NCBI RefSeq assembly: GCF_018388445.1
Contig: NZ_CP074405.1
Location: 744,001-808,000, forward strand
From: Cellulomonas wangleii
Lineage (GTDB): Bacteria > Actinomycetota > Actinomycetes > Actinomycetales > Cellulomonadaceae
Direction of reading: 5' to 3'
Length of the DNA: 64,000 nt
Positions within the stretch are counted from its first letter, which is position 1, and every line of letters starts with the position of its first letter. The notes under the pieces are model-generated. The model worked only from the letters and a program-made list of their open reading frames with translations, was not told the DNA's origin and searched no databases. This document shows positions 1 to 64,000 of the stretch, piece by piece. The position numbers were made by a program, and so were the translations under genes.

Positions 1-124
1 CGGCGGCGCCGCGGGACGTCCTGACGCGACCACCGGAGGGCCCCGCCCCGCCGGACCGGCGGACGCCCCCGCCGACGCCGCCCCCGCCCCCACGCGCCCC
101 GGCGCGATCGACCTCGTCGTCTGA
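1..124 (+). CDS. C-terminal end of an upstream CDS, probably flagellar hook-length control protein FliK
   Basis: An open frame enters the window and stops at TGA 122-124. About 33 visible residues are rich in Ala, Pro, Gly and Asp, and the protein ends IDLVV. Low-complexity linkers and a short hydrophobic end are common in FliK, and fliK usually lies just upstream of flgD and flgE. The position 13 bases before flgD supports this. The domain that would prove it lies outside the window, so the name is inferred from context alone. Confidence 0.45.
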   Translation, partial: GGAAGRPDATTGGPRPAGPADAPADAAPAPTRPGAIDLVV

Positions 125-137
125 CCCCGGAGCAGCC

Positions 138-668
138 ATGACCATCGACACGTCGTACGCCGCAAGCGGCACCACGCGCACGCCCGACGCGGCCGCCACC
201 ACGGCCACGTCCAACGACTCCCTGGACAAGCAGGCGTTCCTCCAGCTCCTGGTCGCGCAGCTGCGCTACCAGGACCCGACGAGCCCCATGGACACCTCCC
301 AGCTCATGGCGCAGACCACGCAGCTGACGACCATGGAGCGTCTCGTCGAGCTGTCCGACACCCAGCGCGAGGCCTTCGCGCTGCAGATGCGCTCGTCCGC
401 CGCCGCGCTCGTCGGCACCCAGGTCGAGTGGACCGACGCCGACGGCGTCACGTCGCGCGGCCTGGTGTCCGCGGTGTCCTACGCGACGTCCGTGCCGACC
501 GTGCGCGTCGGCGACGTCGACGTGCCGCTCGACGCGGTCGCCGCCGTCACGGGCCGCGCCTCCACCACGCCCGGCACCACCGAGCCCGGCACCACCGCAC
601 CCGACGCACCCGGCACCGACCCCGACCTCACCCCCGGCGCCCCCGGCGCCACCCCCACCGCCGCCTGA
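138..668 (+). CDS. flgD: flagellar hook-capping (hook assembly) protein FlgD
   Basis: FlgD forms the temporary cap under which hook subunits polymerise outside the cell. The 176-residue protein carries the conserved N-terminal core at about residues 30-75, including FLQLLVAQLRYQDP and a Thr/Gln/Met-rich helix (QLTTMERLVEL). A short region follows, then a Pro/Thr/Gly-rich tail after about residue 140. It is shorter than the roughly 230 residues of enterobacterial FlgD and the tail is low-complexity, so the usual C-terminal beta domains look reduced. The ATG at 138 follows GGAGC. It lies directly upstream of flgE, the classic order. The identification is secure from the N-terminal motif. Confidence 0.93.
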   Translation: MTIDTSYAASGTTRTPDAAATTATSNDSLDKQAFLQLLVAQLRYQDPTSPMDTSQLMAQTTQLTTMERLVELSDTQREAFALQMRSSAAALVGTQVEWTDADGVTSRGLVSAVSYATSVPTVRVGDVDVPLDAVAAVTGRASTTPGTTEPGTTAPDAPGTDPDLTPGAPGATPTAA

Positions 669-694
669 CGCGGACCACCGAAAGGGAACCGACC

Positions 695-1873
695 ATGCTC
701 CGCTCGCTCTTCTCCGGCATCAGCGGTCTGCGCAGTCACCAGACCATGCTCGACGTCACCGGCAACAACATCGCCAACGTCAACACCACGGGCTTCAAGT
801 CCTCGCAGGTGCAGTTCCAGGACACCCTGTCCCAGGTGCTGTCCAACGCCGGCGGCGCCCAGGAGGGCGTCGGCGGCACCAACCCCGCCCAGGTGGGGCT
901 CGGCGTGCGCGTCGCCGGCGTCACGACCAGCTTCACGCAGGGCGCCTCGCAGACCACCGGTCGCAGCACCGACATGATGATCCAGGGCGACGGGTTCTTC
1001 GTCGTGCGCAAGGGCGCGGAGACCTACTACACGCGCGCCGGGTCGTTCGACTTCGACGCGACCGGGCAGATGGTGCTGCCGGGCGAGGGCGCCCTGGTGC
1101 AGGGCTGGGCGGCCACCAACGGCGTGGTCGACACCAACGCGGCGCTCACCGACCTGCGCGTCCCGGCCGGCACGACCATGGGTGCCGTCGCGTCGCGGGG
1201 CGCCGTGTTCGACGGCAACCTCGACGCGGCCGCCGCGGACGGCACGTCCAAGACGCTGACCACCACGCTGTACGACTCGGTCGGCACCGCCCGCACGCTG
1301 GCCCTGACGTTCACCAAGGACGCGACGGGCTGGAACGTCGCGGCCACCGACGGCACCACGGCCGTGGCCCAGCAGGCCGTGACCTTCGACGCGAACGGCG
1401 CCATCACGGCGCCGCGGTCGCTCGCGGTCGGGGGCGTCACCGTGGACCTCGGCGCTCTGACGGGCTACGCGGGCCTCGACACGGCGCAGGCCGTGTCCCA
1501 GGACGGGCAGGCCGCCGGCACGCTGCTGTCGTTCGTGCTGGGCGCGGACGGCACCATCACCGGCGCCTTCAGCAACGGGCTCAAGCAGGTGATCGGGCGC
1601 ATCGCGCTCGGTGCGTTCACCAACCCGGCGGGCCTGGAGAAGGCCGGCGGCTCGCTGTACCGCACGAGCGTCAACTCCGGCGACGCCCAGGTCGGCACCG
1701 CCGGGACGGGCGGGCGCGGGTCCCTGGCGGGCGGCGCGCTCGAGATGTCGAACGTCGACCTGTCCAGCGAGTTCACCAGCCTCATCGTGGCGCAGCGGGG
1801 GTTCCAGGCGAACTCCCGCATCATCACCACGTCCGACGAGGTGCTCAACGAGCTGGTCAACCTCAAGCGCTGA
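695..1873 (+). CDS. flgE: flagellar hook protein FlgE
   Basis: FlgE is the structural subunit of the hook, the universal joint of the flagellum. The 392-residue protein starts MLRSLFSGISGL, then GNNIANVNTTGFK (about residues 24-36), the signature of the axial rod and hook family. It ends with the matching C-terminal helix (SEFTSLIVAQRGFQANSRII). Length is usual for the family. The ATG at 695 has an AAAGGGA ribosome site 7-8 bases upstream. An open frame also extends in phase upstream through flgD, but the family N terminus fixes the start here. The stop codon overlaps the next start (TGATG). Confidence 0.96.
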   Translation: MLRSLFSGISGLRSHQTMLDVTGNNIANVNTTGFKSSQVQFQDTLSQVLSNAGGAQEGVGGTNPAQVGLGVRVAGVTTSFTQGASQTTGRSTDMMIQGDGFFVVRKGAETYYTRAGSFDFDATGQMVLPGEGALVQGWAATNGVVDTNAALTDLRVPAGTTMGAVASRGAVFDGNLDAAAADGTSKTLTTTLYDSVGTARTLALTFTKDATGWNVAATDGTTAVAQQAVTFDANGAITAPRSLAVGGVTVDLGALTGYAGLDTAQAVSQDGQAAGTLLSFVLGADGTITGAFSNGLKQVIGRIALGAFTNPAGLEKAGGSLYRTSVNSGDAQVGTAGTGGRGSLAGGALEMSNVDLSSEFTSLIVAQRGFQANSRIITTSDEVLNELVNLKR

Positions 1874-2484
1874 TGGTCGACGGCATCGCGGCGATCGCCG
1901 CACGCATGGCGCACATCCGTGGGCTCGTCGCCCCGGCGGCGGTCGTGGCGTCCCCCGCCACGACCACCGCCACGGGCACGGCCTTCGCCGACGCCTTGTC
2001 CCGGGCCACCGCGACGTACGAGCCCGCGGCGCCGCCCGCGCCGACGACGACCGTCGACACGTCGGCGTCGTCGGTGCGGCGGATCAACGGCGACATGCTG
2101 CCGCAGGGCCTGGCGGGCCACGCCAACGGCCGGGTCCCGGACGCCGCCCTCACCCCGGTCGGCGACACCGGCCACCGGCTGTGGCAGCCGGCCGCGCAGC
2201 AGCTGACGCGGATGATCGCCGACGCGCGGGCGCAGGGCGTCACCATCGGCATCACGGACTCGTACCGCACGTACGACACGCAGGTCGACCTCGTACGTCG
2301 CAAGGGCCTGTACTCGCAGGGCGGCCTCGCGGCCGCCCCCGGCACGTCCGACCACGGCTGGGGCCTGGCCGCCGACCTGCGGCTGGACGCGACGGCGCAG
2401 GCGTGGATGCGGGCCAACGCCGATCGCTACGGCTTCGCCGAGGACACGCCGCGCGAGCCGTGGCACTGGGCGTACCAGACCTGA
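1873..2484 (+). CDS. M15-family (VanY-like) D-alanyl-D-alanine carboxypeptidase or peptidoglycan peptidase
   Basis: The 203-residue protein has the metallopeptidase M15B pattern. SDHGWGLAAD at residues 159-168 supplies ligands His161 and Asp168. PWHWAY near the end supplies His198. SYRTYDTQ at about residues 139-146 matches the substrate-side segment. Members cut the D-Ala-D-Ala end, or other bonds, of peptidoglycan. There is no clear signal peptide; the N terminus is Ala/Thr-rich. It overlaps flgE by one base and precedes flbD, so it is translated with the hook genes. The likely role, by inference, is opening the thick wall for the rod and hook, a job done by FlgJ elsewhere. Family assignment is strong; the flagellar role rests on position. 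Confidence 0.85.
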   Translation: MVDGIAAIAARMAHIRGLVAPAAVVASPATTTATGTAFADALSRATATYEPAAPPAPTTTVDTSASSVRRINGDMLPQGLAGHANGRVPDAALTPVGDTGHRLWQPAAQQLTRMIADARAQGVTIGITDSYRTYDTQVDLVRRKGLYSQGGLAAAPGTSDHGWGLAADLRLDATAQAWMRANADRYGFAEDTPREPWHWAYQT

Positions 2485-2512
2485 CGTCCCCGCACGTGGG
2501 ACCCCCCGACCC

Positions 2513-2540
2513 CTCAGGGCCGGTGCCCTCCTGCCGATGG
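2513..2540 (+). promoter_or_regulatory. candidate FliA (sigma-28) promoter for flbD-motAB-fliL
   Basis: CTCA at 2513-2516, a 16-base spacer, then GCCGATGG at 2533-2540. The same layout recurs exactly before fliM and cheA. The -10 part resembles the GCCGATAA consensus of sigma-28 enzymes, and a CTCA -35 is reminiscent of motile actinobacteria. Transcription would begin near 2547, leaving a leader of about 84 bases before flbD. Confidence 0.65.
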
Positions 2541-2630
2541 GCCGGGTGCACCCCACGGACGGGGTGCGCGCGGTGGGAGCGGCTCGGTGCCGCCCGCCGC
2601 GCGGACGCAGGACCAGGGACGGGGCGTGCC

Positions 2631-2924
2631 GTGATCGTCGTGACGCGACTGAGCGGGGGCAGGTTCGGGGTGAACCCCGACCTGATCCAACGTGTGGACA
2701 GCGCACCCGACACGATCCTCACGCTGGTCGACGGCACCAAGCTGATCGTGCGGGAGTCCCTCGACGAGGTGATCGCCCTGATCCACGACCAGCGCGCCGG
2801 GCTGCTGGCCCGCGCCCGGGACATCGAGCGGCTGCGCCCCGTGCGCGCCGTGCCGGACCTCGTCGACGACGCGGAGGGCGACGACCCGCCGCCGCCCGTG
2901 CTGCTGCGGCAGAGGGACCGCTGA
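2631..2924 (+). CDS. flbD: FlbD family flagellar protein
   Basis: A 97-residue member of the short FlbD family (not the Caulobacter regulator of that name), found in many flagellar operons just before motA. Visible signatures are VTRLSGGRFGVNPDLIQ near the N terminus and PDTILTLVDGTKLIVRES at about residues 25-42, close to the family consensus. The GTG at 2631 gives the expected start (M-I-V-V-T-R-L); longer frames upstream have no family support. It overlaps motA by one base. The function is unknown, though the constant link to motAB suggests a role around the stator. Confidence 0.85.
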   Translation: MIVVTRLSGGRFGVNPDLIQRVDSAPDTILTLVDGTKLIVRESLDEVIALIHDQRAGLLARARDIERLRPVRAVPDLVDDAEGDDPPPPVLLRQRDR

Positions 2925-3703
2925 TGGACCCGGCCGGGATCATCGGCATCGTCCTCGCGTTCGGCGCGATCTTCGCCGCGCTGACGCTCGAGGGCGCCGA
3001 CCCGATGTCGATCCTGCTGCCCGCGCCGCTGATCCTGGTGTGGGGCGGCACCCTGGGCGTGGGCCTGGCCGGGCACACGCTCAAGGACGCCAAGGCCGCG
3101 TTCGCGGCGGTCCCGCGCGCCCTGCGCGCCCGCGCCCCCAAGCCCGGCGCGAACGTCGAGACCGTGATCTCCCTCGCGGAGCGCGCCCGGCGCGAGGGGC
3201 TGCTGGCCCTGGAGGACGACGCGCGGCAGGTCGAGGACCCGTTCCTGCGCGAGGGGCTGCAGGCCGCGATCGACGGCACGGACCCCGAGGACCTGCGGAT
3301 GATCCTCGAGGACCGGATCGCCACCAAGCGCACCGCGGACCGCGTGCACTCCAAGTACTTCGTCGACATGGGCGGCTATGCCCCGACCATCGGCATCATC
3401 GGCACGGTCATCTCGCTGGTGCACGTGCTGGAGAACCTCGCCGACCCGGCCTCCCTGGGGCACTCCATCGCGGCGGCGTTCGTCGCGACGCTCTGGGGCA
3501 TCCTGTCCGCCAACGTCGTCTGGCTGCCGCTGGGCACGCGGATCCGGCGCATCTCGGACCTCGAGTGCCAGCAGATGGAGATCACGCTCGAGGGCCTGCT
3601 GGCCGTGCAGTCGGGTGCCAACCCCCGGCTGGTCGGCGAGCGGCTGCGCAGCCTGCTGCCCGAGGCGGAGGGCCGCGCGGACTCGCGCAAGGAGGCCGCG
3701 TGA
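2924..3703 (+). CDS. motA: flagellar motor stator protein MotA
   Basis: MotA forms, with MotB, the ion channel that drives flagellar rotation in the cytoplasmic membrane. The 259-residue protein has two N-terminal membrane spans (about residues 4-22 and 30-50), a long cytoplasmic loop with charged segments, and two C-terminal spans containing YAPTIGIIGTVISLVHVL, the conserved Pro-Gly channel helix. It ends in a charged tail. Length is normal. The ATG at 2924 overlaps the flbD stop by one base, and its own stop overlaps motB by four, so stator subunits are made from one message in coupled fashion. Confidence 0.96.
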   Translation: MDPAGIIGIVLAFGAIFAALTLEGADPMSILLPAPLILVWGGTLGVGLAGHTLKDAKAAFAAVPRALRARAPKPGANVETVISLAERARREGLLALEDDARQVEDPFLREGLQAAIDGTDPEDLRMILEDRIATKRTADRVHSKYFVDMGGYAPTIGIIGTVISLVHVLENLADPASLGHSIAAAFVATLWGILSANVVWLPLGTRIRRISDLECQQMEITLEGLLAVQSGANPRLVGERLRSLLPEAEGRADSRKEAA

Positions 3704-4590
3704 GCGGCCGGCCCGGGCGTCGCCGGTCGCGCGCCCCCGAGGAGGAGCACGTCAACCACGAGCGCTGGCTCGTGAGCTACTCCGACATGATCACCGTGCT
3801 CATGGCGCTGTTCATCGTGCTCTTCGCGATCAGCCAGGTCGACCAGGAGAAGTACATCGCCCTCAGCCAGTCCCTGGCCGCCGGGTTCGGGGACGGCACC
3901 CCCGAGGTCCCGCCCTCGCAGCTCGACGGCGGGCCGGGCGTCCTCGACGGGCTGGTCCCGCAGGACCGGGACGCCGTCGCCGCGAGCACCGCCGGCCTCG
4001 TGGACGCCGACAGCGGGCTGGGGGAGCAGGGGAGCACGCCGGCCCCGCGCCCGTCGGTGGACCCGGTGCTGCTGGCCGCCGCGCAGCAGGAGGCCGCGCA
4101 CCTGGCCGCGATCCGCGAGACCATCCGCGCGAGCCTGGCCGGTCAGGGCCTCGAGTCGGTGGTCGCCTTCCGCATCGACGAACGCGGCCTGGTGCTCGGT
4201 CTCGTGGCCGACGACGTGTTCTTCGCCCCCGCGAGCGCGCAGCTCACGGACACCGCGCGGCGGGTGCTGGACGCGGCCGGGCCGACCCTGGTGGCCCTGC
4301 CGGAGCAGATCGCGGTCGAGGGGCACGCCAACGTGCTGCCGGTCGCCGGCCGCTACGCCACCAACTGGGAGCTGTCCGCCGACCGTGCCACGCAGGTGCT
4401 GCGGCACCTGGTCGAGCGCGACGGGCTGGCGCCCGGCCGGGTGTCGGCGGTCGGGTACGGCGACGCGCGGCCGGTCGCGGCCGGGATGGACGACACCTCG
4501 CTGGCCGTGAACCGGCGGGTGGACCTGGTCGTGCTGAGCGACGCGCCCGAGCGGGTGCGTGAGCTGGTCCCCGCGGTGGTCACGCCGTGA
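3700..4590 (+). CDS. motB: flagellar motor stator protein MotB
   Basis: MotB anchors the stator to peptidoglycan and provides the ion-binding aspartate. The 296-residue protein has a short basic N terminus, a single span with the channel Asp at about residue 29 (SYSDMITVLMALF), a Gly/Pro/Asp-rich linker with the plug region, and a C-terminal OmpA-like domain (EGHANVLPVAG, NWELSADRA, GYGDARPV) that binds the wall. The GTG at 3700 overlaps the motA stop. The open frame continues far upstream but inside motA, so that extension is ignored. The aspartate and the peptidoglycan-binding fold are intact. Confidence 0.95.
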   Translation: MSGRPGRRRSRAPEEEHVNHERWLVSYSDMITVLMALFIVLFAISQVDQEKYIALSQSLAAGFGDGTPEVPPSQLDGGPGVLDGLVPQDRDAVAASTAGLVDADSGLGEQGSTPAPRPSVDPVLLAAAQQEAAHLAAIRETIRASLAGQGLESVVAFRIDERGLVLGLVADDVFFAPASAQLTDTARRVLDAAGPTLVALPEQIAVEGHANVLPVAGRYATNWELSADRATQVLRHLVERDGLAPGRVSAVGYGDARPVAAGMDDTSLAVNRRVDLVVLSDAPERVRELVPAVVTP

Positions 4591-4623
4591 CCGCCGTCCG
4601 CCGCCCCGAGACGGAGGTGTGAG

Positions 4624-5136
4624 ATGCCCATCGAGCAACGGGTCGTGTCCCGGCAGAAGATCGGCGCGCGGGGGTCCGCGGCGCCCGAGGCGGTGCCGAC
4701 CGCCCCGCCCGCACCGGCCGGTCGGCCCCGCCGCCGGCTCCTGCTGGTGGTGGTCCTGGTCCTGGTGCTGGCCGTGGCCGGTGCCGCGGCGTGGTTCCTG
4801 CTGGGCCGCGACGCCGAGGTCCCCGAGGCCCCGGTCGCCGAGCCGGCTCCCGTCGCCGGGGAGGTGGTGCAGGTCGACCCGATCAGCATCAACCTGGCCG
4901 ACGGGCGGTACCTGCGGCTCGGTCTGGGTCTGCAGCTCACCGCGGACGCGCACGGTGCACCCGACCCGTCCCGCGCGCTCGACCTGGCGATCTCCCTGTA
5001 CTCCGGCCGGACGGTCGGCGAGGTGTCCGACCCCACGACCCGCGACGCGCTCAAGACGCAGCTCGCGGAGCAGCTCGCGCACGCCTACGAGGGCGAGGTG
5101 ATGGACGTCTACCTGACGAACTACGTCACGCAGTGA
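4624..5136 (+). CDS. fliL: flagellar basal body-associated protein FliL
   Basis: FliL is a single-span protein that surrounds and supports the stator and raises motor torque. The 170-residue protein has a Pro/Ala-rich cytoplasmic N terminus, a basic stop (RPRRR), one membrane span at about residues 40-60, and a periplasm-side domain with ISINLADGRYLRLGLGLQ and a C-terminal helix ending in VYLTNYVTQ, typical of FliL. The ATG at 4624 has GGAGGTG just upstream. It follows motB by 33 bases and is the last gene before a 199-base gap, so it probably ends the flbD-motAB transcript. Confidence 0.92.
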   Translation: MPIEQRVVSRQKIGARGSAAPEAVPTAPPAPAGRPRRRLLLVVVLVLVLAVAGAAAWFLLGRDAEVPEAPVAEPAPVAGEVVQVDPISINLADGRYLRLGLGLQLTADAHGAPDPSRALDLAISLYSGRTVGEVSDPTTRDALKTQLAEQLAHAYEGEVMDVYLTNYVTQ

Positions 5137-5146
5137 CGTGATCCAC

Positions 5147-5166
5147 CGGCGCCACGGACGGCGCCG
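5147..5166 (+). terminator. possible weak terminator hairpin after fliL
   Basis: CGGCGCC at 5147-5153 pairs with GGCGCCG at 5160-5166 across a six-base loop (ACGGAC). There is no T-run, as is common in very GC-rich actinobacteria. It sits just after fliL and before the fliM promoter. The stem is only seven pairs, so confidence is low. Confidence 0.35.
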
Positions 5167-5300
5167 TCGTCGCTCCCCGCCGCGCGCGACCGTGCCGCGC
5201 GACAGACCGCCCACGACGGGCGGCGGGAGATCCACCGCACGGTCGGCCCACCGGTGACGGGCCTCGTCGTCCCGTCGTCCGGGTCCGGTGCACCGTTCTC

Positions 5301-5328
5301 CTCATGACCGCGCGCGCTCCGCCGATGG
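5301..5328 (+). promoter_or_regulatory. candidate FliA (sigma-28) promoter for the fliM-flhA export-gate operon
   Basis: CTCA at 5301-5304, a 16-base spacer, then GCCGATGG at 5321-5328, identical in spacing to the elements before flbD and cheA. The expected start point is about 5335-5336, which is the GTG of fliM at 5336, so this transcript may carry no leader at all. Confidence 0.65.
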
Positions 5329-5335
5329 GGTGGTC

Positions 5336-6292
5336 GTGACGCCGTCCCCACCCGTGACCGACGCGCCCGCGCCCGCGGCGTCGGCCCGCCGACGCGCCGG
5401 CACCGCCGCGCCGGTGCCGTACGACTTCCGCCGCCCGCTGACGCTGTCCCGCGAGCACGCCCGCCACCTGTCGATGGCCCTGCAGCGGTTCGCCCGCCAG
5501 TGGGGCACGCAGCTCACGGCGCGCCTGCGCGCGCTCGTCCAGGTGACCTTCGAGGAGGTCTCGCTCGTCACGTACGACGAGCACGTGGCGAACCTGCCCA
5601 CCCCCACCGCGCTGTTCGTGTGCACGGTCGACAAGCCGCGCGGCACCGCGCTGCTGCAGATGCCGGTCGGCACCACGCTCGTCTGGGTCGACTACCTCTT
5701 CGGGGGCACGGGCCTGGGTGACGACCGGGAGGGTCGCGAGCTCACCGAGATCGAGACCACCGTGGTGCGCGACCTCGTCGGGCACGCGCTGGCCGACCTG
5801 TCGTACACCTTCGCGTCGATCATGCCGCTGGAGCTCACGGTGCGGTCGGTCCAGTACAACCCGCAGTTCGTGCAGGCCGTCGCGGCCACCGACGCCGTCC
5901 TCTCGGCGCGGTTCACCCTGCGCGTCGGCGAGGACCGGGTCGAGTCCGCCACCCTCATGCTGCCGGCCGAGCCCGTGCTCGCCGCGCTGCGCGCCGACCA
6001 GCGTCCCGACGACCCGGTCCAGGGCCACGACGCGCAGGACCGGGCCCGGGCGGACCTCGAGCGCGCCGCCCTCGACGTCCCGGTCGAGGTGGCGGTGCGC
6101 TGCACCCCGCGCACGCTGCACCCCCGTGACGTGGTCGACCTCGCCGTCGGTGACGTCCTGCCCTTGTCCCACCCCGCGAGCCGACCGCTGGAGGTGGTGG
6201 TCGACGACGTCGTGCTCGCGCACGCCGCGGCGGGCACGCACGGGTCCCGGCTCGCCTGCCAGGTCGTCAGCGTCGAGGAGATCCCCGCATGA
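5336..6292 (+). CDS. fliM: flagellar motor switch protein FliM
   Basis: FliM is the middle C-ring protein that binds CheY-P and sets the direction of rotation. The 318-residue protein has a Pro/Ala-rich N terminus, the start of the core at YDFRRPLTLSREHARHL (about residues 27-43), the CheC-like middle domain with VDYLFGGTG, and a C-terminal SpoA-type domain (LEVVVDDVVLAHAAAG). Start choice is between GTG 5330 and GTG 5336. The latter coincides with the predicted transcription start and is preferred. No ribosome site is visible before either, which fits leaderless translation. Its stop overlaps fliN by four bases. Confidence 0.92.
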   Translation: MTPSPPVTDAPAPAASARRRAGTAAPVPYDFRRPLTLSREHARHLSMALQRFARQWGTQLTARLRALVQVTFEEVSLVTYDEHVANLPTPTALFVCTVDKPRGTALLQMPVGTTLVWVDYLFGGTGLGDDREGRELTEIETTVVRDLVGHALADLSYTFASIMPLELTVRSVQYNPQFVQAVAATDAVLSARFTLRVGEDRVESATLMLPAEPVLAALRADQRPDDPVQGHDAQDRARADLERAALDVPVEVAVRCTPRTLHPRDVVDLAVGDVLPLSHPASRPLEVVVDDVVLAHAAAGTHGSRLACQVVSVEEIPA

Positions 6293-6987
6293 GCACCACG
6301 TCCACCGTCGTCGACGCCCTGGCGGCCGCCGCCGCCGCGGCCCCCCTCGTGCCGGCGGCCGTCCCGCTCGGTGCCGTCCCCGCGACCGGCGCCCCACCGG
6401 CCGACGCGCTCGCGGTCGTCGCCGGCGTCGTCGGCCCGGTCTCCGCCGAGCTGGCCGTCGTGCTCGGCCCGCAGGTCGCGCACGCCCTCGCGGAGGGTGC
6501 CGGCGGGGCGGCGCTGGACCCGGCGGTCGCGCTGCGCCCGGCGCTGCAGGCCGCCGCCGCCACCCTCGGCGACGGTGTGCTGGAGCCGGCGCGCGTGACC
6601 ACGGCCGGGCTCGTCACGGGCCCCGGCAGCCAGGTCGTCGCGCTCGAGGGCGTCGACGGCACGTACGCGTGGGTCGTGGTGCGCGAGCGTCCGGGCGTCC
6701 CGCCGCAGGCGGCCACGCCGAGCCTGCCCTCGCAGCGCGGGGCGTCGTTGCGCGCGCTGTACGACGTCGAGCTCACCCTCACGGCGGAGATCGGCCGCGC
6801 CCGCCTGCCGCTGCGGCAGGTGCTGGACCTCACGCCGGGCACGGTGCTGGAGCTGGACCGCGCGGCCGGCGGTCCCGCGGACGTCGTCGTCAACGGTCGT
6901 CTGATCGCGCGCGGCGAGGTCGTGGTCGTGGACGAGGACTTCGCGGTGCGCATCACCGAGATCGTCAGCGCGCCGGACGCCGTCTGA
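6289..6987 (+). CDS. fliN: flagellar motor switch protein FliN/FliY
   Basis: FliN forms the lower C-ring and helps dock export substrates. At 232 residues it is longer than minimal FliN (about 100-140). The C-terminal SpoA domain is clear at about residues 150-228 (YDVELTLTAEIGRARLPLRQ, LTPGTVLELDRAAGGP, VVVDEDFAVRITEI). The first 150 residues are Ala/Val-rich and resemble the extra N-terminal domain of FliY-type proteins, but no CheC phosphatase motif (ExxN) is visible there. The ATG at 6289 overlaps the fliM stop and the stop overlaps fliO by one base. Confidence 0.9.
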   Translation: MSTTSTVVDALAAAAAAAPLVPAAVPLGAVPATGAPPADALAVVAGVVGPVSAELAVVLGPQVAHALAEGAGGAALDPAVALRPALQAAAATLGDGVLEPARVTTAGLVTGPGSQVVALEGVDGTYAWVVVRERPGVPPQAATPSLPSQRGASLRALYDVELTLTAEIGRARLPLRQVLDLTPGTVLELDRAAGGPADVVVNGRLIARGEVVVVDEDFAVRITEIVSAPDAV

Positions 6988-7397
6988 TGGACGAGCTCCT
7001 GCTGGTCGGTCGCGTGCTGCTGTCGCTGGCGTGCGTCGTCGGGCTGATCTGGTACCTGGCGCGCCGGTTCGGTGCGTCGCGTCCGGCGGCCGACGACCGC
7101 GAGCCGCGCGTGCGCGTCGTCGACCGGCAGGCGCTCGGGCGGACGTCCGGCGTCGCCGTCGTGGCCGTGGGCAGCCGCCGGCTGCTCGTGGGCTTCGGTG
7201 AGCAGCAGGTCGCGCTGCTCACCGAGCTGGGCCCGGTCGTCGAGCGCCCGCCGACGGTGGGCGCCGACGCGGTCGTCCCCGCGCCGCGGACGCCGGACAC
7301 CGCGGCGGCCGCGGGCCCGCTCGCCGGCTCGGTGCTGTCGCCGCAGACGTGGCGCGCGACCGTGCGGGCGCTGCAGGACCGCACGGTGCGGCGATGA
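6987..7397 (+). CDS. fliO: flagellar biosynthetic protein FliO
   Basis: FliO is the small accessory protein that helps assemble the FliP ring of the type III export gate. The 136-residue protein has one N-terminal span (about residues 4-24, LLLVGRVLLSLACVVGLIWY). A soluble domain follows with VRVVDRQALGRTSGVAVVAVG and LLVGFGEQQVALL, the typical FliO pattern. The C terminus is Ala/Pro-rich. It overlaps fliN by one base and fliP by four. FliO is poorly conserved, but motif and position between fliN and fliP make the call firm. Confidence 0.9.
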   Translation: MDELLLVGRVLLSLACVVGLIWYLARRFGASRPAADDREPRVRVVDRQALGRTSGVAVVAVGSRRLLVGFGEQQVALLTELGPVVERPPTVGADAVVPAPRTPDTAAAAGPLAGSVLSPQTWRATVRALQDRTVRR

Positions 7398-8239
7398 CGC
7401 CCGTGCAGGGGGCACGGACGTCGCCCGTCCGCCGGTACCTGCTGCTGGTCGGTGCGGTGCTGCTGGCGCTGCTCGTGCTGCAGGTCGCGCAGGGGGCCGA
7501 GGCGTCCGCCACCGTGGGCCCGACACCCCCGGCCGCCCCCGCCGAACCGACGGACCCGACCGGCAACGGTGAGGTGTCCGTGCAGGTCAACGGCATCAAC
7601 GGGACGCCGAGCGGCTCGATCGTGGTGCTGCTGGGCATCACGCTGCTGTCGGTCGCACCCTCCCTGATCCTGCTCACCACGAGCTTCACCAAGATCCTCG
7701 TGGTGCTCTCGCTGACCCGCAACGCCCTCGGGCTGCAGGGCGTGCCGCCCAACCAGGTGCTCGCGGGCATCGCGCTGTTCCTGTCGCTGTTCGTCATGGC
7801 GCCCGTCCTCAGCGGCGTCAACGAGCTCGGCGTGCAGCCCTACCTCGACGGCAGCCTGACGTTCACGCAGGCGGTGGAGTCCGGGCAGCAGCCGCTGCGC
7901 GAGTTCATGCTCGCCCACACGCGCGAGGAGGACGTCGCGCTGCTCACGCGAGCAGCCGAGCAGCCCAACCCGCAGACGCCCGCCGACGTGCCTTTCACCG
8001 TGCTGGCGCCGGCCTTCCTGCTCTCCGAGCTGCGCGCCGCGTTCATCATGGGCTTCGTCATCTTCGTGCCGTTCCTCGTCATCGACCTGGTCGTGTCCGC
8101 GGCGCTGATGGCGATGGGCATGATGATGCTGCCGCCCATCATGGTGTCGCTGCCGTTCAAGCTGCTGCTGTTCGTGCTGGTCGACGGCTGGGGGCTGGTC
8201 GTCACCGCCCTCGTCGGCTCGTACGCGGGTGCCGGCTAG
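7394..8239 (+). CDS. fliP: flagellar type III export gate protein FliP
   Basis: FliP is the main ring subunit of the export gate in the membrane. The 281-residue protein has a cleavable-looking N-terminal hydrophobic segment (about residues 12-33), then the conserved SLILLTTSFTKILVVLSLTR, GVPPNQVLAG and LSLFVMAPV. A late hydrophobic pair with MMMLPPIMVSLPFKLLLFV completes it. Length and order match the family. The ATG at 7394 overlaps the fliO stop by four bases; an in-frame upstream start lies inside fliO and is rejected. The TAG stop overlaps fliQ by one base. Confidence 0.96.
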   Translation: MTPVQGARTSPVRRYLLLVGAVLLALLVLQVAQGAEASATVGPTPPAAPAEPTDPTGNGEVSVQVNGINGTPSGSIVVLLGITLLSVAPSLILLTTSFTKILVVLSLTRNALGLQGVPPNQVLAGIALFLSLFVMAPVLSGVNELGVQPYLDGSLTFTQAVESGQQPLREFMLAHTREEDVALLTRAAEQPNPQTPADVPFTVLAPAFLLSELRAAFIMGFVIFVPFLVIDLVVSAALMAMGMMMLPPIMVSLPFKLLLFVLVDGWGLVVTALVGSYAGAG

Positions 8240-8511
8240 TGGACACCAACGCGGTCCTCGACATCGCCCTCGACGCCCTGGTGCTGACGGCCAAGCTCGC
8301 CGCTCCCGTGCTCGTCACCGCGCTCGTCGTCGGGTTCACGGTCTCGCTCGTGCAGTCCGTGACGCAGATCCAGGAGGTCACGCTCTCGTTCGTGCCCAAG
8401 GCGGTGGCCGCGGGTGCGGCGCTGCTCATCTGCGGGCACTGGATGATCACCGAGCTCGTGACCTTCACCCACGAGCTCTACGGCCGGATCCCGGCGCTCG
8501 TGGGCGGGTGA
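8239..8511 (+). CDS. fliQ: flagellar type III export gate protein FliQ
   Basis: FliQ surrounds the FliP-FliR pore and forms two membrane hairpins. The 90-residue protein has the two expected spans (about residues 14-40 and 50-72) and the family signature VSLVQSVTQIQEVTLSFVPK. It starts with GTG at 8239, overlapping the TAG stop of fliP by one base. The length is exactly that of the family. Confidence 0.95.
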   Translation: MDTNAVLDIALDALVLTAKLAAPVLVTALVVGFTVSLVQSVTQIQEVTLSFVPKAVAAGAALLICGHWMITELVTFTHELYGRIPALVGG

Positions 8512-8518
8512 GCACCGG

Positions 8519-9286
8519 ATGGATCCCGTCGCCGTCACCCTGCCGCTCGCCGCGGTCCAGACCACCCTGCTCGCGTCCGTGCGGATGATCGCGTTCCTCG
8601 TGGTCGCGCCGCCGTTCGCGCAGCGGGGCGTGCCCGGGTCCGTCAAGGTCGCGCTGGGCACCGGGCTCGCGCTGGCGGTCGCCCCGCGCCTGCCGCAGGT
8701 GCCGTCCGCGAGCACGGCCGTGTTCTTCGGCGACCTCGCGCTGCAGGCGGTCGTGGGGGCCGCGACCGGGTTCCTCGTGTACCTGCTGTTCGCCGCGGTC
8801 CAGTCCGCCGGTGCCCTGGTCGACCTGTTCGGCGGGTTCCAGATCGCCGCGGCGTTCGACCCGATGAGCATGACGAGCGGCGCGCAGTTCTCGCGGCTGT
8901 ACCAGCTGCTCGCCGTGGTGCTGCTGTTCGCGTCCGACGGGTACCAGCTCGTCGTCGCCGGGCTCGTCCGCACCTTCGACGCCCTGCCCCTGGGTGTCAT
9001 GTTCTCCACCGCCGCGTACGGGCAGAGCCTCGCCGACGGGCTGACCGACATGTTCGTCGCGGCGCTGCAGATCGCCGGGCCGCTGCTCGTCGTGCTGTTC
9101 CTGGCCGACGTGGGCCTGGGGCTGCTGACCCGCGTCTCGCCCGCGCTCAACGCGTTCGCCCTCGGGTTCCCGCTGAAGATCCTGCTGACGCTCACCCTGT
9201 CCGGGTTCGCGCTGCTCGCGCTGCCCGACATCCTCGGCACGCTCGCCGAGGACGCGGCCACGACCGTCCCGGCGGTGCTGCGATGA
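8519..9286 (+). CDS. fliR: flagellar type III export gate protein FliR
   Basis: FliR completes the export-gate core with FliP and FliQ. The 255-residue protein is hydrophobic throughout, with about six spans. It carries typical segments such as FRIxxF-like RMIAFLVVAPPFAQRGVP near the N terminus, DLFGGFQIAAAFDPMS in the middle, and SPALNAFALGFPLKILLTL near the C terminus. The ATG at 8519 lies seven bases after fliQ, and the stop overlaps flhB by four bases, consistent with stoichiometric coupling. Confidence 0.95.
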   Translation: MDPVAVTLPLAAVQTTLLASVRMIAFLVVAPPFAQRGVPGSVKVALGTGLALAVAPRLPQVPSASTAVFFGDLALQAVVGAATGFLVYLLFAAVQSAGALVDLFGGFQIAAAFDPMSMTSGAQFSRLYQLLAVVLLFASDGYQLVVAGLVRTFDALPLGVMFSTAAYGQSLADGLTDMFVAALQIAGPLLVVLFLADVGLGLLTRVSPALNAFALGFPLKILLTLTLSGFALLALPDILGTLAEDAATTVPAVLR

Positions 9287-10422
9287 GCGGGGAGCGCAGC
9301 GAGAAGGCCACACCGCAGCGGATGAAGGACGTGCGGCGCAAGGGGCAGCTCGGCCGCTCGCAGGACCTGTCGGCGTGGGTGGGGCTGGGCGCGGCCGCCG
9401 TCATGCTGCCCGGCGTGCTCACCCGTGCGCAGGACGCCGGCCTCGAGCAGATGGCGCAGGTGCGCGCCGTCGCGGTCACCGCCGACCCCCTGCAGGCGGT
9501 CGAGGTGCTGCGCGCCGCGCTGACGAGCCTGGGCACCACGCTCGCGCCCATGTTCGTGGTCCTCGTGGTCGTGACGATCGTCGTCGCCGCCGCGCAGGGC
9601 GGCATCACGTTCCGCAGCATGAAGCCGCGGTTCGACCACCTCAAGCCCGCGGCCGCGGCCAAGCGCTTCGTCGGCCCGCAGGCGCTGTGGCAGGGGGTCA
9701 AGACCCTGCTCAAGACGCTCGCCGTCGCGGGCGTGCTCGTCATGGGCGTGCAGGCGATGGTGCCGACGCTCATGGCGTCGGGCACGCTCCCGCTGTCCGC
9801 GATCCTCGGCGCGGCCGGTACCGGGGCCGCCGACCTGCTGCGCGGCGGGATCGCCGCCGGCATCGCGCTGGCCGCGGTCGACCTCGCCGTCGTCGTGCGC
9901 CGCAACCGCAAGTCGACGCGCATGACCAAGCAGGAGCTCAAGGAGGAGAACAAGCGCACGGAGGGCGACCCGCACGTCAAGGGCGCCATCCGCGCGAAGC
10001 AGGCGCGCATGAGCCGCAACCGCATGATGGCGCAGGTCGCGCAGGCCGACGTGGTCCTGGTCAACCCCACCCACGTGGCCGTCGCCCTGCGCTACGAGCC
10101 GGGCACGGGTGCACCGCGCGTCGTGGCCAAGGGCGCCGGGAACGTCGCCACCCGGATCCGCGAGCTCGCCACGGAGCACCGCGTCCCGCTCGTGGAGGAC
10201 GTGCCCCTCGCGCGCGCCCTGCACGGTGCCTGCGAGGTCGACCAGGAGATCCCCGAGCAGCTGTTCACCGCCGTCGCCCGGGTGCTCGCGTTCGTCATGG
10301 CGCTGCGGCGCCGCGGCGCCGGCGCCGGGCACCACCGTCTGCCCACCGGCTCCGCGCTGCCGGCCGGCACCCCCGTCCCACCCCGAGGCCGGCGCCGCGC
10401 CGGTCCCGCCCCCAGGAGCTGA
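9283..10422 (+). CDS. flhB: flagellar export substrate-specificity switch protein FlhB
   Basis: FlhB switches export from rod and hook to filament substrates. The 379-residue protein starts with the conserved SGERSEKATPQRMKDVRRKG, has four spans, then a cytoplasmic domain with the self-cleavage motif NPTH (Asn at about residue 261). VPLVEDVPLARALHGACEVDQEIP and FTAVARVLAFVMAL follow. A low-complexity Pro/Arg tail of about 35 residues follows the usual end. The ATG at 9283 overlaps fliR. All switch residues are present, so hook-length control should work normally. Confidence 0.96.
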   Translation: MSGERSEKATPQRMKDVRRKGQLGRSQDLSAWVGLGAAAVMLPGVLTRAQDAGLEQMAQVRAVAVTADPLQAVEVLRAALTSLGTTLAPMFVVLVVVTIVVAAAQGGITFRSMKPRFDHLKPAAAAKRFVGPQALWQGVKTLLKTLAVAGVLVMGVQAMVPTLMASGTLPLSAILGAAGTGAADLLRGGIAAGIALAAVDLAVVVRRNRKSTRMTKQELKEENKRTEGDPHVKGAIRAKQARMSRNRMMAQVAQADVVLVNPTHVAVALRYEPGTGAPRVVAKGAGNVATRIRELATEHRVPLVEDVPLARALHGACEVDQEIPEQLFTAVARVLAFVMALRRRGAGAGHHRLPTGSALPAGTPVPPRGRRRAGPAPRS

Positions 10423-10424
10423 CC

Positions 10425-12485
10425 GTGCAGAACCGTTCCGTCGCCCGCCTGGCGGTGCCCGTCGGCATCGTCGGCATCGTGCTGATGCTCGTCGTGCCGC
10501 TGCCCGCGCCGCTGCTCGACGTGCTCATCGTCGTCAACATCACCGGTTCCCTCGTGGTGCTGCTGACCAGCATGTACGTGCGCAAGCCGCTCGACTTCTC
10601 GGTGTTCCCGTCGTTGATCCTCGTGCTGACCCTGTTCCGCCTGGGCATCAACGTGGCCAGCACGCGCCTGGTGCTGCGCGACGGGTTCGCCGGTGAGGTC
10701 ATCGAGGCGTTCGGCCACTTCGTCGTGGGCGGGTCGCTCGTCATCGGCCTGGTGATCTTCCTCATCCTCGTCGTCATCCAGTTCGTGGTGATCACCAGCG
10801 GCGCGGGCCGCGTGGCCGAGGTCGGCGCCCGCTTCACGCTCGACGCGATGCCGGGCAAGCAGATGGCGATCGACGCCGACCTCAACTCGGGGCTGATCGA
10901 CGAGGACGAGGCGCGCCGGCGCCGGGCGGAGATCTCCGCCGAGGCCGACTTCTACGGCGCCATGGACGGCGGGTCCAAGTTCGTCAAGGGCGACGCCATC
11001 GCGGGCATCGTCATCACGATCATCAACCTCGTCGCCGGGTTCGCCGTCGGCATGCTGCAGATGGGCATGTCCGCGGGCGAGTCGATCGAGCGGTTCAGCC
11101 TGCTGACCGTCGGCGACGGCCTGGTCACGCAGATCCCCGCCCTGCTGCTGGCCGTGGCCACCGGCATCGTCGTCACGCGGGCCACGGCCGAGGGGGACAT
11201 GGGCACCGTCGCGGCGGCGCAGCTCATGCAGTCCCGCACCGCGCTGACCGTGGCCGGTGGCGCGGGGGTGGCGCTCGCGCTGCTGCCGGGCATGCCCAAG
11301 CTGCCCTTCCTGCTGGTCGGAGGGCTGCTGCTGGTGGCCGCCCAGCGCGTCGGTGCGCGTCAGCAGGCCGAGGCGGCCGCCGAGCAGGCCCCCGAGGCGG
11401 CGGCCGACCCGACGGCTCCGCCCGCGGAGGGCCCCGAGCAGCTCATCGAGCAGATGCGCGTGCACACCCTGGAGATCCTGCTCGCGCCGGACCTCGTCGA
11501 CCTGGTCGGGGCCGGACCGGACCGCGACCTGCTGGCCCGGGTTCGCGCGTTGCGCCGCAAGGTCGCGCTCGACCTGGGCATCGTGGTGCCGCCCGTCCGC
11601 ACCCGCGACAGCGTCGACCTGCCGCCGTCGACGTACGTGGTGCGGGTCGCCGGCGTCGAGGTGGGCCGCGGGCAGGCGCCCCCCGGACGGGTCCTGGCGC
11701 TGGGGGACGACCTGGCGGCGCTGCCCGGTACCGCCGTGTCCGAGCCCGTCTTCGGGCTGCCCGGCAAGTGGGTCCCCGCCGAGCTGCGGCACACCGCGGA
11801 GATCAGCGGCGCGACCGTCGTCGACCGGGTGTCGGTGCTGGTCACGCACCTGTCCGCGCTCGTGCAGCAGCACGCCGCACGGCTCCTGGGACGCGAGGAC
11901 GTGCGGCTGCTCACGGAGGGCGTCAAGCAGGTCAACCCGTCCGTCGTGGAGGAGCTCGTGCCCTCGCTGCTGTCGCTGGGGGAGGTGCAGCGGGTGCTGC
12001 AGGGGCTGCTCACGGAGGAGGTCGCGATCCGCGACCTCGGTCGCATCTACGAGGCGCTGACCCTGCGGGCCCGCGTCTCCACCGAGGCCGAGGGCCTGGT
12101 CGAGGCGGCACGCGCCGCCCTGGGCCCGGCGCTGGCGGCGCCGTACGTGCAGGAGGGCGTGCTGCGGGTGCTCACCCTGGAGCCGCTGCTGGAGCACCAG
12201 CTGGCGGAGAGCCTGCGGCACGGCGAGCAGGGCAGCCAGCTGCTGGTCGACCCGCAGCGCCTCGACACGGTGCTGCAGCAGCTGCGGGCCGCGGTGGGCC
12301 GGGCCGAGGCGGAGGGACGGGGCGTCGTGCTGGCGTGCTCACCCGCGATCCGGCCGGCGCTGCGCCGGCTGGTGGCGCTCGCGGACGCCCGCCTCCCGGT
12401 GCTGTCCTACACCGAGGTCACGGCCGCGGGTGTCCAGGTCGACACCGTCGGGGTGGTGAACAGTGACCACGCGATTGCTGCTTGA
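10425..12485 (+). CDS. flhA: flagellar type III export apparatus protein FlhA
   Basis: FlhA is the large export-gate subunit; it couples ion flow to secretion and docks chaperone-substrate pairs. The 686-residue protein has about eight N-terminal spans and the FHIPEP-family signature near residues 130-150 (AEVGARFTLDAMPGKQMAID, then NSGLIDEDEARRRR). A linker around residues 305-340 leads to the soluble C-terminal domain (GVKQVNPSVVEELVP). The GTG at 10425 has AGGAG upstream; longer frames reaching back into flhB are rejected. The 3' end overlaps the flhF-like gene by 23 bases. Confidence 0.96.
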   Translation: MQNRSVARLAVPVGIVGIVLMLVVPLPAPLLDVLIVVNITGSLVVLLTSMYVRKPLDFSVFPSLILVLTLFRLGINVASTRLVLRDGFAGEVIEAFGHFVVGGSLVIGLVIFLILVVIQFVVITSGAGRVAEVGARFTLDAMPGKQMAIDADLNSGLIDEDEARRRRAEISAEADFYGAMDGGSKFVKGDAIAGIVITIINLVAGFAVGMLQMGMSAGESIERFSLLTVGDGLVTQIPALLLAVATGIVVTRATAEGDMGTVAAAQLMQSRTALTVAGGAGVALALLPGMPKLPFLLVGGLLLVAAQRVGARQQAEAAAEQAPEAAADPTAPPAEGPEQLIEQMRVHTLEILLAPDLVDLVGAGPDRDLLARVRALRRKVALDLGIVVPPVRTRDSVDLPPSTYVVRVAGVEVGRGQAPPGRVLALGDDLAALPGTAVSEPVFGLPGKWVPAELRHTAEISGATVVDRVSVLVTHLSALVQQHAARLLGREDVRLLTEGVKQVNPSVVEELVPSLLSLGEVQRVLQGLLTEEVAIRDLGRIYEALTLRARVSTEAEGLVEAARAALGPALAAPYVQEGVLRVLTLEPLLEHQLAESLRHGEQGSQLLVDPQRLDTVLQQLRAAVGRAEAEGRGVVLACSPAIRPALRRLVALADARLPVLSYTEVTAAGVQVDTVGVVNSDHAIAA

Positions 12486-13527
12486 GGGCCCCGACCTCGA
12501 GGAGCTGGTCGAGCAGGTCCGGGAGGAGCTCGGCAGCCGCGCGCGCATCGTGCGCGCGGAACGCGTGCGCAGCGGCGGGTTCGCCGGCTTCTTCGCCCGC
12601 GAGCGGTTCGAGGTGACGGTGGACGTGCCGGACGAGCCGGCGCCGCCCGGTCGCCCGCGGCGCCACGCGGTCGTGCCGGTGGGGTCCGGGCTGGAGGGCC
12701 TGCTGGCGGCGGCCGACGCCGCGGACGGTGACGACGGTGCGGACGGCGCGTCCGGTACCGACGCGGCCCGCGCCACCGAGGAGTTCGCCGCGGTGCTCGA
12801 CCAGGTCCGCACCCTGGTCGGCCTGCCGGTGCCGGAGGTGGCCGCGCCCGAGCGTGCCGCCGCCCTGGCCGTCCCGCCCGCCCGGGCCCACGCCGCGCCC
12901 GCTCCACCGGCCGCGCCCTCGGTGGGCTCGACGGGCTCGGCGCTGCGGGCCGAGCTGGAGCGGCTCGGCGTCCCCGCGCACCTGCTCGGCACCGGGCCGG
13001 TGACGCTGGGCGGCGTCCTGGGCCGGCTGCCCCGGCCGCCGGTACCGCCGCGCGGGCCCGGGCAGCTGCTGGTCGTCGTCGGCGAGGGCGACGGCCCCCG
13101 GGCGGTGGCGCGCACGCTCGCGGTGCGCTGGGGCCTGCCGGACGGCTGCGTGCACGAGCCGGACGTCGCCGGACCGGTCGTCGTGCCGGCACGTGAGCCC
13201 ACGTCGCCGCAGGTCGTGGCCGTGCGCGTCGGGCCGGACCACCACGACCGGGCGCTGGCCGCCCGCGCCCTCGCCGCGATCGCGCCCGACCAGGTGTGGG
13301 CGGTCACCGACGCGCGGACGAAGCCTGCCGACGTCACGGCCTGGGTCACGGCCGTCGGCGCGGAGCGGCGTGTCGACGCGCTGGCCGTGCACGGCCTGCT
13401 CGACACGACGGCACCGGGCACGGTGCTCGAGCCGGGGCTGCCGGTGGCCTGGGTCGACGGCGTGCCGGCCTCCCGCCTCGTGTGGGCGGCGGCGCTCGGT
13501 CAGGACCTGGACGCCGCGCTGACCTGA
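12463..13527 (+). CDS. FlhF-like protein with a degenerate SRP-type GTPase domain
   Basis: The 354-residue protein begins as FlhF does: LEELVEQVREELGSRARIVR then GGFAGFFARERFEVTV, the B-domain start that targets the flagellar pole or number control. A Pro/Ala-rich linker follows. From about residue 200 the fold order of an SRP-family GTPase can be followed, but the key motifs are changed. The P-loop reads GEGDGPRAV (residues 207-215) with no GKT/S, and the TKxD specificity motif becomes VHGLLD (309-314). It keeps the late LPVAWVDGVPAS segment. It overlaps flhA by 23 bases. It probably lost GTP binding and acts as a scaffold; a mis-assigned P-loop is the main alternative. Confidence 0.75.
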   Translation: MTTRLLLEGPDLEELVEQVREELGSRARIVRAERVRSGGFAGFFARERFEVTVDVPDEPAPPGRPRRHAVVPVGSGLEGLLAAADAADGDDGADGASGTDAARATEEFAAVLDQVRTLVGLPVPEVAAPERAAALAVPPARAHAAPAPPAAPSVGSTGSALRAELERLGVPAHLLGTGPVTLGGVLGRLPRPPVPPRGPGQLLVVVGEGDGPRAVARTLAVRWGLPDGCVHEPDVAGPVVVPAREPTSPQVVAVRVGPDHHDRALAARALAAIAPDQVWAVTDARTKPADVTAWVTAVGAERRVDALAVHGLLDTTAPGTVLEPGLPVAWVDGVPASRLVWAAALGQDLDAALT

Positions 13528-13560
13528 GCCGACGTCTGGGGACCCCGCCGCGAGCCGGGG

Positions 13561-13566
13561 TAGTGT
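13561..13566 (+). promoter_or_regulatory. -10 box of a leaderless csrA promoter
   Basis: TAGTGT matches the actinobacterial TANNNT -10. It is followed by six bases and the csrA ATG, so the start codon would be the first transcribed codon. No clear -35 is visible. Confidence 0.5.
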
Positions 13567-13572
13567 CGCAGC

Positions 13573-13833
13573 ATGCTCGTGCTCACCCGCCGCGTCGGCG
13601 AGAGCCTCGTCATCGGGGACGACGTCGTCGTCACCGTCCTCGAGGTCCGGTCCGACGGCGTCCGTCTGGGGATCGACGCCCCGCGGCACGTGCGGGTGCA
13701 CCGTGCCGAGGTCCTCGACGCCGTCCGGCAGGAGAACGCGCGCGCCGTCGAGGCCGACGACGCCGCCGCGGCGGCGCTGCGCGGTCTGCTGCCGCGGCCC
13801 GCGGCACCGGCCGACGGCACCGCACGCGACTGA
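13573..13833 (+). CDS. csrA: carbon storage regulator CsrA (translational regulator)
   Basis: CsrA binds GGA motifs in leaders of messages and blocks or stabilises them; in Gram-positive flagellar systems it controls flagellin and is held by FliW. The 86-residue protein starts MLVLTRRVGESLVIGDDVVV and carries VRLGIDAPRHVRVHRAEV, the conserved RNA-binding strands (Arg6 and the GIDAP loop). The C-terminal 25 residues are an Ala-rich extension. No fliW partner lies in this window. It sits between flhF-like and cheA with its own probable leaderless promoter, so it may be expressed apart from the export operon. Confidence 0.93.
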   Translation: MLVLTRRVGESLVIGDDVVVTVLEVRSDGVRLGIDAPRHVRVHRAEVLDAVRQENARAVEADDAAAAALRGLLPRPAAPADGTARD

Positions 13834-13883
13834 CGCCCGCCCGCCCGGGCTGCGCGCACCCGGGTGACAGGTCGCGCCGACCG

Positions 13884-13911
13884 CTCAGGCCCGCCCGCCC
13901 CCGGCCGATGG
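13884..13911 (+). promoter_or_regulatory. candidate FliA (sigma-28) promoter for the chemotaxis operon
   Basis: CTCA at 13884-13887, a 16-base spacer, then GCCGATGG at 13904-13911. This is the third copy of the same element. Transcription would begin near 13918, giving a leader of about 40 bases with an AGGAGGGG ribosome site before cheA. Confidence 0.65.
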
Positions 13912-13957
13912 GTCCGCCGTGGGGTGCGGTGCGCGCCCTCCCGGTCAGGAGGGGCGG

Positions 13958-16252
13958 ATGGACGACGACGTCGACGACATCGTCCGCGAGTTCCTCGTCG
14001 AGTCGTACGAGAACCTCGACCAGCTCGACCGTGACCTGGTCGAGCTCGAGGAGCACCCGGGGTCACGCCCGCTGCTGAGCAGCGTGTTCCGCACCATCCA
14101 CACGATCAAGGGCACCAGCGGGTTCCTCGCGCTGGGTCGGCTCGAGCGCGTCACGCACGTCGGCGAGAGCCTGCTCGTGGAGCTGCGCGACGGCCGGCGC
14201 GTGATGGACCAGGCCACCACCGACGTCCTGCTCGCCATGGTCGACAAGGTCCGGGAGCTCCTGGCAGCCGTCGAGGTGGACGGCACCGAGGGCGCCGTCG
14301 CGGTCGAGGACGTGGTGGCCGCCGTCGAGGCCGTGCGCGCCACGGCGCCGGTGCCGGCGCCCGTCGTCCCGGCCCCGCACCGTGCGCCCGACGCGCTCGT
14401 CACCGCCGCCGTGGCACCCCCCGTCGCCCCCGGTGCCGAGACCGTCGCGGCCCCCGCCGCCCTCGTCGCCGCCGCCGTTGCGCACGCCGCACCGCCCGCC
14501 GCGCCCGCCGCACCGCCCGCCGCGCCCGTCGCCGACGCCGTCACGCCGCCCGCCGCCGGCGCGGAGGACCACGCGCACCAGCGCGGCGTGGGCGAGTCCG
14601 CGATCCGGGTCGACGTCCACCTGCTCGACGCGCTGGTCCGGCAGGTCGGGGAGCTGGTCCTCGCGCGCAACCGCATCAGCCTGCTGGCGGCGGGCACGCA
14701 CGACACGGCGCTGGTGCGCAGCGCGCAACAGCTCGACCTCATCGCCGGGGAGCTGCAGGAGGGCGTCATGAGGACGCGCATGCAGCCCATCGAGCACGTG
14801 TGGTCCAAGATGCCGCGCGTGGTGCGCGACCTCGCCACGGCGTGCGGCCGCGAGGTGCACCTGGAGGTCTCCGGCGGTGACACCGAGCTGGACCGCGGGC
14901 TGCTCGAGGCGGTCAAGGACCCGCTCACCCACCTGGTGCGCAACGCGGTGGACCACGGCATCGAGCCGCCCGACGTGCGGGTCGCGGCGGGCAAGCCCGC
15001 ACGCGGGGTCGTGTCGCTGCGGGCGTACCACACCGGGGGTCAGGTCGTCGTCGAGGTGGCCGACGACGGCCGGGGCATCGACCCGCTCGTCGTGGGGGCC
15101 AAGGCCGTCGAGCGTGGCCTGCGTACTCCCGCCCAGGTCGCGCAGGCCTCGGAGGCCGACCTGCTGCGTCTGCTCTTCCTGCCCGGGTTCTCCACGGCGC
15201 CGGCGGTCACCGCCGTGTCCGGTCGTGGCGTCGGCATGGACGTGGTGAGGACCAAGATCGAGGCGGTCGGCGGGACCGTCGACGTCGAGTCGACGGTGGG
15301 GGCCGGGACCGTCTGGCGGCTGCGGGTCCCGCTGACGCTCGCGATCATGCCCGCGCTCACCGTGGAGTGCGCCGGGGACGTGTTCGCCCTCCCGCAGGTC
15401 GACCTGCTCGAGCTGGTCGCGCTCGACGACCGGCGCGGCACCGCGGGTGTGGAGGAGGTCCACGGTGCGCGCGTCCACCGGCTGCGGGGCGACCTGCTGC
15501 CGCTGGTGCCGCTCACCGAGGTGCTCGGCGTGACGCCGGCCGCCGGGGCCGCCGAGGGCCGGGTCGTCGCCGTCGTGCAGGCCGAGCAGCGCTTCGGCCT
15601 GCTGGTGGACCGGGTGCTCAACACCGAGGAGATCGTCGTCAAGGCGCTGTCGGGCCGGCTCAAGAGCCTCGGCGTGTACGCGGGGGCCACCGTGCTCGGT
15701 GACGGGCGCGTGGCGCTGATCCTCGACGTGCAGGGCCTGGCCCGCCGCGCGCGGGTCACCGCCGTCGAGGGCGGCTCGGACGACGCAGCAGCCGTGACCG
15801 ATGAGGTCGTCACGCGGCAGATGCTCGTCGTGGGTGTCGGGGAGGACCGGCGCGTCGCCATGCCGCTGGAGGAGGTCGCCCGGCTCGAGCAGCTGCGCCC
15901 CGACCAGGTGGAGCGCGTCGGTGGCCGGGAGGTCGTGCGCTACCGCGGCGGCGTGCTGCCGCTCGCACGCCTCGACGCCCTGCTCGGGGTGCCCCGGGCT
16001 GCGGCCGGCGCCGGTCTCCTCGTCGTCGTGCTCGAGCGGGCCGGGCGCACCGCGGGGCTCGTCGTGACGTCGATCGTCGACATCACCGAGGACCGTGCCG
16101 ACCAGCACGCGGACGTCGTCGACCACGGGCTGCTCGGCGCGACCGTCCTGGGCGGGCGCGTCACCGAGCTGCTCGACGTGCGGGCCGCCGTGCTCGCCGC
16201 CGACCCCGCATTCTACGGGACCGCCCCCGAGCCGGTGGGAGCGGGCCGATGA
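13958..16252 (+). CDS. cheA: chemotaxis histidine kinase CheA with two CheW-like domains
   Basis: CheA phosphorylates CheY and CheB in response to receptor signals. In order the 764-residue protein shows an HPt domain (phospho-His48 in [13 protein letters not shown]), an Ala/Pro linker at about 125-205 with no recognisable CheY-binding P2 domain, a dimerisation domain ([17 protein letters not shown]), and an ATPase domain ([31 protein letters not shown]). One CheW-like P5 domain follows (about 460-605), then a second CheW-like domain (about 615-750, [19 protein letters not shown]). The ATG at 13958 has AGGAGGGG upstream. It overlaps cheW by four bases. The second CheW domain is unusual but known elsewhere. 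Confidence 0.95.
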
Positions 16253-16695
16253 CCGAGTACGTGACGTTCGTGCTCGCCGACCACCTGTACGGGGTGGACG
16301 TGCTGCGCGTCCAGGAGGTGCTGCGGGCACCGGTCCGCACCCGCGTGCCCCTGGCGCCGCCCGAGGTGGCGGGGCTGGTCAACCTGCGGGGCCAGGTGGT
16401 CCTCACCATCGACCTGCGCACCCGCCTGGGCCTGCCGCCGCCGGTGACGCCACCGGTGATGACCGTGGTCGTCGAGGTCGGCGACGAGCCGGTCAGCCTG
16501 CTGGTCGACGAGGTCGGCGACGTCCTCGAGTGCGGCCCCGACTCGTTCGAGCCGCCGCCGCCCACGCTCGACCCCCGCCTCGCGGACGTCATCCGCGGCG
16601 CCCACAAGCTCGAGCACCGCCTGCTGCTCGTCCTCGACGTCGACGCTGCCGTCGCGGCGCAGCGACCCCTCCCGTCCCTCACCCAGGAGTCCTGA
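16249..16695 (+). CDS. cheW: chemotaxis coupling protein CheW
   Basis: CheW links receptors to CheA in the signalling array. The 148-residue protein is a single CheW domain ([54 protein letters not shown]), ending in [15 protein letters not shown]. Length is normal. Its ATG at 16249 overlaps the cheA stop by four bases and its stop overlaps the receptor gene by one base, so kinase, coupler and receptor are co-translated. Confidence 0.95.
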
Positions 16696-18320
16696 TGAGC
16701 ACCTTCACCGCGTCCGGGCGGCAGCGCCGTCTCACCCGCTGGTTCGTCAACCGCTCGGTGCAGACCAAGATCCTCGCGGTGATCGGGTTCATGGCCGTGG
16801 TCTCGCTGGGCTCGGCCGCCTTCTCCTACCTGCAGCTGGGGGCGACCGCGGCCGACACCGCCCTGGTCGTGACGGTCGAGAAGTCGGCGGCGGCGGCCCG
16901 GGACCGCGTCTACGAGGGTCAGCTCACGGCCCGGCTCATCGTCGCGCAGCTGGCGGCGACCAGCGACGAGGACGACGTGGAGCGGCTGCTGGCGCGGCAG
17001 GGGGAGAACGACGCGGCAGTCGCCGAGGCGTTCGCCGTGATCGAGGCCACCCCGGACACCGCGGAGTCCGCAAGCTGGCAGCGGTTCCGGTCCGGTTACG
17101 ACGACTGGCTCGCGGTCCGGGACGCCCGCCTGGTCCCGCTGGCCGTCGCCGACGACCTGCCCGCGTTCGAGATCGCCGAGGCCGGCATCAGCCAGCCCAT
17201 GGTGGAGTCCTACCTCTCCTACCTGGACACCTTCGGGGCCGAGCTGTCCGCGTTCATGGACGAGACGGCCGCGGGCGCGACCGCCCGGGCCAAGTGGTCC
17301 GGTCTGCTGGTGGTCGGGGCCTGCGGCCTGGCGGTGCTGCTGGCGGTCCTGGTGGGTGCGTGGGTCGCCCGGTCCGTCCGCACCTCGGTCCGGGAGGTGC
17401 AGCGGTCGGTCGTCGCCATGTCCGGCGGCGACTTCACGCGCCGTCCCCACGTGACGCACCACGACGAGGTGGGCCGGATGGCGATCCAGCTCGCCGCCGC
17501 GCAGGACGCCGTGCGGCAGACGCTCGGCGGTGTGGTCGAGTCGGCCGGGGCGGTCGCCGCGGCGGCCGAGGAGCTCGCGGCCGCGTCCGGACAGGTGGCC
17601 TCCGGGTCGGAGGAGACGAGCGTGCAGGCCGGGATGGTCGCCTCGGCGGCCGAGCAGGTGTCCCGCAACGTGCAGGCCGTCGCCGCCGGTGCGGAGCAGA
17701 TGGGGGCCTCCATCCGGGAGATCGCGCAGAACGCGTCCGAGGCGGCCAAGGTCGCCCAGGCGGCCACCGGTGCGGCGGCCACGGCGAACGACACGGTCTC
17801 CCGGCTCGGGTCGTCCAGCGCCCAGATCGGCAACGTCGTCAAGCTCATCACGCAGATCGCGGAGCAGACCAACCTGCTGGCCCTCAACGCGACCATCGAG
17901 GCCGCCCGCGCCGGTGAGGCCGGCAAGGGCTTCGCGGTGGTCGCGTCCGAGGTCAAGGAGCTGGCCCAGGAGACGGCACGGGCGACCGAGGACATCGCGC
18001 GGCGCGTCGAGGCGATCCAGGCGGACACCACCGGCGCCGTCCAGTCCATCGGGCAGATCGGCTCGATCATCGCCAGCATCAACGACTACCAGCTGACCAT
18101 CGCGTCCGCGGTGGAGGAGCAGACGGCGACGACGAACGAGATGTCGCGCGGCGTCTCGGAGGCGGCCACCGGGTCCGGCGAGATCGCGTCCGGCATCACC
18201 GGTGTCGCCACGGCGTCGCAGACCGCCTCGCAGGTGCTCGCGCAGATGGGCGCCTCGGTCAACGAGCTGGCCCGGCTGTCCGAGGACCTGCGCGGCCGCA
18301 TGGCGGCGTTCACGTACTGA
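16695..18320 (+). CDS. methyl-accepting chemotaxis protein
   Basis: A 541-residue transmembrane receptor. Order: basic N terminus, span 1 (about 26-48), an extracellular four-helix-type sensor region (about 49-195, rich in Ala, Glu, Asp), span 2 (about 198-218), HAMP domain, and a cytoplasmic MA domain whose tip has [20 protein letters not shown]. Conserved Glu-rich methylation helices are visible on both sides. There is no C-terminal CheR/CheB-binding pentapeptide; it ends AAFTY. It is the only receptor in the locus, placed between cheW and cheB. The ligand cannot be told. Confidence 0.94.
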
Positions 18321-18371
18321 CGCGCCCGTGCCCAGCCCTGTGCCCGCCCCGACGACCCGCCCGGAGGACCC

Positions 18372-19472
18372 GTGACCCGCACCCGCGTGCTGGTGGTGGA
18401 CGACTCCGTCGTCGTGCGCCGCCTCGTGACGGACGCCCTGTCGCGCGAGCCCGCCATCGAGGTCGTCGGCGTCGCCGCGGACGGGCGCATCGCCCAGGCC
18501 AAGGTCGCGCAGCTGGCGCCGGACGTCATCACGATGGACGTCGAGATGCCGCAGATGGACGGCATCGAGGCGGTCCGGGCGCTGCGTGCCGCCGGGCACC
18601 GGCAGCCGGTGATCATGTTCTCGACCGCCACCGAGCGCGGTGCGATCGCCACGCTCGACGCCCTCGCGGCGGGCGCCAGCGACTACGTCACCAAGCCGTC
18701 CAACCTCGGCAGCCTGCGCGAGTCGCTGGACCAGGTGGTGCGCGAGCTGGTCCCGCGGATCCTGGCGCTCGCCCCGCGCCCGGCCGGGGGTGCGGGCCTC
18801 GGGACCGGCGCACCGGTCACCACGCGCGGCGGGGCACCCGCCGTCCTGGCGCCGCCGCGCCCGCCGCACCGCGTCGAGGTGGTGGTCGTCGGGGCGTCCA
18901 CCGGCGGGCCGGAGGCCCTGTCGCGCGTGCTGGCGGCGCTGCCGGTGCTGCCCGTGCCGGTCGCCGTCGTGCAGCACATGCCTCCCGTGTTCACGCGGCA
19001 GCTCGCCGCGCGCCTCGACCGGCTCGGCCCGCACCGGGTCGCGGAGGCCGCGCACGGTGTGACGCTGCTGCCGGGGCACGTCCACGTCGCGCCCGGCGAC
19101 CACCACCTCGAGGTGCACCGGGCCGGCGGCGGGCTGGTCACGGCCCTGACCCAGGCGCCGCCGGTGAACTTCTGCCGGCCGGCGGTCGACGTGCTGCTGT
19201 CCTCCGCGGCGCAGGCCGCGGGGGCCGGTGTGCTCGCGGTCGTCCTGACCGGCATGGGTGCCGACGGCAGGACGGGCGCCGAGCGGGTCGTCACGGCGGG
19301 CGGCCGTGTGGTCGTGCAGGACGAGCGGACGAGCGTGGTCTGGGGCATGCCCGGTGCGGTGGCCGCGGCCGGCTGGGCGCACGGCGTCCTGCCCCTGGGG
19401 GAGATCGCCCAGCGGATCGCCGCGACGGTGGACGAGGGCCTGCGCGCACCGGCCGGCGAGGTCGCCTCGTGA
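18372..19472 (+). CDS. cheB: chemotaxis response regulator and protein-glutamate methylesterase CheB
   Basis: CheB removes methyl groups from receptors (and deamidates glutamines) when phosphorylated, giving adaptation. The 366-residue protein has a receiver domain with phospho-acceptor Asp56 (MDVEMPQMDG) and a linker at about 130-165. The catalytic domain follows with GASTGGPEAL (catalytic Ser), VVQHMPPVFTRQLA (His region), and LTGMGADGRTGAE (Asp). The GTG at 18372 has GGAGG upstream. It lies 51 bases after the receptor and overlaps cheR by four bases, the paired adaptation enzymes. Confidence 0.95.
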   Translation: MTRTRVLVVDDSVVVRRLVTDALSREPAIEVVGVAADGRIAQAKVAQLAPDVITMDVEMPQMDGIEAVRALRAAGHRQPVIMFSTATERGAIATLDALAAGASDYVTKPSNLGSLRESLDQVVRELVPRILALAPRPAGGAGLGTGAPVTTRGGAPAVLAPPRPPHRVEVVVVGASTGGPEALSRVLAALPVLPVPVAVVQHMPPVFTRQLAARLDRLGPHRVAEAAHGVTLLPGHVHVAPGDHHLEVHRAGGGLVTALTQAPPVNFCRPAVDVLLSSAAQAAGAGVLAVVLTGMGADGRTGAERVVTAGGRVVVQDERTSVVWGMPGAVAAAGWAHGVLPLGEIAQRIAATVDEGLRAPAGEVAS

Positions 19473-20308
19473 CCGTCACACCGCGCTCATTCGGGTTCGT
19501 GGCGGACCTGGTGCGTCGGCGCAGCGGGATCGCGCTCGAGCCGCACAAGCAGTACCTCGTCGAGAGCAGGCTGCTGCCGCTCGCCCGGGCCGCCGGCCAC
19601 AGCGGCGTCGAGGCGTACGTCACCGCTCTGCGGCACCACCCCGACGAGCGGACGCACGACACCGTGGTCGAGGCGCTGACCACCCACGAGACGTCGTGGT
19701 TCCGTGACGTCGTCCCGTTCCGGGCGCTGCGGGAGCACGTCGTGCCGGCGTGGCGTGCCGACGCGCCTGCCGGCGCCCGGCTGCGCGTGTGGTCGGCCGC
19801 CTGCTCCACGGGTCAGGAGCCCTACTCGGTGGTCATGGCCGTCGCCGACCTGGAGCCGGGGGTCGACGTGCTGGCGACGGACCTGTCCGAGCCGGTCCTG
19901 GAGCGCGCCCGGCGCGGCCACTACACCCAGCTCGAGGTCGACCGCGGCCTGCCGGAGCCGATGCGCGCGCGCCACCTCACCCGCGCCGGCCGGGGCTGGC
20001 AGGTGAGCGAGGACCTGCGCCGACGGGTGACGTTCCGCCGGCACAACCTGCTCGACCTCGCCCCCGCGGGTCCGTTCGACGTGGTCCTGCTGCGCAACGT
20101 CCTCATCTACCTCGACGCCGAGGCCCGTCGTGGCGTGCTCGCGCGGGTGCACGGCGTCCTGCGGCGCGGTGGCTGGCTCGTCCTGGGCGCCGCCGAGACC
20201 ACCGCCGGTGTGCACGGTGGGTTCGAGCCGGTCGTGCTCGGCGGTGCGCACCTGTACCGGGCGGCGGCCGTCGCCCCGGCCGTCACCGGAGGAGCAACCC
20301 TGCGATGA
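19469..20308 (+). CDS. cheR: chemotaxis protein methyltransferase CheR
   Basis: CheR adds methyl groups from S-adenosylmethionine to receptor glutamates. The 279-residue protein has the N-terminal helical domain (FGFVADLVRRRSGIALEPHK, THETSWFRD) and the methyltransferase domain (RLRVWSAACSTGQEPYS, VLATDLSEPVLERARRG, FDVVLLRNVLIYLD). All SAM-binding motifs are present. The GTG at 19469 overlaps the cheB stop, and the stop overlaps the next cheY by four bases. Confidence 0.95.
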   Translation: MTVTPRSFGFVADLVRRRSGIALEPHKQYLVESRLLPLARAAGHSGVEAYVTALRHHPDERTHDTVVEALTTHETSWFRDVVPFRALREHVVPAWRADAPAGARLRVWSAACSTGQEPYSVVMAVADLEPGVDVLATDLSEPVLERARRGHYTQLEVDRGLPEPMRARHLTRAGRGWQVSEDLRRRVTFRRHNLLDLAPAGPFDVVLLRNVLIYLDAEARRGVLARVHGVLRRGGWLVLGAAETTAGVHGGFEPVVLGGAHLYRAAAVAPAVTGGATLR

Positions 20309-20688
20309 GAGCACTCGTGATCGACGACTCCCGGACGATGCGGCGCATCATCGTGCGCATCCTGCACGGCCTGGGCTTCGAGACCGTCGAGGCCGAGGAC
20401 GGCCGTCAGGCGCTCGACCTGCTCGCCGAGGGACCGGTGCCGGACCTCGCGTGCGTCGACTGGAACATGCCGGTCATGGACGGTCTGACGTTCGTGGTGC
20501 ACGCCCGGGCGGACCGGTCCCTGCGCGGGATGACGTTGATGATGGTGACCACCGAGAGCGAGCACGCGCAGATCGTGCGGGCGCTCGCGGCGGGCGCGCA
20601 CGAGTACCTGGTCAAGCCGTTCGGCCCGGACGACCTGCGGGACAAGCTCGAGCTGCTCGGTCTCCTGCCGGTCGAGGCGACCTCGTGA
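20305..20688 (+). CDS. cheY: CheY-like response regulator (first copy)
   Basis: A stand-alone receiver of 127 residues. It has the acidic pair Asp7-Asp8, phospho-acceptor Asp52 (CVDWNMPVMDG), Thr in MMVTTES, and the KPF signature (EYLVKPFGPDDL). As CheY it would carry phosphate from CheA to FliM. It overlaps cheR before and the CheX-like gene after by four bases each. A second CheY lies 500 bases downstream, so one may be the motor signal and the other a phosphate sink or adaptation regulator; the sequence does not say which. Confidence 0.92.
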   Translation: MRALVIDDSRTMRRIIVRILHGLGFETVEAEDGRQALDLLAEGPVPDLACVDWNMPVMDGLTFVVHARADRSLRGMTLMMVTTESEHAQIVRALAAGAHEYLVKPFGPDDLRDKLELLGLLPVEATS

Positions 20689-21137
20689 GCGCGGCCGTCA
20701 CCGGTGACGCCGTCGGGGCGATCGCCCGGGACCTGTTCGCGGTCATGGTCGACGGGGTCCCCGGCACGCTGCGCGCCTGGGACGCCCCGGCACCCGTGTG
20801 GGTGGAGCCCGTGGCCGCGTGGGTGGACCTGCACGGCGACTGGTCGGGGCGGGCGGTCGTCACCACCGAGCGGCGCACCGCCGACGGGGTCGCCCGCGCG
20901 CTGCTGGACCTGCCCGACGACGCGCCCGTCGGCGACGACGACCTGCGCGACGCGTTCGGCGAGGTCGCGAACGTCGTCGGGGGCAACGTGAAGTCGCTGC
21001 TGCCGACCACGGGGTCCATGGGGCTGCCGCAGGTGGGGGCGACGGAGCCCGCACCGGCGGGCTCCGTGGTCGTCGCGCACGTCCTGCTCGACTGGGGCGG
21101 TCGTGCGCTGGAGCTCACCGTGCGAGCGGCGTCGTGA
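20685..21137 (+). CDS. cheX: CheX-like chemotaxis phosphatase
   Basis: CheX dephosphorylates CheY-P. The 150-residue protein has the family motif in DAFGEVANVVGGNVKSLLP (about residues 87-105), with the catalytic E-x-x-N (Glu and Asn), and the alternating strands around VVTTERRTADGVARALL and SVVVAHVLLDWGGRALEL. Starts with GTG at 20685, overlapping cheY. There is no cheZ or cheC with two motifs here, so this is the probable off-switch for the neighbouring CheY. Confidence 0.82.
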   Translation: MSAAVTGDAVGAIARDLFAVMVDGVPGTLRAWDAPAPVWVEPVAAWVDLHGDWSGRAVVTTERRTADGVARALLDLPDDAPVGDDDLRDAFGEVANVVGGNVKSLLPTTGSMGLPQVGATEPAPAGSVVVAHVLLDWGGRALELTVRAAS

Positions 21138-21180
21138 CGGCCGCGCGGCGGGTCGGGGGACGAGAACGAGGAGGAACGAG

Positions 21181-21543
21181 ATGATCCGGGTCCTGGTGGC
21201 CGACGACAGCCGCGTGATGCGCCAGATCGTGATCCGCACGCTGCGGCAGGCGGGGTACGACTGGGAGGTGCGCGAGGCGGCCGACGGCGCCGAGGCGCTG
21301 GAGGCCGTCCGCGCCGACGAGCCCGACGTGATCCTCTCGGACTGGAACATGCCCGAGATGACCGGCCTCGACCTGCTGCGGCGCCTGCGGGCGGAGGGGT
21401 TCGACACACCGCTCGGCTTCGTCACGTCCGAGGGATCGCCGGAGATGCGGGCGCTCGCGGAGCGGGAGGGCGCCCTGTTCCTCATCGCCAAGCCCTTCAC
21501 GCCCGAGGGCTTCCGCGCCGTCATCGACCCGGTGCTCGCGTGA
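21181..21543 (+). CDS. cheY: CheY-like response regulator (second copy)
   Basis: A 120-residue receiver. Acidic pair Asp8-Asp9, phospho-acceptor Asp54 (LSDWNMPEMTGLD), Ser in FVTSEGS, and KPFTPEGF near the C terminus. It is diverged from the upstream copy (Ser for Thr in the switch position, MTG for MDG), so the two are not a recent duplicate. ATG at 21181 with GAGGAACGAG upstream. Its stop overlaps the next gene by four bases, repeating the cheY-then-phosphatase arrangement. Confidence 0.9.
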   Translation: MIRVLVADDSRVMRQIVIRTLRQAGYDWEVREAADGAEALEAVRADEPDVILSDWNMPEMTGLDLLRRLRAEGFDTPLGFVTSEGSPEMRALAEREGALFLIAKPFTPEGFRAVIDPVLA

Positions 21544-22031
21544 CGGGCCCGCAGACGCCCCTGCCTCCCGCCAAGGAGGTCCGCGACCTGCTGGCCGACC
21601 TGCTCGGGCGGGAGGTCGAGGTGCGCACGGGTGCCGCGATGGTCGACCCCACGCAGGACGGGGGCGCGCTGGTCGGGGTGTACGTGGACCGGCTGCTGTC
21701 CCTGCGGGCGCTGTGCCTGATGGACCTGCCCGCGGCGGCGTACGTGGGGGCGGCGATCGGTCTGGTGCCGGCGCGCGTCGCGCAGGAGAGCGTGGAGTGC
21801 GAGCTGCTCGGTCCGGGGCTCGAGGAGAACGCCCGCGAGGTGCTCAACGTCCTGGCCTCGCTCCTCAACGCCGAGGGCGCGCCGCACGTGCGGCTGGACG
21901 CGGTCCACGCCCCGCGCGAGGCGCTGCCGCACGACGTCGCGCCGTGGGTGCGGGCGTACGTGCGGCGAACGGACCTGGAGATCGACGTCGTCGGGTACGG
22001 GCGGGGTGGGTTCTCCCTGCTCGTGCTGTGA
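21540..22031 (+). CDS. CheC/CheX-like protein, probable second CheY phosphatase
   Basis: This 163-residue protein is not strongly recognisable by itself. It has ENAREVLNVLASLLNAEG at about residues 97-114, in which E-V-L-N fits the ExxN phosphatase motif of CheC/CheX. The flanking pattern (LCLMDLPAAAYVGAAIGL before, DLEIDVVGYGRGGFSLLVL after) resembles the alpha-beta fold of that family. It starts with GTG at 21540, overlapping cheY, and ends the chemotaxis block. The assignment rests on the motif plus position; it could equally be a catalytically inactive relative. Confidence 0.55.
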   Translation: MTGPQTPLPPAKEVRDLLADLLGREVEVRTGAAMVDPTQDGGALVGVYVDRLLSLRALCLMDLPAAAYVGAAIGLVPARVAQESVECELLGPGLEENAREVLNVLASLLNAEGAPHVRLDAVHAPREALPHDVAPWVRAYVRRTDLEIDVVGYGRGGFSLLVL

Positions 22032-22037
22032 CCTGGT

Positions 22038-22063
22038 CCCGGCGCCGCCGCGGCGACGCCGGG
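22038..22063. terminator. bidirectional terminator hairpin between the chemotaxis block and the aminotransferase gene
   Basis: CCCGGCG (22038-22044) pairs with CGCCGGG (22057-22063) across a 12-base GC-rich loop. It lies between two convergent genes, where a shared terminator is expected. No T-run. Confidence 0.5.
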
Positions 22064-22070
22064 GGCGGTC

Positions 22071-23303
22071 TCAGCGCGGCGTCTGCCGGTAGGACGACAG
22101 GAAGTTGCCCATGCGCTCGACCGCCTCGGCCAGCACCCGCGCCTCCGGGAGCGTGACGATGCGCAGGTGGTCGGGGGTGGGCCAGTTGAACCCGGTGCCC
22201 TGCACCAGCAGGATCTGCTCGCTGACCAGCAGGTCGTAGACCAGCTGGGCGTCGTCGACGATCCCGAACACCTCGGGGTCGAGGCGCGGGAACAGGTACA
22301 GGGCGCCGTCGGGCTTGGTGCACGAGACGCCGGGGATGGCGTTGAGCCCTTCCCACGCGACCTGCCGCTGCTCGTGCAGGCGTCCGCCGGGCGCGATGAG
22401 CGCGTCGATGGACTGCACGCCGCCGAGCGCCGCCTGGATCGCGTGCTGCGCGGGCACGTTGGGGCAGAGCCGGGTCGACGCGAGCAGCGTCATGCCCTCG
22501 AGGAACCCCCGGGCGTGCGCCTGCGGCCCGGTGACGACGACCCAGCCGGCGCGGTAGCCCGCGACCCGGTACGTCTTCGACAGCCCGTTGAACGTCAGGC
22601 ACAGCAGGTCCGGGGCGACGCTCGCCATGGGGATGTGCTGCGCACCGTCGTAGAGGATCCGGTCGTAGATCTCGTCGGCGAGGACCAGCAGGCTGTGCTC
22701 GCGGGCGATGTCCGCGATCTGCTCCAGCACCTCGCGCCGGTACACGGCACCCGTCGGGTTGTTTGGGTTGATGACGACGATCGCCTTGGTCCGCGGCGTG
22801 ATCTGCTCGCGGATGTGCTCGACGTCCGGCTCCCAGCCGTTGGACTCGTCGCAGCGGTAGTGCACCGGCTGACCGTCGGACAGGCTCGTCATCGCCGTCC
22901 ACAGCGGGTAGTCGGGGGACGGGATGAGCACCTCGTCGCCCTCGTCGAGCAGCGCCTGCAGCGTCATGGTGATGAGCTCGGAGACGCCGTTGCCGAGGTA
23001 CACGTCGTCGACGTCGAACGTCGGGAAGTCCTCGACGGTCTCGTAGCGCGTCACGATCGCGCGACGCGCCGGCAGGATGCCGCGGGACTCGGTGTACCCG
23101 TGCGCGTACGGCACGGCCGCGATGACGTCGGCGACGATCTGGTGCGGCGCGTCGAACCCGAACGCCGCGGGGTTGCCGGTGTTGAGCTTGAGGACGCGGC
23201 GGCCCTCGGCCTCCATGCGTGCTGCCTCGTCCAGTGCCTTGCCGCGGATCTCGTAGAGGACACCCTTGAGCTTGGCGGACTGGTCGAGGGGGCGCAGCGT
23301 CAT
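22071..23303 (-). CDS. alaA: PLP-dependent aminotransferase, alanine transaminase (AlaA) type
   Basis: A class I/II aminotransferase of 410 residues, closest by eye to AlaA, which makes alanine from pyruvate and glutamate. Signs: LKLNTGNPAAFGF near the N terminus, IPSPDYPLWTA, INPNNPTGAVY (substrate and cofactor site), DEIYDRILYDG (PLP Asp and Tyr), and FNGLSKTYRVAGYRAGW holding the Schiff-base Lys. Start ATG at 23303 follows a TACGCT box by seven bases, suggesting a leaderless transcript. It points away from the chemotaxis block and toward the same side as the urease genes, but has its own promoter. Exact substrate is inferred. Confidence 0.85.
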   Translation of the reverse strand: MTLRPLDQSAKLKGVLYEIRGKALDEAARMEAEGRRVLKLNTGNPAAFGFDAPHQIVADVIAAVPYAHGYTESRGILPARRAIVTRYETVEDFPTFDVDDVYLGNGVSELITMTLQALLDEGDEVLIPSPDYPLWTAMTSLSDGQPVHYRCDESNGWEPDVEHIREQITPRTKAIVVINPNNPTGAVYRREVLEQIADIAREHSLLVLADEIYDRILYDGAQHIPMASVAPDLLCLTFNGLSKTYRVAGYRAGWVVVTGPQAHARGFLEGMTLLASTRLCPNVPAQHAIQAALGGVQSIDALIAPGGRLHEQRQVAWEGLNAIPGVSCTKPDGALYLFPRLDPEVFGIVDDAQLVYDLLVSEQILLVQGTGFNWPTPDHLRIVTLPEARVLAEAVERMGNFLSSYRQTPR

Positions 23304-23310
23304 GCCCTGC

Positions 23311-23316
23311 AGCGTA
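23311..23316 (-). promoter_or_regulatory. -10 box of a leaderless aminotransferase promoter
   Basis: On the minus strand TACGCT lies seven bases before the ATG at 23303. It fits the TANNNT pattern and the leaderless spacing seen at several other genes in the window. Confidence 0.45.
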
Positions 23317-23392
23317 ACCCCGGCCGCTGGGTGACCGGAGCGGCCACCTGGGGGGAGGTGGCCTGGTCGTGCCGGCCGCCGGCCGTGGGCCG

Positions 23393-23426
23393 CGCGGGCC
23401 GTTCACCCGCGCGGGCCGTTCACCCG
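23393..23426. repeat. 17-base tandem repeat, two exact copies, overlapping the ureD1 stop codon
   Basis: CGCGGGCCGTTCACCCG occurs at 23393-23409 and again at 23410-23426. On the minus strand the second copy contains the TGA stop of the gene ending at 23420, so the repeat duplicates the gene's terminal codons and stop. Confidence 0.85.
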
Positions 23427-24220
23427 CGGCGGTGCGCCACCTCGTGCCGGTCCGGCTCCGACGGCCGGGTGCGTCCCGGCGTCGCGGGTCGCGGGCGGAC
23501 CTGCCGGGTCCCGGCCCACGACCCATGGCCGGGCACCGACGAGGCGACGCCCACGGCCGCCGTCAGCGCGCCCGCCAGGCGCGCGTCGGACGACGGCGGT
23601 CCCACCGCGCGGAGCATCGTGCCCTCACCCTCCAGCTGCAGCGCGCCCGGCAGGTCGAGCCGGGCGCCCAGCAGCAGCAGGGTGTCCAGACGGCGTCCGC
23701 CGTCCGCGAGCAGGGGGTCCAGCGCCGGCGCCGGCTCCAGCACGACCGTCTCCGCCAGGAGCGGCTGCTCCGCCAGCCGTGCCCGCACGGTGCTGCGCAC
23801 CCGGCCCGCCCGCTCCCCGGGCCGGCCGAGCACGAGGGTCTCGCGCAGCACCACCCGGGCGCCGGGCGCCAGGTCCACGTGCGTGAGCCGCAGGACGTCG
23901 GCACCGTCGGCGACGAGGAACGGCAGGCTCGGCCACAGCAGGACCGCGTCGGCGCCGAGGCGCACGTCGACCAGCCACGTGGCCCGGCCGCCGGCCATGT
24001 CGTGCGCCGCCGCGCCCGTGAGCTCGACGAGCTCGAGGGACCTGCCGGGCGCGACGTCGACCTCGATGCGGACGTCGTCCCGGGCGTCGAGCGGCCCGGT
24101 GGGGCCGAGGAGCGCCACGCGCACCCGGCCGTGCTCGTCGGCGAGCCGGCGCGCGCGGGCGACGTCGCCACCCACCTCGACGTCGCCGTCGGCCGTGACG
24201 ACGACCCGGGTGCGCGTCAC
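23420..24220 (-). CDS. ureD: urease accessory protein UreD/UreH family, distal paralogue (UreD1)
   Basis: UreD is the scaffold that binds apo-urease with UreF and UreG and forms a tunnel for nickel delivery. The 266-residue protein has the family run VELTGAAAHDMAGG, LLWPSLPFLVADGADV and LRETLVLGRPGERAG, and pairs residue by residue with the UreD copy just upstream. After about residue 225 it has a divergent basic tail rich in Arg and Pro. It starts with GTG at 24220, the first start in frame, 103 bases after the other copy. As the last gene of the urease operon it is more diverged and may be a specialised or decaying copy. Confidence 0.75.
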   Translation of the reverse strand: MTRTRVVVTADGDVEVGGDVARARRLADEHGRVRVALLGPTGPLDARDDVRIEVDVAPGRSLELVELTGAAAHDMAGGRATWLVDVRLGADAVLLWPSLPFLVADGADVLRLTHVDLAPGARVVLRETLVLGRPGERAGRVRSTVRARLAEQPLLAETVVLEPAPALDPLLADGGRRLDTLLLLGARLDLPGALQLEGEGTMLRAVGPPSSDARLAGALTAAVGVASSVPGHGSWAGTRQVRPRPATPGRTRPSEPDRHEVAHRRG

Positions 24221-24323
24221 CGCGGGCTCCGCGGGCGGGCGTGCGCGCGTGTCAGGGCCTGCAGGACGTCCACCCCCGGGTGCCGGTGCCGACGCCTCCG
24301 CGGGCGTCGGGCTCGCGCCATCG

Positions 24324-25130
24324 TCACCGAGGTCCGCGGTGGCCCGCCATCGCAGGGAGGGCGCCGGTGCGCAGGCCGCACGCCCGGCGGGCGTGGGTCA
24401 CCACGTCGGCGAGGTCACCCGCGTGGGCGTCGGTGCCGACGGAACGCACCAGGGTGCCCGGGCGGCCGAGCTGCAGGACGTCGCGGCCGGGGTCGTCGGC
24501 TACGGGCAGGTCGTCGCCGTCCAGCCGGGCGCCCAGCACCGTCACCGTGTCGAGGCACCGGTTGCCGCCCATCACCGCCGGGTCGGCCCACGCGGCCGGG
24601 TCCACCACCAGCGTCTCGACCAGCAGCGGCCGGTCCGCCAGGTGCGCCCGCGTCATGGTCGTCAGGTGCCCGCCGGCCTCGTGGGTGCGGCCCAGCACGA
24701 ACGTCTCGCGGAGCACCGCGCACGCCCCCTCGGCCAGGTCGAGCGTCGCCGTCCGGTGCACCCGGGCGCCCGTCGCGACGACGAACGGCAGGGCGTCCCA
24801 CACCAGCCGGCCCCCGGCGCCGACCCGCACGTCCACCGCCCACGCCGCCGACCCGCCCTGCATGTCGTAGGCGACGGTGCCGGTGACCTCGACGACCTCG
24901 AGGGCCACGTCCGCCCCCACGTCGACCGTGATCCGCACGTCGTCACCGGCCAGCAGCAGCGCCTCGGTCGCGACCAGGGCGACGCGGACCGTGCCGTCCT
25001 CGTCGGGCAGCCGCCGGCAGGCGAGCAGCCCGCCCGCGGTGTCGACGCGCACCCGACCGTCGACCGTGCGCGCGGCGGCGACCCGGGTGCCGCCCGTGCG
25101 GCCGCCGGCGCCCCGCGCACCCGTGCCCAC
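24324..25130 (-). CDS. ureD: urease accessory protein UreD/UreH family, proximal paralogue (UreD2)
   Basis: This 268-residue protein has VEVTGTVAYDMQGGSAAW, LVWDALPFVVATGARV, LRETFVLGRTHEAGG and RPLLVETLVVDP, the conserved actinobacterial UreD pattern (the LGRxxE-G motif is intact). It follows ureG by five bases, the usual place of ureD, so it is the probable functional scaffold. The GTG at 25130 is chosen because it is the first start after the ureG stop; the open frame runs on upstream inside ureG. It would work with UreF and UreG to load two Ni ions and CO2 into UreC. Confidence 0.85.
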   Translation of the reverse strand: MGTGARGAGGRTGGTRVAAARTVDGRVRVDTAGGLLACRRLPDEDGTVRVALVATEALLLAGDDVRITVDVGADVALEVVEVTGTVAYDMQGGSAAWAVDVRVGAGGRLVWDALPFVVATGARVHRTATLDLAEGACAVLRETFVLGRTHEAGGHLTTMTRAHLADRPLLVETLVVDPAAWADPAVMGGNRCLDTVTVLGARLDGDDLPVADDPGRDVLQLGRPGTLVRSVGTDAHAGDLADVVTHARRACGLRTGALPAMAGHRGPR

Positions 25131-25135
25131 GCCGG

Positions 25136-25915
25136 TCAGCGGACCGGCTGCTCGTCGCCGAGCGGGTGCGCGTGGCCGTGGTCGTGCTCGTGCTCGTGGC
25201 TGTGGACGGTGACGTGGCCGTCCTCGTCCGCGTGGCTGTGCGGGGCCATCGGGCCGGGGTCGACGGGGGTGTGCCGGCCCTCGCGGACGGCCGCCGTCAT
25301 GTGGCGCACCCAGTCGGTGAGCGCCCCCACGGAGGTCGCGTCGTGGCGGGACAGCCCGATCACGGGCCCGCCGTCGCGCGCCGCCGACGCGTCGCGCAGC
25401 ATCCGCTCGACGTCGACCTCGACGTACGGGGCGAGGTCCGTCTTGTTGACCACCAGCAGGTCGGCGCGTGCGATGCCGGGGCCGCCCTTGCGGGCGACGT
25501 CGCCGCCGCCGGCCACGTCGAGCACGAAGATCTGCGCGTCGACCAGCGCGGGGGAGAACGTCGCGGTGAGGTTGTCGCCGCCGGACTCGACCAGGACGAG
25601 GTCGAGCGGGCCGTGGTCGTGCTCGAGGTCCTCGACCGCGATGAGGTTGGGGGTGACGTCGTCGCGGATCGCGGTGTGCGGGCAGGCCCCGGTCTCGACG
25701 GCGCGGATCCGGTCGATCTCCAGCACGCCCGCCGCGCGCAGGATCTGCGCGTCCTCGTCGGTGTAGATGTCGTTGGTCACCACGCCCATCTCGATCTCGT
25801 CGGCGAGCTCGCGGCACAGCAGCGCGATGAGCGACGTCTTGCCGGTGCCGACGGGCCCCGCGACGCCCAGCCGGAACGCGCGGGCCGGGGTGGTGGGGGT
25901 GACGGGCTCAGCCAT
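25136..25915 (-). CDS. ureG: urease accessory GTPase UreG with a histidine-rich C-terminal tail
   Basis: UreG is the SIMIBI GTPase whose GTP hydrolysis drives nickel insertion. The 259-residue protein has the P-loop [14 protein letters not shown] (about 17-30), the nickel-binding [13 protein letters not shown] (Cys-Pro-His), ESGGDNL, and NKTDLAPYV. Core UreG ends near residue 215. Beyond it lies an extra tail with 10 His between residues 226 and 250 mixed with Asp and Glu. UreG His-stretches are usually N-terminal, so this is unusual. No ureE is present, and the tail may store or relay nickel in its place. ATG at 25915 overlaps the ureF end by eight bases. Confidence 0.95.
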
Positions 25916-26660
25916 GGAACAGCCTCCGGGTGGTGCGGGCGTGGGCCTGCGCCCACGCGTCGGTCATCGGTGCCCCGGCCGACGGGATGTCGTCCGGGTC
26001 GGTCAGGTGGGCGACGCCCTGGGCCATGGCCGCGACGTCGGGGTGCAGGTCGAGCACCCACCGGGTCGTCGTCGCGGGGTCCAGCGGGGCGAGCTTGAGC
26101 GCGGCCGACGCGATGGTCTGCACGTCGTCGTACCCGACGAGCAGCGCCACCTGCAGCGCGTCGAGGCCGGTCACGGCGCCGATCGCGCCGGCGACGAGCG
26201 GGCGCGGGGGAGCCGCGCGCGGTGCGAACGCGCCGGCCAGGGCGTCCGGCCACAGCGCGAGCGCGAGCCGCAGGTACCCGCGGCCGAGCCGCCGGGCGGC
26301 GTCCCGCACCGCCGGGCTGGGTGTGCGCGCGGCCCACGCGTCCTCGACCGGACCCAGGTCACCACGGTCGAGCCACACGTGCCGCGCGACGACCGCGGCC
26401 CCCGCCTCGGTCGCGGTCACGGTCAGCAGGCGGGTCCGCGCCAGCGCCGGGACGCGGGTGAGGTCCTCGGGGCCGGAGCCTCCCCGGGGCGTCGTCAGGA
26501 GGCCGGCCTGGACGGCGGGTTCGAGGCCCGCCGAGTGGGCGTGGGCGCCCGTCGGCAGGCGGGCGTCCGCGAGCATCGCGAGCACCAGGAGCGCCGCCGG
26601 GCCCGTGGCCGGATCGACGTCCCGCGCGGGGCGTGCGGGTGCGTGCGGGGGTGTGCTCAC
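25908..26660 (-). CDS. ureF: urease accessory protein UreF
   Basis: UreF bridges UreD and UreG and acts as checkpoint in the urease activation complex. The 250-residue protein carries [22 protein letters not shown] near residues 25-46 (UreF family LPTG-x-x-H-S-x-G) and, late, [22 protein letters not shown]. It ends in a helix with [19 protein letters not shown] at 26660 is the first start after the ureC stop and gives a family-like length; the frame is open much further upstream but overlaps ureC. The first 20 residues are low-complexity, so translation could begin slightly later. Confidence 0.88.
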
Positions 26661-26671
26661 GTCGGGGTCGC

Positions 26672-28375
<1,704 letters not shown>

Positions 28376-28714
28376 CTACAGCGCACCCCCGTCGGTCTTG
28401 CCGCGCTGCAGGCCGGGCACGCGCCGCGCCCCGCGGATCGCCACGGCGTCGACGCTCCGCGACGCGCCCGGCTCGAACCGTTGCGACGTCCCCGACGGGA
28501 CGTCAAGCCGGAAACCGTGGGCGGCGGCACGGTCGAACGCGAGCGCCGCGTTGGCGTCCGGCAGGTGCAGGTGCGACCCGATCTGCACGGGACGGTCGCC
28601 GGTGTTCTCGACGACGAGCGTGAGCCGCTCGGCGGGGGTGCGGTCGCCGTTGAGCACGACCGTGCCCTCGCGCGTGCGGACGGCGCCGGGGCCGTCGGCG
28701 GACGTGCCTGACAT
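28376..28714 (-). CDS. ureB: urease beta subunit UreB
   Basis: UreB is the small structural subunit that buttresses the UreC flap. The 112-residue protein shows VLNGDRTPAERLTLVVENTG and the conserved QIGSHLHLPDANAALAFDR, then FRLDVPSGTSQRFEPG. The length is typical for a separate beta subunit. The start ATG at 28714 has AGGAC-type spacing after a 34-base gap from ureA, and the stop is directly followed by ureC. Confidence 0.95.
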   Translation of the reverse strand: MSGTSADGPGAVRTREGTVVLNGDRTPAERLTLVVENTGDRPVQIGSHLHLPDANAALAFDRAAAHGFRLDVPSGTSQRFEPGASRSVDAVAIRGARRVPGLQRGKTDGGAL

Positions 28715-28748
28715 GGGTCCTCCGTCGTGTGGTGCGGGCAGGTGAGGG

Positions 28749-29051
28749 TCAGGCGATGGGGTCGTGCAGCGTGACGAGCTTGCGACCGTCGGGGAAGGTC
28801 GCCTCGACCTGGACGTCGCGCAGCATCTCCGGGACCCCGGGCATCACCTGGTCGCGGCTCAGCACCGACCGGCCGTCCGCCATCAGCTGCGGGACGCCGA
28901 CGCCGTCGCGCGCCCGCTCGATCACCCACGTGCTCAGCAGCGCGACCGCCTCGGGGTGGTTCAGCAGGACGCCACGCGCCAGCCGGTCGCGCGCGACCAT
29001 GCCGGCGACGGCCAGCAGCAGCTTCTCGGAGTCGGCGGGGGTGAGCCTCAT
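28749..29051 (-). CDS. ureA: urease gamma subunit UreA
   Basis: UreA is the smallest urease subunit. The 100-residue protein begins [17 protein letters not shown], the family start, with [20 protein letters not shown] in the middle and LVTLHDP at the end. An upstream in-frame start (29075) would add eight residues with no family support, so ATG 29051 is chosen. A TAGGGT box ends eight bases before it, suggesting a leaderless or near-leaderless message. It heads the urease operon, divergent from urtA. Confidence 0.95.
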
Positions 29052-29058
29052 GGCGAGC

Positions 29059-29064
29059 ACCCTA
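29059..29064 (-). promoter_or_regulatory. -10 box of the ureA promoter
   Basis: TAGGGT on the minus strand, seven bases before the ureA ATG. The matching -35 position (17-base spacer) falls at 29082-29087, exactly on the GTATGC palindrome copy, so a protein bound there would block polymerase. Confidence 0.45.
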
Positions 29065-29073
29065 GGGCGGTGC

Positions 29074-29100
29074 ACCGGCCTGTATGCGCCCCGGTATACG
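29074..29100. promoter_or_regulatory. candidate GntR-type operator pair upstream of ureA
   Basis: ACCGGCCTGTATGCGCC at 29074-29090 differs by one base from a sequence before urtA (29331-29347). A second palindrome GTATAC lies at 29094-29099, twelve bases from GTATGC at 29082. FadR-type GntR proteins often bind palindromes of the TGTATACA kind, and such a gene lies in this island. Confidence 0.5.
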
Positions 29101-29103
29101 CAT

Positions 29104-29119
29104 GAAACGCGATGTTTAC
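29104..29119. promoter_or_regulatory. candidate GlnR box upstream of ureA
   Basis: GAAAC (29104-29108) and TTTAC (29115-29119) are 11 bases apart, the register of alternating GlnR half-sites (GAAAC and GTNAC with six-base spacers; one mismatch here). GlnR is the nitrogen regulator of urea genes in related actinobacteria. Confidence 0.4.
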
Positions 29120-29261
29120 AGGACCGGTCGCCGAGGGTGCGTCCTCGGCGCCGGCGGGCTCGGGCGCGGGACCGGCCTCCCCGGTCCTGGCCGCGTCGAC
29201 CCGACCGACGGGCAGCCTCCTCGACCGGCCGACGAACGGTTGACCGCGCCCTCAGCAGCGC

Positions 29262-29300
29262 GAAACCAACTGTTTACGCCCCGGGCCCGATCCGAGAAAC
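29262..29300. promoter_or_regulatory. candidate GlnR box upstream of urtA
   Basis: GAAAC at 29262-29266 and TTTAC at 29273-29277 repeat the 11-base register seen near ureA. A further GAAAC at 29296-29300 begins 15 bases before the TAGCGT -10, exactly as GAAAC does before the urea carboxylase -10. Confidence 0.4.
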
Positions 29301-29310
29301 ACGGCCTCTC

Positions 29311-29347
29311 TAGCGTCCTCGGCCATGGGCACCGGCCTGTATACGCC
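29311..29347 (+). promoter_or_regulatory. urtA promoter -10 and overlapping candidate operator
   Basis: TAGCGT at 29311-29316 fits TANNNT. About 23 bases after it lies ACCGGCCTGTATACGCC (29331-29347) with the perfect palindrome GTATAC at 29339-29344. The operator would lie just inside the transcript, suited to repression. The leader to the TTG start of urtA is about 110 bases. Confidence 0.45.
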
Positions 29348-29432
29348 GCGGGACACAGCGCGGTGGCGCGCGGCGGGTCGGCGCCCGGGCCCGGCATCGT
29401 CCGTCAGCTCGTCCTGATCGAAAGGCACCCCG

Positions 29433-30719
29433 TTGACCACTCACCCCCTCCCCCCGCGGACGGCCCGGAAGCGCGCGCTCGTCGTCTCGGCGGCCGCGCT
29501 CGCGGCCGCCCTGACCCTCTCGGCCTGCGGCGGCGCCCGCACCGCCGAGGGTGCGACCGGCACGGCGTCGGCCTCCGGTGGCGCGTCGTGCGTCGACACG
29601 TCCGGCGACACCGTGAAGATCGGGTTCCTCAACTCGCTGTCCGGCACCATGGCCATCTCCGAGCAGACGGTCCGCGACTCCCTCGACCTCGCCGCGGAGG
29701 AGATCAACGAGGCCGGCGGCGTGCTCGGCAAGCAGCTCGAGATCGTCGCCGAGGACGGCGCGTCCGAGCCCACCGTCTTCGCCGAGAAGGCCGAGAAGCT
29801 CATCTCGTCCGACTGCGTCGCCGCGGTCTTCGGCGGCTGGACGTCGTCGTCGCGCAAGGCGATGCTGCCGGTCTTCGAGTCGAAGAACTCGCTGCTGTTC
29901 TACCCGGTCCAGTACGAGGGCCTCGAGGCGTCGCCGAACATCTTCTACACCGGCGCGACGACGAACCAGCAGATCATCCCCGGCATGGACTACCTGGCCG
30001 AGCAGGGCAAGAAGAAGGTCTTCCTCGTCGGGTCGGACTACGTCTTCCCCCGCACGGCGAACAAGATCATCAACGCCTACGCCGAGGCCAACGGCATCGA
30101 GATCGTCGGCGAGGAGTACGCGCCGCTCGGGCACACCGACTTCGCGACGATCGTCAACAAGCTGAAGGCGTCCGGCGCGGACGCGGTGTTCAACACCCTC
30201 AACGGTGACTCCAACGTCGCGTTCTTCAAGGAGTACAAGAACGTCGGCCTGACCGCGGACGCCGTCCCGGTCGTCTCGGTGTCGATCGCCGAGGAGGAGG
30301 TCGGCGGCATCGGCGTCGACAACATCGTCGGACAGCTCACGGCCTGGAACTACTACCAGACGGTCGAGTCGCCCACGAACGAGACCTTCGTCGCCGCGTT
30401 CAAGGAGAAGTACGGCGAGGACCGTCCGACGTCCGACCCGATGGAGGCCGCGTACACGTCGCTGTACCTGTGGAAGGGCATGGTCGAGAAGGCCGAGTCC
30501 TTCGAGGTCGCGGACATCCAGGAGGCGGCCGACGGCGTGACGTTCGACGCCCCCGAGGGCACCGTCACCGTGAACGGCGACAACCACCACATCGCCAAGA
30601 CGGCGTACATCGGCAAGATCGACGCCGACGGCCTGATCTACCCCGTGTGGGAGTCCGACGGCCCGATCGAGCCGGACCCGTTCCTCGAGGGCTACGACTG
30701 GGCCGAGGGCCTGTCCTGA
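29433..30719 (+). CDS. urtA: urea ABC transporter substrate-binding lipoprotein UrtA
   Basis: UrtA captures urea outside the membrane for the UrtBCDE importer. The 428-residue protein has a lipoprotein signal (ALTLSAC, Cys at about residue 31), then the type I periplasmic-binding fold with [37 protein letters not shown] and [20 protein letters not shown], which are UrtA hallmarks. TTG at 29433 follows GAAAGG and is the only start that gives a full signal peptide. It is followed by a long hairpin before urtB, so this protein is probably made in excess over the membrane parts. Confidence 0.95.
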
Positions 30720-30752
30720 CCCTCGTCCTGCACGCCAGGACGCATCCCTGAC

Positions 30753-30795
30753 GCGGGTGGCCCGGTCCGGGCCCACGGCCGACCGGGCCACCCGC
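30753..30795 (+). terminator. strong intercistronic hairpin between urtA and urtB
   Basis: A perfect 15-pair stem: 30753-30767 pairs with 30781-30795 across a 13-base loop. There is no T-run. Such stems after binding-protein genes commonly protect the upstream message or stop part of transcription, giving more binding protein than permease. Confidence 0.65.
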
Positions 30796-30832
30796 GGGGG
30801 ACGTCGAACCACCCCACGGAAGGCGGCGCCGC

Positions 30833-31717
30833 ATGGACGCCCTGTTCTCCCAGCTCTTCGCGGGCCTGAGCCTCGGCTCGGTGCTGCTGCTCGCGGCGCT
30901 CGGCCTGGCCCTGACGTTCGGTCAGATGGGCGTCATCAACATGGCGCACGGCGAGTTCATGATGGCCGGCGCGTACACGGCGTTCGTCCTGCAGGCGTTC
31001 ATCCCCGACGCGGGGGTGTCGCTGCTGGTGGCCCTGCCCGTCGGCTTCGTCGTCGGCGGCCTGCTCGGCCTGCTGCTGGAGGTCACGCTGATCTCCCGGA
31101 TGTACCGCCGACCACTGGACACGCTCCTGGTCACGTTCGGTGTCGCGCTGGTGCTGCAGCAGCTCGCGCGTGATGTCTTCGGCGCCCCGAACGTCGACGT
31201 GCGTGCCCCGGCGTGGCTGTCCGGCGCGGTGCCGTTCCTCGGCATGAACCTGCCGAAGACCCGGCTGTTCATCCTCGCGCTGGCGATCGCCTGCGTCATC
31301 GCCCTCTCGCTGGTGCTCAAGATGACGTCGCTCGGCCGGCGGATCCGCGCGACGGTCCAGAACCGCGACCTGGCCGAGACGTCCGGCGTCTCGACGCGCG
31401 CCACCGACCGGCTCACCTTCTTCGTCGGCTCCGGGGTCGCCGGGGTCGCGGGCGTCGCGCTGACCCTGCTCGGGTCGATCGGCCCGACGCTGGGCACCAA
31501 CTACATCGTCGACGCGTTCCTCGTGGTCGTCGTCGGCGGCATCGGGCAGCTCAAGGGGGCCGTCATCGCGGCGTTCTCGCTGGGCATCCTGCAGGCGACC
31601 TTCGAGTACTCCACGACCGCGAGCCTGGCCAAGGTGCTGCTGTTCGTCGTCATCGTCGCGTTCCTGCAGGTCCGGCCGCAGGGCCTGGTCTCGGTCCGGA
31701 CGAGGAGCCTGGCGTGA
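30833..31717 (+). CDS. urtB: urea ABC transporter permease UrtB
   Basis: One of two membrane subunits of the urea importer. The 294-residue protein is of the LivH type, with about eight spans and the signatures LGLALTFGQMGVINMAHGEF near the N terminus, RPLDTLLVTFGVALVLQQ, and FLVVVVGGIGQLKGAVIAA. It ends RPQGLVSVRTRSLA. The ATG at 30833 has GGAAGG upstream. The stop overlaps urtC by four bases. Sequence features fit UrtB rather than a branched-chain amino acid permease because of the neighbouring urtA. Confidence 0.93.
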   Translation: MDALFSQLFAGLSLGSVLLLAALGLALTFGQMGVINMAHGEFMMAGAYTAFVLQAFIPDAGVSLLVALPVGFVVGGLLGLLLEVTLISRMYRRPLDTLLVTFGVALVLQQLARDVFGAPNVDVRAPAWLSGAVPFLGMNLPKTRLFILALAIACVIALSLVLKMTSLGRRIRATVQNRDLAETSGVSTRATDRLTFFVGSGVAGVAGVALTLLGSIGPTLGTNYIVDAFLVVVVGGIGQLKGAVIAAFSLGILQATFEYSTTASLAKVLLFVVIVAFLQVRPQGLVSVRTRSLA

Positions 31718-32916
31718 GCGCCCCGCGGTCCACGACCTCCCCGGCCGCCCTGTGGCGCCGGCCCGCCCTGCGCGTGTGGATCGGCGTCGCCGTCGCCGCG
31801 GTCGTCCTGTTCGGCCTGGCCCCCGCGGTGCTGTCGGACTTCCGCCTCAACCTGCTCGCCAAGTTCCTGTGCCTGGCGATGGTCGCGGTCGGCATCGGCC
31901 TGGCGTGGGGGCGCGGCGGCATGCTCGTGCTCGGTCAGGGCGTGTTCTTCGGCATCGGCGGCTACCTCATGGCGATGCACATGAAGCTGTCGGACGCCGG
32001 CCCGGGCGGGGTCCCGGACTTCATGCTCCTGTACGGCGACGGGGTCGTGCCCGGCTGGTGGGAGCCGTTCCGCAGCCCGCTGGTCACCGTCCTGGCGATC
32101 CTGCTGCTGCCCGCCGCGGTCGCCACGCTGCTCGGTCTGGCGGTCTTCCGCCGGCGGGTGCGCGGCGCGTACTTCGCGATCCTGTCCCAGGCGCTCGCGG
32201 CGGCGTTCGCGATCCTGCTGGTCGGCCAGCAGAAGGTCACCGGTGGGACCAACGGGCTCAACGGCTTCCGGTCGTTCTTCGGCTACGACCTGGCCGACCC
32301 GATCAACAAGCGGATGCTGTACTTCATCGCCGCGGGCGTGCTCATCGCCATGGTCGTCGTCGTGCGGCTGCTCATGGTGTCCCGCTACGGCGAGCTGCTG
32401 GTCGCGGTGCGCGACCAGGAGAACCGGGTCCGGTTCCTCGGCTACGACCCCGCGAACGTCAAGGTCGTCGCCTACGCGATCGCCGCGTGCTTCGCCGGCA
32501 TCGGCGGGGCGCTGTTCGCGCCGGTCGTGGGCATCATCTCGCCGGCCGACGTGGGCGTGATCCCGTCCATCGGGTTCCTCGTCGGCGTCGCGATCGGCGG
32601 CCGGGCGACGCTGCTGGGCCCGGTGCTCGGCGCGGTCGCGGTGTCCTGGGCCGAGACCGGGCTGTCCGAGCAGTTCCCGTCCTTCTGGACCTACTTCCAG
32701 GGGGCGCTGTTCATCCTCGTCGTCGCGTTCCTGCCGCAGGGCTTCGCGTCCCTGGGCGGGCTGTGGCGCCGGCGCCGGGCCGTCGGTGACGCGGCGCCCG
32801 GCGAGCCGCCGACGCACCCCGGACCGACCGACGCCGCGCCGGACCGCACGACCGGGGACGACGGCGCCGACGCGACACCGGCCGACGCCGCGCCCACCGC
32901 AGGGAGGAACGCATGA
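31714..32916 (+). CDS. urtC: urea ABC transporter permease UrtC
   Basis: The second membrane subunit, LivM type. The 400-residue protein has about ten spans and the UrtC patterns GRGGMLVLGQGVFFGIGGYLMAMH (read in parts), RRRVRGAYFAILSQALAAAF, VTGGTNGLNGFRSFFGYDL and IPSIGFLVGVAIGGRATLLG. A Pro/Asp/Ala-rich cytoplasmic tail of about 50 residues follows LPQGFASLGGLW. It starts with GTG at 31714, overlapping urtB; long upstream frames lie inside urtB. The stop overlaps urtD. Confidence 0.93.
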   Translation: MSAPRSTTSPAALWRRPALRVWIGVAVAAVVLFGLAPAVLSDFRLNLLAKFLCLAMVAVGIGLAWGRGGMLVLGQGVFFGIGGYLMAMHMKLSDAGPGGVPDFMLLYGDGVVPGWWEPFRSPLVTVLAILLLPAAVATLLGLAVFRRRVRGAYFAILSQALAAAFAILLVGQQKVTGGTNGLNGFRSFFGYDLADPINKRMLYFIAAGVLIAMVVVVRLLMVSRYGELLVAVRDQENRVRFLGYDPANVKVVAYAIAACFAGIGGALFAPVVGIISPADVGVIPSIGFLVGVAIGGRATLLGPVLGAVAVSWAETGLSEQFPSFWTYFQGALFILVVAFLPQGFASLGGLWRRRRAVGDAAPGEPPTHPGPTDAAPDRTTGDDGADATPADAAPTAGRNA

Positions 32917-33812
32917 GCCCGCACCCCGAGAGCGTCGACCCGGTCGTCCCCGAGGACGTCGGCGGACTGGACCCCGAGGCCCTCGAGCAGGTCCTCGCGG
33001 CGCCGGGCGAGCGGTTCCGGCACGACTACCTGGAGATCCGCGACCTGCGCGTGGTGTTCGACGGGTTCGTGGCCGTCGACGGCGTGGACCTCACGGTCAC
33101 CCGCGGCGACCTGCGGTTCCTCATCGGCCCCAACGGCGCCGGCAAGACGACGATCGTCGACGCGATCACCGGGCTCGCACCCGCCACCGGGTCCGTGCAG
33201 TTCGGCCGCGTCGACCTGCTGGGCAAGCCGTCGCACCGGATCGTGCGCGCCGGTGTGGGGCGCACCTTCCAGACCGCGAGCGTCTTCGACGAGCTCACGG
33301 TGCTGCAGAACCTCGACATCGCCGCGGGCGCGGGCCGCCAGCCCCTGACGATGCTGCGCCGCCGGCGCGGCATCCCGCCGGAGGTCGAGGCCGCGCTGGA
33401 GACGGTCGGCCTGACGAAGGTCCGCGACCTGCCCGCCGGGGTGCTCGCGCACGGGCAGAAGCAGTGGCTCGAGATCGGCATGCTCCTGGTCCAGGACGCC
33501 CGCCTGCTGCTGCTCGACGAGCCGGTGGCCGGCATGAGCCAGGCCGAGCGCGAGGAGACCGGGCTGCTGCTGCAGCGCATCGGCGAGCAGCGCACGGTCG
33601 TCGTCGTCGAGCACGACATGGAGTTCCTGCGGGCCTTCGCCGCCTCGGTCACCGTGCTGCACCAGGGCAAGGTCCTGTCCGAGGGCACGGTCGCGCAGGT
33701 GCAGGCCGACCCCCGCGTGGTCGAGGTGTACCTGGGGTCGGGCACGCACGGCCGGGGGCGGGGGACGGCCGCCGCGGCGGCCGCACCCGCCGCGAGCACG
33801 GAGGTGGAGTGA
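32913..33812 (+). CDS. urtD: urea ABC transporter ATP-binding protein UrtD
   Basis: An ATPase of the urea importer. The 299-residue protein has Walker A GPNGAGKTT, Q-loop region GVGRTFQTASVFDELTV, the unusual UrtD signature LAHGQKQWLEIGMLLVQD in place of LSGGQ, Walker B LLLLDEPVAGMS and the H-loop VVVVEHDMEF. A 40-residue N-terminal extension and an Ala-rich C-terminal tail are added to the core. The ATG at 32913 overlaps the urtC stop by four bases. It pairs with UrtE. Confidence 0.94.
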   Translation: MSPHPESVDPVVPEDVGGLDPEALEQVLAAPGERFRHDYLEIRDLRVVFDGFVAVDGVDLTVTRGDLRFLIGPNGAGKTTIVDAITGLAPATGSVQFGRVDLLGKPSHRIVRAGVGRTFQTASVFDELTVLQNLDIAAGAGRQPLTMLRRRRGIPPEVEAALETVGLTKVRDLPAGVLAHGQKQWLEIGMLLVQDARLLLLDEPVAGMSQAEREETGLLLQRIGEQRTVVVVEHDMEFLRAFAASVTVLHQGKVLSEGTVAQVQADPRVVEVYLGSGTHGRGRGTAAAAAAPAASTEVE

Positions 33813-34504
33813 TGCTGGAGCTGCGCGGGCTGCACGTGGGGTACGGCCGCACGGCGGTCGTCCACGGCGTCGACATCGAGGTCCCGGACGGCGCCGTCGT
33901 GGCCGTGATGGGGCACAACGGCGCGGGCAAGACGACGCTCCTGCGGGCGGCGGTCGGGCTGCTGCCCGCCCGCTCCGGCACGGTCCTGCTGGGCGGCGAG
34001 GACGTGACGCGGACGCGACCGCACCAGCGGGTGCGCGCCGGCCTGGCGTACGTGCCCCAGGGGCAGCAGTCGTTCGGGCAGCTCACGGCGCGCGAGAACC
34101 TGCAGCTGGTCGCCGACGTCGCCGGTGCGCAGGGGACCCGGCGGCTCGACGAGGCGCTCGACCTCTTCCCGGCGCTGCGCGGGCTGCTGACGCGGCGCGC
34201 CGGTCTGCTGTCCGGTGGCCAGCGGCAGCAGCTCGCGATCGCCCGGGCGCTCATCACCGGTCCGCGGCTCATCGTGCTCGACGAGCCGACCGAGGGGATC
34301 CAGCCGTCGGTCGTCGCCGAGATCGAGGACGCGATCGTGCAGCTCGCCTCGGGCGGTCTGTCGGTGCTGCTCGTCGAGCAGCACGTCGGGTTCGCCCTCG
34401 CCGCGTCGTCGCACTACTACGTGCTGGAGTCGGGGCGGGTCACCGCGCACGGTGCCGGCGGCGTGGCGCAGGAGGGCGACGTGCGTGCCGCGATGGCGCT
34501 CTGA
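33812..34504 (+). CDS. urtE: urea ABC transporter ATP-binding protein UrtE
   Basis: The second ATPase of the importer, LivF type. The 230-residue protein has Walker A GHNGAGKTTLL, the UrtE-type YVPQGQQSFGQLTARENLQL, signature LLSGGQRQQLAIARAL, Walker B LIVLDEPTEGIQP and the H-loop VLLVEQHVGFA. Length is normal. The ATG overlaps the urtD stop by one base. It is the last transporter gene; the GntR regulator begins 84 bases later in the same direction. Confidence 0.94.
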   Translation: MLELRGLHVGYGRTAVVHGVDIEVPDGAVVAVMGHNGAGKTTLLRAAVGLLPARSGTVLLGGEDVTRTRPHQRVRAGLAYVPQGQQSFGQLTARENLQLVADVAGAQGTRRLDEALDLFPALRGLLTRRAGLLSGGQRQQLAIARALITGPRLIVLDEPTEGIQPSVVAEIEDAIVQLASGGLSVLLVEQHVGFALAASSHYYVLESGRVTAHGAGGVAQEGDVRAAMAL

Positions 34505-34588
34505 GCGCGCCGGTCCCGGCCCGGGTCGACCGGGCGGGGCGACGGTCGTGCGGGGCCGCCGCCGACCACGAGCCAGGGGGTGGGAGTC

Positions 34589-35311
34589 ATGAGCACGTCC
34601 ACGGGTCCGGTCGCGCCGGGTGCCGCCGCGGTGGTCCCTGCCGGCGGCTCGCTGCGCGAGCACGTCTACCAGCGGCTGCGCGACGAGATCCTCAACGGCA
34701 GGGTCTCCCCGCGGGACCGGCTCACCGAGCCCAAGCTGTCCCGGGCGTTCGAGGTGTCCCGGACCCCGGTGCGGGAGGCGCTGTCACGGCTGCTGTCCGA
34801 CGGGCTCGTCGAGCGCACCGACTTCGGGTACGCGGTGGTCGTGCCCTCGCTCGCGTCGCTGCGCGACCTGTACGAGCTGCGGATCACCCTGGAGCTGCGC
34901 GGCATCGCCCGGGCCATCGAGAACCCGCAGGTGCGCCACGACCGGGCGCTGCTGGGCGCCGAGCTCGGACGCTGGCAGGAGCTGCGGGACGTGGTCCCCG
35001 ACCCGGACCCCAGCTTCGTGGTGCTCGACGAGGGCTTCCACCGGGCGCTGTCGCAGGCGTCCGGCAACGCCCAGCTCACCGATGCGCTCGTGACCGTGAA
35101 CCAGAAGATCCGCGCGGTGCGCATGCACGACTTCGTCGAGGACGAGCGCATCACCGCCACCATCGACGAGCACCTGGAGATCCTCGAGCTCGTGCTCGCC
35201 GAGCGCCTCGGCGAGGCGCTGACGGCACTGCACCAGCACGTGGGGGAGTCGTTGGAGGTCGTCATGGAGCGCGCCTCGCACGCGATGGCGCGGATGGCCA
35301 TCACGGGCTGA
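34589..35311 (+). CDS. GntR-family (FadR subfamily, FCD domain) transcriptional regulator
   Basis: A 240-residue regulator with an N-terminal winged helix (LREHVYQRLRDEILNGRVSP, LTEPKLSRAFEVSRTPVREAL) and an all-helical FCD ligand domain containing DLYELRITLELRGIARAI, FHRALSQASGN, and EHLEILELVLAERLGEAL. The His and Asp/Glu positions typical of metal-bound FCD pockets are present. ATG 34589 has GGGAG five bases upstream and is preferred over GTG 34580. It sits between the transporter and urea carboxylase genes and is the obvious candidate to bind the GTATAC elements at the three urea promoters. The ligand (urea, allophanate, nickel or other) is unknown. Confidence 0.9.
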   Translation: MSTSTGPVAPGAAAVVPAGGSLREHVYQRLRDEILNGRVSPRDRLTEPKLSRAFEVSRTPVREALSRLLSDGLVERTDFGYAVVVPSLASLRDLYELRITLELRGIARAIENPQVRHDRALLGAELGRWQELRDVVPDPDPSFVVLDEGFHRALSQASGNAQLTDALVTVNQKIRAVRMHDFVEDERITATIDEHLEILELVLAERLGEALTALHQHVGESLEVVMERASHAMARMAITG

Positions 35312-35321
35312 GGCGGGTGCG

Positions 35322-35780
35322 TCAGGCGAGGACCACCGGACAGTCGTCCTCCCAGATCCGCGCCGCGGTGTCGCGGGCCGGGGGGAGGTCGGGGAACGCC
35401 TGCGACCACGTGTCCTGGATGTCGGCGCGGCGCTCGGCGCCGATCAGGTAGAACCCGAAGTTCACCACGTCGTAGCCCTTGACGTTCTCGCAGATCGCGC
35501 GCGCGCCGTCCCGCACGACGGTCACGTCGAGCGGCACCTCGTCGGGCCACCTGACGGTCACCGTCATCGTGTTGGCGAACCCGTCGAGGTGCGCGCCGAC
35601 GTGCGTCTCGTCGGCGTCCGGCAGCACCTCGGCCACGGCTTCCCGGACGACCTGGGTGATCGCGACGCCGTTCTCGTCGACCGGTGGCCCGAAAGCCTGG
35701 TCGCGCATGGCGCTGCAACCGCCGAGCACGACGGTCAGCGTGAGGGCTGCGGCGAGTGCGGCCACGGGGTGTCGTGCCAT
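35322..35780 (-). CDS. small lipoprotein of unknown function
   Basis: A 152-residue secreted lipoprotein: signal segment [17 protein letters not shown] with the lipobox Cys at about residue 23, then an Ala/Val-rich acidic domain with strands around TMTVTVRWPDEVPLDVTVVRDG and three further Cys. No family is recognised. The ATG at 35780 gives a good signal peptide; a start 26 codons upstream would bury it. It is convergent with the GntR gene (ten bases apart) and divergent from the urea carboxylase, so whether it belongs to urea use is unclear. Confidence 0.7.
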   Translation of the reverse strand: MARHPVAALAAALTLTVVLGGCSAMRDQAFGPPVDENGVAITQVVREAVAEVLPDADETHVGAHLDGFANTMTVTVRWPDEVPLDVTVVRDGARAICENVKGYDVVNFGFYLIGAERRADIQDTWSQAFPDLPPARDTAARIWEDDCPVVLA

Positions 35781-35930
35781 GGGTGTGCGGGTCCTCCGGG
35801 TCGGGTGGTGGGATCGCCCAACGTAGACGGGGGCCGCGCGCAGGTGCGCCGGCGACACCCTGCGCGCACGGGTGAAGCGGGCCTCCGGCTCCGCGCCCCG
35901 CGTCGGGTCCCGCAGCCCTCGCCCACGTGC

Positions 35931-35968
35931 GTAACCCCCCGTTCACACCTGTGCGCCTCCGGGGAAAC
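35931..35968. promoter_or_regulatory. candidate GlnR box upstream of urea carboxylase
   Basis: GTAAC at 35931, TTCAC at 35942 and GAAAC at 35964 fall on one 11-base register (the site at 35953 does not match). This is the half-site periodicity expected for GlnR, and matches the elements at urtA and ureA. Confidence 0.4.
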
Positions 35969-35978
35969 AGGGGCTTCC

Positions 35979-36010
35979 TACGGTCCGGATACCGGCACGT
36001 ATACACCGGC
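35979..36010 (+). promoter_or_regulatory. urea carboxylase promoter -10 and candidate GntR operator
   Basis: TACGGT (35979-35984) is followed by ACCGGCACGTATACACCGGC at 35991-36010, with GTATAC at its centre and ACCGGC flanking on both sides. The palindrome lies at about +8 to +14 of the predicted transcript. Confidence 0.45.
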
Positions 36011-36059
36011 ACGTCGACACACGGCCCGTGTGCACGCGGCCGCCGACCCGAAGGACGCC

Positions 36060-39000
36060 GTGTTCGACACCCTGCTCGTGGCCGACCGCGGCGAGATCGC
36101 CGTGCGCGTCCTGCGCACGGCGGCCCGGCTGGGCCTGCGCACGGTGGCGGTGCACACCGACGTCGACGCCGCCGCGCCGCACGTGCGCCACGCCGACGTC
36201 GCCGTACCCCTCGGCCCCGCCGACGCCTACCGGCACGCCGACGCGATCATCACGGCGGCGAGGGCCGCCGGTGCCGGGGCGGTCCACCCCGGGTACGGGT
36301 TCCTGTCCGAGGACGCGGGCTTCGCCGCGGCGGTCGAGGCGGCCGGGCTGGTGCTCGTCGGCCCGGCACCCGAGCACCTGGCGGTCTTCGGCGACAAGCA
36401 CCGCGCGCGTCGGGCGGCGCGCGCGGCCGGGGTCCCGCTGCTCCCCGGCAGCGGTCTGCTGAGCGACGTCGACGAGGCGCTGGCTGCGGCGGAGCGGCTC
36501 GGCTACCCGGTGATGGTCAAGGCCGTCGGCGGGGGCGGCGGCACCGGGATGCGGGCGTGCGCGACGCCGGCGGACGTGCGGACCGCCTGGGACGGTCTCG
36601 CCCGCCTGCCGGCGGCGCGCGGCGGCGTGCTCGTCGAGCGGCTGGTGCGCCGGGCACGGCACGTCGAGGTGCAGGTGTTCGGCGACGGCGCCGGCCGCGT
36701 CGTGAGCCTGGGGGACCGCGACTGCTCGCTGCAGCGCCGGCACCAGAAGGTGGTCGAGGAGGCCCCGGCGCCGGCGCTCGCCGACGACCTGCGCGAGCGG
36801 CTCGCCACGTGGGCGCGCGCCCTGACCGCGTCGGTCGGGTACCGGTCGGCCGGCACCGTCGAGTACGTCGTCGACGTCGAGCGGGGCCGGGCGGCCTTCC
36901 TCGAGGTGAACGCGCGGCTCCAGGTGGAGCACACCGTCACCGAGGAGGTCACGGGTGTCGACCTCGTCGGCTGGATGCTGCGCCTGGCCCGGGGCGACGC
37001 GGACCTGCGGGCCGAGCTCGCGGCGCTGCCCGACACCGGCCCGCCGCTGCGCGGGCACGCCGTGCAGGCGCGGGTCTACGCCGAGGACCCACGCCGCGGG
37101 CACCGGCCCGGCGCCGGGCGGCTCACGGCCGTGACGTTCCCGGCGGGGGTGCGGGTCGACACCTGGGCGGAGGCCGGGCAGGAGGTCACGACGCACTACG
37201 ACCCGCTGCTCGCCAAGGTCGTCGTGCACGGCGCCGACCGGGTGGCCGCGCTCGACGCCGCCGGTGCCGCGCTCGCGGGCACCGCCGTGCACGGGGTGGC
37301 CACGAACCTGCCGCAGCTGCGGGCGGCCCTCCGGCGCGACGACGTCCGCGCCGCCCGGCACACCACCGGGACCCTGGCCGAGGTCGTCGACGACGAGCCG
37401 TGGGTCGAGGTCGAACGACCCGGCCTGCTGACGACCGTGCAGGACTGGCCGGGCCGCGTGGGGCACTGGGACGTCGGGGTGCCGCCGTCCGGGCCGGTGG
37501 ACGACCTGTCGTTCCGGCTGGGCAACGCCGCGGTCGGCAACCCGGAGGGTGCCGTGGGCCTGGAGTGCACGCTGCAGGGGCCGCGGCTGCGGTTCAGCCA
37601 CGGGGCCGTCGTGTGCGTCACCGGCGCGCCCGCACCCGTGAGCGTGGACGGCGCGGCCGTGCCGCAGTGGGAGCCGGTCGCCGTGCCGGCCGGCGGTGTG
37701 CTCGACGTCGGGACGCCGCCCGGCCCGGGCCTGCGGACGTACGTGCTGGTGCGCGGGGGTCTCGACGCCCCGCGGTACCTGGGCTCGGCGGCGACGTTCG
37801 TGCCCGGGGGGTTCGGCGGGACGACGGGGCGTGCGCTGGTCACCGGGGACGTGCTGACGCCCGCGGACGGTCCCGCGGGGCCGACGGCCGCCGTGCCGCC
37901 GGACCTGCGGCCACGGTTCACGCACGCCTGGGAGCTGGCCGTCCAGGAGGGCCCGCAGCCCGCGCCGACGTACCTGATGCGCGCGGACGTCCGCACGCTG
38001 CACGACGCGACCTGGCGCGTGCAGGCGCACGCCGACCGGGCGGGGGTCCGGCTGACCGGCCCGCGGCTGCGCTGGGCACGGCCCGACGGCGGCGGGGCCG
38101 GTCTGCACCCCTCGAACCTGCACGACAACCCGTACTCGGTGGGGGCGCTCAACCTCTCCGGCGACACCCCCGTGCTGCTGGGGCCGGACGGGCCCTCGCT
38201 CGGCGGGTTCGTGTGCCCGGTCACGGTCGTCTCGGGGCACCGCTGGCGGATCGGGCAGCTGCGCCCCGGGGACACCGTGCGCCTGGTCCCCGTGACGGCC
38301 GCGGCACCCGCCGCGCTGCGCGCCCCCGCGGCGCGGGTGGCCGCGTCCGTGCCCGTGGACCTGCGCGCCGGGCAGGACGACGGCGACGACGGTGTGCTCG
38401 CGCGCGTGCCGCAGGACCCGACGGACCCCGTCGCGCGTCCCGGTCTGGTGTGCCTGCGCGGCGGGGACGACAACGTGCTCGTCGAGTACGGCCCGCCGGT
38501 CCTCGACCTGGGGCTGCGCCTGCGCGTGCACGCGCTGGGCCGGGCGCTGCGGGCGCGGGCGGTGCCCGGCGTCGTCGACGTCACCCCCGGGGTGCGGAGC
38601 CTGCACGTGCACGTCGACCCCGAGCGGCTGCCGCCGGCGCGCCTCGTCGACCTGCTCGTCGAGGTGGACGCGACCCTGCCCCCGACCACCGACATGGTGG
38701 TGCCCTCCCGGCGGGTGCACCTGCCGCTGTCGTTCGAGGACCCCGCCGTGGCGCAGGCCGTCGACCGCTACACCCTGGGGGTGCGGGCGCACGCGCCGTG
38801 GCTGCCGTCCAACATCGAGCTCGTGCGCCGCATGAACGGCCTGGCGGACGCGGACGACGTCCTGGCGACGATGCTCGCCGCCGAGTACCTGGTCCTGGGC
38901 CTGGGCGACGTGTACCTGGGCGCACCGCTGGCCGTGCCCCTCGACCCGCGGCACCGCCTGATGACGACCAAGTACAACCCCGCCCGCACGTGGACCGCCC

Positions 39001-39767
39001 CCGGCACCGTGGGGCTGGGCGGGCAGTACCTGTGCGTGTACGGCATGGACTCGCCCGGCGGGTACCAGCTGGTGGGGCGGACGCTGCCGGTCTGGGCGAC
39101 GCACGGCCCGGGACGCGGCCCGGAGCCCGGCGTGCCGTGGCTGCTGCGGTTCTTCGACCGGGTCGTCTGGGAGCCCGTCGACGCCGCCGAGCTGGCCGCG
39201 CAGCGGGCCGCGTTCGCGGCCGGGCGCCTGGACGTGCGCGTCGAGCAGGGCACCTTCGCGTACCGCGACCACCTGCGGATGCTCGACGAGCACGCCGTGC
39301 AGATCGCCGAGGTCGAGGCGCGGCGGGCCACCGCCTTCGCCGCCGAGCGCGCCGGGTGGGCGGCCGCAGGGGAGCTCGACGCGGACCGCGCGCCGGTGCC
39401 CGCGACGGTCGCGGACCCGTCCCCTGCCTCGCCGTCCGACCTGCCCGACGGCCACCTGCTCGTCGCGGCGCCCATGGTCGGGTCCGTGTGGCGGGTGGCG
39501 GCGGCACCGGGGCAGGACGTGCGGGAGGGTGACCCGCTCGTGGCCCTCGAGGCGATGAAGCTCGAGCTCGTGGTGCCGGCACCGGCCGCCGGCCGGGTGG
39601 TGCGGGTGCTCGTGGAGCCAGGTCAGCAGGTGGCGCCGGGCGCCCCGCTCGCCGTGCTGGCGGTGAGCCCGCGCCCCGACGACACCGTCCGGACGTCCTG
39701 CCGGGACGGACCGGGCCCGACCGCGGGGGACCTCCAGCCGACCCCTGGTTTCCCCACGAGCCCGTGA
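36060..39767 (+). CDS. urea carboxylase (biotin-dependent; 5-oxoprolinase/urea amidolyase family)
   Basis: This 1235-residue enzyme would carboxylate urea to allophanate using ATP, bicarbonate and biotin. Domain order: biotin carboxylase (about 1-440; GYGFLSEDAGFA, KAVGGGGGTGMRA, EVNARLQVEHTVTEEVTG), an AHS2/KipA-like domain (from about 449; RPGLLTTVQDWPG), an AHS1/KipI-like domain (from about 790), and a biotinyl domain with the carrier Lys in EAMKLE (about residue 1167). Start GTG 36060 has AAGGA upstream and directly gives FDTLLVADRGEIAVR; GTG 36030 is an alternative. No allophanate hydrolase gene follows. Some relatives use guanidine instead, but the urea context here argues for urea. Confidence 0.88.
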   Translation: MFDTLLVADRGEIAVRVLRTAARLGLRTVAVHTDVDAAAPHVRHADVAVPLGPADAYRHADAIITAARAAGAGAVHPGYGFLSEDAGFAAAVEAAGLVLVGPAPEHLAVFGDKHRARRAARAAGVPLLPGSGLLSDVDEALAAAERLGYPVMVKAVGGGGGTGMRACATPADVRTAWDGLARLPAARGGVLVERLVRRARHVEVQVFGDGAGRVVSLGDRDCSLQRRHQKVVEEAPAPALADDLRERLATWARALTASVGYRSAGTVEYVVDVERGRAAFLEVNARLQVEHTVTEEVTGVDLVGWMLRLARGDADLRAELAALPDTGPPLRGHAVQARVYAEDPRRGHRPGAGRLTAVTFPAGVRVDTWAEAGQEVTTHYDPLLAKVVVHGADRVAALDAAGAALAGTAVHGVATNLPQLRAALRRDDVRAARHTTGTLAEVVDDEPWVEVERPGLLTTVQDWPGRVGHWDVGVPPSGPVDDLSFRLGNAAVGNPEGAVGLECTLQGPRLRFSHGAVVCVTGAPAPVSVDGAAVPQWEPVAVPAGGVLDVGTPPGPGLRTYVLVRGGLDAPRYLGSAATFVPGGFGGTTGRALVTGDVLTPADGPAGPTAAVPPDLRPRFTHAWELAVQEGPQPAPTYLMRADVRTLHDATWRVQAHADRAGVRLTGPRLRWARPDGGGAGLHPSNLHDNPYSVGALNLSGDTPVLLGPDGPSLGGFVCPVTVVSGHRWRIGQLRPGDTVRLVPVTAAAPAALRAPAARVAASVPVDLRAGQDDGDDGVLARVPQDPTDPVARPGLVCLRGGDDNVLVEYGPPVLDLGLRLRVHALGRALRARAVPGVVDVTPGVRSLHVHVDPERLPPARLVDLLVEVDATLPPTTDMVVPSRRVHLPLSFEDPAVAQAVDRYTLGVRAHAPWLPSNIELVRRMNGLADADDVLATMLAAEYLVLGLGDVYLGAPLAVPLDPRHRLMTTKYNPARTWTAPGTVGLGGQYLCVYGMDSPGGYQLVGRTLPVWATHGPGRGPEPGVPWLLRFFDRVVWEPVDAAELAAQRAAFAAGRLDVRVEQGTFAYRDHLRMLDEHAVQIAEVEARRATAFAAERAGWAAAGELDADRAPVPATVADPSPASPSDLPDGHLLVAAPMVGSVWRVAAAPGQDVREGDPLVALEAMKLELVVPAPAAGRVVRVLVEPGQQVAPGAPLAVLAVSPRPDDTVRTSCRDGPGPTAGDLQPTPGFPTSP

Positions 39768-39768
39768 G

Positions 39769-39804
39769 CCCGTCCCACCCGTGGAACCCGTCCCACCCGT
39801 GGAC
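39769..39804. repeat. 18-base tandem repeat, two copies, directly after the urea carboxylase stop
   Basis: CCCGTCCCACCCGTGGA(A/C) occurs at 39769-39786 and 39787-39804, beginning two bases after the TGA at 39765-39767. It separates the carboxylase from the nickel permease gene. Confidence 0.8.
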
Positions 39805-39827
39805 CCCGCACCCGAAGGAGCACGACG

Positions 39828-40805
39828 ATGCACGTCCCCGACCAGTTCCTGACCGACCCGACCTCGGCCACCACCGCCGCCGTCGCCGGCACCGCCGTCG
39901 TGGCGGCGGCCCTGCGCGCGCGCCGCGACCGCGCGGGCGGCCCCCACCCGGCTCTCGTCGGCGCCACCACCGCCGCCGTGTTCGGCCTGCAGATGCTCAA
40001 CTACCCGGTGGGCGCCGGCACCAGCGGGCACCTCATGGGCGGTGCGCTGGCCGCCGCGCTGCTGGGCCCCGCGTGGGGCCTGCTGGCGGTGAGCGTCGTG
40101 CTGGTCGTGCAGGCCGTGGCCTTCGCCGACGGCGGTCTGACGGCGCTGGGGACCAGCACGCTGCTCATGGCGGTCGTCGGGACGCTGGTGGGCTGGGCGG
40201 TCGCGCGCGGTGTCGTGGGCGTGGCCCGCCGGCGCGCCCACGACCCCGACGTGCGCGTGCTGGGACCGGTCGCGGCCGCTGCCGGCGGTGCGGCCGGCGT
40301 CGTCGCCGCGGCCGCGGCCTTCGTCGGGCTGTACGCGGTCGGCGGGACGGTCGCGGTGCCGCTGGGCGTGCTCGCGGGGCAGATGCTGGGCGTCCACCTG
40401 CTGATCGGGCTGGGGGAGGCCGTGCTGACCGGCGCGGTCGTCGCGGTCGTCGTCGCGGTCCGGCCGCAGGTCGCGGCGCTGACGGCGCGGGGCGGCCGGC
40501 CCGCGCGGACCGGTGCGCTGCTGCCCGCCGGGCTGCTGACCGGCGTGGCCGGGCTGGCGGCGGTGGCGCTGTCCGCGGTCGCCTCGGCGGCACCCGACGG
40601 GCTCGAGGCCACCGCTGCGCGCACCGGGTTCGCCGGTGCCGCACGCGACCACGCGCTGGCCGGGCTCCCGCTGGCGGACTACGGCGAGGCCGGCGGGCTC
40701 GCCGTCGGAGTCGCGGGGGCGATCGGGGTGGTGGTCTGCCTGGTCGTCGCGGTCGCGCTCGCGGGCGCCGTCGCGCGGCCGCGAGTGGTCGCCGTCGGTC
40801 GCTGA
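39828..40805 (+). CDS. NikM/CbiM-type energy-coupling-factor metal permease, probably nickel, with fused PDGLE domain
   Basis: The 325-residue membrane protein starts MHVPDQFL (family MHIPDGFL; His2 binds the metal) and has GTSGHLMGGALAAALLGP and GQMLGVHLLIGLGEAVLTG, the CbiM/NikM core with about seven spans. A later segment with APDGLEATAARTGF (PDGLE domain, NikN/CbiN-like) and a final span are fused on. ATG 39828 has GAAGGAG upstream. Placed after urea carboxylase and near urease, it most likely brings in nickel for UreC. The T and A components of the ECF transporter are not adjacent and must be encoded elsewhere. Cobalt is the main alternative. Confidence 0.85.
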   Translation: MHVPDQFLTDPTSATTAAVAGTAVVAAALRARRDRAGGPHPALVGATTAAVFGLQMLNYPVGAGTSGHLMGGALAAALLGPAWGLLAVSVVLVVQAVAFADGGLTALGTSTLLMAVVGTLVGWAVARGVVGVARRRAHDPDVRVLGPVAAAAGGAAGVVAAAAAFVGLYAVGGTVAVPLGVLAGQMLGVHLLIGLGEAVLTGAVVAVVVAVRPQVAALTARGGRPARTGALLPAGLLTGVAGLAAVALSAVASAAPDGLEATAARTGFAGAARDHALAGLPLADYGEAGGLAVGVAGAIGVVVCLVVAVALAGAVARPRVVAVGR

Positions 40806-40808
40806 CCC

Positions 40809-40847
40809 GGCGGTGGACCGGGCGCACGCCGCGCCCGGTCCACCGCC
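40809..40847. terminator. strong bidirectional terminator hairpin after the nickel permease gene
   Basis: A perfect 17-pair stem: 40809-40825 pairs with 40831-40847 across a five-base loop (ACGCC). It lies between convergent genes and closes the urea island. No T-run. Confidence 0.8.
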
Positions 40848-40893
40848 ACGGCGTCCGCGGGTGGCGCGTCAGACGCGGCGTCGGACCGGGGCG

Positions 40894-41163
40894 TCAGCCG
40901 CGGCGGTCGCGGGCCGGGACCCGCAGGCCCGACGCCCGCAGCCGGCGCACCAGCTCGCGGGTGCTGACCGGCTGCGCGCCCAGGGTGACCAGGTCGTCCC
41001 AGCGCTCGACGGGGACGTCGTAGTGGTCGAGGTCGAAGGCCCGGCGCGGCAGGCCGGCCCGGGCCGCGAACGCGTGCAGCTCGCCGTACGAGGTGTCGCT
41101 CACGAGGTGACCCCACACGGTGCCGTGACGGGGCCACAGCGGCGGGTCGACGAGCACGGTCAC
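40894..41163 (-). CDS. DUF4031 family protein
   Basis: An 89-residue protein matching the small actinobacterial DUF4031 family: TVLVDPPLWPRHGTVWGHLV near the start, SDTSYGELHAFAARAGLPRR, and AFDLDHYDVPVERWDDLV. GTG at 41163 gives the family start; the longer open frame upstream has no support. Function is unknown; the dense His, Asp and Trp suggest a small binding or catalytic site. It is convergent with the nickel permease gene. Confidence 0.85.
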   Translation of the reverse strand: MTVLVDPPLWPRHGTVWGHLVSDTSYGELHAFAARAGLPRRAFDLDHYDVPVERWDDLVTLGAQPVSTRELVRRLRASGLRVPARDRRG

Positions 41164-41259
41164 CGGGCGAGGGTACGGCGTCAACGCACCACAGCCCCAC
41201 CGCGGGACCCGGCGTCCACAGCCCTGCCGGCGCGCCCGGGCCCGCGGTCGCGGCGCACC

Positions 41260-41265
41260 TAGCGT
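41260..41265 (+). promoter_or_regulatory. -10 box of the WXG100 gene promoter
   Basis: TAGCGT fits TANNNT and lies 63 bases before the ATG at 41329. A GGGAGGA ribosome site lies in the resulting leader. Confidence 0.4.
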
Positions 41266-41328
41266 CGGGGACGTGCCGTCGTCACGGTGCCGCGGCCCGC
41301 GGCAGCGACGGTGCACGGGAGGACGTCC

Positions 41329-41619
41329 ATGAGCAGGTACGAGGTCGACAGCGCACAGCTCGACGGGTCGGCGGCGGGCGTGCTCGCACGGTCCGCGAGC
41401 ATCCAGTCCGAGGTCGCCGCGATGCAGCGTCAGCTGACCGAGCTGCAGGCCACGTGGCGCGGCGGGGCCGCGGGCGCGTTCGGCGCCGTGGTGGGGGAGT
41501 GGAACGTCACGCAGGCGCGCGTCGAGCAGTCGCTGGCGCAGATCGCGACGGCCATGCAGGCCGCGGCCCGGACCTACGCCGAGGCCGAGGCCCATGCCTC
41601 GCGGCTCTTCACGCACTGA
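41329..41619 (+). CDS. WXG100 (ESAT-6-like) family protein
   Basis: A 96-residue helical-hairpin protein with the WxG turn in LQATWRGGAAGAFGAVVGEW and flanking amphipathic helices; length is exactly family-like. WXG100 proteins are usually secreted by type VII (Esx) systems as dimers. No EccC-type ATPase or partner gene is present, so it is an orphan here. ATG 41329 has GGGAGGA eight bases upstream; a start 14 codons earlier would add an unrelated segment. Confidence 0.9.
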   Translation: MSRYEVDSAQLDGSAAGVLARSASIQSEVAAMQRQLTELQATWRGGAAGAFGAVVGEWNVTQARVEQSLAQIATAMQAAARTYAEAEAHASRLFTH

Positions 41620-41633
41620 GAGCCGCCCCGGCA

Positions 41634-41662
41634 GGCGGGCGCACCGGTTCGGGGCGCCCGCC
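41634..41662. terminator. bidirectional terminator hairpin between WXG100 and HD genes
   Basis: GGCGGGCGC (41634-41642) pairs with GCGCCCGCC (41654-41662) across an 11-base loop, between convergent genes. Confidence 0.55.
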
Positions 41663-41695
41663 CGGCGGCCAGGACGCCGCGCGACGTGGCCGGAG

Positions 41696-42490
41696 TCAGG
41701 GCCGTCCGGTCCCCGAGGTGTGCGGCGTCGGGACGGACGGTGCCGCGTCCGGCGCGGCGGCGCCGTCCGCGGCCGGCGCGGCAGCCGCCGCGTCGGCGGC
41801 CTCGAGCCGGGCGATCTCCTTCTCCAGCCGCTGGAGCTCGGCCGACACGTTCTGGCGGGCGGGCTCCTCCCAGGGCTGGGCGAGCGGGCTCACGAACAGC
41901 GAGGGGCGGGCCAGCAGCTTGTGGAGGATGCGGATACGGGCGCGGACGTAGTCCTCGGTGGGCAGGTGGGCGTACTCGGCCCGCACGTCCTGCAGGTAGG
42001 CCTTGTACCGCTGGGGCTCGGTCGCGAGCATCGCGAGGTCCGCGTCGCAGAGCACCGCGCAGTCGGAGTCGGTGGGGTCCGGCGCGTGGCGGACGAGCGC
42101 CGAGACCAGCGCGGCGACCTTCCGCACGTTGCCCTCCGGGACCCCGAGGCCCGTGAGCTCCTCGCGGGCGAGGACAGCGCTGGCGGCCTCGTCCTCGCCG
42201 CCGCGGTTGGCGTACGCCTTGCCGTCGGCGGAGTCGAACACGGCGCCGTGGTACCAGGCGGCCAGCCGGACGAGCTCGGGGTGGTGCGCCTCCTCGTCCA
42301 GCTCGTCGACGCGCGCGAGCACGTCGACCAGGTGCCGCAGGTTGTGGAAGTGGCGCTCCGGCCGGGTCCAGCGGTCGAGCAGACCCTCGGCGGTACGCCG
42401 GATGTCAGGTGCGGGTGCGGTGCCGCCGGCTTCGACGACGTTCCTGGTGAACGCCGGGACGAGCCAGGCGGGTGCGTCTTGGACGCCCAT
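41696..42490 (-). CDS. predicted metal-dependent HD-superfamily phosphohydrolase
   Basis: A 264-residue protein of the HD-hydrolase family seen widely as a conserved hypothetical: RHFHNLRHLVDVLARVD (first His pair), LAAWYHGAVFD (HD-like motif), DEAASAVLAREEL, and CDADLAMLATEP. The C-terminal 50 residues form a Glu/Arg coiled segment then an Ala/Pro tail. Substrate is unknown; relatives may act on nucleotides. ATG 42490 lies after a nine-pair hairpin that may be a control element. Confidence 0.8.
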   Translation of the reverse strand: MGVQDAPAWLVPAFTRNVVEAGGTAPAPDIRRTAEGLLDRWTRPERHFHNLRHLVDVLARVDELDEEAHHPELVRLAAWYHGAVFDSADGKAYANRGGEDEAASAVLAREELTGLGVPEGNVRKVAALVSALVRHAPDPTDSDCAVLCDADLAMLATEPQRYKAYLQDVRAEYAHLPTEDYVRARIRILHKLLARPSLFVSPLAQPWEEPARQNVSAELQRLEKEIARLEAADAAAAAPAADGAAAPDAAPSVPTPHTSGTGRP

Positions 42491-42504
42491 GGATCAGCCT
42501 CACG

Positions 42505-42529
42505 ACGATGGCGAAGGAAGCGCCATCGT
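42505..42529. promoter_or_regulatory. inverted repeat just upstream of the HD-hydrolase gene
   Basis: ACGATGGCG (42505-42513) pairs with CGCCATCGT (42521-42529) around seven bases, ending 15 bases before the ATG of the minus-strand gene at 42490. It could be an operator or a leader hairpin. Confidence 0.35.
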
Positions 42530-42531
42530 AG

Positions 42532-42555
42532 CCACTCCCCCGCCCGGGGGAGTGG
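42532..42555. terminator. terminator hairpin after the sensor kinase gene
   Basis: CCACTCCCCC (42532-42541) pairs with GGGGGAGTGG (42546-42555) across GCCC, a ten-pair stem. It follows the stop of the minus-strand kinase gene at 42575. Confidence 0.65.
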
Positions 42556-42574
42556 TGGACCGCGGGTCGGGCAG

Positions 42575-44254
42575 TCAGCGCGTACCGGGCGGGACGCCGT
42601 CACCGGGCTCCGTCGCCCCGTCGGTGGGCGCACCTGCGCCCGTGTCCACGCCGGGAGCGTCCGTCGGTCCGTCGGCCACCCCGCGGGGGCCGGCGACGGG
42701 CAGCTCGACGCGGACCGTCGTGCCGCCCCCGGGCGTCTCGTGCACGGTCACGCGGCCGTCGTGCGACGCGACGATCGCGGCGACGATCGCCAGGCCGAGC
42801 CCGGAGCCGCCGGAGTCCCGCGTGCGCGAGGGGTCGACGCGGTAGAAGCGCTCGAAGACGCGCTCGACGTGCTCGGGCGGGATGCCCGGGCCGTGGTCGC
42901 GCACCTCGAGCACGGCCGTGCGGCCGTCCTGCCCCGCACCGACGACCACCTCGACCGGTGTGCCCGGCGGGGTGTGGCGCGCCGCGTTGCCCACCAGGTT
43001 GGCCAGCACCTGCCGCAGCCGCACCTCGTCCCCGCGGACCACGCGCGGACCGCTGACACCGCCCAGCGCCTCGAGGCGCGCCGGGCGCTGCGGGTCCAGC
43101 GCCCGCAGGTCGCTGACCGCGTCGGCCGCCAGGACGGTCAGGTCGACCGGGCCCAGCCGGCCGTGACGACCCTCGTCGAGCCGGGCCAGAGCCAACAGGT
43201 CCTCCACCAGCGATCCCATGCGCCGCGCCGACTCCTCGATGCGGTGCATGGTGTCGCTGACCTGCTCGGGTGTCGTCAGGGCGCCCATCCGGTACAGCTC
43301 GGCGTACCCGCGCACGGCCGCGAGCGGCGTGCGCAGCTCGTGCGACGCGTCCGCGACGAACCGGCGCATCCGCGCCTCGGACGCCGTGCGCGCGGTGAAC
43401 GCCTCCTCGATCTGCGTGAGCATGCCGTTGAGCGCGATCCCCAGGCGTCCCACCTCGGTGGTCTGCGGTGCGACGGGCACGCGCTGGGAGAGGTCACCCG
43501 CCGCGATCTTCGCCGCCGTGCGCTCGATCTCGCCCAGCGGGCGCAGGGACCGGCGCACGGCCAGGCCGCCGACCAGCACCCCCGCGACGACGATGAGCAC
43601 GCCCGAGGCGACCAGCGTCCGGCTCATCTGCACCAGGGTGCTGTGGATGTCCTTCAGGGGCAGACCGACGACCACGGACCCGGTGGTGCCGTCCGGTGCC
43701 GAGAAGGGGTACGCGACCACGCGCCAGCGCGACCCGGCGCGCGTCGACGACACCGTGAACGGCTCCCCCCGGGTCGCCGCGGCCTCGTCCGCGGTGAGGT
43801 CGGCCACGCGCGGCGTGCCGTACGACCGCTGCGAGGCGTGGCCGGCCAGCTGCGCCTGCTGCCCCGAGGTCTGCACCCGCACGTAGTAGTCCGTGGGGCC
43901 GATCTGCCCGCCGCCGCTGGTGAGGAAGGCCAGGGCGTCCTCCGCGACCACCTGGGCCTCGGCGTCGAGCTTGTCGTCGACCGGCGCAAGCAGGCTGCGC
44001 TGCAGCAACGTCGTGGCCGTCACGGCGGCGACGACCAGGCCCGCACCCAGCAGCACCGCAGTGATCGTGACCAGCCGGCGCTGCAGCGACGCGGCCCGCC
44101 AGGCGTCCCGCAACGACGCCAGCGGGCCACGGTGCGGCGGGGCCCCGGCCGCGGCGTCCGACGCGGCGGCCGTCGCGCCCGGCCCGGCGGCACCGGTGTC
44201 ACCAGCAGCGGCGTGCACGTGCTCGTCGGACGCCGCGCCGGTCGTCCCGCTCAC
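42575..44254 (-). CDS. two-component sensor histidine kinase
   Basis: A 559-residue membrane kinase. Order: Ala/Gly-rich cytoplasmic N terminus, span 1 (about 60-85), extracellular sensor domain (about 86-225), span 2 (about 228-250), HAMP, HisKA with phospho-His in DASHELRTPLAAVRGY, and HATPase_c (ANLVGNAARHTPPG, VRDHGPGIPPEHV, GSGLGLAIVAAIV). An acidic low-complexity tail ends it. GTG at 44254 overlaps the regulator stop by four bases, so the pair is co-translated. The signal sensed cannot be told. Confidence 0.93.
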   Translation of the reverse strand: MSGTTGAASDEHVHAAAGDTGAAGPGATAAASDAAAGAPPHRGPLASLRDAWRAASLQRRLVTITAVLLGAGLVVAAVTATTLLQRSLLAPVDDKLDAEAQVVAEDALAFLTSGGGQIGPTDYYVRVQTSGQQAQLAGHASQRSYGTPRVADLTADEAAATRGEPFTVSSTRAGSRWRVVAYPFSAPDGTTGSVVVGLPLKDIHSTLVQMSRTLVASGVLIVVAGVLVGGLAVRRSLRPLGEIERTAAKIAAGDLSQRVPVAPQTTEVGRLGIALNGMLTQIEEAFTARTASEARMRRFVADASHELRTPLAAVRGYAELYRMGALTTPEQVSDTMHRIEESARRMGSLVEDLLALARLDEGRHGRLGPVDLTVLAADAVSDLRALDPQRPARLEALGGVSGPRVVRGDEVRLRQVLANLVGNAARHTPPGTPVEVVVGAGQDGRTAVLEVRDHGPGIPPEHVERVFERFYRVDPSRTRDSGGSGLGLAIVAAIVASHDGRVTVHETPGGGTTVRVELPVAGPRGVADGPTDAPGVDTGAGAPTDGATEPGDGVPPGTR

Positions 44255-44979
44255 GGCTGCTCGCGCAGCAGGTACCCCACACCCCGGCGGGTGTGGATGA
44301 GCGGCGGCAGGCGGTTGCCGTCGGCGTCCGTGAGGTGGTCGATCTTGCGGCGCAGGTAGGAGATGTACGACTCCACGATGTTCGCGTCGCCGCCCCAGTC
44401 GTACTGCCACACGTGGTCGAGGATCTGCGTCTTGGACAGCACCCGCTGCGGGTTGAGCATGAGGTACCGCAGCAGCTTGAACTCGGTGGGGGACAGCTCC
44501 ACCTCGTGCCCCGCCCGGCGCACCTCGTGCGTGTCGTCGTCGAGCTCGAGGTCCGCGTAGCGCAGCACGTGGGAACCCAGGCCGTCGTCCGGCTGGGTGC
44601 GGCGCAGGATCGCGCGGATCCGGGCCACGACCTCCTCGAGGCTGAACGGCTTGGTGACGTAGTCGTCGCCGCCGACCGTCAGGCCCTGCACCTTGTCCGC
44701 CGTGTCGTCGCGCGCCGTGAGGAACAGCACGGGCACGTGCTGGCCCTTCTCCCGCAGGCGCCGCGTCACGGTGAAGCCGTCCATGTCGGGCAGCATCACG
44801 TCCAGCACCACCAGGTCGGGGTCCGTGTCCCGCGCCAGCCGCAGCGCGGAAAGGCCGTCCGCCGCGGCGTGCACCTCGAACCCAGCGAACCGCAGCGACG
44901 TCGCGAGCAGCTCGCGGATGTTCGGCTCGTCGTCCACGACGAGCAGCCGGGCCTCCGGCGCACTGGGCGTGCTGGTCAT
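44251..44979 (-). CDS. OmpR/PhoB-family response regulator
   Basis: A 242-residue regulator: receiver (acidic pair DDE, phospho-Asp in VVLDVMLPDMDG, KPFSLEE) and C-terminal winged helix (DTHEVRRAGHEVELSPTEFK, LLRYLMLNPQRVLSKTQIL, VESYISYLRRKID, IHTRRGVGYLL). It resembles actinobacterial regulators such as MprA and TrcR in type, but the exact orthologue is not certain. It leads the operon with the kinase. A CTCCCAG/CTGGGAG inverted repeat just upstream may be its own operator. Confidence 0.94.
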   Translation of the reverse strand: MTSTPSAPEARLLVVDDEPNIRELLATSLRFAGFEVHAAADGLSALRLARDTDPDLVVLDVMLPDMDGFTVTRRLREKGQHVPVLFLTARDDTADKVQGLTVGGDDYVTKPFSLEEVVARIRAILRRTQPDDGLGSHVLRYADLELDDDTHEVRRAGHEVELSPTEFKLLRYLMLNPQRVLSKTQILDHVWQYDWGGDANIVESYISYLRRKIDHLTDADGNRLPPLIHTRRGVGYLLREQP

Positions 44980-44980
44980 C

Positions 44981-45008
44981 CTCCCAGTCTGGGGTCGGAT
45001 CCTGGGAG
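44981..45008. promoter_or_regulatory. inverted repeat upstream of the response regulator gene
   Basis: CTCCCAG (44981-44987) and CTGGGAG (45002-45008) lie within 30 bases of the regulator start, spaced 14 bases. The position suits self-regulation. The rest of the 190-base divergent gap shows only a TACCGT -10 for the next gene. Confidence 0.35.
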
Positions 45009-45157
45009 CTGCCTGAGTACGCGCAGGACGCGTGCACGCGGGCAGGGCCCCCGCGACCGGGCACCACAGCCGGAACGGACGTCCCGGGGCACGCCGGCAC
45101 CACGACGATCGTGATGGACACGTGACCTGGACGGTCGGCCCGTGACGCCCCGGCGAC

Positions 45158-45163
45158 TACCGT
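45158..45163 (+). promoter_or_regulatory. -10 box of a leaderless glutamine amidotransferase promoter
   Basis: TACCGT, six bases, then the GTG start at 45170. It matches the TANNNT-N6-start layout seen elsewhere in the window. Confidence 0.45.
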
Positions 45164-45169
45164 GGACGG

Positions 45170-45952
45170 GTGACCGTTGACTTCAGCGACCGCACGCTCG
45201 ACACCTCCGCCGCCGGCACCGCACCCCGCGTGACCGTCGTCCAGAGCTCCCCTGACGTGGGCCTCGACCGGTTCACCGAGTGGCTGCCGGGCGTCGACGT
45301 CCAGCTCGTCCGCGCCGACCTCGGGGACGCGCTGCCCGGCCCGACGGAGGTCGGCGACGGTCTGCTCGTGCTCGGTGGGCAGATGTCCGCCTACGACGAC
45401 CACGCCGCCCCGTGGCTGCGCCCGTTGCGTGACCTCCTGGCCGTCGTCAGCGCCACCGACGTCCCGGCCCTGGGCATCTGCCTGGGTGCCCAGCTGCTGG
45501 CCGTCGCCCGCGGCGGACGCGTCCAGGTCGCCGCGCCCCCCGGGTGCGAGGCCGGCGTGATCGACGTGCGGTGGCGGCCCGAGGCGGCGACGGACTCGCT
45601 CGTCGCGCCGCTGGTCCCGCTCGCCGGGGCGGCGCGCAGCACCCCCCTGCCCAGCATGCACTCCGACGCGGTGGTCGACCTGCCGCGCGGCGCCGTGTGG
45701 CTCGCGGCGTCCGCCACCTACCCGTTCCAGGCGTTCCGCATCGGCAGTGCGTGGGGCGTGCAGTTCCACCCCGAGGCGGGCCTGACGACCTTGCGCGGCT
45801 GGGCCGAGGGAGACGACCGGGTCGACACCGATGCGGTGGTCGCCCAGATGACCGAGCGGGCCGCCGAGGTCGAGGCGGCCGGGCGCGCCGTCGCCCAGGC
45901 GTTCGTCAACGTCGTGCACGACCGCGCGTTCGCGCGCCGCACGCGCCCCTGA
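45170..45952 (+). CDS. class I glutamine amidotransferase-like protein
   Basis: The 260-residue protein has the triad of class I GATases: nucleophile Cys104 in LGICLGAQLLA, and His200 with Glu202 in VQFHPEAG. The oxyanion strand LLVLGGQMSAYDDH is also present. Stand-alone members of this type hydrolyse glutamine or gamma-glutamyl compounds, or act with a separate synthetase; no partner is nearby. It starts with GTG 45170 and is probably leaderless. The exact substrate is unknown. Confidence 0.88.
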   Translation: MTVDFSDRTLDTSAAGTAPRVTVVQSSPDVGLDRFTEWLPGVDVQLVRADLGDALPGPTEVGDGLLVLGGQMSAYDDHAAPWLRPLRDLLAVVSATDVPALGICLGAQLLAVARGGRVQVAAPPGCEAGVIDVRWRPEAATDSLVAPLVPLAGAARSTPLPSMHSDAVVDLPRGAVWLAASATYPFQAFRIGSAWGVQFHPEAGLTTLRGWAEGDDRVDTDAVVAQMTERAAEVEAAGRAVAQAFVNVVHDRAFARRTRP

Positions 45953-45984
45953 CCCTCACCGCCTCGTCGATCCCTCGTACGGAC

Positions 45985-46016
45985 GACGGCCCGGTCCCCG
46001 CGGGGGCCGGGCCGTC
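45985..46016. terminator. strong bidirectional terminator between convergent genes
   Basis: GACGGCCCGG (45985-45994) pairs with CCGGGCCGTC (46007-46016), with further pairing possible inside the 12-base loop. It lies between the amidotransferase and PspA genes. Confidence 0.75.
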
Positions 46017-46036
46017 ACCGTCGGACGGGGTGCGGG

Positions 46037-46816
46037 TCAGGCGTCGTCGGTGCGGGTGCCCACGGCGGGGGTGACCGTGGTCGCCTCGATCTGCCGCGGC
46101 GAGCTGCCCTGCTTGAGCGCGGCGAGCCGCGCCTCGATCTCGATCTCCGCACCGGCCGACTCGAGCTCGGCGAACTGCGAGTCGAGCGTCGACGCGGCCA
46201 GCTCGGCCTGGCCCATCGCGTACGCCTCCTCGCGGCGCACCTTCTCCTCGAAGCGCGCGATCTCGCTCGTCGGGTCCAGGACGTTGATCGAGCCGATCGC
46301 CTCCTGCACCTGGCGCTGCGCCTGCGCGGACTTCTGCCGGGCGACGAGCGTGTCGCGCCGCGACTTCAGCTGGCCGAGCTTGTCCTTCATCTGCGCCAGG
46401 CCGGACTTGAGCTTCTCGACCGTCTCGCGCTGCGAGGCGATCACGGGCTCCGCGTCGCGGACCTCCTGCTCCGCGGTGAGCTGCTTGCCGATCGCGATCT
46501 TGGCGAGGTTGTCGAACTTGTCCGCGTTGGCGGTGTCGCCCGCCGCCCGGAACTGGTCGGCACGCGACGACGCGGCGAGCGCCTTCTGGCCCCAGTCGCG
46601 GGCCGCGGCGACGTCCTCGTTGTAGTCCTGCTCGGCGAGCCGCAGGTTGCCGATCGACTGCGCGATCGCCTTCTCGGCGTCCGCGATCGAGCTGGTGTAG
46701 TCACGCACCAGCTGGTCGAGCATCTTCTGCGGGTCCTCGGCCTGGTCGATGAGCGCGTTGATGTTCGCGCGCCCCAGCTGCGCGATCCGTCCGAAGATCG
46801 ACTGCTTCTCGGTCAT
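46037..46816 (-). CDS. pspA: PspA/IM30 family membrane-stress protein
   Basis: PspA (ESCRT-III-like) polymerises on damaged membrane to protect it. The 259-residue protein begins IFGRIAQLGRANINALIDQAEDP and continues MLDQLVRDYTSSIADAEKAI, the conserved amphipathic start, then long coiled coils rich in Ala, Glu, Lys and Gln to about residue 220. The C terminus is short. ATG 46816 has GGGAGGG upstream; a start 17 codons earlier is rejected. It lies 98 bases after the TPM gene in the same direction and is likely in one operon with it. Confidence 0.93.
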   Translation of the reverse strand: MTEKQSIFGRIAQLGRANINALIDQAEDPQKMLDQLVRDYTSSIADAEKAIAQSIGNLRLAEQDYNEDVAAARDWGQKALAASSRADQFRAAGDTANADKFDNLAKIAIGKQLTAEQEVRDAEPVIASQRETVEKLKSGLAQMKDKLGQLKSRRDTLVARQKSAQAQRQVQEAIGSINVLDPTSEIARFEEKVRREEAYAMGQAELAASTLDSQFAELESAGAEIEIEARLAALKQGSSPRQIEATTVTPAVGTRTDDA

Positions 46817-46913
46817 CGTGTCGTGCCCTCCCTGTGGTGCCGACCCGGACCGTCCGTCCGGTGTCACGAGCCGCGTCCGCCGCTCTCGGCGGCCGCGTGA
46901 GCTTGCTGCGGCG

Positions 46914-48980
46914 TCAGAACCCGCCGCCGCGTCCGCCGCCGCCGAAGCCGCCGCCGCGCCCCCCGCCGCCGAACCCGCCGCCGAAGCCGCCCCCGCGTCC
47001 GCCGCCGCCGAACCCTCCGCCGAAGCCTCCGCCTCCGCCGCCCCAGCCGCCGCCGCCGCGTCCGCCGCCGCGCAGGATCGAGTCGATGAGGATGCCGCCG
47101 AGGATCATGCCGCCGATGTCGTTGCCGCCCCCGGTGCCGCCGTGGCGGTCGTGGTCGTCGTACCGGGCGTTCTCGACGTCGATCTGCGCCAGGCGCTGCG
47201 CCTCCGCGGCCAGCCGCTCACCCTGCTGGGCGGTGGCCAGCGCGGTCTCGGGGTCGGTGGTGCGCTGGTCGAGCGCGCGCAGCCGCAGCCGGTCCGCCTC
47301 GGCGAGCCGGGTCCGGGCCTGCGGGCCGACCGCGCCGCGCCGCGTGCTGACGTAGTCGGTGGTGGCGCGGACCGCGGAGTCCAGGCGGCCGAGCGTGTCG
47401 TCGAGCAGCGCCCGCGCCCGCCGGCCGCGCTCCTCGGCGTCGCGCCGGGGCGCGAGGGCCGCGTCGATCGCGGCCTCGGCGTCGGTGAGGCGGCGCAGCG
47501 CCGCGAGCGGGTCACCGGTCCCCGCCCGTGCGGCGGTGGCCGCCTCGACGGCCGCGCGCGCCTCCTGCGCGTGCGGCACGACCTGCGGGTCGCCGGGCGC
47601 CAGCCGCTCGGCGTCGGCCAGGTCGGACGTGATCGAGCGGATGCCGGCGTCGAGGCGCGCGCCGGCCGTCGCGAGGTCCGCGTCGGCCGAGTCGACGGCG
47701 TCCAGCAGCGTCCTGGCCTGCGCGAGAGCCTCCTCGGCGGCACGTGCGAAGCCGACGGCCGCGGCCCGGTCGCCGGAGCCCGAACGCTCCCGGCCCTGCC
47801 CGATGGTCGTCTCGACGTCGTCCAGCAGCCGGGCCGCCTGGTCCGCGTTGCCCGCGACCGAGCCGAGCGTGTCGGGGGAGTAGCGCGCGGTCAGCGTCAC
47901 GATCGTGGCGCGCGCCGGCTCCACGCGGCCCCGCAGGCGCTGCGCCTCGCGGTCGTGGGCCGCGAGCGCGTCGTCGACGCGGGCCTCGATGGCGCGCAGC
48001 CGGTCGAACGCGTCCTTCTGCTCGTCGAGCTGCTGCTCGACCTGCCCGCACAGCCGCAGGATCTGCGCGGACGTGGCCCGCACCTGCTCCTCGGTGTCGG
48101 GCACGTCGTCGTCGAGCGTCTGCCGCAGGCGGAACGCCTCGGTGAGCGTCTGCTTGCCCTGCACCAGCGCGGTCTCGAAGCCGCGCGTCTGGTCCTCACC
48201 GAACTGCGCCTGGGCGAACCCGAGCTCCTCCTCCGACGAGCGCAGGGCGTCGTCGAGCGCCACCAGCGCCGAGGCGGAGCGGCGGTCCAGCTCGGCCGTG
48301 GGCAGCGCGGTGAACTCGTCGGCGGCACCCGCCACCCGCGTGGCGCCCGCGGTGTCGCGCAGCGTGCCCGTCGGCTGCGGTCGGCGCCGCAGGAACGTGA
48401 ACAGCAGGACCGCCCCGATGGCGATGAACCCGAGCAGCAGCACCACGGTGAACCCGCCGCCCGACGACCCGCCCGACGCGCCCGACCCCGACCCGACGGG
48501 TTCGCCGTTCGCCGCCGCGACGATGCCTTCCGCGGCCGCGATCGCGGCCCCGTCCCAGTCCTCGCTCGCCAGGTCGGACTTGACGTCGTCGGCGACGCGG
48601 TCGAGCTGGGAGGACGAGAGGGACCCCAGGCTCCGGGGAGCCAGCCTGTACTCCCGGTCGTCCACGGCGACCGCCAGCACGGCATCGGACGACCCGAGCC
48701 CGGAGGCCTCCGCGGTGCGCTGCACCCAGGTGTCGGGCGACAACCCGTCGAACGTGTCGACGTACACGACCGTCAGCCGGTAGGGCGTCTCGGTGCGCAC
48801 CTCGTCGACCGCGTCCTGCACGGCCGGCACGTCGTCGAGCACCCCCGCGGGGTCGACGACGGTCTCCCCGCGCAGGTCGAACGGCGCCTCCGCGGCGGCA
48901 CCGCCCGCGCCGGCGACGAGCACCACCGCCCCGACGGCGACGGCGGCGAACGGGTGGAGGGCACGACGAGCAAGATGCAC
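46914..48980 (-). CDS. TPM-domain membrane protein with coiled coil and glycine-rich tail
   Basis: A 688-residue protein. Order: signal peptide (about 1-30), extracytoplasmic TPM domain (about 38-160; VDPAGVLDDVPAVQDAVDEV, VYVDTFDGLSPDTWVQRTAE), one span (about 177-198), long Ala/Arg/Glu coiled coils (about 230-600), and a C-terminal tail made almost only of Gly with Phe and Arg. TPM domains are linked to envelope maintenance and photosystem repair. GTG 48980 follows AAAGGA. Co-directional pspA downstream suggests a joint role in membrane stress. The tail is low-complexity and may mediate condensation or binding, but this is guesswork. Confidence 0.85.
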   Translation of the reverse strand: MHLARRALHPFAAVAVGAVVLVAGAGGAAAEAPFDLRGETVVDPAGVLDDVPAVQDAVDEVRTETPYRLTVVYVDTFDGLSPDTWVQRTAEASGLGSSDAVLAVAVDDREYRLAPRSLGSLSSSQLDRVADDVKSDLASEDWDGAAIAAAEGIVAAANGEPVGSGSGASGGSSGGGFTVVLLLGFIAIGAVLLFTFLRRRPQPTGTLRDTAGATRVAGAADEFTALPTAELDRRSASALVALDDALRSSEEELGFAQAQFGEDQTRGFETALVQGKQTLTEAFRLRQTLDDDVPDTEEQVRATSAQILRLCGQVEQQLDEQKDAFDRLRAIEARVDDALAAHDREAQRLRGRVEPARATIVTLTARYSPDTLGSVAGNADQAARLLDDVETTIGQGRERSGSGDRAAAVGFARAAEEALAQARTLLDAVDSADADLATAGARLDAGIRSITSDLADAERLAPGDPQVVPHAQEARAAVEAATAARAGTGDPLAALRRLTDAEAAIDAALAPRRDAEERGRRARALLDDTLGRLDSAVRATTDYVSTRRGAVGPQARTRLAEADRLRLRALDQRTTDPETALATAQQGERLAAEAQRLAQIDVENARYDDHDRHGGTGGGNDIGGMILGGILIDSILRGGGRGGGGWGGGGGGFGGGFGGGGRGGGFGGGFGGGGRGGGFGGGGRGGGF

Positions 48981-49058
48981 GTCTCGATCCTTTCTCAGGC
49001 CTGCACCTGTGGCAACGCGCCCGGCCGCGCTCGGGTTCCGCCGGGCCGGTGTCCGGCC

Positions 49059-50099
49059 TCAGGTGACGTCGACGTACCGGTGCCAGGACTGCGTCACGTA
49101 CGACGTGCTGAACCCGCACCGCACGTACAGGTCGGCGGCACCCGTGGGGGAGTCCGCGTCGACCTCGAGGGCCACCCGCGTCCGCCCCCGCTCGGCGGCG
49201 TCCGTGACCACCGCGTCCAGCAGGGAGCGCGCCACACCGCGCCCGCGCGCCGTGCGCAGCACCCCCAGGTACTCGACGTAGCTGCCGACGGCGCGGCCCT
49301 GCTCGTCGACCGACGCGCTCGCGATCAGCACACCGACCGGTGCGGGCTCGGCACCGTCCACGAGCTCAGCGATCCACCAGTGGTCCCAGCGGTGACCCGG
49401 GTCGGCGCGCAGCCGGGCCAGGAACTCGTCGAACGTCTCCTCGTGGTGGTTGAAGTGGTCGGCGAACGCCTGCTCCAGCACGTCGTGCGACGCGACGAGG
49501 TCACGCTCGTCCGGCGCCCCGTCCGCGGCTCGTCGCAGTCGCCGCACGACCACACCGGGTCCCGTCGGACGGAGCCCGCGGTCGTCGTCGCCCACGGGCC
49601 GGCGCATCTGCCACCACCGGCGGACCCGGGCGTACCCCGCGGCCACGAGGCGACGCTGCTGGCGGGGGTCCGCGTCGAAGGCACCGCTGTCCAGCTGGGT
49701 GCGGGTGAGCCCGCGTGCGCGGGCCAGCGCGAGCCCGGCGGCCTCCGCCCAGGCGAAGAGGGCCGCCGCCACCTCGTCACCCGTGGCGTCGTCGAGGTCC
49801 GGGTCGACCACGACCGCGACCAGCACGCGCCCGGCCGCACGGTCGGTCACCGTCGCCCACCCGCGGGCGGCACCCGTGGTGTCGCGCACCACCACGTGCA
49901 CCCGCGTCCCGGCGCCGTCGCCCGTGACCTCGGCCTGCGTCGCGTCCGCCCCGGCCGTCCGCGCACCCCGTGCCACGACCTCGTGCCGGGCCCGCAGCGC
50001 GTGCAGGTCGGGGACGTCGTCGGGCCCGGGGACGTGCGCGCGCCAGCCGCTCGGCAGCGCGGTCGGGAGCAGGTCGGGGGTCAGCTGGAGGAGGGTCAT
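49059..50099 (-). CDS. GNAT-family N-acetyltransferase with two GNAT-like halves
   Basis: The 346-residue protein has a weak N-terminal GNAT half (VHVVVRDTTGAARGWATVTD, GRVLVAVVVDPDL) and a complete C-terminal half with the acetyl-CoA loop LRTARGRGVARSLLDAVV and the closing AADLYVRCGFST. The layout resembles mycothiol synthase (MshD) and other tandem GNATs; the sequence alone does not prove that. ATG 50099 has AGGAACC upstream; ATG 50129 lacks a ribosome site. It lies after the 90-base repeat that follows the XPB helicase. Confidence 0.82.
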   Translation of the reverse strand: MTLLQLTPDLLPTALPSGWRAHVPGPDDVPDLHALRARHEVVARGARTAGADATQAEVTGDGAGTRVHVVVRDTTGAARGWATVTDRAAGRVLVAVVVDPDLDDATGDEVAAALFAWAEAAGLALARARGLTRTQLDSGAFDADPRQQRRLVAAGYARVRRWWQMRRPVGDDDRGLRPTGPGVVVRRLRRAADGAPDERDLVASHDVLEQAFADHFNHHEETFDEFLARLRADPGHRWDHWWIAELVDGAEPAPVGVLIASASVDEQGRAVGSYVEYLGVLRTARGRGVARSLLDAVVTDAAERGRTRVALEVDADSPTGAADLYVRCGFSTSYVTQSWHRYVDVT

Positions 50100-50136
50100 C
50101 GGTTCCTGTTCGTGCGGACGTGCGGTCATGCGGACA

Positions 50137-50365
50137 GGGTGCGGCTGCGCGCGCCCCCACGGTTCACCGGGCTACGCCCAGGTCCCGGTGCCTGTGGTCG
50201 GCCCTGGGCTGCGCCCGGTGCCCCGCGGGTGCGGCTGCGCGCGCCCCCACGGTTCACCGGGCTACGCCCAGGTCCCGGTGCTTGTGGTCGGCCCCGGGCT
50301 GCGCCCGGTGCCCCGCGGGTGCGGCTGCGCGCGCCCCCACGGTTCACCGGGCTACGCCCAGGTCC
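50137..50365. repeat. 90-base tandem repeat (about 2.5 copies) overlapping the end of the XPB helicase gene
   Basis: Unit copies begin at 50137, 50227 and 50317; the first two differ at only two of 90 positions and the third stops at 50365. Each contains the inverted repeat CACCGGG/CCCGGTG and GGGC/GCCC. The third copy covers the last 22 coding and stop bases of the minus-strand helicase gene, so the gene end was duplicated twice downstream. It fills the gap between helicase and GNAT genes. Confidence 0.95.
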
Positions 50366-51990
50366 TCGGCGTCGACGATCGTGTAGGCGTACCCCTGCTC
50401 CGCCAGGAACCGCTGCCGGTGGGCGGCGAACTCCTGGTCGACGGTGTCGCGGGCCACGACCGTGTAGAAGTGCGCGGTCTTGCCGTCGGCCTTCGGGCGC
50501 ATGATGCGGCCCAGGCGCTGGGCCTCCTCCTGGCGGGACCCGAACGACCCGGAGACCTGGATGGCGACGGACGCCTCCGGCAGGTCGATGGAGAAGTTCG
50601 CGACCTTCGAGACCACGAGCGTGGTGATCTCCCCGGTGCGGAACGCGTCGAACAGCCGCTGCCGCTCGCGCACGGTCGTCTCGCCGGTGATGAGGTCCGC
50701 GCCCAGGTGCTCCGCCAGCTCGTGGAGCTGGTCGAGGTACTGGCCGATCACCAGGGTCTGCTCGCCCGCGTGCTTCGCCACCAGGGAGTCCACGACGCGG
50801 TTCTTGCCGGACGCGGTCGCCGCCAGGCGGTACCGGTCCTCCGGCTCCGACGTCGCGTACGCCATGCGCTCGTGGTCGGGCAGCGTCAGACGCACCTCGA
50901 CGCACTCGGCGGGCGCGATGTACCCCTGCGACTCGATGTCCTTCCACGGTGCGTCGAACCGCTTGGGGCCGATCAGGGAGAACACCTCGTCCTCGCGGCC
51001 GTCCTCGCGCACGAGCGTCGCGGTCAGCCCCAGGCGGCGGCGCGCCTGCAGGTTCGCGGTCATGCGGAAGATCGGCGCGGGCAGCAGGTGCACCTCGTCG
51101 TAGACGATGAGGCCCCAGTCGCGGGCGTCGAGCAGCTCGAGGTGCGTGTACACGCCCTTCCGCTTCGTCGTCAGCACCTGGTACGTCGCGATGGTGACGG
51201 GGCGGACCTCCTTGCGTGTGCCGGAGTACTCGCCGATCTCGTCCTCGGTGAGCGTCGTGCGCTTCACCAGCTCGTCGCGCCACTGCCGCGCGGACACGGT
51301 GTTGGTCACCAGGATCAGCGTGGTGGTCGACGACCGTGCCATCGCGCCCGCGCCGACCAGCGTCTTGCCGGCGCCGCAGGGCAGCACCACGACGCCCGAC
51401 CCGCCGTGGAAGAAGCCGTCGACGGCCTGCTTCTGGTACGGCCGCAGCGACCAGCCGTCCTCCAGGAGGTCGATCTCGTGGGCCTCGCCGTTCACGTACC
51501 CGGCGAGGTCCTCCGCGGGCCAGCCGAGCTTGACCAGCACCTGCTTGATGTTGCCCCGTTCGGACGGGTGCACGATCACGTCGGTGCTGTCGATCCGCTC
51601 GCCGAGCAGTCCGGCGGTGCGCCGCGACTTCATGACCTCGGCGAGGACGGCCGCGTCGAGCGCGTGCAGCACCAGCCCGTGCACCGGGTCCTGGACCAGC
51701 TGCAGCCGCCCGTACCGGGACATGGTCTCGGCGACGTCGACCAGCAGCGCGTGCGGCACCGGGTACCGGCTGTATTCCAGCAGCGTGTCGACGACCTGCT
51801 CGGCGTCGTGCCCGGCGGCGCGTGCGTTCCACAGGCCCAGCGGCGTCAGCCGGTAGGTGTGGACGTGCTCGGGCGCGCGCTCGAGCTCGGCGAACGGGGC
51901 GATGGCGCGGCGGCACGCGTCGGCCTGGTCGTGGTCGACCTCCAGCAGGAGGGTCTTGTCGGACTGGACGATGAGCGGGCCGTCGGGCAC
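50344..51990 (-). CDS. bacterial XPB-like DNA repair helicase
   Basis: A superfamily 2, 3'-5' DNA helicase related to the eukaryotic repair factor XPB. The 548-residue protein starts with PDGPLIVQSDKTLLLEVDH, the actinobacterial family start. It has the N-terminal damage-recognition-like domain, Walker A LPCGAGKTLVG, DEVH box VYDEVHLLPAP, motif III LGLTATLVRED, and helicase C-terminal motifs KVANFSIDLPEA and QRLGRIMRPK. GTG 51990 has GGAGAAG upstream; the 65-codon longer frame is rejected. The stop lies inside the 90-base repeat. It follows the helicase-associated gene by 35 bases. Confidence 0.93.
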   Translation of the reverse strand: MPDGPLIVQSDKTLLLEVDHDQADACRRAIAPFAELERAPEHVHTYRLTPLGLWNARAAGHDAEQVVDTLLEYSRYPVPHALLVDVAETMSRYGRLQLVQDPVHGLVLHALDAAVLAEVMKSRRTAGLLGERIDSTDVIVHPSERGNIKQVLVKLGWPAEDLAGYVNGEAHEIDLLEDGWSLRPYQKQAVDGFFHGGSGVVVLPCGAGKTLVGAGAMARSSTTTLILVTNTVSARQWRDELVKRTTLTEDEIGEYSGTRKEVRPVTIATYQVLTTKRKGVYTHLELLDARDWGLIVYDEVHLLPAPIFRMTANLQARRRLGLTATLVREDGREDEVFSLIGPKRFDAPWKDIESQGYIAPAECVEVRLTLPDHERMAYATSEPEDRYRLAATASGKNRVVDSLVAKHAGEQTLVIGQYLDQLHELAEHLGADLITGETTVRERQRLFDAFRTGEITTLVVSKVANFSIDLPEASVAIQVSGSFGSRQEEAQRLGRIMRPKADGKTAHFYTVVARDTVDQEFAAHRQRFLAEQGYAYTIVDAEDLGVAR

Positions 51991-52025
51991 TGGCTTCTCC
52001 GGGGGGTCGGGGGCAGGCGTGCGGG

Positions 52026-54359
52026 TCAGTCGGTCGCGTGGGTGACGTCGGCGATGCGGTGGACGGCGACGGTCAGCTCGGCCTCGCGGCGCGGGTCCAG
52101 CGCGCGCAGCCGGCCGCCCTCGACCTTCAGCGGCCGCACGAGCCGCCGGTCGGCGCGCCCGTCGGGGCCGACGATCTCGACCCACACGGCCGTCCGCGCC
52201 TGCGCGGCCTCACGGAGCACCACCAACGCGTCACCGGGCTCCGGTGTTCCGCCGGCGGGGCGCCGTGCGGAGGGTGCGGTCGGGTCGGACGACGGACCGC
52301 GGCGACCGCTGCTGAGGGCGACGGCCCCGTCAGCGGCACCCACGGGCACCCCCGACGGGTCCGTCGCCCGCCCGGCGGTGACCGGCGCCGGGGGGTCACC
52401 GCGGCGCAGGGTCGCGACGACCGACGCGGCGCGCTCCGGCAGCGGTCGCTCGTGCACCGGCGCGGTCCGGCGGGGGCGTGCCCGCACCCGCCGTTCGGGG
52501 GCGACGGCGTGGACCACGGCACCGCGGGCGTCCTCGGCGACGGGCGCCAGGCCGCGCGCCCGCAGGGCGTCCAGCAGCTCGGCCGGTGACGCGTCGGCCA
52601 CCAGCACCGTCGGGGCCAGCAGACGCGGCCGCAAGGACGCCAGGCGCGGGTCGTCGACCAGGCCCGCCAGCAGCGCGGGGTCGTCGGCCCGCACGTACGA
52701 CGACGCCGCACCGGCCCGCAGCCGCCCGTGGCGGCGGGCCACGTCCCGCACCAGGTACTCCAGGGGCTGCGGCACGCGGCCGCGCGCGGCGGCCCCGAGC
52801 CGCGTCAGCAGGTCGTCGGCCGTGGTGCCCGCGTCGAGCGCGCGCAGCACGGAGTCGGCGGTGAACCGCACGGTCACGGCACCACCCCGCGACTCCACCT
52901 CGGCGGCGAGCTCCAGCAGGTCCTCCAGGTCGGGCCCCGGCCGCCCGGGCACCACGCCCGTGAGGTCGCCCTGCAGCAGGATCTCGTCGACCGGGGCGGG
53001 CAGGTCCGCCGCGAGGGCCGCGCCCGCGTCGTCGTCGGCCAGGAGCGCGCGGCCGGCCGACGCGAGCGCACCGGCGCCCAGCACGCCGAGCCGCCCGGCC
53101 TCGACCAGCACTGCCTCGATCGCGGACAGCGGCGGCACCGACCGCGGCGAGCGCCAGCGCAGCGCCTCGTGGACGTCGTCCGCGGTCAGGGCCGCACCGC
53201 GCGGCGCCGACGCGAGCACGTCCAGCACGGCGCGCCGCAGCCGCGGCACCCACGGCCGCGTCAGCTCGGGGTCGAGGGCGGCGCGCCGGGTGCCGCGGTC
53301 GTCCCGCTCGCCGACCAGCCACGGGGTGCGCGCCGACGTCAGCCACGCCCGCGCGAGCGTCGCCCAGCGGGGCGCGACGTCCTGCGCGGCCCACACGTCG
53401 GCCTCCAGGGTCGGGACGAACGACGGGCTCTCCTCGCCGTCGTCGGCCAGCAGGCCCGCGGTCGCCGCGGTCTCGACGAGCCACGCGGCGTGCGCGTCGT
53501 CGACGTCGAGCGCCTGGGCCGTGCGGCGCAGGTCGCGGGCCCCCAGGCCGCCGGCGCGCAGCACGCCGGGCGGGGACTGCTCCCACCGGGTCAGCAGCTG
53601 ACGCACCAGGCGCACGGTCTGCTCCGCGGCGCGCGCGGACTCGGCGGCCACCACGCCGGCGTCGCGGACCGGGGCGTCGACGAACGCGGGGGCCAGGGCC
53701 GGTGCGCGGTGGGTCCGCCCGGCGCGCAGCGCGAGCGCGACCCGGCGCGGCAGCAGCACGTGACGCTCGTCGGCGCGGGTCAGCAGCCCGTGCCCGACCA
53801 GCCACGACACGGCGTCCGCGGCTGCGGTGCCCGGCGGCGGGACCAGTCCCACGGCCGGGCCCCACGTCAGCGCGTCCAGCACGGACGCCGCACCGGGCGG
53901 GGCGTCGACGAGGTCGGGCAGGGAGTCGCCCGTCTCGTCGTCGTCACCGGCGCCCGGCGGTGCGAGGCCCGCGACGGCCGCGCCCAGCGCGTCGGTCACA
54001 CCGGGCGTGGCGTGCAGGGTGCCGTCGTCGTCGGGCCACAGCAGCGCGAGCGCGACCGCGTCCTGGACCGCACGTGCCACATGGGGTGCGTCGTCCACTC
54101 CCGCGCCGACCGCCGCCTGCACCTGCGCGGGCGTGGGCGGCCCGACCGTCGAGGTCAGCACGACGACGGACTCGAGGACCTGCAGGACCAGCGCGTCCAC
54201 CCAGGTCAGCGCCCGGTCCAGGCTGGACCGGCTGGTGGCCCGCGCGGCCAGCGACGCGAGGGTCGCGGGGTGCGGGGTGGCCAGGTCGGGCCGACGCACG
54301 AGCAGCGCGACGAGCTCGTCGTCGCTGCGTGCGCGCAGGTACCCGGTGAACGTGGCCAT
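52026..54359 (-). CDS. helicase-associated (helicase_C_3-type) domain protein, partner of XPB
   Basis: A 777-residue protein typical of the gene next to XPB in actinobacteria. It starts MATFTGYLRARSDDELVALLV with RRPDL, followed by winged-helix-like regions (VDALVLQVLE), and a conserved core with AVDEILLQGDLTGVVPGRPG-like sequence and FTADSVLRALDAG, TADDLLTRLGAAARGRVPQP, LEYLVRDVARRHG, and LLAPTVLVADASPAELLDALRARGL (read in parts). A low-complexity Arg/Pro segment precedes the final strand region. Probable role is helping XPB in repair or transcription-coupled processes. The ATG at 54359 is the first with family fit; a longer open frame exists upstream and is rejected. Confidence 0.82.
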   Translation of the reverse strand: MATFTGYLRARSDDELVALLVRRPDLATPHPATLASLAARATSRSSLDRALTWVDALVLQVLESVVVLTSTVGPPTPAQVQAAVGAGVDDAPHVARAVQDAVALALLWPDDDGTLHATPGVTDALGAAVAGLAPPGAGDDDETGDSLPDLVDAPPGAASVLDALTWGPAVGLVPPPGTAAADAVSWLVGHGLLTRADERHVLLPRRVALALRAGRTHRAPALAPAFVDAPVRDAGVVAAESARAAEQTVRLVRQLLTRWEQSPPGVLRAGGLGARDLRRTAQALDVDDAHAAWLVETAATAGLLADDGEESPSFVPTLEADVWAAQDVAPRWATLARAWLTSARTPWLVGERDDRGTRRAALDPELTRPWVPRLRRAVLDVLASAPRGAALTADDVHEALRWRSPRSVPPLSAIEAVLVEAGRLGVLGAGALASAGRALLADDDAGAALAADLPAPVDEILLQGDLTGVVPGRPGPDLEDLLELAAEVESRGGAVTVRFTADSVLRALDAGTTADDLLTRLGAAARGRVPQPLEYLVRDVARRHGRLRAGAASSYVRADDPALLAGLVDDPRLASLRPRLLAPTVLVADASPAELLDALRARGLAPVAEDARGAVVHAVAPERRVRARPRRTAPVHERPLPERAASVVATLRRGDPPAPVTAGRATDPSGVPVGAADGAVALSSGRRGPSSDPTAPSARRPAGGTPEPGDALVVLREAAQARTAVWVEIVGPDGRADRRLVRPLKVEGGRLRALDPRREAELTVAVHRIADVTHATD

Positions 54360-54488
54360 CCGCACCACGATACGTGGGGCGGCGGGTCGGGTGAGGCGTC
54401 GGCCGGCCATGGTGACCCCGGTCCGGCCGTCGGGCGGACGGTGCGCGACCCCGGGAGGGCAGCGGCCTGCCTGTGGCAGGGTGACCGC

Positions 54489-55736
54489 ATGGCGCTGGAC
54501 GAGACCACGACCCCGGACGAGCACCCCGCCGTCGCCCTTGCGGCCCTGCGCGACGACGCGCGCCGTGAGCTGCCGCGCACCGCCGCGCTGCGGCACGCGC
54601 TGCACCGGGTGCCGGAGCGCGGGCTCGACCTGCCGCTCACGCAGGGTCTGGTCCTCGACGCGCTCGCCGACCTGGACCTCGAGGTGTCGACCGGGCGGGC
54701 CCTGTCCTCCGTCACCGCGGTGCTGCGCGGGGCGCGGCCGGGCCCGGCGGTGCTGCTGCGGGGCGACATGGACGCGCTGCCGGTCACCGAGGAGTCGGGG
54801 GAGCCGTTCACCTCCCAGCACCCGGGCGTGATGCACGCGTGCGGGCACGACCTGCACGTCGCGGGCCTGGTCGGCGCCGCGCGGCTGCTCGCGGCGCGGC
54901 GGGAGCAGATCGCCGGGTCGGTCGTCCTGATGTTCCAGCCGGGCGAGGAGGGTGAGCACGGGGCGCGCCTCATGCTCGAGGAGGGCGTGCTGGACGCGGC
55001 GGGTACGCCCGTCGTCGCGGCGTACGGCGTGCACGTCATGGCCTCGACGCTGCCGCTGGGCGTGGTCGCGTCGCGGCCCGGGACGTTCATGGCGGCGTCG
55101 GACACGGTGCGCGTCACGGTGCAGGGGCGCGGCGGGCACGGCTCCAAGCCGTACCTGGCGGCGGACCCGGTGCCGGTCGCAGCCGAGATGGTGCTGGCCC
55201 TGCAGACCATGGTCACGCGGCAGTTCGACGTGTTCGACCCGGTGGTGCTGACGGTCGGCCGGGTCGAGGCGGGCACCAAGGACAACATCATCCCGGACGT
55301 GGCCCACCTCGAGGCGACGGTCCGCACGTTCAGCGCGGCGACGCACGCGGCGGTGCCGGAGCGCGTCGCGCGGCTGTGCGAGCACGTCGCGGCGGCGCAC
55401 GGCATGCGTGCGACCGTCGAGTACGAGCGGGGCTACCCGGTGACCGCCAACGACGCGGACGAGGTGGCGCGCGCCCGCCGGGTCACGCACGACGTGCTCG
55501 GTGCGGACGCCTGGCAGGACGCACCCGCGCCGGTGCCCGGCGCCGAGGACTTCTCGTACGTGCTGCAGCAGGTGCCGGGCGCGTTCGTGTTCGTGGGCGC
55601 GACGCCCCCGGGCGAGGACTTCCGCACCGCGCCGTACAACCACTCGCCGCGCGCCCGCTTCGACGACGAGGCCCTGGTGGCGGGGTCCGCCGTGCTGGCC
55701 GCGCTCGCCCTCGACCGGCTGGCCGAGGGCAGCTGA
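54489..55736 (+). CDS. M20-family amidohydrolase (hippurate/N-acyl-amino-acid hydrolase type)
   Basis: A 415-residue zinc amidohydrolase: LLRGDMDALPVTEESGEPF, HACGHDLHVAGLVGAAR (metal Cys/His), FQPGEEGEHGARLMLEEG (catalytic Glu pair), dimer domain with RGGHGSKPYLAADPV, and VPGAEDFSYVLQQVPG near the C terminus. Such enzymes split N-acyl amino acids, indole-acetyl or hippurate-like amides; the substrate cannot be told. ATG 54489 follows CAGGGT by six bases, possibly leaderless. It is divergent from the helicase-associated gene. Confidence 0.88.
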   Translation: MALDETTTPDEHPAVALAALRDDARRELPRTAALRHALHRVPERGLDLPLTQGLVLDALADLDLEVSTGRALSSVTAVLRGARPGPAVLLRGDMDALPVTEESGEPFTSQHPGVMHACGHDLHVAGLVGAARLLAARREQIAGSVVLMFQPGEEGEHGARLMLEEGVLDAAGTPVVAAYGVHVMASTLPLGVVASRPGTFMAASDTVRVTVQGRGGHGSKPYLAADPVPVAAEMVLALQTMVTRQFDVFDPVVLTVGRVEAGTKDNIIPDVAHLEATVRTFSAATHAAVPERVARLCEHVAAAHGMRATVEYERGYPVTANDADEVARARRVTHDVLGADAWQDAPAPVPGAEDFSYVLQQVPGAFVFVGATPPGEDFRTAPYNHSPRARFDDEALVAGSAVLAALALDRLAEGS

Positions 55737-55740
55737 CCCG

Positions 55741-56079
55741 TCAGGTGTGCGCGACGCAGGTCGTCGCCGTGGGCCGCGCCTCGAGGCGGGCGTCGTCGAT
55801 GGGCTCCCCGCCCACCGCGCACGTCCCGTACGTGCCGTCGGCCAGCCGGCCCAGGGCTGCGTCGACCTCCGCGAGGCGGCGGTGCGCACCGTCGGCGAGC
55901 GCCTCCAGCTGGGCGCGCTCGAACGCGATCGTCGCGCCCTCCGGGTCGTGCTCGTCGTCCACGTTGGCGCCGCGGGCGGCGTCGACGACGTCCTGGTGGG
56001 CGTCACCCAGCCCCGACAGTCGTGCGACGGCGTCGCGCCGCAGCTCCAGCAGCAGCGCGCGCGCCCGGTCGTGGTCCAC
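55741..56079 (-). CDS. TraR/DksA-family protein with a cysteine-depleted zinc finger
   Basis: A 112-residue protein with the DksA-like coiled coil (ALLLELRRDAVARLSGLGDAH, ERAQLEALADGAHRRLAEVD) and the finger region GRLADGTYGTCAVGGEPIDDARLEARPTA (read in parts). Family members have four Cys (CxxC...CxxC); here only two remain (YGTCAVGG and TTCVAHT), so zinc is unlikely to bind in the classic way. Such proteins bind RNA polymerase's secondary channel with ppGpp. GTG 56079 is the start. It is convergent, four bases from the M20 gene end. Confidence 0.8.
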   Translation of the reverse strand: MDHDRARALLLELRRDAVARLSGLGDAHQDVVDAARGANVDDEHDPEGATIAFERAQLEALADGAHRRLAEVDAALGRLADGTYGTCAVGGEPIDDARLEARPTATTCVAHT

Positions 56080-56113
56080 GCCCCCGGTCTACCAGCCGGT
56101 CCTGACACGCACG

Positions 56114-57853
56114 TCAGGCGCCGTCCACGACGTCCGACGCCTCACCGACGCGCACACCGACGGCGGTGGCCGGCGGCAGGGCATCCCCGGGGCCGGCGAC
56201 GGGTGCGCCGTCCGGGTCGCCGTAGGGCGCCGGACCGGGCGTCGTCGCCGTGCCGCCCGGGGTGGTGGTGAGCCCGGCACGCACCTGTGCGTGCGACTCC
56301 TGGGCGCTGTGCCGGTGGCGCGCGATCTCGGCCGCGACGCTCTCGACGCGGGCCAGCAGGCGGTCGGCCTCCCGCCGGACGGCGGCGACGGCGCGCGCGG
56401 CACGCTCCGCCTCGTTCCGCCGGCCGACGGCGTGAAGCATGCCGCGCGCACCGACGGTGATCGTGAGCGCGAACGCGCTCACGACCAGCAGCCACTGCGC
56501 GTCGCCGCGGGTCACTGCGGTCATGACCCACAGCAGCGCCGTACCGGCCGCCAGGCCGGCCGTCAGCCGGGTGCTGCGGGGCGTGACCGGCTGCGGCGGG
56601 GTGGACGCGCGGGCCAGGGCCTGCGCGGTGCCCTCGACCTCGGCCCGGCCCGCGCGGGCGCGCAGCGTCAGGCCGGCGGCCGTCGCCTCGAGCACCTCCG
56701 GCGCGGGGACCTCGGCGGTGGCGAGCAGCCGGTCGGCGGCCCGCAGGACCCACGGCGCGCACGCGGCCCGGGCCACGTCGCCCACCGGGTCCCGACGCTC
56801 GAGCGCGTCGGCGCGCAGCAGCGCGAGCAGGTCGTCGGCGGCGGCGTCCCACGGCGGGCCGGGGGCCTCCCGCCCGGTCACGACGGCCTCCAGCTCGGCC
56901 ACCCGGGCCATGAGGTGCGACTCCTGCTCCGCGCCCTCGTCGATCAGCGCGCGCAGCACGTCGACCAGCTCGGTCACGAGGGGGTCGGGTCCCGAGTCGT
57001 CCGCGGGGGCGTCCCCGGCGGCGTCCGTGCCGGCGGCGGGCGGCGGGGTCATGAGCTCCTGCAGCCGGCCCAGCCCGTCGGCCCCCCGCCGCACCTCCGC
57101 GACCTCGGGGGCGCCGGCGACGCTCGACCCGCGGTAGGGCGCGCCCTTGAGCTGCTCGGTCCACGCCGCGACCGCCTCCTCGGCCGTCGCGTCCGGGACG
57201 TCCGCGACGGCAGCCGTCAGCCGCTCGACCAGCGCGGTCCGGGCGGCGGGCCCCAGCCGGCCCTCGGCGGCGGCCAGCCACAGCACGCGCTGGGCCCGGG
57301 TCACCGGGCGGGTGGCGTCGAGGGTGCCCAGGGCGTCGGGTGCCCACCGGGCCACCAGGTCGGCGCGCCCGCAGGCGGCGCCGGCCACCGTGAGGAACGT
57401 GGCGGTGCGGCGCAGGTCGATCGCGGCGGCGCGCTGAGCGGCGCCCTCGTCGTCGGGGCCGAGGGCGGCCACCGCGTCCGCGAGCCAGTAGCCCGGCGCG
57501 GCGGGCGCGCCGCTGACGTCCAGGACGGGTCCGTCGCCGCCGGCCGGGGTGCCGAGCGCGACGAGTCGGGCGCGCGCCGCCTGCCGCACCAGCGCCGGGC
57601 CGGCCACCAACGAGAGCTGGTCGCGCAGCGAGCTCAGCTCGACGAACGCGTCGAAGGCCTCGGACAGCCTGGTCAGCCGCGTCTCGATCGACCCGCGCAG
57701 CGACGCCAGGTCGCTGCGCAGGGCCGACGCCGTGCGGTTCTGCACCTGCAGCGAGCGGTGGAGACTCTCGAGCTCGCCCGTGAGCTCGCTGATCCGGCGG
57801 GACTGGGCGTGGTCGGACTCCTGGGTCCAGAGGCCGAAGGGGCTGTCCGTCAT
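56114..57853 (-). CDS. conserved hypothetical membrane-associated coiled-coil protein
   Basis: No family recognised. The 579-residue protein begins MTDSPFGLWTQESDHAQSR, then long amphipathic helices with heptad-like Leu (ISELTGELESLHRSLQVQ), a mostly helical Ala-rich middle, and near the C terminus two membrane spans (about 440-485; TAGLAAGTALLWVMTAV and WLLVVSAFALTITVGA). A short coiled coil (AVRREADRLLARVESVAAEI) and a Pro/Gly tail follow. ATG 57853 has GGGAGGAG upstream. The helical bundle with a membrane hairpin suggests a scaffolding role, but nothing more specific can be said. Confidence 0.65.
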   Translation of the reverse strand: MTDSPFGLWTQESDHAQSRRISELTGELESLHRSLQVQNRTASALRSDLASLRGSIETRLTRLSEAFDAFVELSSLRDQLSLVAGPALVRQAARARLVALGTPAGGDGPVLDVSGAPAAPGYWLADAVAALGPDDEGAAQRAAAIDLRRTATFLTVAGAACGRADLVARWAPDALGTLDATRPVTRAQRVLWLAAAEGRLGPAARTALVERLTAAVADVPDATAEEAVAAWTEQLKGAPYRGSSVAGAPEVAEVRRGADGLGRLQELMTPPPAAGTDAAGDAPADDSGPDPLVTELVDVLRALIDEGAEQESHLMARVAELEAVVTGREAPGPPWDAAADDLLALLRADALERRDPVGDVARAACAPWVLRAADRLLATAEVPAPEVLEATAAGLTLRARAGRAEVEGTAQALARASTPPQPVTPRSTRLTAGLAAGTALLWVMTAVTRGDAQWLLVVSAFALTITVGARGMLHAVGRRNEAERAARAVAAVRREADRLLARVESVAAEIARHRHSAQESHAQVRAGLTTTPGGTATTPGPAPYGDPDGAPVAGPGDALPPATAVGVRVGEASDVVDGA

Positions 57854-57983
57854 GTCGTGCTCCTCCCGTTCGGCGGTGACCCTAGCGACCGCGGGCGTGC
57901 CCGTGCTGCGGGTTCACCCGCACGAGCGCACGTCACGGGGGGTCCGGGGCGGTCCGCGGAGCGTGAACCCGGGCCCGGCCCGG

Positions 57984-57989
57984 TAGCCT
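57984..57989 (+). promoter_or_regulatory. -10 box of the cold-shock gene promoter
   Basis: TAGCCT matches TANNNT. The message would have a leader of about 45 bases containing GAAGGAG before the GTG at 58043. Most of the 189-base divergent gap shows no other element. Confidence 0.4.
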
Positions 57990-58042
57990 GGTGACGGTCT
58001 GCGGGAGTGCTCGCGGATGTGTCCGGCGCTGAAGGAGCGGAA

Positions 58043-58426
58043 GTGCCCACCGGCAAGGTCAAGTGGTTCGACACCGAGCGTGGATTCGGCTTCATCGCAG
58101 GCGACGACGGCGGTGAGGTCTTCCTGCACGCCTCCGCGCTGCCCGTGGGGGTCACGGCCCCCAAGCCGGGCACCAAGGTCGAGTTCGGCGTGGCCGACGG
58201 CCGTCGCGGACCGCAGGCCCTGTCCGTGACCGTCCTGGACCCGGTGCCCTCGGTGGTCAAGGCGAAGCGCCCCCCGGCGGACGAGATGGCCGTGGTGGTC
58301 GAGGACCTCATCAAGGTGCTCGACAAGGTCGGCAACGACCTGCGCCGCGGCCGCTACCCCGAGGGTCAGCGTGCCGCGCAGTTCGCCACGCTGCTGCGTG
58401 GCGTGGCCGACAAGCTCGAGGCCTGA
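58043..58426 (+). CDS. cold-shock domain protein with C-terminal extension
   Basis: A 127-residue protein. Its first 65 residues form a cold-shock domain (TGKVKWFDTERGFGFIAG with RNP1, VFLHASAL with RNP2) that binds single-stranded nucleic acid. The rest is an actinobacterial extension ending LLRGVADKLEA. GTG 58043 has GGAGCGGAA upstream. It precedes the DUF3027 gene by two bases and shares its direction, so the three genes onward may be one operon. Confidence 0.92.
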   Translation: MPTGKVKWFDTERGFGFIAGDDGGEVFLHASALPVGVTAPKPGTKVEFGVADGRRGPQALSVTVLDPVPSVVKAKRPPADEMAVVVEDLIKVLDKVGNDLRRGRYPEGQRAAQFATLLRGVADKLEA

Positions 58427-58428
58427 GC

Positions 58429-59526
58429 GTGGCAGCCGTCAAGGACGCCGTGCTGGAGCGCGCCGTCGACCTCGCGCGCCAGGTCGCGGTCGAGATCGCG
58501 GAGGAGCCCCAGGACGTCGGCGAGTACCTCGGTGCCGTGCGGGAGGCGGAGCGGCTGGTGTCCCACCGGTTCGCCTGCACCGCGCGCGGGTACCGCGGCT
58601 GGGCCTGGACCGTCACGGTCGCGCGGGTGCCGCGCGGGCGGACGGCCACGGTCTGCGAGGCGGAGCTGCTGCCCGGCGACGACGCGGTCCTGGCGCGCCC
58701 GTGGCTGCCGTGGTCCGAGCGGCTGCGCCCGGGTGACATCGGCCCGGGCGACGTGCTGCCCTTCCGTCCCGACGACCCGCGTCTGGAGCCTGGCTTCACG
58801 CCCACGGGCGACCCCGAGGTCGACGAGGTCGCGATCGACGAGCTGGCGCTGGCCCGCGTGCGGGTGCTGTCGCCGCTGGGCATCTCCGAGGCCGCCGAGC
58901 GCTGGTACCGCGGGTCGCGCGGCCCGGCGACGCCCGGGTCGGTCGCGTCGGCCGGCGCGTGCGGGTCGTGCGGGTTCCTCGTCCCGCTGCAGGGGTCGCT
59001 GGGCACGCTGTTCGCGGTGTGCGCCAACGAGTGGTCGCCGGACGACGGCAAGGTCGTCAGCCTGGACCACGGCTGCGGCGCCCACTCGCAGACCGACGTG
59101 GACCCCGCGCCCACCGAGTGGCCCGCGGCGGACCCGCTGCTCGACGAGAACGCGGTCGACGTGCTCGAGCTGCCCGCCCGCCGGCGGCCGTCCGCGGCCG
59201 TCGACACCGCCGCGGACGCGCCCGAGCCCGTCGCCGAGGCCGAGCCCGTCGCCGAGGCCGAGCCGGTCGCGGAGGCCGAGCCGGTCGCGGAGGCCGAGCC
59301 GGTGATCGAGGCCGAGCCGGCAGCGGAGAGCGACCCGGTCGCCGGGAACGACGGTGCTGCCGAGGCCGAGCCTGTCGCCGTCCTCGACGAGGTCGTCGTC
59401 ACCGAGGTCCTCCCCGACACCGAGGTCGCCCCGGACACCGAGGTCGTCCCCGACACCGAGGTCGTCCCCGACACCGAGGTCGCCCCGGACACGGACGCCG
59501 ACGCGCGACCCGCCGACGGGTCGTGA
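58429..59526 (+). CDS. DUF3027 family protein
   Basis: A 365-residue actinobacterial protein. The conserved N-terminal part (to about residue 225) has the family blocks AARQVAVEIAEEP-like start, VSHRFACTARGYRGWAWTVT, PWLPWSERLRPGDIGPGDVL and a CGSCGFLVPLQGSLGTLFAV block with CxxC, and a later C-rich HGCGAHSQ. The rest is an acidic tail of two repeats (EPVAEA and DTEV-A/V-P). Function unknown; the cysteine pairs suggest a metal site. GTG 58429 is the start. Its stop overlaps the next gene by four bases. Confidence 0.87.
   Translation: MAAVKDAVLERAVDLARQVAVEIAEEPQDVGEYLGAVREAERLVSHRFACTARGYRGWAWTVTVARVPRGRTATVCEAELLPGDDAVLARPWLPWSERLRPGDIGPGDVLPFRPDDPRLEPGFTPTGDPEVDEVAIDELALARVRVLSPLGISEAAERWYRGSRGPATPGSVASAGACGSCGFLVPLQGSLGTLFAVCANEWSPDDGKVVSLDHGCGAHSQTDVDPAPTEWPAADPLLDENAVDVLELPARRRPSAAVDTAADAPEPVAEAEPVAEAEPVAEAEPVAEAEPVIEAEPAAESDPVAGNDGAAEAEPVAVLDEVVVTEVLPDTEVAPDTEVVPDTEVVPDTEVAPDTDADARPADGS
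59224..59319 (+). repeat. coding repeat, 18-base unit EPVAEA, about five copies
   Basis: Tandem 18-base units begin at 59224, 59242, 59260, 59278 and 59296 and encode Glu-Pro-Val-Ala-Glu-Ala, with small changes in the last copy. They lie in the acidic tail of the DUF3027 protein. Confidence 0.9.
59416..59493 (+). repeat. coding repeat, 18-base unit DTEVAP/DTEVVP, about four copies
   Basis: Units begin at 59416, 59434, 59452 and 59470, with a partial fifth from 59488. A second, unrelated repeat family in the same protein tail. Confidence 0.9.
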
Positions 59527-62500
59527 CCGTCGACGTCTTCGGAACCGACGCCCTGCGCGGCGCGGTGCTGGAGGCGTGGCGGGCGTCCCCGACGCGGTTG
59601 CGGGAGGACGCGAACACCGAGGAGGACCACGCCCGCGGGTACTACCGCGACCGGGTGCTGGTCGAGCTCGCGCAGAACGCCGCGGACGCAGCGACGCGGG
59701 CGGGCGTCGCGGGGCGGCTGCTGCTGCGCGTGGCGACGACGGACGAGGGCACGGCCGTGCTGGTGGCCGCGAACACCGGCTCACCCCTGGACGCGGCGGG
59801 GGTCGCGTCGATGGCGTCGTTGCGGGCGTCGGCCAAGCGGGACGCCGGCGCGGGCACGGTCGGGCGCTTCGGTGTCGGCTTCGCGGCGGTGCGGGCCGTC
59901 GCGGACGAGGTGACGGTCTGCTCGACGTCCGGTGCGGTGCGGTTCTCGCTCGCGGACACGCGGGAGGCCGTCGGGCGGACGGCCGCGCAGGAGGCCGCGC
60001 AGGGCCGGGCCGCGCTGGCGGACGAGGTGCGTCGCCGTGACGGGTCCCTGCCGGCGCTGCGCCTGCCGTGGCCGACCGAGGGCCGCCCGCCGTCGGGGTA
60101 CGACACCGCGGTGGTCCTCGAGCTGCGGGACGCGCCCGCCCTGGACGAGGTGCGGTCCCTGCTGTCCGACGTGGACGACCTGCTGCTGCTGGCGCTGCCG
60201 GGGCTCGTGGAGGTCCTGGTCGACGTCGAGGGGGAGTGGCCACGCCGCCTGGCCGACGTGCACGACCGCTGGGACGTCCTGACGGCGGGGGGCGAGGTGC
60301 CGCTGGGCGTCGTCGCGGACCGTCCGGTCGAGCAGCGCACGGCACGCGCGTGGCGGGTGACGTGGGCGCTGCCCCGCGTCCCCGAGGACGCGCCGGGCGG
60401 CACGGTGCCGCGGGTGGTGCACGCGCCCACGCCCACCGACGAGCCGTGCTCCCTGCCGGCGGTGCTGGTGGCGACGCTGCCGCTGGACCCGTCGCGCCGC
60501 CACGTGGTGCCCGGGCCGCTGACGGACGAGGTGCTGGCCCGCGCGGGCGAGGCGTACGCCGAGCTGGTGGGCCGGCTGGCGGCCGCCGGGCAGGACGCGG
60601 CGGCGCTGGTGCCCACGGGCCTGGCCGCGGGTGCGATCGACGCGGCGCTGCGCGAGCACGCGCTGGCGGCGCTGGTCCGCACGCCGCTGCTGGTGCCCGC
60701 GTCGCCGGACGACGACCTGGTGCCGCCGCTGCGGGCGACGGTGGTGCGGGACCTGTCGGACGGCCCTGCCGTCACGGCGCTCGGTGCCGTGGTCGCAGGG
60801 CTGGTGCGGGTGCCGCCGTCCGGGACGGCGGCGCTGCGCGCGCTGGGCGTCGAGGAGCGCACGCTGGCCGAGGTGGTCGACGAGCTGCCGACCGGCGGTG
60901 ACGTCGACTGGATCGCCCTGTACGACGCGCTCGACGCGGCGGCGCAGGACGCGACCGCGCGCGAGGGTCTGGCGGCGCTGCCGGTGCCGCTGGTCGACGG
61001 GCGCGTGGTGCGCGGGCCGCGGGGCGTCGTGCTGTTGGACGACGACGTGGCGGGGCTGGCGCCGGCGACGCTCGACGCGCTGCGGTCGTGGGGCCTGCGC
61101 GTCGCGGACCCGGCGGTGGTGCGTCCGCTGCTGGCGCGGCTGGGTGCGCAGCGCCTCGACGCGGCCGGGCTGCTGGCGCACCCGGCGCTGAGAGCGGCGG
61201 TGCTGGGGCAGGCGGACGACGACGACCTGGAGCACGCGGACGAGGTGACCGCCGCGGTGCTGGACGTGGTGGCGGCGGCCGGGGCGGTGCCGCCGGACGC
61301 GGCGGTGTGGCTGGGGCTGCTGACGCTCGACGCGGCGGACGGCGAGCCGGCGCCCGCGCACGGCCTGGTGCTGCCGGGCGGCGCGGCGGCGCGGCTGCTG
61401 GACGACCGGGTGCTCGCGCCCGTGGCCGCGGACGCGGTGGAGCGGTGGGGCCGGGACGTCCTGGCGGCCGTGGGCGTGCGGGACGACCTGGTGGTGACGA
61501 CCGTGCCGGACGTCGTCGCGGGCGTGGCGGACGACGACGGCGACGACCCGGCGGCGCTGGCTGCGGCCTCGCTGGACGGCTGGGAGCAGTACGTGGCCGA
61601 CCTGGCCGACGTGCTGGGGCCGGGCACGTACTGCGGCGACGTGGCGGCCGTCGCCGACCTGGACGCCGTGGACGACGCGTGCTGGCCGGCGCTGCTGGCC
61701 CACGTGGCCGGCACCCCGGCGCTGCGGGCGGCGCTGGTGACGCCGGTGCGCGGCGAGGGTGCGGCGGCCACCGGCCCGTCGTACACGGCGTGGTGGTTGC
61801 GCACGCGGGCCGACCTGCCGGTGCCGGAGGTGTTCGCCCTGCCGGGTGCGCGCGGCCTGCCCGCGGCGCTGGTGCCGCCGGCGCCTGACCTGCTGCACGG
61901 GCTGGACGCGACGGTGCTGCGGGCCCTGGGCGGGATCGGGTCGCTGGCCGAGGTGCCGCCGGACCGGTGGGCGGTGCTGCTGGAGCGGCTGGGGCCGGTG
62001 GGCACGCGGGTGCCGCTGGACGTCGCGGGGCACGTGTGGCGGGCGTGGGCCCGCGGTGCGGGGCCGCAGGAGCCCCCGGCGACGGTCGTCGCGCTGGTGG
62101 GGCCGGGCGTCGCGCAGGTGGTGGACGACGCCGCGGTGGCCGACGATCCCCGGTGGTGGCAGCGCGCGACGTCCGACGTCCCCGTGGTGCCCGTGCCGGG
62201 AGCCGACGGGAGTGACGCCGGTGCCGCCCGGACGGTCGCGGACCTGCTGGACCTGCCGCTCGCGTCGGACGGCACGGACGCCGACGTCGGCGGCGGCGAC
62301 CCGGAGGAGGTGCCGGACGCGTTGCTCGCGCTGCTGCCCGACGCCCCCACGGTGTGGTGGCGGCACGACGACCTGCGCATCGGCGGCGAGCCCGTGGACT
62401 GGTGGGTGCAGGGTGCGGGCGCCGACGCCCGGATGCACGCCGTGCACGTGGCGGGCCTGGCGGCCGCGCTGGCGTGGGCGACGGGCCGGTGGGCGTCCCG

Positions 62501-62570
62501 TGGTGCCGTGGCGGCGCTGCTGGGGGACCCGGACGACGGCGACGCGGCCCTCGACCTCGTGATCGGGTGA
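59523..62570 (+). CDS. large sacsin-type ATP-binding (GHKL fold) protein
   Basis: A 1015-residue protein. The first 180 residues hold an Hsp90/histidine-kinase-type ATPase fold: VLVELAQNAADAATRAGV (N box), VLVAANTGSPLDAAGVASM (G1), and GTVGRFGVGFAAVRAV (G2 lid). This matches the sacsin N-terminal region found in uncharacterised actinobacterial proteins. The rest is long Ala/Leu/Asp-rich sequence without recognised domains. No signal or membrane segment. The stop of DUF3027 overlaps GTG 59523 by four bases, so the two proteins are co-translated. A chaperone-like role is plausible but unproven. Confidence 0.78.
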   Translation: MTVDVFGTDALRGAVLEAWRASPTRLREDANTEEDHARGYYRDRVLVELAQNAADAATRAGVAGRLLLRVATTDEGTAVLVAANTGSPLDAAGVASMASLRASAKRDAGAGTVGRFGVGFAAVRAVADEVTVCSTSGAVRFSLADTREAVGRTAAQEAAQGRAALADEVRRRDGSLPALRLPWPTEGRPPSGYDTAVVLELRDAPALDEVRSLLSDVDDLLLLALPGLVEVLVDVEGEWPRRLADVHDRWDVLTAGGEVPLGVVADRPVEQRTARAWRVTWALPRVPEDAPGGTVPRVVHAPTPTDEPCSLPAVLVATLPLDPSRRHVVPGPLTDEVLARAGEAYAELVGRLAAAGQDAAALVPTGLAAGAIDAALREHALAALVRTPLLVPASPDDDLVPPLRATVVRDLSDGPAVTALGAVVAGLVRVPPSGTAALRALGVEERTLAEVVDELPTGGDVDWIALYDALDAAAQDATAREGLAALPVPLVDGRVVRGPRGVVLLDDDVAGLAPATLDALRSWGLRVADPAVVRPLLARLGAQRLDAAGLLAHPALRAAVLGQADDDDLEHADEVTAAVLDVVAAAGAVPPDAAVWLGLLTLDAADGEPAPAHGLVLPGGAAARLLDDRVLAPVAADAVERWGRDVLAAVGVRDDLVVTTVPDVVAGVADDDGDDPAALAAASLDGWEQYVADLADVLGPGTYCGDVAAVADLDAVDDACWPALLAHVAGTPALRAALVTPVRGEGAAATGPSYTAWWLRTRADLPVPEVFALPGARGLPAALVPPAPDLLHGLDATVLRALGGIGSLAEVPPDRWAVLLERLGPVGTRVPLDVAGHVWRAWARGAGPQEPPATVVALVGPGVAQVVDDAAVADDPRWWQRATSDVPVVPVPGADGSDAGAARTVADLLDLPLASDGTDADVGGGDPEEVPDALLALLPDAPTVWWRHDDLRIGGEPVDWWVQGAGADARMHAVHVAGLAAALAWATGRWASRGAVAALLGDPDDGDAALDLVIG

Positions 62571-62614
62571 AACGCCCGAAGCAGGAGCAACTACCGATTC
62601 AGGTCACTAGCGGG

Positions 62615-62620
62615 TAACGT
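62615..62620 (+). promoter_or_regulatory. -10 box of a leaderless CAP-domain gene promoter
   Basis: TAACGT, six bases, then GTG at 62627. This is the TANNNT-N6-start layout again. The short 56-base gap holds no other signal. Confidence 0.5.
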
Positions 62621-62626
62621 CCGGGT

Positions 62627-63391
62627 GTGCCCGCCGTCCACCGCCGCGACATCCGCCGCTGGCAGGACCGCCGGGCGCGCCGACGTCGCCGGGTGCGTCT
62701 GGTCGGGAGTGCGGGGACCCTCGTCGTCGCGATGGCCGTGCTCCTGTCCGCCGCACCCGGCGCGAACGCCCCCACCCGCGAGGTCGTCACGGCGCCGCCG
62801 GGCGACGGGCTCGCCTCCCGGGTGCAGGACGTCGCGTCGCGCGGCGGTGAGCGGACGGCCGACCCCGCCCCCGCCGAGCCGTCGCCCCTGACCAGCTCCG
62901 CCGTGCCGCAGACGGCGCCCGCACCCGCGGACGGGGCCGCGGACGTGCCACCGGCGCCGCCCGCACCGCCCGCCTCACCCTCCCCGCAGCCGCAGGCCGC
63001 CGCACAGCCACCCGCGGCACCCGCCGACGCCGCGGGTGCCCTCGCGGCGGAGATCGTCACGCTCACCTCGGCCGAGCGGACCGCCGCCGGGCTGCCGGCA
63101 CTGGCCACCTCGGCGTGCGCCACCGAGCAGGCCGCCGCCCGTGCCGCGCTGCTGGTGGCGCAGGGGCGGTTCGAGCACGACCCGCTGGGCCCGGTGCTCG
63201 AGGCGTGCGCGGCGGGCACGGTGGGGGAGAACCTGTCGCTCGGCTACCCGACGGCGCAGGGCGCGGTCGCGGGGTGGATGGCGTCGCCGGGGCACCGCGA
63301 GAACATCCTGCGCCCCGCGTACACGCAGATCGGCGTGGGGTGCGCGGCGGGGGCGCGCGGGTGGCTGTGCGCCCAGGTGTTCCTGGGCTGA
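62627..63391 (+). CDS. secreted CAP-domain (SCP-like) protein
   Basis: A 254-residue exported protein. A highly basic N terminus ([15 protein letters not shown]) and a hydrophobic stretch (about 28-46) form a signal or anchor. A Pro/Ala linker to about residue 137 leads to a CAP domain with LTSAERTAAGLPAL, RFEHDPLGPVLEACAAGTVG, GENLSLGYPTAQGAVAGWMA (His, Glu, and Asn at the usual places) and PGHRENILRPAYTQIGVGCA. Role is unknown; CAP proteins bind lipids or act on wall. GTG 62627 is the start and probably leaderless. Confidence 0.88.
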   Translation: MPAVHRRDIRRWQDRRARRRRRVRLVGSAGTLVVAMAVLLSAAPGANAPTREVVTAPPGDGLASRVQDVASRGGERTADPAPAEPSPLTSSAVPQTAPAPADGAADVPPAPPAPPASPSPQPQAAAQPPAAPADAAGALAAEIVTLTSAERTAAGLPALATSACATEQAAARAALLVAQGRFEHDPLGPVLEACAAGTVGENLSLGYPTAQGAVAGWMASPGHRENILRPAYTQIGVGCAAGARGWLCAQVFLG

Positions 63392-63406
63392 GGTCACGTC
63401 AGGGTG

Positions 63407-63460
63407 CTGCGTCAGGACAGCTGCGTCAGGAGCGCTGCGTCGGAGTTCCTGCGTCAGCGG
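63407..63460. repeat. 14-base tandem repeat, four copies, overlapping the DUF2530 stop codon
   Basis: CTGCGTC starts units at 63407, 63421, 63435 and 63449, all exactly 14 bases apart, with CTGCGTCAGGA conserved in two of them. The TGA stop of the minus-strand DUF2530 gene (63454-63456) lies in the last copy, so the gene end is repeated downstream of itself. Confidence 0.85.
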
Positions 63461-63771
63461 TCGGTGGGTGCGCCGTCCGTGGGCGGCGCGGTCGCCTCGT
63501 CGCCCGGGCGGATCATCGCGCCGGTGCCGTCGGCGGACAGCCGCCCGTTGCGCCGTGCCCACTGCACCCCGACGATCCCCAGCAGCACTCCGGCGGCGCA
63601 CACGAACACCCACGAGGTGGGCACCACGTCCAGCAGCGACAGCACACCGGTGATGACCAGGGCGCCGGCCCATACGACCGTGCCCGCCCCCATCACCCGG
63701 GCCAGATCGACGTCGATCGGCGGCGGGGGTGTGCGCTGCGGGCGCAGCAGCGTCTTGACGATCGGGGGCAC
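63454..63771 (-). CDS. DUF2530 family small membrane protein
   Basis: A 105-residue protein of the actinobacterial DUF2530 family: PPIDVDLARVMGAGTVVWAG near the N terminus, two spans (about 26-48 and 54-72; TSWVFVCAAGVLLGIVGVQW), the short RRNGRL segment, and an acidic Pro-rich tail. GTG 63771 is the start, six bases after a TACCAT -10. Function is unknown. It is convergent with the CAP gene. Confidence 0.88.
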   Translation of the reverse strand: MPPIVKTLLRPQRTPPPPIDVDLARVMGAGTVVWAGALVITGVLSLLDVVPTSWVFVCAAGVLLGIVGVQWARRNGRLSADGTGAMIRPGDEATAPPTDGAPTDR

Positions 63772-63777
63772 CGTTCG

Positions 63778-63783
63778 ATGGTA
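63778..63783 (-). promoter_or_regulatory. -10 box of a leaderless DUF2530 promoter
   Basis: On the minus strand TACCAT lies six bases before GTG 63771, again the leaderless arrangement. Confidence 0.45.
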
Positions 63784-63829
63784 GACCGCGGCAGGTCCGT
63801 GGCCGGCGACCCGGCGGTCGGCGCGCTGG

Positions 63830-64000
63830 TCAGCACCCCCGCTGCAGTGCGGCCTTGACGAACCCGCCCGCCTGCCAGGCGTAGCGCATGACCCACCGGT
63901 CCAGCCCGATGTCCTCCCGTCGGCCGACCACCTGCACGCCGTCCTCGACGCACCGTCCCACCACCCACCGGGCGCGCAGGACGTTCGGTGCGGCGGTGAT
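63830..64000 (-). CDS. C-terminal end of a CDS entering from the right edge (hypothetical)
   Basis: An open frame without stops covers 56 residues to the right edge and ends with TGA at 63830-63832. The peptide contains NVLRARWVVGRCVEDG, WVMRYAWQAGGF and ends ALQRGC, a plausible compact domain end with two Cys. It points into the DUF2530 gene from behind with 46 bases between. No family can be named from so short a piece. Confidence 0.5.
   Translation of the reverse strand: MTAAPNVLRARWVVGRCVEDGVQVVGRREDIGLDRWVMRYAWQAGGFVKAALQRGC

Follow-up and report, generated by a model that had tools for sequence, protein, structure and literature searches.

A GTATAC palindrome at the urea promoters of Cellulomonas wangleii and its probable link to a local GntR/FCD regulator

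Organization of the urea locus

The window, a stretch of 64,000 nucleotides of the Cellulomonas wangleii genome, carries genes for urease, urea uptake and urea carboxylase, together with the following regulatory features.

23420-24220, minus strand: ureD (UreD match)
25136-25915, minus strand: ureG-like gene (cobW domain)
26672-28375, minus strand: ureC (TIGR01792, over cut-off)
28376-28714, minus strand: ureB (named by position and size alone)
28749-29051, minus strand: ureA, first gene of the urease set (Pfam Urease_gamma, 7.9e-42)
29082-29099, minus strand: ureA-side candidate operator (GTATAC at 29094-29099 and GTATGC at 29082-29087, twelve bp apart)
29104-29119, no strand assigned: GlnR-like box between ureA and urtA, adjoining the ureA-side operator (sequence GAAACGCGATGTTTAC)
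29262-29277, plus strand: GlnR-like box of the urtA promoter (sequence form GAAACCAACTGTTTAC)
29296-29316, plus strand: urtA promoter, GAAACA (-35 region) and TAGCGT (-10), at an offset conserved in aligned promoters
29325-29356, plus strand: candidate urtA operator, with GTATAC (29339-29344) at its centre, shortly past the predicted transcription start
29433-30719, plus strand: urtA (TIGR03407, 577.9 bits; cut-off, 492.75)
30833-34504, plus strand: urtB to urtE, following urtA (named by position and reading; order conserved)
34589-35311, plus strand: gene for the 240-aa GntR/FCD regulator, at the end of the set behind urtABCDE; candidate repressor acting on all three promoters
35931-35984, plus strand: uca promoter, with GlnR-like box GTAACCCCCCGTTCAC (35931-35946), GAAACA (35964) and -10 element TACGGT (35979-35984)
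35987-36016, plus strand: candidate uca operator, GGATACCGGCACGTATACACCGGC..., with GTATAC at 35999
36060-39767, plus strand: uca, urea carboxylase, 1235 aa (TIGR02712, 1512.7 bits; cut-off, 1303.85)
39828-40805, plus strand: CbiM-type Ni/Co uptake component with a PDGLE domain (Pfam CbiM, 8.9e-44; PDGLE, 1.8e-7)

The CbiM-type gene begins 60 bp after uca and probably belongs to the same operon.

Occurrence of the palindrome in the window and genome

The original prediction proposed that one palindrome is common to all three urea promoters. GTATAC was found where predicted, at 29094, 29339 and 35999, with GTATGC at 29082, and these are the only three copies of GTATAC within the window; in 100 shuffled versions of the window, the mean was 0.20 copies and the largest count was 2. 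The reported identity between the ureA and urtA copies (29074-29090 and 29331-29347) was also obtained on recounting, at 16 of 17 positions. Rather than being common elsewhere in the genome, the pattern ACCGGCNNGTATRC matched without mismatches at only three places, all of them urea promoters: 29074 (ureA), 29331 (urtA) and 35991 (uca).

GTATAC itself is present 11 times in the 4,076,825 bases (4.08 Mb) of the genome, and the context of the 8 remaining copies was inspected. Four lie in one repeated segment (three copies) and one further segment, which by eye look like 23S rRNA and a tRNA, and three lie within probable coding frames. The last is situated 42 bp outside a sensor-kinase-like frame, and a crude gene caller also drew a long opposite frame over it. 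When the genome was scanned with a less strict operator pattern of 20 bases, allowing at most 3 mismatches, 28 places matched, compared with 11 for the reversed control. The urtA, uca and ureA sites differed from this pattern by 0, 1 and 2 mismatches, respectively, and the 2 mismatches of ureA were equalled at one unrelated place.

The ACCGGC flanks, which the original prediction had noted beside the palindrome, were lineage-specific and were rejected as part of it, as they are confined to the nearest relatives. At least one exact match to the flanked pattern was detected in 32 of 150 genomes of the family, while matches at the urt locus, judged by position, were limited to the window's genome and two others (G131 and G148). 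In Cellulomonas, the right arm of the urtA sites (GGGACAC) is not a mirror image of the left, and symmetry outside the core is variable.

Properties of the regulator

Profile searches confirmed the presence of a GntR/FadR-type gene at 34589. Its product matched both GntR (PF00392; 1.5e-18, 66.6 bits) and FCD (PF07729; 6e-18, 65.9 bits) over the cut-offs, and the N-terminal GntR winged helix-turn-helix (wHTH), the C-terminal FCD domain and FCD fold matches place it in the FCD (FadR-like) group of the GntR superfamily. The actinobacterial urea regulator AmtR belongs to the TetR family, whereas the protein encoded here is of the GntR/FCD type and is not an AmtR-type (TetR fold) protein. None of the 16 named NCBIfam GntR families listed was matched over its cut-off; the best score against TIGR03338 (phnR_burk) was 74 bits, below the cut-off of 271.5. 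The structure model had a pLDDT of 86.7, and its best fold matches in the PDB included PmiR and TM0439.

Residues E102, D147, H151, E194, H195 and H217 were invariant in 23 aligned orthologues. In a profile alignment to TM0439, the protein displayed the three His residues and Asp/Glu partners of the metal-binding FCD subgroup, as in TM0439 and HypR, for which the reference residues were taken from excerpts of PMC6608401.

Co-occurrence of regulator and palindrome

Among family loci, 29 of the 30 genomes that have an orthologue of the GntR/FCD regulator carried GTATAC no more than about 100 bp from urtA, compared with 0 of 18 without one (Fisher p 2.6e-12, uncorrected for the shared ancestry that makes the counts non-independent). 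This set comprised 45 loci and 3 more, and one control genome (G146) was 83% complete. The distribution argues for the predicted tie between the palindrome and the local regulator. At class level, GTATAC was present within about 430 bp of the start of the regulator homologue at 27 of 29 loci, being absent at L246 and L247. Within the atzF-linked subgroup, 6 of 15 family loci had no GTATAC near the regulator (L143, L146, L147, L154, L156 and L157). The Umezawaea locus (L067) has a site before uca and none before urtA, and in G020, where no urt genes occur near the regulator, a promoter-operator unit precedes atzF.

The ureA-side candidate operator lies 31 to 43 bp ahead of the ureA start codon, beside the GlnR-like box. 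Both elements are present in G148, GTATAC is at the same place in G131, and a further 14 of 14 genomes have GTATAC 39 to 40 bp upstream of ureA. Thus, including the window, all 17 genomes tested in which ureA adjoins the regulator's urt locus carry the site, compared with 0 of 6 ureases other than the urt-linked one, including the second urease of the window's genome. The site does not belong simply to ureA, as in two relatives, Cellulomonas sp. B6 (L068) and L163 (from G115), it is oriented towards a gene for an aminotransferase.

All 11 regulator genomes in which uca is linked and atzF gave a match have the uca site (the G148 match falls below the curated cut-off; atzF of G055 is located elsewhere). 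The site was absent in 9 of 12 regulator genomes with a linked uca and no atzF match (G131 and eight members of genus g8), which does not fit the original interpretation.

At regulator-free urtA loci, another palindrome, (A/G)GGTTCAnnTGAACC, covers the start region in 13 of 18 cases; for two of these (G048 and G123), the printed stretch ends inside the palindrome. No convincing linked regulator for it was found in 8 control regions; a MarR-like frame was noted by eye near urtA-like genes in two control regions (L268 and L275).

Promoter geometry and GlnR-like boxes

The offset from GAAACA to the -10 element was 15 in all 25 aligned urtA promoters, and the palindrome was downstream of the predicted -10 in every one of them. 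Relative to a point 8 nt past the -10, GTATAC began at 14 nt in 17 promoters, at 26 nt in 7 and at 12 nt in 1. The uca site likewise followed the predicted -10 in 16 of 16 family promoters (by eye).

In 23 of 25 urtA promoters, an ATG or GTG follows the -10 at a distance of 8 nt, with GTATAC in one frame, which raised the possibility of a conserved leader peptide on a leaderless transcript. A conserved peptide was rejected, as L068 has lost the start codon, the L171 sequence does not keep the register and L176 has a stop ahead of the operator; beyond the operator, both length and sequence vary.

Both the urtA and uca promoters carry GlnR-like boxes upstream, in the 5-n6-5 layout of published actinomycete GlnR boxes (PMC10704036, in the part consulted). 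The layout is seen as GAAAC-n6-TTTAC at urtA and at the ammonium transporter gene, and as GTAAC-n6-TTCAC at uca, while the letters differ from the species-specific forms tabulated in that part of the source. A single ammonium transporter gene was found in the genome (L296); it served as a check and is preceded by a box, GAAACCCAACGTTTAC, of the same form as that of urtA. On the ureA side, a GlnR-like box is present only in reverse orientation, and an AC-n9-AC test in the ureA direction gave no match at 29104-29119. As the urtA and uca promoters also bear GlnR-like boxes, the regulon does not appear to be self-contained, contrary to what had been proposed.

Proposed mechanism and alternative explanations

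The rarity and placement of the site and its co-occurrence with the regulator suggest that GTATAC is very probably the binding site of the adjacent regulator, acting on top of general nitrogen control. It is likely, more specifically, that GTATAC forms the operator core of the 34589-35311 GntR/FCD protein, which would act locally to repress the genes for taking up and degrading urea, layered on GlnR-type activation. The GlnR-type boxes would mark these promoters for activation under nitrogen shortage, while at urtA and uca the bound repressor would block RNA polymerase, as the operator is just downstream of the predicted transcription start. Urea or its carboxylated product allophanate (both are possible) would release the repressor, probably by binding at the FCD metal site, so that output would need both nitrogen shortage and urea. 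As its gene follows urtABCDE, the regulator would also repress itself via the urtA operator.

The same protein could instead bind these sites as a urea-dependent activator, or as both activator and repressor. Some FCD proteins require a ligand for good binding and then activate, such as CitO (abstract; excerpts of PMC6608401), and the ureA-side site, beside its GlnR-like box, may be upstream of the start. However, a position downstream of the predicted -10 in all urtA and uca promoters compared is a poor one for an activator, and we regard this reading as unlikely. Alternatively, GTATAC could be the site of another factor or an integral promoter element (e.g., a start-region element of GlnR promoters) whose nearness to the GntR gene reflects hitch-hiking; this would fit the constant spacing from the -10 seen in many genomes. 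Yet all 18 regulator-free urtA loci lack GTATAC although 5 of them keep the GAAACA-N9-TAnnnT promoter, and class-level homologues have the same core beside uca, atzF or other genes. We consider this explanation very unlikely.

With respect to the effector of the proposed repressor, allophanate alone could serve, with urea carboxylase being kept in atzF-less genomes to make the inducer for the urease pathway. A regulator-linked uca without an atzF (allophanate hydrolase) match occurs in 12 of 30 regulator genomes, all 12 of which have urease, and the aligned lone uca genes retain the biotin motif AMKLE. Allophanate is named as the inducer of yeast allantoin and urea genes (excerpts of PMC4589623), and some metal-FCD proteins are described as binding carboxylates (citrate and D-galactonate). 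However, five regulator genomes (G069, G078, G129, G106 and G007) have neither uca nor atzF matches, which argues against allophanate as the sole effector. Lone uca genes also seem less constrained, with dN/dS values of 0.29, 0.22 and 0.19 in three lone pairs and 0.29 and 0.27 in two pairs that include G148, whose atzF match is weak, compared with 0.13 and 0.11 in two atzF-containing pairs. The idea is further weakened by the operator-less lone uca genes (9 of 12), and we consider it very unlikely.

More broadly, and only tentatively, the metal-site protein may be a direct sensor of a ureido compound, which would be urea itself where only urt is present and allophanate where the regulator is linked to atzF. 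A single operator family would then have been put to repeated use throughout Actinomycetes, for urea uptake and urease as well as for urea carboxylase and allophanate hydrolase, in an AND gate with GlnR. If true, the proposed repression would place actinobacterial urea use under an additional, local regulator whose operator can be predicted, with control over uptake, both routes of urea degradation and perhaps the uptake of nickel. The site-free urtA loci of regulator-free genomes provide natural controls, and the effector question is testable.

Comparison with known systems

Actinobacterial urea use has been described via GlnR (PMC10704036) and AmtR (PMC4222082), both consulted in part. No description of a GntR-type urea regulator with a GTATAC site was found in the open literature, including the accessible portions of PMC4222082, PMC5343134, PMC4617892 and PMC4589623; subscription papers were mostly outside this scope. 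According to the excerpts of PMC4222082, AmtR of Mycobacterium smegmatis likewise regulates an actinobacterial urea carboxylase and amidase operon in organisms that also have GlnR. However, that operon includes an amino-acid permease and unknown frames, compared with urtABCDE and the regulator here, and AmtR binding was unaffected by urea.

TM0439 and HypR (excerpts of PMC6608401) resemble the window's regulator in combining wHTH and FCD domains with matching Asp/Glu/His metal-site residues and, in catabolic control, a similar role, although their substrates are different and the HypR motif TACAATGTCAC is unlike the GTATAC site. CitO, DgoR and VanR/Atu1419 are, in the partial accounts consulted, also metal-FCD GntR regulators in catabolic control, with other substrates. 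TM0439 and VanR were among the best fold matches, at only 20 to 24% identity in the fold alignments. PmiR of Pseudomonas aeruginosa (PDB 7xp0 and 7xp1), which comes from a different organism group and shares 28% identity with the window's regulator, is the closest solved structure by both sequence profile (3.7e-20) and fold.

Urea locus and occurrence of the palindrome

The window carries genes for urease, urea uptake and urea carboxylase together with a GntR-type regulator gene.

Features of the urea locus (window positions)
28749-29051: ureA (Pfam Urease_gamma)
Leftward of ureA, same locus: further urease genes
Rightward: urtA (TIGR03407), then urtB-E (urea uptake)
34589-35311, forward strand, after urtB-E: regulator gene (GntR plus FCD)
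Between regulator and uca, opposite strand: small lipoprotein-like frame
36060-39767: uca, urea carboxylase (TIGR02712, 1512.7 bits)
39828-40805, behind uca: CbiM-type metal uptake component with PDGLE domain

A Pfam search with the lipoprotein-like frame returned no match, and CbiQ- or CbiO-like frames were not found among the scanned neighbors of the CbiM-type gene. In the sister genome G148, a sodium-symporter-like frame (by eye; L161, 11111-12985) lies between the regulator and uca.

The palindrome GTATAC occurs at 29094, 29339 and 35999, and GTATGC at 29082. As originally noted, these three are the only GTATAC copies in the window (shuffle mean, 0.20), and sequence comparison confirmed that the ureA-side and urtA 17-mers agree at 16 of 17 positions. 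A genome-wide motif search (4,076,825 bases, single contig), set beforehand as a test of the original reading, gave a result in its favor: ACCGGCNNGTATRC has three copies, all at this urea locus. A looser pattern allowing up to 3 mismatches matched 28 genomic places versus 11 with a reversed control; the urea sites differ from the pattern at 0, 1 and 2 positions, and a single unrelated place also differs at 2. GTATAC itself totals 11 in the genome. Among the remaining eight, four are rRNA- or tRNA-like by eye and three lie within probable coding frames, and no recognizable urea gene was present in the fetched surroundings of any. The eighth copy (L192, G000:C1:3567376) is 42 bp away from a sensor-kinase-like frame and has flanks that do not resemble the operator.

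Association of regulator and site

A regulator match (E value cutoff, 1e-30) was found in 43 of 150 family genomes, source genome included, of which 30 hold an orthologue of at least 61% identity. The remaining 13, plus second matches in G038 and G055, form a subgroup at 50-59% identity. For the 61%-plus group, 23 loci of 18-20 kb were fetched, and in all but that of G020 the regulator follows urtABCDE (22/23).

UrtA matches were detected in 48 of the 150 genomes. Where the orthologue is present, GTATAC lies upstream of urtA in 29 of 30 loci (26/27 in one scan, plus G078, G106 and G023); the single miss is the distant urtA of G020 (56-59% identical), which is not near the regulator. Among loci lacking the orthologue, the count was 0 of 18, these controls including G082, whose only regulator match belongs to the atzF-linked subgroup, and G146, which is 83% complete (Fisher P = 2.6e-12, shared ancestry ignored). 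These natural controls add to the interest of the system, and by genome comparison the proposed urea regulon is well supported.

At the ureA of the regulator's urt region, GTATAC lies 39-40 bp upstream in 14/14 further genomes, counting G106 although its contig breaks between the ure and urt genes; it is likewise present in the window, G148 and G131. Outside this count stand G144 (upstream region uncovered) and G127 (ureA directly behind uca). The site is missing at all six other ureases (two each in G038 and G069, the source genome's second and that of G020, which adjoins the distant urtA). The UreA of the source genome's second urease (G000:C1:1932274-1933983) is 48% identical to the first. 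GTATAC and the GAAACA-N9-TAnnnT promoter pattern are both missing from its 400-bp upstream region.

A class-level search gave a regulator match (1e-30 or better) in 42 of 394 genomes, source included. In 27 of 29 further class loci (L239-L267), GTATAC and the regulator start are no more than about 430 bp apart, often with GTATAC 14 nt after an ATG; it was not found near that start in L246 and L247. Neighbors identified in the short loci, several of which are too short for judgment, were uca, atzF, and urtDE or another ABC ATPase. GTATAC also precedes urtA in 4/4 Nocardia urtABCDE-regulator loci, and in Umezawaea (L067), where uca is the first gene of a uca-atzF-urt-regulator run, it lies before uca.

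The sister regulator group (50-59% identity; L143-L157) stands before atzF in 15/15 family loci, with GTATAC at the regulator start in nine; its substrate is perhaps a ureido compound. This group is listed also for L070 and L072. An ABC transporter, nitrate/sulfonate-like by eye, often accompanies its regulator and atzF.

Urea carboxylase without an allophanate hydrolase match

Twelve of the 30 regulator genomes, source included, have a linked uca and no atzF (allophanate hydrolase) match at 1e-80: the window (36060-39767), G131, G127, G144, G049, G065, G118, G142, G124, G112, G098 and G134. GTATAC precedes this lone uca in three and is absent in nine; it precedes uca in 11/11 genomes with linked uca and an atzF match (in G148 under the curated cutoff, in G055 elsewhere in the genome). 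Urease is present in 12/12 lone-uca genomes versus 3/11 with both genes. The best matches to the atzF model in the source genome were, by eye, GatA, a further amidase and the tail of a permease. L183 (G000:C1:1575774) is a permease-like frame, by eye, with an end stretch that matches the C-terminal portion of the atzF model.

The biotin motif is retained in all 21 aligned uca proteins. Ten atzF-linked uca share 549 invariant positions, and seven lone uca rows (six genomes; L064 and L170 are apparently one assembly) deviate at 27-76 of them. When each of the ten was left out in turn, its own count was 0-9 for the eight family members and 36 and 67 for the two that belong to other families; the count for G148 is 22. 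The dN/dS values were 0.19-0.29 for lone pairs (n = 3), 0.27-0.29 for pairs with G148 (n = 2) and 0.11-0.13 for two atzF-containing pairs. In the pairs tested, lone uca looks to be under relaxed constraint rather than in a new role.

Promoter anatomy, proposed mechanism and effector

The aligned sites share the core (T)GTATAC(A), with an outer half-site, GG(A/G)(T/C)AC, about 12 bp to its left at urtA and uca. The uca sites and some urtA sites are near-symmetric (e.g., GGATACCGGGGTGTATACACCCC; GGGCACAGGTACGTATACAGACCTGTACCC); symmetry is only partial at Cellulomonas urtA. Upstream of urtA and uca, a GlnR-like box is followed usually by GAAACA and then a -10 element (TAGCGT, TACGGT and similar), the offset between the latter two being fixed at 15 in 25/25 urtA promoters. 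The boxes agree with the 5-n6-5 layout of published GlnR boxes (PMC10704036), and a box of this form also precedes the single ammonium transporter gene detected in the genome. If starts, as predicted, lie roughly 8 nt beyond the -10, the core centers at about +17 (17/25) or +29 (7/25) at urtA, and at about +9 at uca in the window. In 13 of the 18 control genomes, where the regulator is missing, the urtA start region carries another palindrome, (A/G)GGTTCAnnTGAACC (e.g., L224, L229, L235 and L233); two of these 13 show it only in part.

Because of the operator's place, repression is the favored mode. The regulator would block promoters otherwise switched on by GlnR, and a urea-pathway ligand would free them; this AND-gate layout, together with the question of the effector, lends the regulon its interest. 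The frequent position of homologues next to uca or atzF points to allophanate as the ligand, as does the regulator's putative metal-FCD site. The regulator is nevertheless kept in 5 of 30 genomes with no match for uca or atzF, which speaks against allophanate as the sole effector and points to urea.

Comparison with known regulators

The regulator did not reach the cutoff of any of the named NCBIfam GntR families listed. Its structure model (pLDDT 86.7) matches the folds of PmiR, TM0439 and VanR-type structures. Residues E102, D147, H151, E194, H195 and H217 are kept across an alignment of 23 orthologues (A1) and correspond to residues of the metal sites in TM0439 and HypR (PMC6608401). The protein fits a known kind, the GntR/FCD catabolic regulators.
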